DNA from: Chloroflexota bacterium | GTDB lineage: Bacteria > Chloroflexota > UBA5177 > JANWHV01 | NCBI GenBank assembly: GCA_025450375.1 | Contig: JANWHO010000274.1 | Coordinates: forward strand, 1 to 6,929 | Length of the DNA stretch: 6,929 nucleotides | Direction: 5' to 3' | Notes under the pieces: generated by a model | What the model was told of the DNA's origin: nothing | What the model saw: only the letters and a program-made list of their open reading frames with translations | The model's database searches: none | Made by a program: the position numbers and the translations under genes | Shown: positions 1-6,929 of the stretch, piece after piece | Numbering within the stretch: position 1 is the first letter of the stretch | How the letters are laid out: every line of letters starts with the position of its first letter

Positions 1-694
1 AGGAGGCCAGGAAGGCGATCGCGGCGGCCACCTCGGCTGGGTCGCCAAACCGGCGCATGGGAATGGCCTCACGGATCGCGGCGCCCGTCTGGGGGTCCGC
101 CGCGTAGTGCTCGGTCATGGGAGTGAGGATGTAGCCGGGACAGACGGCATTGACGCGGATCCGCTCATCCACCAGGTCAACGGCCAGTGACCTGGTTAAG
201 AGTATTAGTCCTCCCTTGGCGCTGTTATAGTCGGCGAACCGCGGCTCCGCGGCCAGGCCATTAAGCGAGGCGACGTTGACGATGGCGCCCCCGGTTCCGA
301 CCATCACACGCGCTACCGCGCGCGCCAGGAGGAACGGTCCAGTCAGGTTGACCTCAAGCACCCGGCGCCAACCCACCGCCGTGAGATCAAGGACCGCGGC
401 ACCCGCCCCGTCGATGCCGGCGCTGTTGACCAGCACGTCGATGCGGCCCAACCGCTCCCGTGCCTGGGCCACCAGGCGTTCAACGTCGGTCTCATCGCTG
501 AGGTCGGCGGCAATGCCGCTCACCGCCCCCAGCCCATCGAGCCGGTTGAGCGCCGCGTCGATCCGTTCGGCGTCACGCCCGTTGATCACCACGCGCGCGC
601 CCTCCCCCAGCAGACGCGCGGCGGTTGCCAGGCCGATGCCGCTGCTGCCGCCCGCGATCAGCGCCGTGCGTCCAACGAACCGTGCCAGGGCCAT
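1..694 (-). CDS. Short-chain dehydrogenase/reductase (SDR), 3' end cut off by window edge
   Basis: Classical SDR oxidoreductase with a Rossmann fold, expected to oxidise or reduce an alcohol/carbonyl with NAD(P) in the cytoplasm. The 231 visible residues contain every family landmark: the dinucleotide-binding AGGSSGIG (residues 14-21), the acidic ADL near 63-65, NSAG (90-93), the structural Asn in VNL (N116), catalytic Ser143, and YNSAK with Tyr156 and Lys160, followed by the CPG turn (185-187). Arg40 at the end of the second strand suggests, without proving, NADP preference. Family members are about 250 residues long, so roughly 20 residues are missing beyond position 1. The ATG at 694 shares one base with the stop of the HisB-like gene (TGATG), which points to translational coupling. 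The true substrate cannot be read from sequence. Family assignment is very secure. Confidence 0.95.
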   Translation of the reverse strand, partial: MALARFVGRTALIAGGSSGIGLATAARLLGEGARVVINGRDAERIDAALNRLDGLGAVSGIAADLSDETDVERLVAQARERLGRIDVLVNSAGIDGAGAAVLDLTAVGWRRVLEVNLTGPFLLARAVARVMVGTGGAIVNVASLNGLAAEPRFADYNSAKGGLILLTRSLAVDLVDERIRVNAVCPGYILTPMTEHYAADPQTGAAIREAIPMRRFGDPAEVAAAIAFLAS

Positions 695-1350
695 CAGTCC
701 AGGGTACCCTTGATGCCGGCGGTCAGTCCGGCCCGCCATTCGTTCCGGGTCAGGGCCATCCGCAGAGCCACGCCAAAGGCGCGGAAGACGCTCTCCCAGA
801 GGTGGTGGGGATCTTTGGCCTGGAGAGAGCGCAGATGGATGGTGGCCCGCGCGCCCTGGGCCAATCCGTCAAAGAAGGCATAGAGATCGGCGGATAACAT
901 ATCCTCGACCCGCTCCAGGCCCGCGGCGGGGGTGCCGAGATCATAGAAGGTATTCGCGCGCCCCTCGAAGCTGATCAGCGCCAGGGCGATCGCCTCGTCG
1001 ATGGCCATGGTGCCGGAGCCCGCGCCGTTGATCCCGCCCGGCAGGCGCTCCCGCGCCAGGCGCGCCAGGCCATGGCCAACGGTGAGGCCGATGTCCTCGG
1101 TGATCACATGGGTGAGCCGGTAGCGTTTATGGCTGAAGTGAATATCCAGGTTGAGGCAGGCGTTCCAGGCGATGGTCTCCAACATGTGGTCGAAGAAGGC
1201 AAGACCGGTATCGATCGCGCCCTCCCGGCGTGCTCCACCATCAAGCACCACCTCGGTCAGCGACTCACGCGTCTCTCGCCGCACCCGTACGCAGCCGGAG
1301 CCGTCAACGCTAACCTGGACGCCAAACTGAGCGGCCGTCTCATCGTTCAT
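694..1350 (-). CDS. HisB-like protein (imidazoleglycerol-phosphate dehydratase family), divergent active site
   Basis: A 218-residue member of the IGPD family, which dehydrates imidazole glycerol phosphate using two Mn ions. Recognisable pieces are the DG...TG..FFDHML block (His55), HVITED (His81, Glu85), IDEA (118-120), GR (Arg131), TIHL (172) and DPHHLWE (His182, His183, Glu186), ending in KG (Lys214). Compared with the Arabidopsis enzyme (numbering from memory), His72 is Val82, His143 is Ala158, His53 is Asn63, Arg97 is Gly109, Lys175 is Arg190 and the serine of the STKG end is Gly212. The equivalents of His45, His71, Glu75, Arg119, His167, His168, Glu171 and Lys199 remain. The gene lies outside any his operon. 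It probably acts on a different, perhaps unphosphorylated, substrate. The ATG at 1350 follows AGGAG (1356-1360) by five bases. Family membership is clear; IGPD activity is doubtful. Confidence 0.88.
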   Translation of the reverse strand: MNDETAAQFGVQVSVDGSGCVRVRRETRESLTEVVLDGGARREGAIDTGLAFFDHMLETIAWNACLNLDIHFSHKRYRLTHVITEDIGLTVGHGLARLARERLPGGINGAGSGTMAIDEAIALALISFEGRANTFYDLGTPAAGLERVEDMLSADLYAFFDGLAQGARATIHLRSLQAKDPHHLWESVFRAFGVALRMALTRNEWRAGLTAGIKGTLD

Positions 1351-1453
1351 CAGTGCTCCTCTTCTCTACCTAAGCCGGCCATGCGCCCGATTTCCAACGG
1401 AGGCTATTTCCAGCCCACTCGAGGGCTCAGGGCATGCCACGTGTATGATTGTC
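1351..1453. other. Largest intergenic gap within the cluster, with a small inverted repeat
   Basis: This 103 bp spacer separates the ATPase stop from the HisB-like start. It holds the HisB-like ribosome binding site (AGGAG at 1356-1360), a weak 5-bp inverted repeat (AGCCC at 1412-1416 with GGGCT at 1423-1427, enclosing CTCGAG), and the short palindromes GGCATGCC (1431-1438) and CACGTG (1438-1443). The hairpin has no following T-run on the minus strand, so it does not look like an intrinsic terminator. No good promoter pair was found. The HisB-like and SDR genes are probably read from the upstream operon, but a separate transcript is possible. Confidence 0.4.
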
Positions 1454-2263
1454 TCACGCCAGGTTACCGAGCCGCTCCGCGTGGGCGATGCTACGCATGC
1501 TCTCCTCGCGGATCAGGTCCATCACCTGGCGCTTAAGAGCGATGAACGGCGGGCTGGTCTGCACATCGTAGTGCCGGGGCCGCGGCAGGGTAACCGGGAT
1601 CTCCGCCTTCATCCGGCCCGGCCGCGCCGTCATCACATAGATGCGATCGGAAAGGAAGATCGCTTCGTCGACATCGTGGGTGATGAACAGCACGGTGACC
1701 CGGTGCTCCTCCCACACGCGCAACAGCAACTCCTGCATCAGGCCGCGGGTCTGCGCGTCGAGGGCGCCGAACGGCTCGTCCATCAGCAGGATCGAGGGGT
1801 TGTAGGCCAGGGCACGGGCGATCGCCACGCGTTGCTGCATGCCGCCCGAGAGCTGCGATGGGTAGGCGTTCTCGAAGCCGGTGAGACCGACCATCGCGAT
1901 ATGGCGGTGGGCGATCTCCAGACGCTCTTTCCGCGCGAATCCCTTTTTGCTGAGGCCGAAGACCACGTTCCTCAGCACGGTTTGCCAGGGGAACAGGGTG
2001 TAGCTCTGGAACACCATGCCGCGATCCAGTCCCGGCCCCGTGATTGGGCGCCCATCGATGGTGAGCGTCCCGCCAGACGGCTCGATAAGCCCGGCCACCA
2101 TATTGAGGAAGGTGGACTTGCCGCAGCCGGAGGTACCGACGATGCTGATGAACTCGTTCTCGGCTACCGCCATGGTCACGTCTTCCACTGCCACGACCGC
2201 GCTCTTGCCGCCGCCAAAGGTCTTGCGTACGCCGCTGGCGCACAGCTTGTTCGCGTCACTCAT
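1454..2263 (-). CDS. ABC transporter ATP-binding protein (SsuB/TauB/NrtD-type importer)
   Basis: A 269-residue ATPase that powers the importer from the cytoplasmic face. It has Walker A GTSGCGKST (43-51), the Q-loop Gln86 in VFQSYTLFPW, signature LSGGM (138-142), Walker B ILLMDEP (158-164) followed by the FGALD D-loop, and the switch His196 in THDVDEA. The LFPW...NV segment after the Q-loop is typical of the nitrate/sulfonate/taurine/thiamine-precursor import ATPases. The ATG at 2263 overlaps the permease stop by four bases (ATGA). The only upstream purine run is poor, so translation probably depends on coupling to the permease. A longer in-frame extension upstream of this ATG lies inside the permease gene in another frame and is not real. 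The protein matches the usual family length. Confidence 0.96.
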   Translation of the reverse strand: MSDANKLCASGVRKTFGGGKSAVVAVEDVTMAVAENEFISIVGTSGCGKSTFLNMVAGLIEPSGGTLTIDGRPITGPGLDRGMVFQSYTLFPWQTVLRNVVFGLSKKGFARKERLEIAHRHIAMVGLTGFENAYPSQLSGGMQQRVAIARALAYNPSILLMDEPFGALDAQTRGLMQELLLRVWEEHRVTVLFITHDVDEAIFLSDRIYVMTARPGRMKAEIPVTLPRPRHYDVQTSPPFIALKRQVMDLIREESMRSIAHAERLGNLA

Positions 2264-3054
2264 CCGTTCTGCGTCCGCATGTACGGGAAGCACCGCGCAT
2301 AGATGATCTTGAAAATAAAGTCGATGATCAAGCCAAGCAGGCCGATCACCAGCACGCCAAGGATCATTGTCGCGGTGTCGAGATACCGCTCGGCTTGCAT
2401 GATGCGGAACCCCAGGCCCGACTCCGCCGCCACCAGCTCGGCCACCACCAGGTAGGTCCAGGCCCAGCCCATGGTGATTCGCAAGGTATCGACGATGCCC
2501 GGCAGCGACGCGGGCACGATCACGCGCAGGAGCACCTCCCACTGCCGCAGCCCGAAAGTGTAGGCCACGTTGATCAGGGTCCGCGGCACCGCCTTCACGT
2601 TGTCCATGATCAGCAATACTTCCTGAAAGAACGTGCCGATAAACAGGATCAACAGCTTTTCCGTGTCGCCGGTGCCGACCCATAGGATCGCCAACGGCAC
2701 GAAGGCCACCGCGGGCATGTAGCGGATCAAATCGATCGGCGGCTCGAAGAAGCTCTCCCCGATCTTGTAGCTGCCCATGATCACCCCGACCGGGATGGCG
2801 AAGAGGGTAGAGATCAAGAAGCCAAGGCCGATGCGGTACACGCTGGCGCCCATATCGGACCAGAGCGTGCCGTCGCCGATCTCGTTGCCGGCCTTGCCCA
2901 GCACGTCGCCGGGCGTCGGGAGAAAGAGGGGATCCACCAGACGGGCATAGCTGAGCCCGATCCAGATCACCAGGATCAGCAGCAACGAAAACGTGGCTAC
3001 CGCCAGATAGATCGGCCGCGGAATGTCTTCACGGATACGGAAAAGCCGGCGCAT
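2260..3054 (-). CDS. ABC transporter permease (SsuC/TauC/NrtB-type)
   Basis: A 264-residue inner-membrane permease with about six hydrophobic segments. The first follows a basic N-terminus (about residues 16-36), and others surround GLGFLISTLFAIPVGVIMG, VPLAILWVG, LLILFIGTFFQEVLLI and the C-terminal ILGVLVIGLLGLIIDFIF. The cytoplasmic coupling loop is visible as AYTFG, then VIVPASLPGI, which is the EAA-type motif that contacts the ATPase. The ATG at 3054 lies eight bases after the binding-protein stop, preceded by a strong AGGGAG that sits unusually close to it; the adjacent GTG at 3057 is an equally possible start. The open frame continues upstream into the binding-protein gene, but that part is arginine/glycine-rich out-of-frame sequence. 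It works with the flanking ATPase and binding protein; substrate unknown. Confidence 0.95.
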   Translation of the reverse strand: MRRLFRIREDIPRPIYLAVATFSLLLILVIWIGLSYARLVDPLFLPTPGDVLGKAGNEIGDGTLWSDMGASVYRIGLGFLISTLFAIPVGVIMGSYKIGESFFEPPIDLIRYMPAVAFVPLAILWVGTGDTEKLLILFIGTFFQEVLLIMDNVKAVPRTLINVAYTFGLRQWEVLLRVIVPASLPGIVDTLRITMGWAWTYLVVAELVAAESGLGFRIMQAERYLDTATMILGVLVIGLLGLIIDFIFKIIYARCFPYMRTQNG

Positions 3055-3062
3055 CACTCCCT

Positions 3063-4067
3063 CTACGGCAGGAAGGAGAAGTTGAGCGTGGTCGCCGGGT
3101 TGAGTGTGCTCTTCACCACCCCAGTAGAGCGCAGCACCTCGTTGACCATCCGATAGCGTTTCTGGATCAGGCCCTTGGCCAGGCTCTTGTTCTGGGCAAC
3201 GGTGTAGATCACGGCGCCGGCCAGCGTTGTCTTGAGGTCGGACGGCGAGCTGCCCACGCCCTTGGCCATGATCGCCACGCCGTCGGCGTAGTTCCGCGCC
3301 CAATAGGTCATCGAATCGTTCCAGGCCCGCAGCAGCGCCCGTACTTCCTCGGGGTGATTCTTGATCAGGCTATTGTTGGCCACCATGAAGTCCCCGATCA
3401 GGCCGGGCGCGACCTTGCTGCTATACAACACATGGATGCCCTTCCCCTTTCCGGCCACCGAGCTGATGTACGGCTCGTAGGTTACGGCGGCATCGACCCG
3501 CCCAGCCACCAGGGCCGTGGCCGCGTCCGCGGCGGGAATGTTCTGGGATTTCACGGCGCTCACGGGAATATGCGCATGCAGGAGCGCATAGTGGAAGAGG
3601 AGATCGCTGGTGGTCCCGAACTCGTAGGCGACCGTCTTGCCGCGCAGATCGTTGAGCGTTTTGATCGAGGCGCTACCGAGCATCGCGTCGGCGCCCTCGG
3701 AATCATCCAGAAGCAGCACGGGGGTGATCGGCAGATGGTTATTGAGGATCAGCTTGATCGAGGTGTGGGTGGCGATGTTGGCGACCTGCGTGTTGCCCGA
3801 GGCGAGCGCCGCGTTCAGATCGGCATCCTGCTGGAAGGTGATGATCTGGACATCGAGCCCCTCTTTTTTGAAGAAGCCCTTCGCCTGCGCGATCCACCAG
3901 GGGCCATAGCCGATCCAGGGCTCCGTGCCCATCTTGAGCGAGGGCAACGCGGCCGGCCGAGCCGAGACCCGTCCAAGGCCGCCGGCTCCGCCCGCCAGCA
4001 GGCTGGTCACCATCAGGGCCGTCGCCACTGTCCGCATGCCGCGGAAGAATACCGGTCGCCGCGTCAT
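3063..4067 (-). CDS. ABC transporter substrate-binding protein (NMT1/THI5-like, SsuA/TauA family)
   Basis: A 334-residue exported solute-binding protein. The N-terminus is basic (RRPVFFRGMR) and is followed by a hydrophobic stretch (about 14-32) and a likely signal peptidase I site after VSA (residue 36). No lipobox cysteine is present, so it is probably periplasmic rather than a lipoprotein. The mature protein opens with KMGTEPWIGYGPWWIAQAKG and FFKKEGLDV, the hallmark of nitrate/sulfonate/taurine/thiamine-precursor binding proteins. DLRGKTVAYEFGTTSD and AGRVDAAVTYEPY are also typical of the family. The CCCFC motif of the thiamine-precursor protein ThiY/THI5 is absent. The ATG at 4067 follows AAGGAG (4075-4080) by seven bases. 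Together with the downstream permease and ATPase it forms a complete importer, presumably supplying substrate to the enzymes on both sides. The ligand cannot be predicted with confidence. Confidence 0.94.
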   Translation of the reverse strand: MTRRPVFFRGMRTVATALMVTSLLAGGAGGLGRVSARPAALPSLKMGTEPWIGYGPWWIAQAKGFFKKEGLDVQIITFQQDADLNAALASGNTQVANIATHTSIKLILNNHLPITPVLLLDDSEGADAMLGSASIKTLNDLRGKTVAYEFGTTSDLLFHYALLHAHIPVSAVKSQNIPAADAATALVAGRVDAAVTYEPYISSVAGKGKGIHVLYSSKVAPGLIGDFMVANNSLIKNHPEEVRALLRAWNDSMTYWARNYADGVAIMAKGVGSSPSDLKTTLAGAVIYTVAQNKSLAKGLIQKRYRMVNEVLRSTGVVKSTLNPATTLNFSFLP

Positions 4068-4092
4068 TCGCTGTCTCCTTCAAGAACTCAGG

Positions 4093-4120
4093 ATGATACA
4101 AGGCCCGCCGATATGATACA
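4093..4120. repeat. Tandem direct repeat ATGATACA x2 with a 20-bp period, upstream of the transporter genes
   Basis: The octamer ATGATACA occurs at 4093-4100 and 4113-4120, exactly 20 bp apart, or about two DNA turns. Read in the direction of the genes it is TGTATCAT. It fills the 62-bp gap between the HisD-like stop and the binding-protein start. Two roles are possible. It may be a pair of operator half-sites on one DNA face, or the TATCAT parts may act as -10 elements (five of six matches to the consensus) for an internal promoter of the transporter genes. No good -35 box was found at the expected distance, so the operator reading is at least as likely. Confidence 0.4.
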
Positions 4121-4129
4121 CGCTTCCTC

Positions 4130-5455
4130 TCAGTGCTCGTTCACGCCGAGACCACGGATGCGCATGGCTGCCGCGTGCTGGGGAAAGCCTTCATGCTCGG
4201 CCAGCGCGATCACCGTCTGAGCCATCGGTGACAGACCCTCGCGGCTCAGGTAGGCAATCGAGCCGCGCTTGCGGAAGCTGTGGGCGGTGACTCCCGAACT
4301 CACGTGGGCAAAGCCGCCGGTCGGCAGGGTCGCCGGTACACCAATCGCGAAATTGGCGGCGCTGATGGGCGTCTCCTGACCCAGCAGGATCTCGCCGGCG
4401 TTCTCCAGCTTGCCCAGCACGAACAGGGGGTCGCGGGTAGCCACCTGCATGTGCTCCGCCGCGTACTCATTGGCGAAGGCAATACCCTCCTCCAGGTCGC
4501 GCACGACGATCGCCCCACCGTAGGTGCTGATGGCGGCCTCGGCGAAGGCGCGCCGCCACTCCGGCAACGCGGCAAGCTGCGTTCGCACCTCGCGCGCCAC
4601 GGCATCGACCAAGTCACGAGACGGCGTGACCAGGAGCGAGGCGGAATCAGGACCATGCTCGGCCTCGTTCAGATAGTCCGCGGCCAGGACTCGTGGATCG
4701 GCACTGTCGTCCGCCAGGATCAGGCTCTCGGAGGGCCCGAAGAGCAGCGAGACCTCCACGCCTTCGAGCTGGGCCAGGATCTGGGCGGCGGTGACCGCCT
4801 GCGAGCCGGGACCGGCGATCTTCCGCACGCGCCGGATCGTCGCGGTGCCGATTGCCAGGGCGGCGACGCCGGCCGGTCCGTTGGCACGGTAGATCTCGGT
4901 TAGACCGAGCTGCGCGGCCACCACCAGTACGGCTGGATCGACCGCCTTTCCCCGCCCCTTCACCGGCGGCAGGACCACGGCGATCTCCGCCACGCCGGCG
5001 ACCACGGCAGGCGTGGCGATCTGTACCAGCACCGAGGGGAATGAGCCTTTGCCGCAGGGCACGTAGAGTCCGACCCGATCGATCGGCGTGCTCTTCTCAC
5101 CCAGGACCACGCCGGGCGCGAAAGTTTCCAGCCACGAACTGCCCTCCAGCAACCGCTCGTTGTAGCGCCGGACCGCCGCGATGGAGGCCGTCACGGCAGT
5201 CTGTACCGACTCCGGCACCTGGCGGACCGCCTCCGTGATCTCCTCTGCCGTCACCCTGATCTCCTCCGCGCGGAGAGTGACCCCATCGTAGCGTTCCAGC
5301 GCCTCCACCAGCGCGGCGTCACCGTCCCGCCGCACGCGGTCGTAGATCGCGCGCACGCTGTCCAGATTCTCGGCTTTGAAGATAGACGCGGTGGAGCGGC
5401 CGAGGATCATGCGGCGCTCCTCCGCGGTCATGGTGGCGGAGTCGTAGACGCGCAT
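4130..5455 (-). CDS. HisD-like dehydrogenase (histidinol dehydrogenase family), altered zinc ligands
   Basis: A 441-residue HisD homologue, close to the 434 of E. coli HisD and alignable from its first residues. HisD uses Zn and two NAD to oxidise histidinol to histidine. Family blocks include YVPCGKGSFPS (131-141), NGPAGVAALAIGT (192-204), KIAGPGS (212-218), GPSES (240-244), EAEHGPDS (264-271) and AAEHM (332-336). The catalytic Glu-His pair is kept (Glu334, His335), as are Glu422 and His427. The E. coli zinc ligands Gln259, His262, Asp360 and His419 (numbering from memory) correspond to Glu264, His267, Asn368 and His427. The substrate-site His367 corresponds to Ala375. It may be an alcohol or amino-alcohol dehydrogenase of a new pathway, as HpsN is for sulfopropanediol. 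The ATG at 5455 is chosen over more upstream codons because of its ribosome binding site and the family N-terminus. Confidence 0.93.
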   Translation of the reverse strand: MRVYDSATMTAEERRMILGRSTASIFKAENLDSVRAIYDRVRRDGDAALVEALERYDGVTLRAEEIRVTAEEITEAVRQVPESVQTAVTASIAAVRRYNERLLEGSSWLETFAPGVVLGEKSTPIDRVGLYVPCGKGSFPSVLVQIATPAVVAGVAEIAVVLPPVKGRGKAVDPAVLVVAAQLGLTEIYRANGPAGVAALAIGTATIRRVRKIAGPGSQAVTAAQILAQLEGVEVSLLFGPSESLILADDSADPRVLAADYLNEAEHGPDSASLLVTPSRDLVDAVAREVRTQLAALPEWRRAFAEAAISTYGGAIVVRDLEEGIAFANEYAAEHMQVATRDPLFVLGKLENAGEILLGQETPISAANFAIGVPATLPTGGFAHVSSGVTAHSFRKRGSIAYLSREGLSPMAQTVIALAEHEGFPQHAAAMRIRGLGVNEH

Positions 5456-5462
5456 CGCGCTG

Positions 5463-5468
5463 TCCTTT
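5463..5468 (-). promoter_or_regulatory. Ribosome binding site fixing the HisD-like start
   Basis: AAAGGA lies seven bases before the ATG at 5455 and just after the stop of the hydrolase gene (TGA at 5470-5472). It rules out a start about 67 codons further upstream, which would lie inside the hydrolase gene and add a proline/arginine-rich, unrelated N-terminus. Confidence 0.75.
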
Positions 5469-5469
5469 C

Positions 5470-6522
5470 TCAGGCCCAGGCCAGGAGGCGCCGGGGAGTC
5501 TCTTCCAACAACAAACGGATCAGTTCGGGTCCATGGCCGCGCCGGGCCAGTTCCGGGGCGATGCGCGTGAGCAGGTGCGCGTAACCCGCGCCGCCGTGAC
5601 GGCGGAGTTGGGTCTTGGTGCAGACATCCTGCGCCACCCCCACCCGATCGATCCATCCCTCATGGATGGCTGTTTCCAGGGCGTCGATGCGCTGAGCGTC
5701 GGTCGGCATACCCTTGCCGCCATAGTCGGCTTCGTCGCCCCAGATATCGTAGCAGATGGTGGCGCCCCGCTCGGCCAGCGAGCGGTGATACGCGGTATCG
5801 GGCAGCGAAGGGTCGAGATGGCAGAGGACAACCCGTTGGAGATCGGCCCCCGCCTTCTCCGCGATATCCAGCGCCTGGTGTCCGGCGCGTCCCCAGGGAT
5901 CCAGGTGGATAAACAGCGGCGCGCCGGTCTGATGCTGCGCTGCCGACGCGGCCTCCAGCACCCGCTGCTCTCGCGCCGTAATGGGGTCCGAGGTGCCGAT
6001 CTCCCCGATCACCCCGGCGCGCACTGGCGGCCCCTCCGTAACCGGCACGCCCTGGCGCAAATCGGTAAGCAGGCGCAGGGCAATCATCTCCACGTCCTCA
6101 CCGGCCAGCGAAGGCGGATGAGCGCCGTCGATGTAGTGGCCGCAGCCCATGACGATCGTGAGACCGGTGCGCGCCGCGACACGGCGGAGGCGTACCGGAT
6201 CACGACCAATGTCGGGCAAGGTGAGATCCACCACCGTGCGGCCACCGGCCGCGGCGAAGAGGGAAAGCTCGTCACGGGCCAGATCATCGTCGTCGAGGTG
6301 CAGGTTATCACGCACGCTGAACGGATCGTATCGAAGCGGCGCGGCGATTTCCGGCCCAACCGGCTGTTCGGCCTGGCGCCGCGCCTCATCGGTGAGCGGC
6401 GGCGTCAGCCACACATCGAGATCGATGAAGATATGTTCATGGATCAGCGTTGGCCCAAGCGCCGTGCCCGACACCGGACCGCCTACACTGATTGCCCGTG
6501 ACCTATCGGGAGACACGCGCAC
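5470..6522 (-). CDS. Phosphotriesterase-family metal-dependent hydrolase (amidohydrolase superfamily)
   Basis: A 350-residue TIM-barrel hydrolase with a binuclear metal centre. Residues that fit the ligand set are His28 and His30 (in LIHEHIF), Glu174 (in VIGEIGTSD), His206 (FIHLDPWG), His235 (VLCHLDPS) and Asp299 (VAQDVCTK). Family strands GGRTVVDLT (93-101) and MGCGHYID (125-132) are also clear. Glu174 occupies the place of the carboxylated lysine in classical phosphotriesterase, as in the Php subgroup. Members hydrolyse phosphotriesters, lactones or other esters, so the reaction cannot be fixed from sequence. It is the first gene of the cluster, separated by 14 bp from the HisD-like gene. 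The start is taken as GTG at 6522, since GGAGG ends six bases before it. A TTG at 6528 touches the Shine-Dalgarno sequence and is unlikely. Confidence 0.92.
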   Translation of the reverse strand: MRVSPDRSRAISVGGPVSGTALGPTLIHEHIFIDLDVWLTPPLTDEARRQAEQPVGPEIAAPLRYDPFSVRDNLHLDDDDLARDELSLFAAAGGRTVVDLTLPDIGRDPVRLRRVAARTGLTIVMGCGHYIDGAHPPSLAGEDVEMIALRLLTDLRQGVPVTEGPPVRAGVIGEIGTSDPITAREQRVLEAASAAQHQTGAPLFIHLDPWGRAGHQALDIAEKAGADLQRVVLCHLDPSLPDTAYHRSLAERGATICYDIWGDEADYGGKGMPTDAQRIDALETAIHEGWIDRVGVAQDVCTKTQLRRHGGAGYAHLLTRIAPELARRGHGPELIRLLLEETPRRLLAWA

Positions 6523-6528
6523 GACCAA

Positions 6529-6533
6529 CCTCC
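6529..6533 (-). promoter_or_regulatory. Ribosome binding site deciding the GTG start of the hydrolase
   Basis: GGAGG is followed by six bases (TTGGTC) and then GTG at 6522-6520. The in-frame TTG at 6528 directly abuts the Shine-Dalgarno sequence and would have no spacer. A second in-frame GTG at 6516 is possible, but its spacing is longer. Confidence 0.75.
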
Positions 6534-6543
6534 AGTCACCGCG

Positions 6544-6573
6544 GAATATATTCGATCCAGGGCAAGCGGTAGA
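6544..6573 (-). promoter_or_regulatory. Candidate promoter/operator of the cluster (AT-rich palindrome)
   Basis: GAATATATTC (6544-6553) is a perfect 10-bp palindrome and the most AT-rich spot near the first gene. On the minus strand it contains TATATT (6545-6550), a five-of-six match to a sigma70-type -10 box. The hexamer 17 bp upstream (TCTACC, 6568-6573) matches the -35 consensus at only three positions. If used, the transcript would start about 16 bases before the GTG, giving a very short leader. The palindrome could instead be a repressor site. Weak support. Confidence 0.3.
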
Positions 6574-6613
6574 TCAGGCCCAGCCGGTAGCATAACGGAG
6601 ATCGACACGCCCT

Positions 6614-6629
6614 GGCACCGGCAGGTGCC
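6614..6629. repeat. Perfect short inverted repeat GGCACC-GGCA-GGTGCC
   Basis: A six-base stem with a four-base loop lies about 90 bp upstream of the hydrolase start. No T-run follows on either strand, so a terminator is unlikely. It could be a regulator half-site pair or a small leader hairpin. An inverted repeat this short may also arise by chance in GC-rich DNA. Confidence 0.3.
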
Positions 6630-6929
6630 GTTGGGGCATGCTGAGTTGAGAAACCAGACGCGTAGGCCGGCGGTTCAGGGACAGCGCGCTCCCCTGAGCG
6701 CCCGCGAATAGCGCACGGTGCGGTTGGAGTAAGGCGCGGGCCCCCCGGCTGAGGTTGGAGGGGAAAGACAGTGCAGTCTATTGCGTGTAGTATTAGCGTA
6801 AGGGGTGGGAACACCATTGGATGTCTTCCCGTAGAACAGCCACAGGATCTCTTGAATCCTCACCCTCGGATTTCCGTGCCAACCCCGCGTACCGAGCGAC
6901 GGTTCGTCTCACCCCGGCGCGACTCGGGA

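Follow-up and report, generated by a model that had tools for sequence, protein, structure and literature searches.

The window, by which we mean the whole stretch of 6,929 nucleotides analysed, encodes on its reverse strand a 218-residue protein (694..1350, read from 1350 to 694) with the fold of imidazoleglycerol-phosphate dehydratase (IGPD), which we call HisB'. Judged by its sequence, HisB' represents a distant, anciently separated second branch of IGPD-fold dehydratases with a rebuilt active site. Together with HisD', a HisD homologue encoded in the same window, it appears to have replaced normal hisB and hisD in several uncultured bacteria. We tentatively favor a reading in which HisB' and HisD' work from imidazole glycerol to histidine and in which the substrate of HisB' would most likely carry no phosphate. 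The fold and the type of chemistry are known; no paper found in the open-licence part of PubMed Central, a scope that excludes subscription papers and preprints, describes the HisB' clade, the fixed changes in its active site, its partnership with HisD' or the apparent replacement of hisB and hisD.

Membership of HisB' in the IGPD superfamily was indicated by a PF00475 profile match above the curated cut-off and by the IGPD fold. Thirteen NCBIfam HisB models matched the window protein, every one below its equivalog cut-off (the best at 106.2 vs. 283). HisB' shared 27-32% identity with IGPD proper (EC 4.2.1.19) in structural alignments, and it lacked the full set of Mn ligands, the full set of phosphate contacts and a position in the ordinary clade. 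A careful tree of 74 rows split 32 HisB' sequences from 42 ordinary ones with 100/100 support and a branch length of 2.5; it omits 12 of the 86 rows of a quick tree (L115, four tandem rows, L014, L015, L016, L021, L022, P0110, and L029). The preliminary description of the window had proposed a tree as a check on whether the altered residues define a clade, and this separation from ordinary HisB indicates that they do. In the quick tree, tandem two-domain proteins from Patescibacteria, labeled ordinary beforehand, grouped with HisB', close to the long branches L115 and P0110, a placement that may be a long-branch artefact. The nearest named locus to the window was from a Thermoleophilaceae MAG (58% identity for HisB', 61% for HisD' and 73% for the phosphotriesterase-family protein described below).

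The residues that bind metal and phosphate in Arabidopsis IGPD2 are given in PMC4509728: H47, H74, H169 and E173 for Mn1; H73, E77, H145 and H170 for Mn2; and Q51, H55, R99 and K177, then R121, S199 and K201, for the phosphate, within an active site formed between chains. Alignment of the window HisB' to IGPD2 showed that one ligand of Mn1 (H74, now V82) and one of Mn2 (H145, now A158) were lost, and that four phosphate contacts were changed (Q51 to T59, H55 to N63, R99 to G109, and S199 to G212). A fifth contact, K177, was R190, and R121 (R131) and K201 (K214) were kept. The catalytic E21 (E29), the water-binding D108 (D118), the metal ligands H47 (H55), H73 (H81) and E77 (E85), and the second motif H169/H170/E173 (H182/H183/E186) were retained. 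Six of the eight Mn ligands were thus present. The altered and intact residues named in the preliminary description were all as it stated, and its assignment of the lost positions to Mn ligands and phosphate contacts agrees with the IGPD2 assignments in PMC4509728. It had also suggested that one metal site might be changed or lost; metal ligands are indeed missing, but one is gone from each site rather than a whole site. Its further suggestion, a substrate that may carry no phosphate, coincides with the reading that we tentatively favor. An AlphaFold2 model of the HisB' monomer was well formed.

The family alignment comprised 141 rows, namely the window, 22 loci and 118 database proteins taken from the best 120 of 177 matches, with one identical and one short protein left out. 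Row groups were set by identity rank and not blind (43-58% for family loci L001-L022, at most 37% for ordinary HisB loci L023-L080). The H74 position was valine in 136 of the 141 HisB' rows and histidine in all 58 ordinary rows. Likewise, the R99 position was glycine, serine or alanine in 138 HisB' rows and arginine in 58/58 ordinary rows, and the S199 position was glycine in 139 HisB' rows and serine or threonine in every ordinary row. The comparison with other IGPDs that had been proposed at the outset therefore showed changes shared by nearly all family members and absent from ordinary HisB. Loss of H145 was less diagnostic because this position, as aligned, varied even among the 58 ordinary rows (histidine in 43, glutamate in 12, and aspartate in 3) and was glutamate in 18 of the 141 HisB' rows. 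H55 was still histidine in 27 HisB' rows and Q51 still glutamine in 12.

Three residues, L79, E129, and D155, were newly invariant in HisB' (141/141 rows). The ordinary rows had aspartate at the first position (58/58), serine, glycine or cysteine at the second (30, 26, and 2 rows), and methionine or leucine at the third (31 and 27 rows). E129 lies in a loop in the model, two residues away from the phosphate-binding R121 (R131 of the window protein), and the two acidic residues, E129 and D155, could act as replacements for the lost Mn ligands. The catalytic glutamate (E29) was found in 140 and D118 in all 141 of the HisB' rows; of the basic residues of the phosphate pocket, R121 was present in 141 rows, arginine in place of K177 in 140 and K201 in 133. 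Twenty-four columns were invariant among 75 aligned HisB' members. The fixation of these changes across the 141 rows excludes chance or sequencing error as their source in the window HisB'. A highly divergent, long-branched relative in G084 (L115, also L149:4296-4865, reverse strand), 37-39% identical, lacked the conserved Glu29 and had HT rather than HV in the first motif.

HisD' (4130..5455, reverse strand) matched Pfam Histidinol_dh at 403.9 bits and TIGR00069 at 384.7, above the cut-off of 243.8. Its open reading frame is open from 5656, and comparison with relatives makes 5455 the likely start. A HisD homologue was present on 19 of the 22 HisB' family loci. The other three loci (L005, L017, and L018) end at contig ends, and HisD' was found elsewhere in those genomes (L154, L153, and L156). 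HisD' rows formed one group of 28 in a quick tree (SH-aLRT 91; parts 99 and 100). In E. coli numbering, the window HisD' has glutamate for Q259, asparagine for D360 and alanine for H367; Q259 and D360 are presumably zinc ligands. Glutamate occupied position 259 in all 23 non-Patescibacterial HisD' rows that cover it, and arginine or lysine did so in the four Patescibacterial rows. The changes at D360 and H367 were found in 22 of 22 covering non-Patescibacterial rows, but the four Patescibacterial rows retained both residues. E326, H327, H262, and H419 were kept in HisD' wherever a row covers them. Among 56 other HisD rows, glutamate occurred at 259 in three, asparagine at 360 in three and H367 in all, so only the H367 change is peculiar to HisD'.

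The zinc site of HisD is made up of Gln, Asp, and two His, according to PMC11382572; the window HisD' keeps the two histidines (H262 and H419) and has Glu and Asn in place of the other two. The same source describes sulfopropanediol 3-dehydrogenase, HpsN, a HisD relative outside histidine metabolism that performs the four-electron oxidation of a diol, with a hydroxyl in the amine's place, and that has a G-R-Y-A/S-H motif with a zinc/sulfonate histidine (PMC11382572). HisD' scored 232.3 bits against HisD chains and 163.4 bits against HpsN chains, which places it nearer to HisD, and the window protein reads G-K-G-S-F at the motif columns, without the motif histidine. Two other HisD homologues, L155 (G008) and L168 (G003), had G-R-Y at these columns, a lysine after Asp360 and no motif histidine; they are possibly another HisD offshoot.

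The remaining genes of the window, all on the reverse strand, make its HisB' look like part of an uptake-and-breakdown cluster. An ABC importer is encoded by genes for a substrate-binding protein of the NMT1/SsuA/taurine type (3063..4067; Pfam NMT1, with a subcutoff SsuA_fam match), whose nearest solved chain is a taurine-binding protein (48.4 bits), a TauC-like permease (2260..3054; Pfam BPD_transp_1, an ORF with an ATG start) and an ATPase (1454..2290; Pfam ABC_tran). The start of the ATPase is approximate, since its ORF is open to 2683 and was placed by the in-frame match to relatives. The cluster also encodes a phosphotriesterase-family hydrolase of the amidohydrolase/lactonase type (5470..6528; Pfam PTE, 196.5 bits), whose nearest solved chain is the phosphotriesterase-related 3k2g (268.5 bits), and an SDR oxidoreductase truncated by the window end (2..739; Pfam adh_short_C2). 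Neighboring genes at the loci of relatives were read by tblastn with named reference genes and counted over 22 loci at 1e-20. Nine family loci have the ABC trio, as do L147, L148, and L173; a phosphotriesterase relative was found in eight of those nine and in L173. The SDR gene was present in six family loci and also adjoins HisB' in L003. Histidine ammonia-lyase (HAL) was encoded in 6/22 family loci and urocanase in 3/22, each with three further loci; the closest solved chains to the HAL of L003 are histidine ammonia-lyases. A HisC-like aminotransferase gene occurred in L004, L005, L006, L007, and L173, directly after HisB' in L005 and L006 and adjacent to it in L007 and L173. A relative of FMN-dependent hydroxy-acid dehydrogenases was found in three of the 22 loci and in L173. 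No kinase or phosphatase was present among the named members of window-type clusters, in which part of the ORFs was annotated.

Ordinary HisB was also encoded in 7 of the 12 genomes with a window-type cluster (G003, G005, G006, G007, G017, G159, and G1095), which argues for another job for HisB' there; G1095 has ordinary HisD as well. G135 was not counted as a bearer of ordinary HisB: the protein query gave two matches and the Pfam profile one. G003 carries more than one kind of HisB and of HisD, perhaps through contamination.

Other genomes carried the pair in place of the usual his genes. The Peribacteria locus L001 has the order TrpR, HisG, HisD, HisB', HisH-A-F, HisI-E, with a HisC-like gene nearby on the opposite strand, and HisB' was the single IGPD of that genome (G001). 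In the Patescibacteria G469 and G511 the order is TrpR, HisG, aminotransferase, HisD, a two-domain HisB'-like protein, HisH-A-F, HisI-E, and this tandem form was the only kind of HisB found. In the G511 operon (L145) the gene after HisB' belongs to the inositol-monophosphatase family, and another gene of that family lies beside hisZ in L146. The tandem protein has 420 residues and two IGPD domains (L145:8776-10038, reverse strand, in G511; L144, about 8826-10028, reverse strand, in G469). PHHTWE is intact in domain 1, which is missing the first HxxxE region; SHVVLED is intact in domain 2, which has PEQAWIE as its second motif. These sequence losses are complementary, as if one composite active site were left.

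Eight genomes of the Solirubrobacterales type (G009, G012, G013, G014, G015, G016, G022, and G202) have the operon HisZ-HisG-HisH-HisA-HisF, without hisD and hisB; the comparison genomes G007 and G003 have HisZ-HisG-HisD-HisB-HisH-HisA-HisF. No IGPD or HisD other than the HisB'-HisD' pair was found in these eight genomes. HAL was present in G009 and was not found in G012-G016 and G022, among the searched genomes of this set. In the Chloroflexi G005, G006, and G017 (L158, L159, and L160) the operon is TrpR-HisG-HisC-HisB-HisH-HisF, without hisD, and the only HisD kind in the genome is HisD'. G004 and G018 (L091 and L092) have TrpR-HisG-HisH-HisF-HisIE, without hisB, hisC, and hisD. Since MAGs are incomplete, the absence of hisB and hisD from whole genomes is tentative; the gene order in contiguous operons is firmer. 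Chloroflexi that bear the HisB'/HisD' cluster display a stepwise loss from the operon, from G-D-C-B-H-F (L164, G003:C374) through G-C-B-H-F to G-H-F. Three Omnitrophota genomes (G019-G021; L019, L020, and L021) have a HisD'-HisB' pair and HisA/HisF matches. None of them gave a HisG match, which leaves a biosynthetic role without support in these three genomes.

In the reaction that we propose, HisB' would keep the chemistry of HisB, in which the C2 hydrogen is abstracted and the C3 hydroxyl lost with the imidazole ring at the metal pair, and would convert imidazole glycerol to imidazole acetol. A HisC-like aminotransferase would then form histidinol, which HisD' would oxidize to histidine. In the window cluster an imported imidazole compound may be converted to histidine by these steps, and histidine ammonia-lyase and urocanase would then degrade the product; several lineages would have kept the HisB'-HisD' pair for biosynthesis, where it displaced hisB and hisD and where a phosphatase would act on imidazole glycerol phosphate ahead of HisB'. 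The fold, the clade, the changed residues, the partnership with HisD' and the presence or absence of genes are observed; the substrate, the product, the order of the steps and the direction of the cluster are all parts that we infer. Several features suggest a substrate without phosphate: the grip on phosphate is lost, E129 near R121 is invariant, the cluster is fed by an importer, and HisB' occurs alongside ordinary HisB in some genomes. Replacement in his operons, in turn, indicates that a HisB'-type enzyme can serve histidine biosynthesis, and the two readings are compatible if HisB' uses imidazole glycerol and the phosphatase acts earlier than usual. In G005, G006, and G017, HisD' is the only HisD kind and accompanies ordinary HisB and a HisC relative, a sign that it may still oxidize histidinol; this favors the imidazole acetol and histidinol route over an imidazole glycerate route.

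Several observations speak against this reading. The persistence of R121, K201, and arginine for K177 means that phosphate, or a carboxylate, may still bind. The phosphotriesterase, SDR, Zn-ADH, and FMN-dehydrogenase genes are left unexplained by imidazole glycerol, and the imidazole acetol route does not require the altered sites of HisD'. The aminotransferases of window-type clusters keep Arg322 and Arg335, in what we take to be the numbering of E. coli HisC, as would be expected for a phosphorylated substrate too; those of L144 and L145 are without Arg322 and that of L001 is without Arg335. These arginines were dropped as a test for phosphate because aromatic aminotransferases use the equivalent residues for dicarboxylates, as stated in PMC4703992. 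It is rather unlikely, though conceivable, that the replacement lineages remove the phosphate first and run the later steps unphosphorylated with a pair recruited from a window-like imidazole catabolic cluster. The intermediates would then be imidazole acetol and histidinol, or else imidazole glycerate followed by imidazole pyruvate. The presence of a phosphatase does not favor such a changed order, because every his pathway should have one of the HisN type.

The strongest competitor to a phosphate-free substrate, possible but on balance somewhat unlikely, is that HisB' is an alternative IGPD that acts on imidazole glycerol phosphate in the usual pathway order with a remodeled metal and phosphate site, in which E129 and D155, or E149/D150, would be new ligands and R190 would stand in for K177. 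It is nearly as good an explanation because the three basic residues of the phosphate pocket (R121, R190, and K201) persist. The location of HisB' (L001) and of the tandem protein (L144 and L145) inside operons with HisG, HisD, HisH/A/F, and HisIE, and HisB' as sole IGPD beside HisZ-G-H-A-F in the eight Solirubrobacterales-type genomes, fit it well, as does glutamate for H145 in 12 of the 58 ordinary rows, which indicates that ligand swaps are tolerated. However, R99, S199, and H74 are gone from HisB' although they are invariant or nearly so in ordinary HisB, a second IGPD would be redundant in the seven cluster genomes that keep the ordinary enzyme, and a phosphorylated intermediate would be unexpected in a cluster supplied by an importer. 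An improbable variant has oxidation come before dehydration: HisD' would convert imidazole glycerol to imidazole glycerate, HisB' would form imidazole pyruvate, and a keto-acid aminotransferase would yield histidine. Active-site changes in both neighboring genes, the diol oxidation by the HisD relative HpsN (PMC11382572), the hydroxy-acid dehydrogenase relatives and the missing arginines of the L144, L145, and L001 aminotransferases are consistent with such an order, and the kept basic residues could hold a carboxylate. Yet HisD' probably handles histidinol in G005, G006, and G017, it lacks the HpsN histidine motif, and its changes at Q259 and D360 also occur in a few other HisD rows.

About equally improbable is a catabolic role for HisB' on an unrelated hydroxylated imidazole or other heterocycle, with the sole-HisB pattern a product of gaps in MAGs or of histidine auxotrophy. 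This role would account for the phosphotriesterase, SDR, Zn-ADH, and ABC genes, which are superfluous to a plain imidazole glycerol route, and the MAGs are incomplete; but in the eight his operons, each contiguous, the gene order itself and not a gap accounts for the missing hisB and hisD, and HisB' lies inside Patescibacterial his operons. Decay to an inactive HisB copy, which the loss of metal and phosphate residues in the window sequence might by itself suggest, is hardly credible given the invariant columns, the new invariant residues, the well-formed model and the conserved HisD' partnership. The preliminary description had argued for a new function rather than decay. The fixed changes and the conserved clade uphold its rejection of decay, but a new function is indicated or not depending on the genome: in the Patescibacteria and the Solirubrobacterales-type genomes HisB' is the sole HisB beside HisG, HisH, HisA, and HisF and may stand in for HisB.

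Histidine biosynthesis is commonly presented as a single invariable series of steps. A separate HisB/HisD pair that accompanies normal HisB in some genomes and takes its place in others would imply that the HisB active site exists in a second form or that the final steps follow another order; if the phosphate-free reading is true in the replacement genomes, histidine is made there in a changed order. The pair makes testable how much of the metal and phosphate site of HisB the reaction needs. Recognition of the clade would also correct the annotation "imidazoleglycerol-phosphate dehydratase" that databases give to many HisB' members.

HisB' was sparsely distributed. In the class of G010, 13 of 399 genomes have it at no less than 48% identity, and one further, divergent copy stands at 39%; in the phylum of G004 it was found in 4 of 400 genomes (E 1e-30). 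In the phylum of G001 an IGPD of whatever kind was found in 10 of 379 genomes, with HisB' in one and the tandem form in two. Two records titled as a Bifidobacterium breve MAG (L010 and L022) have HisB' and HisD' that fall among Solirubrobacterales rows and are probably mis-titled.
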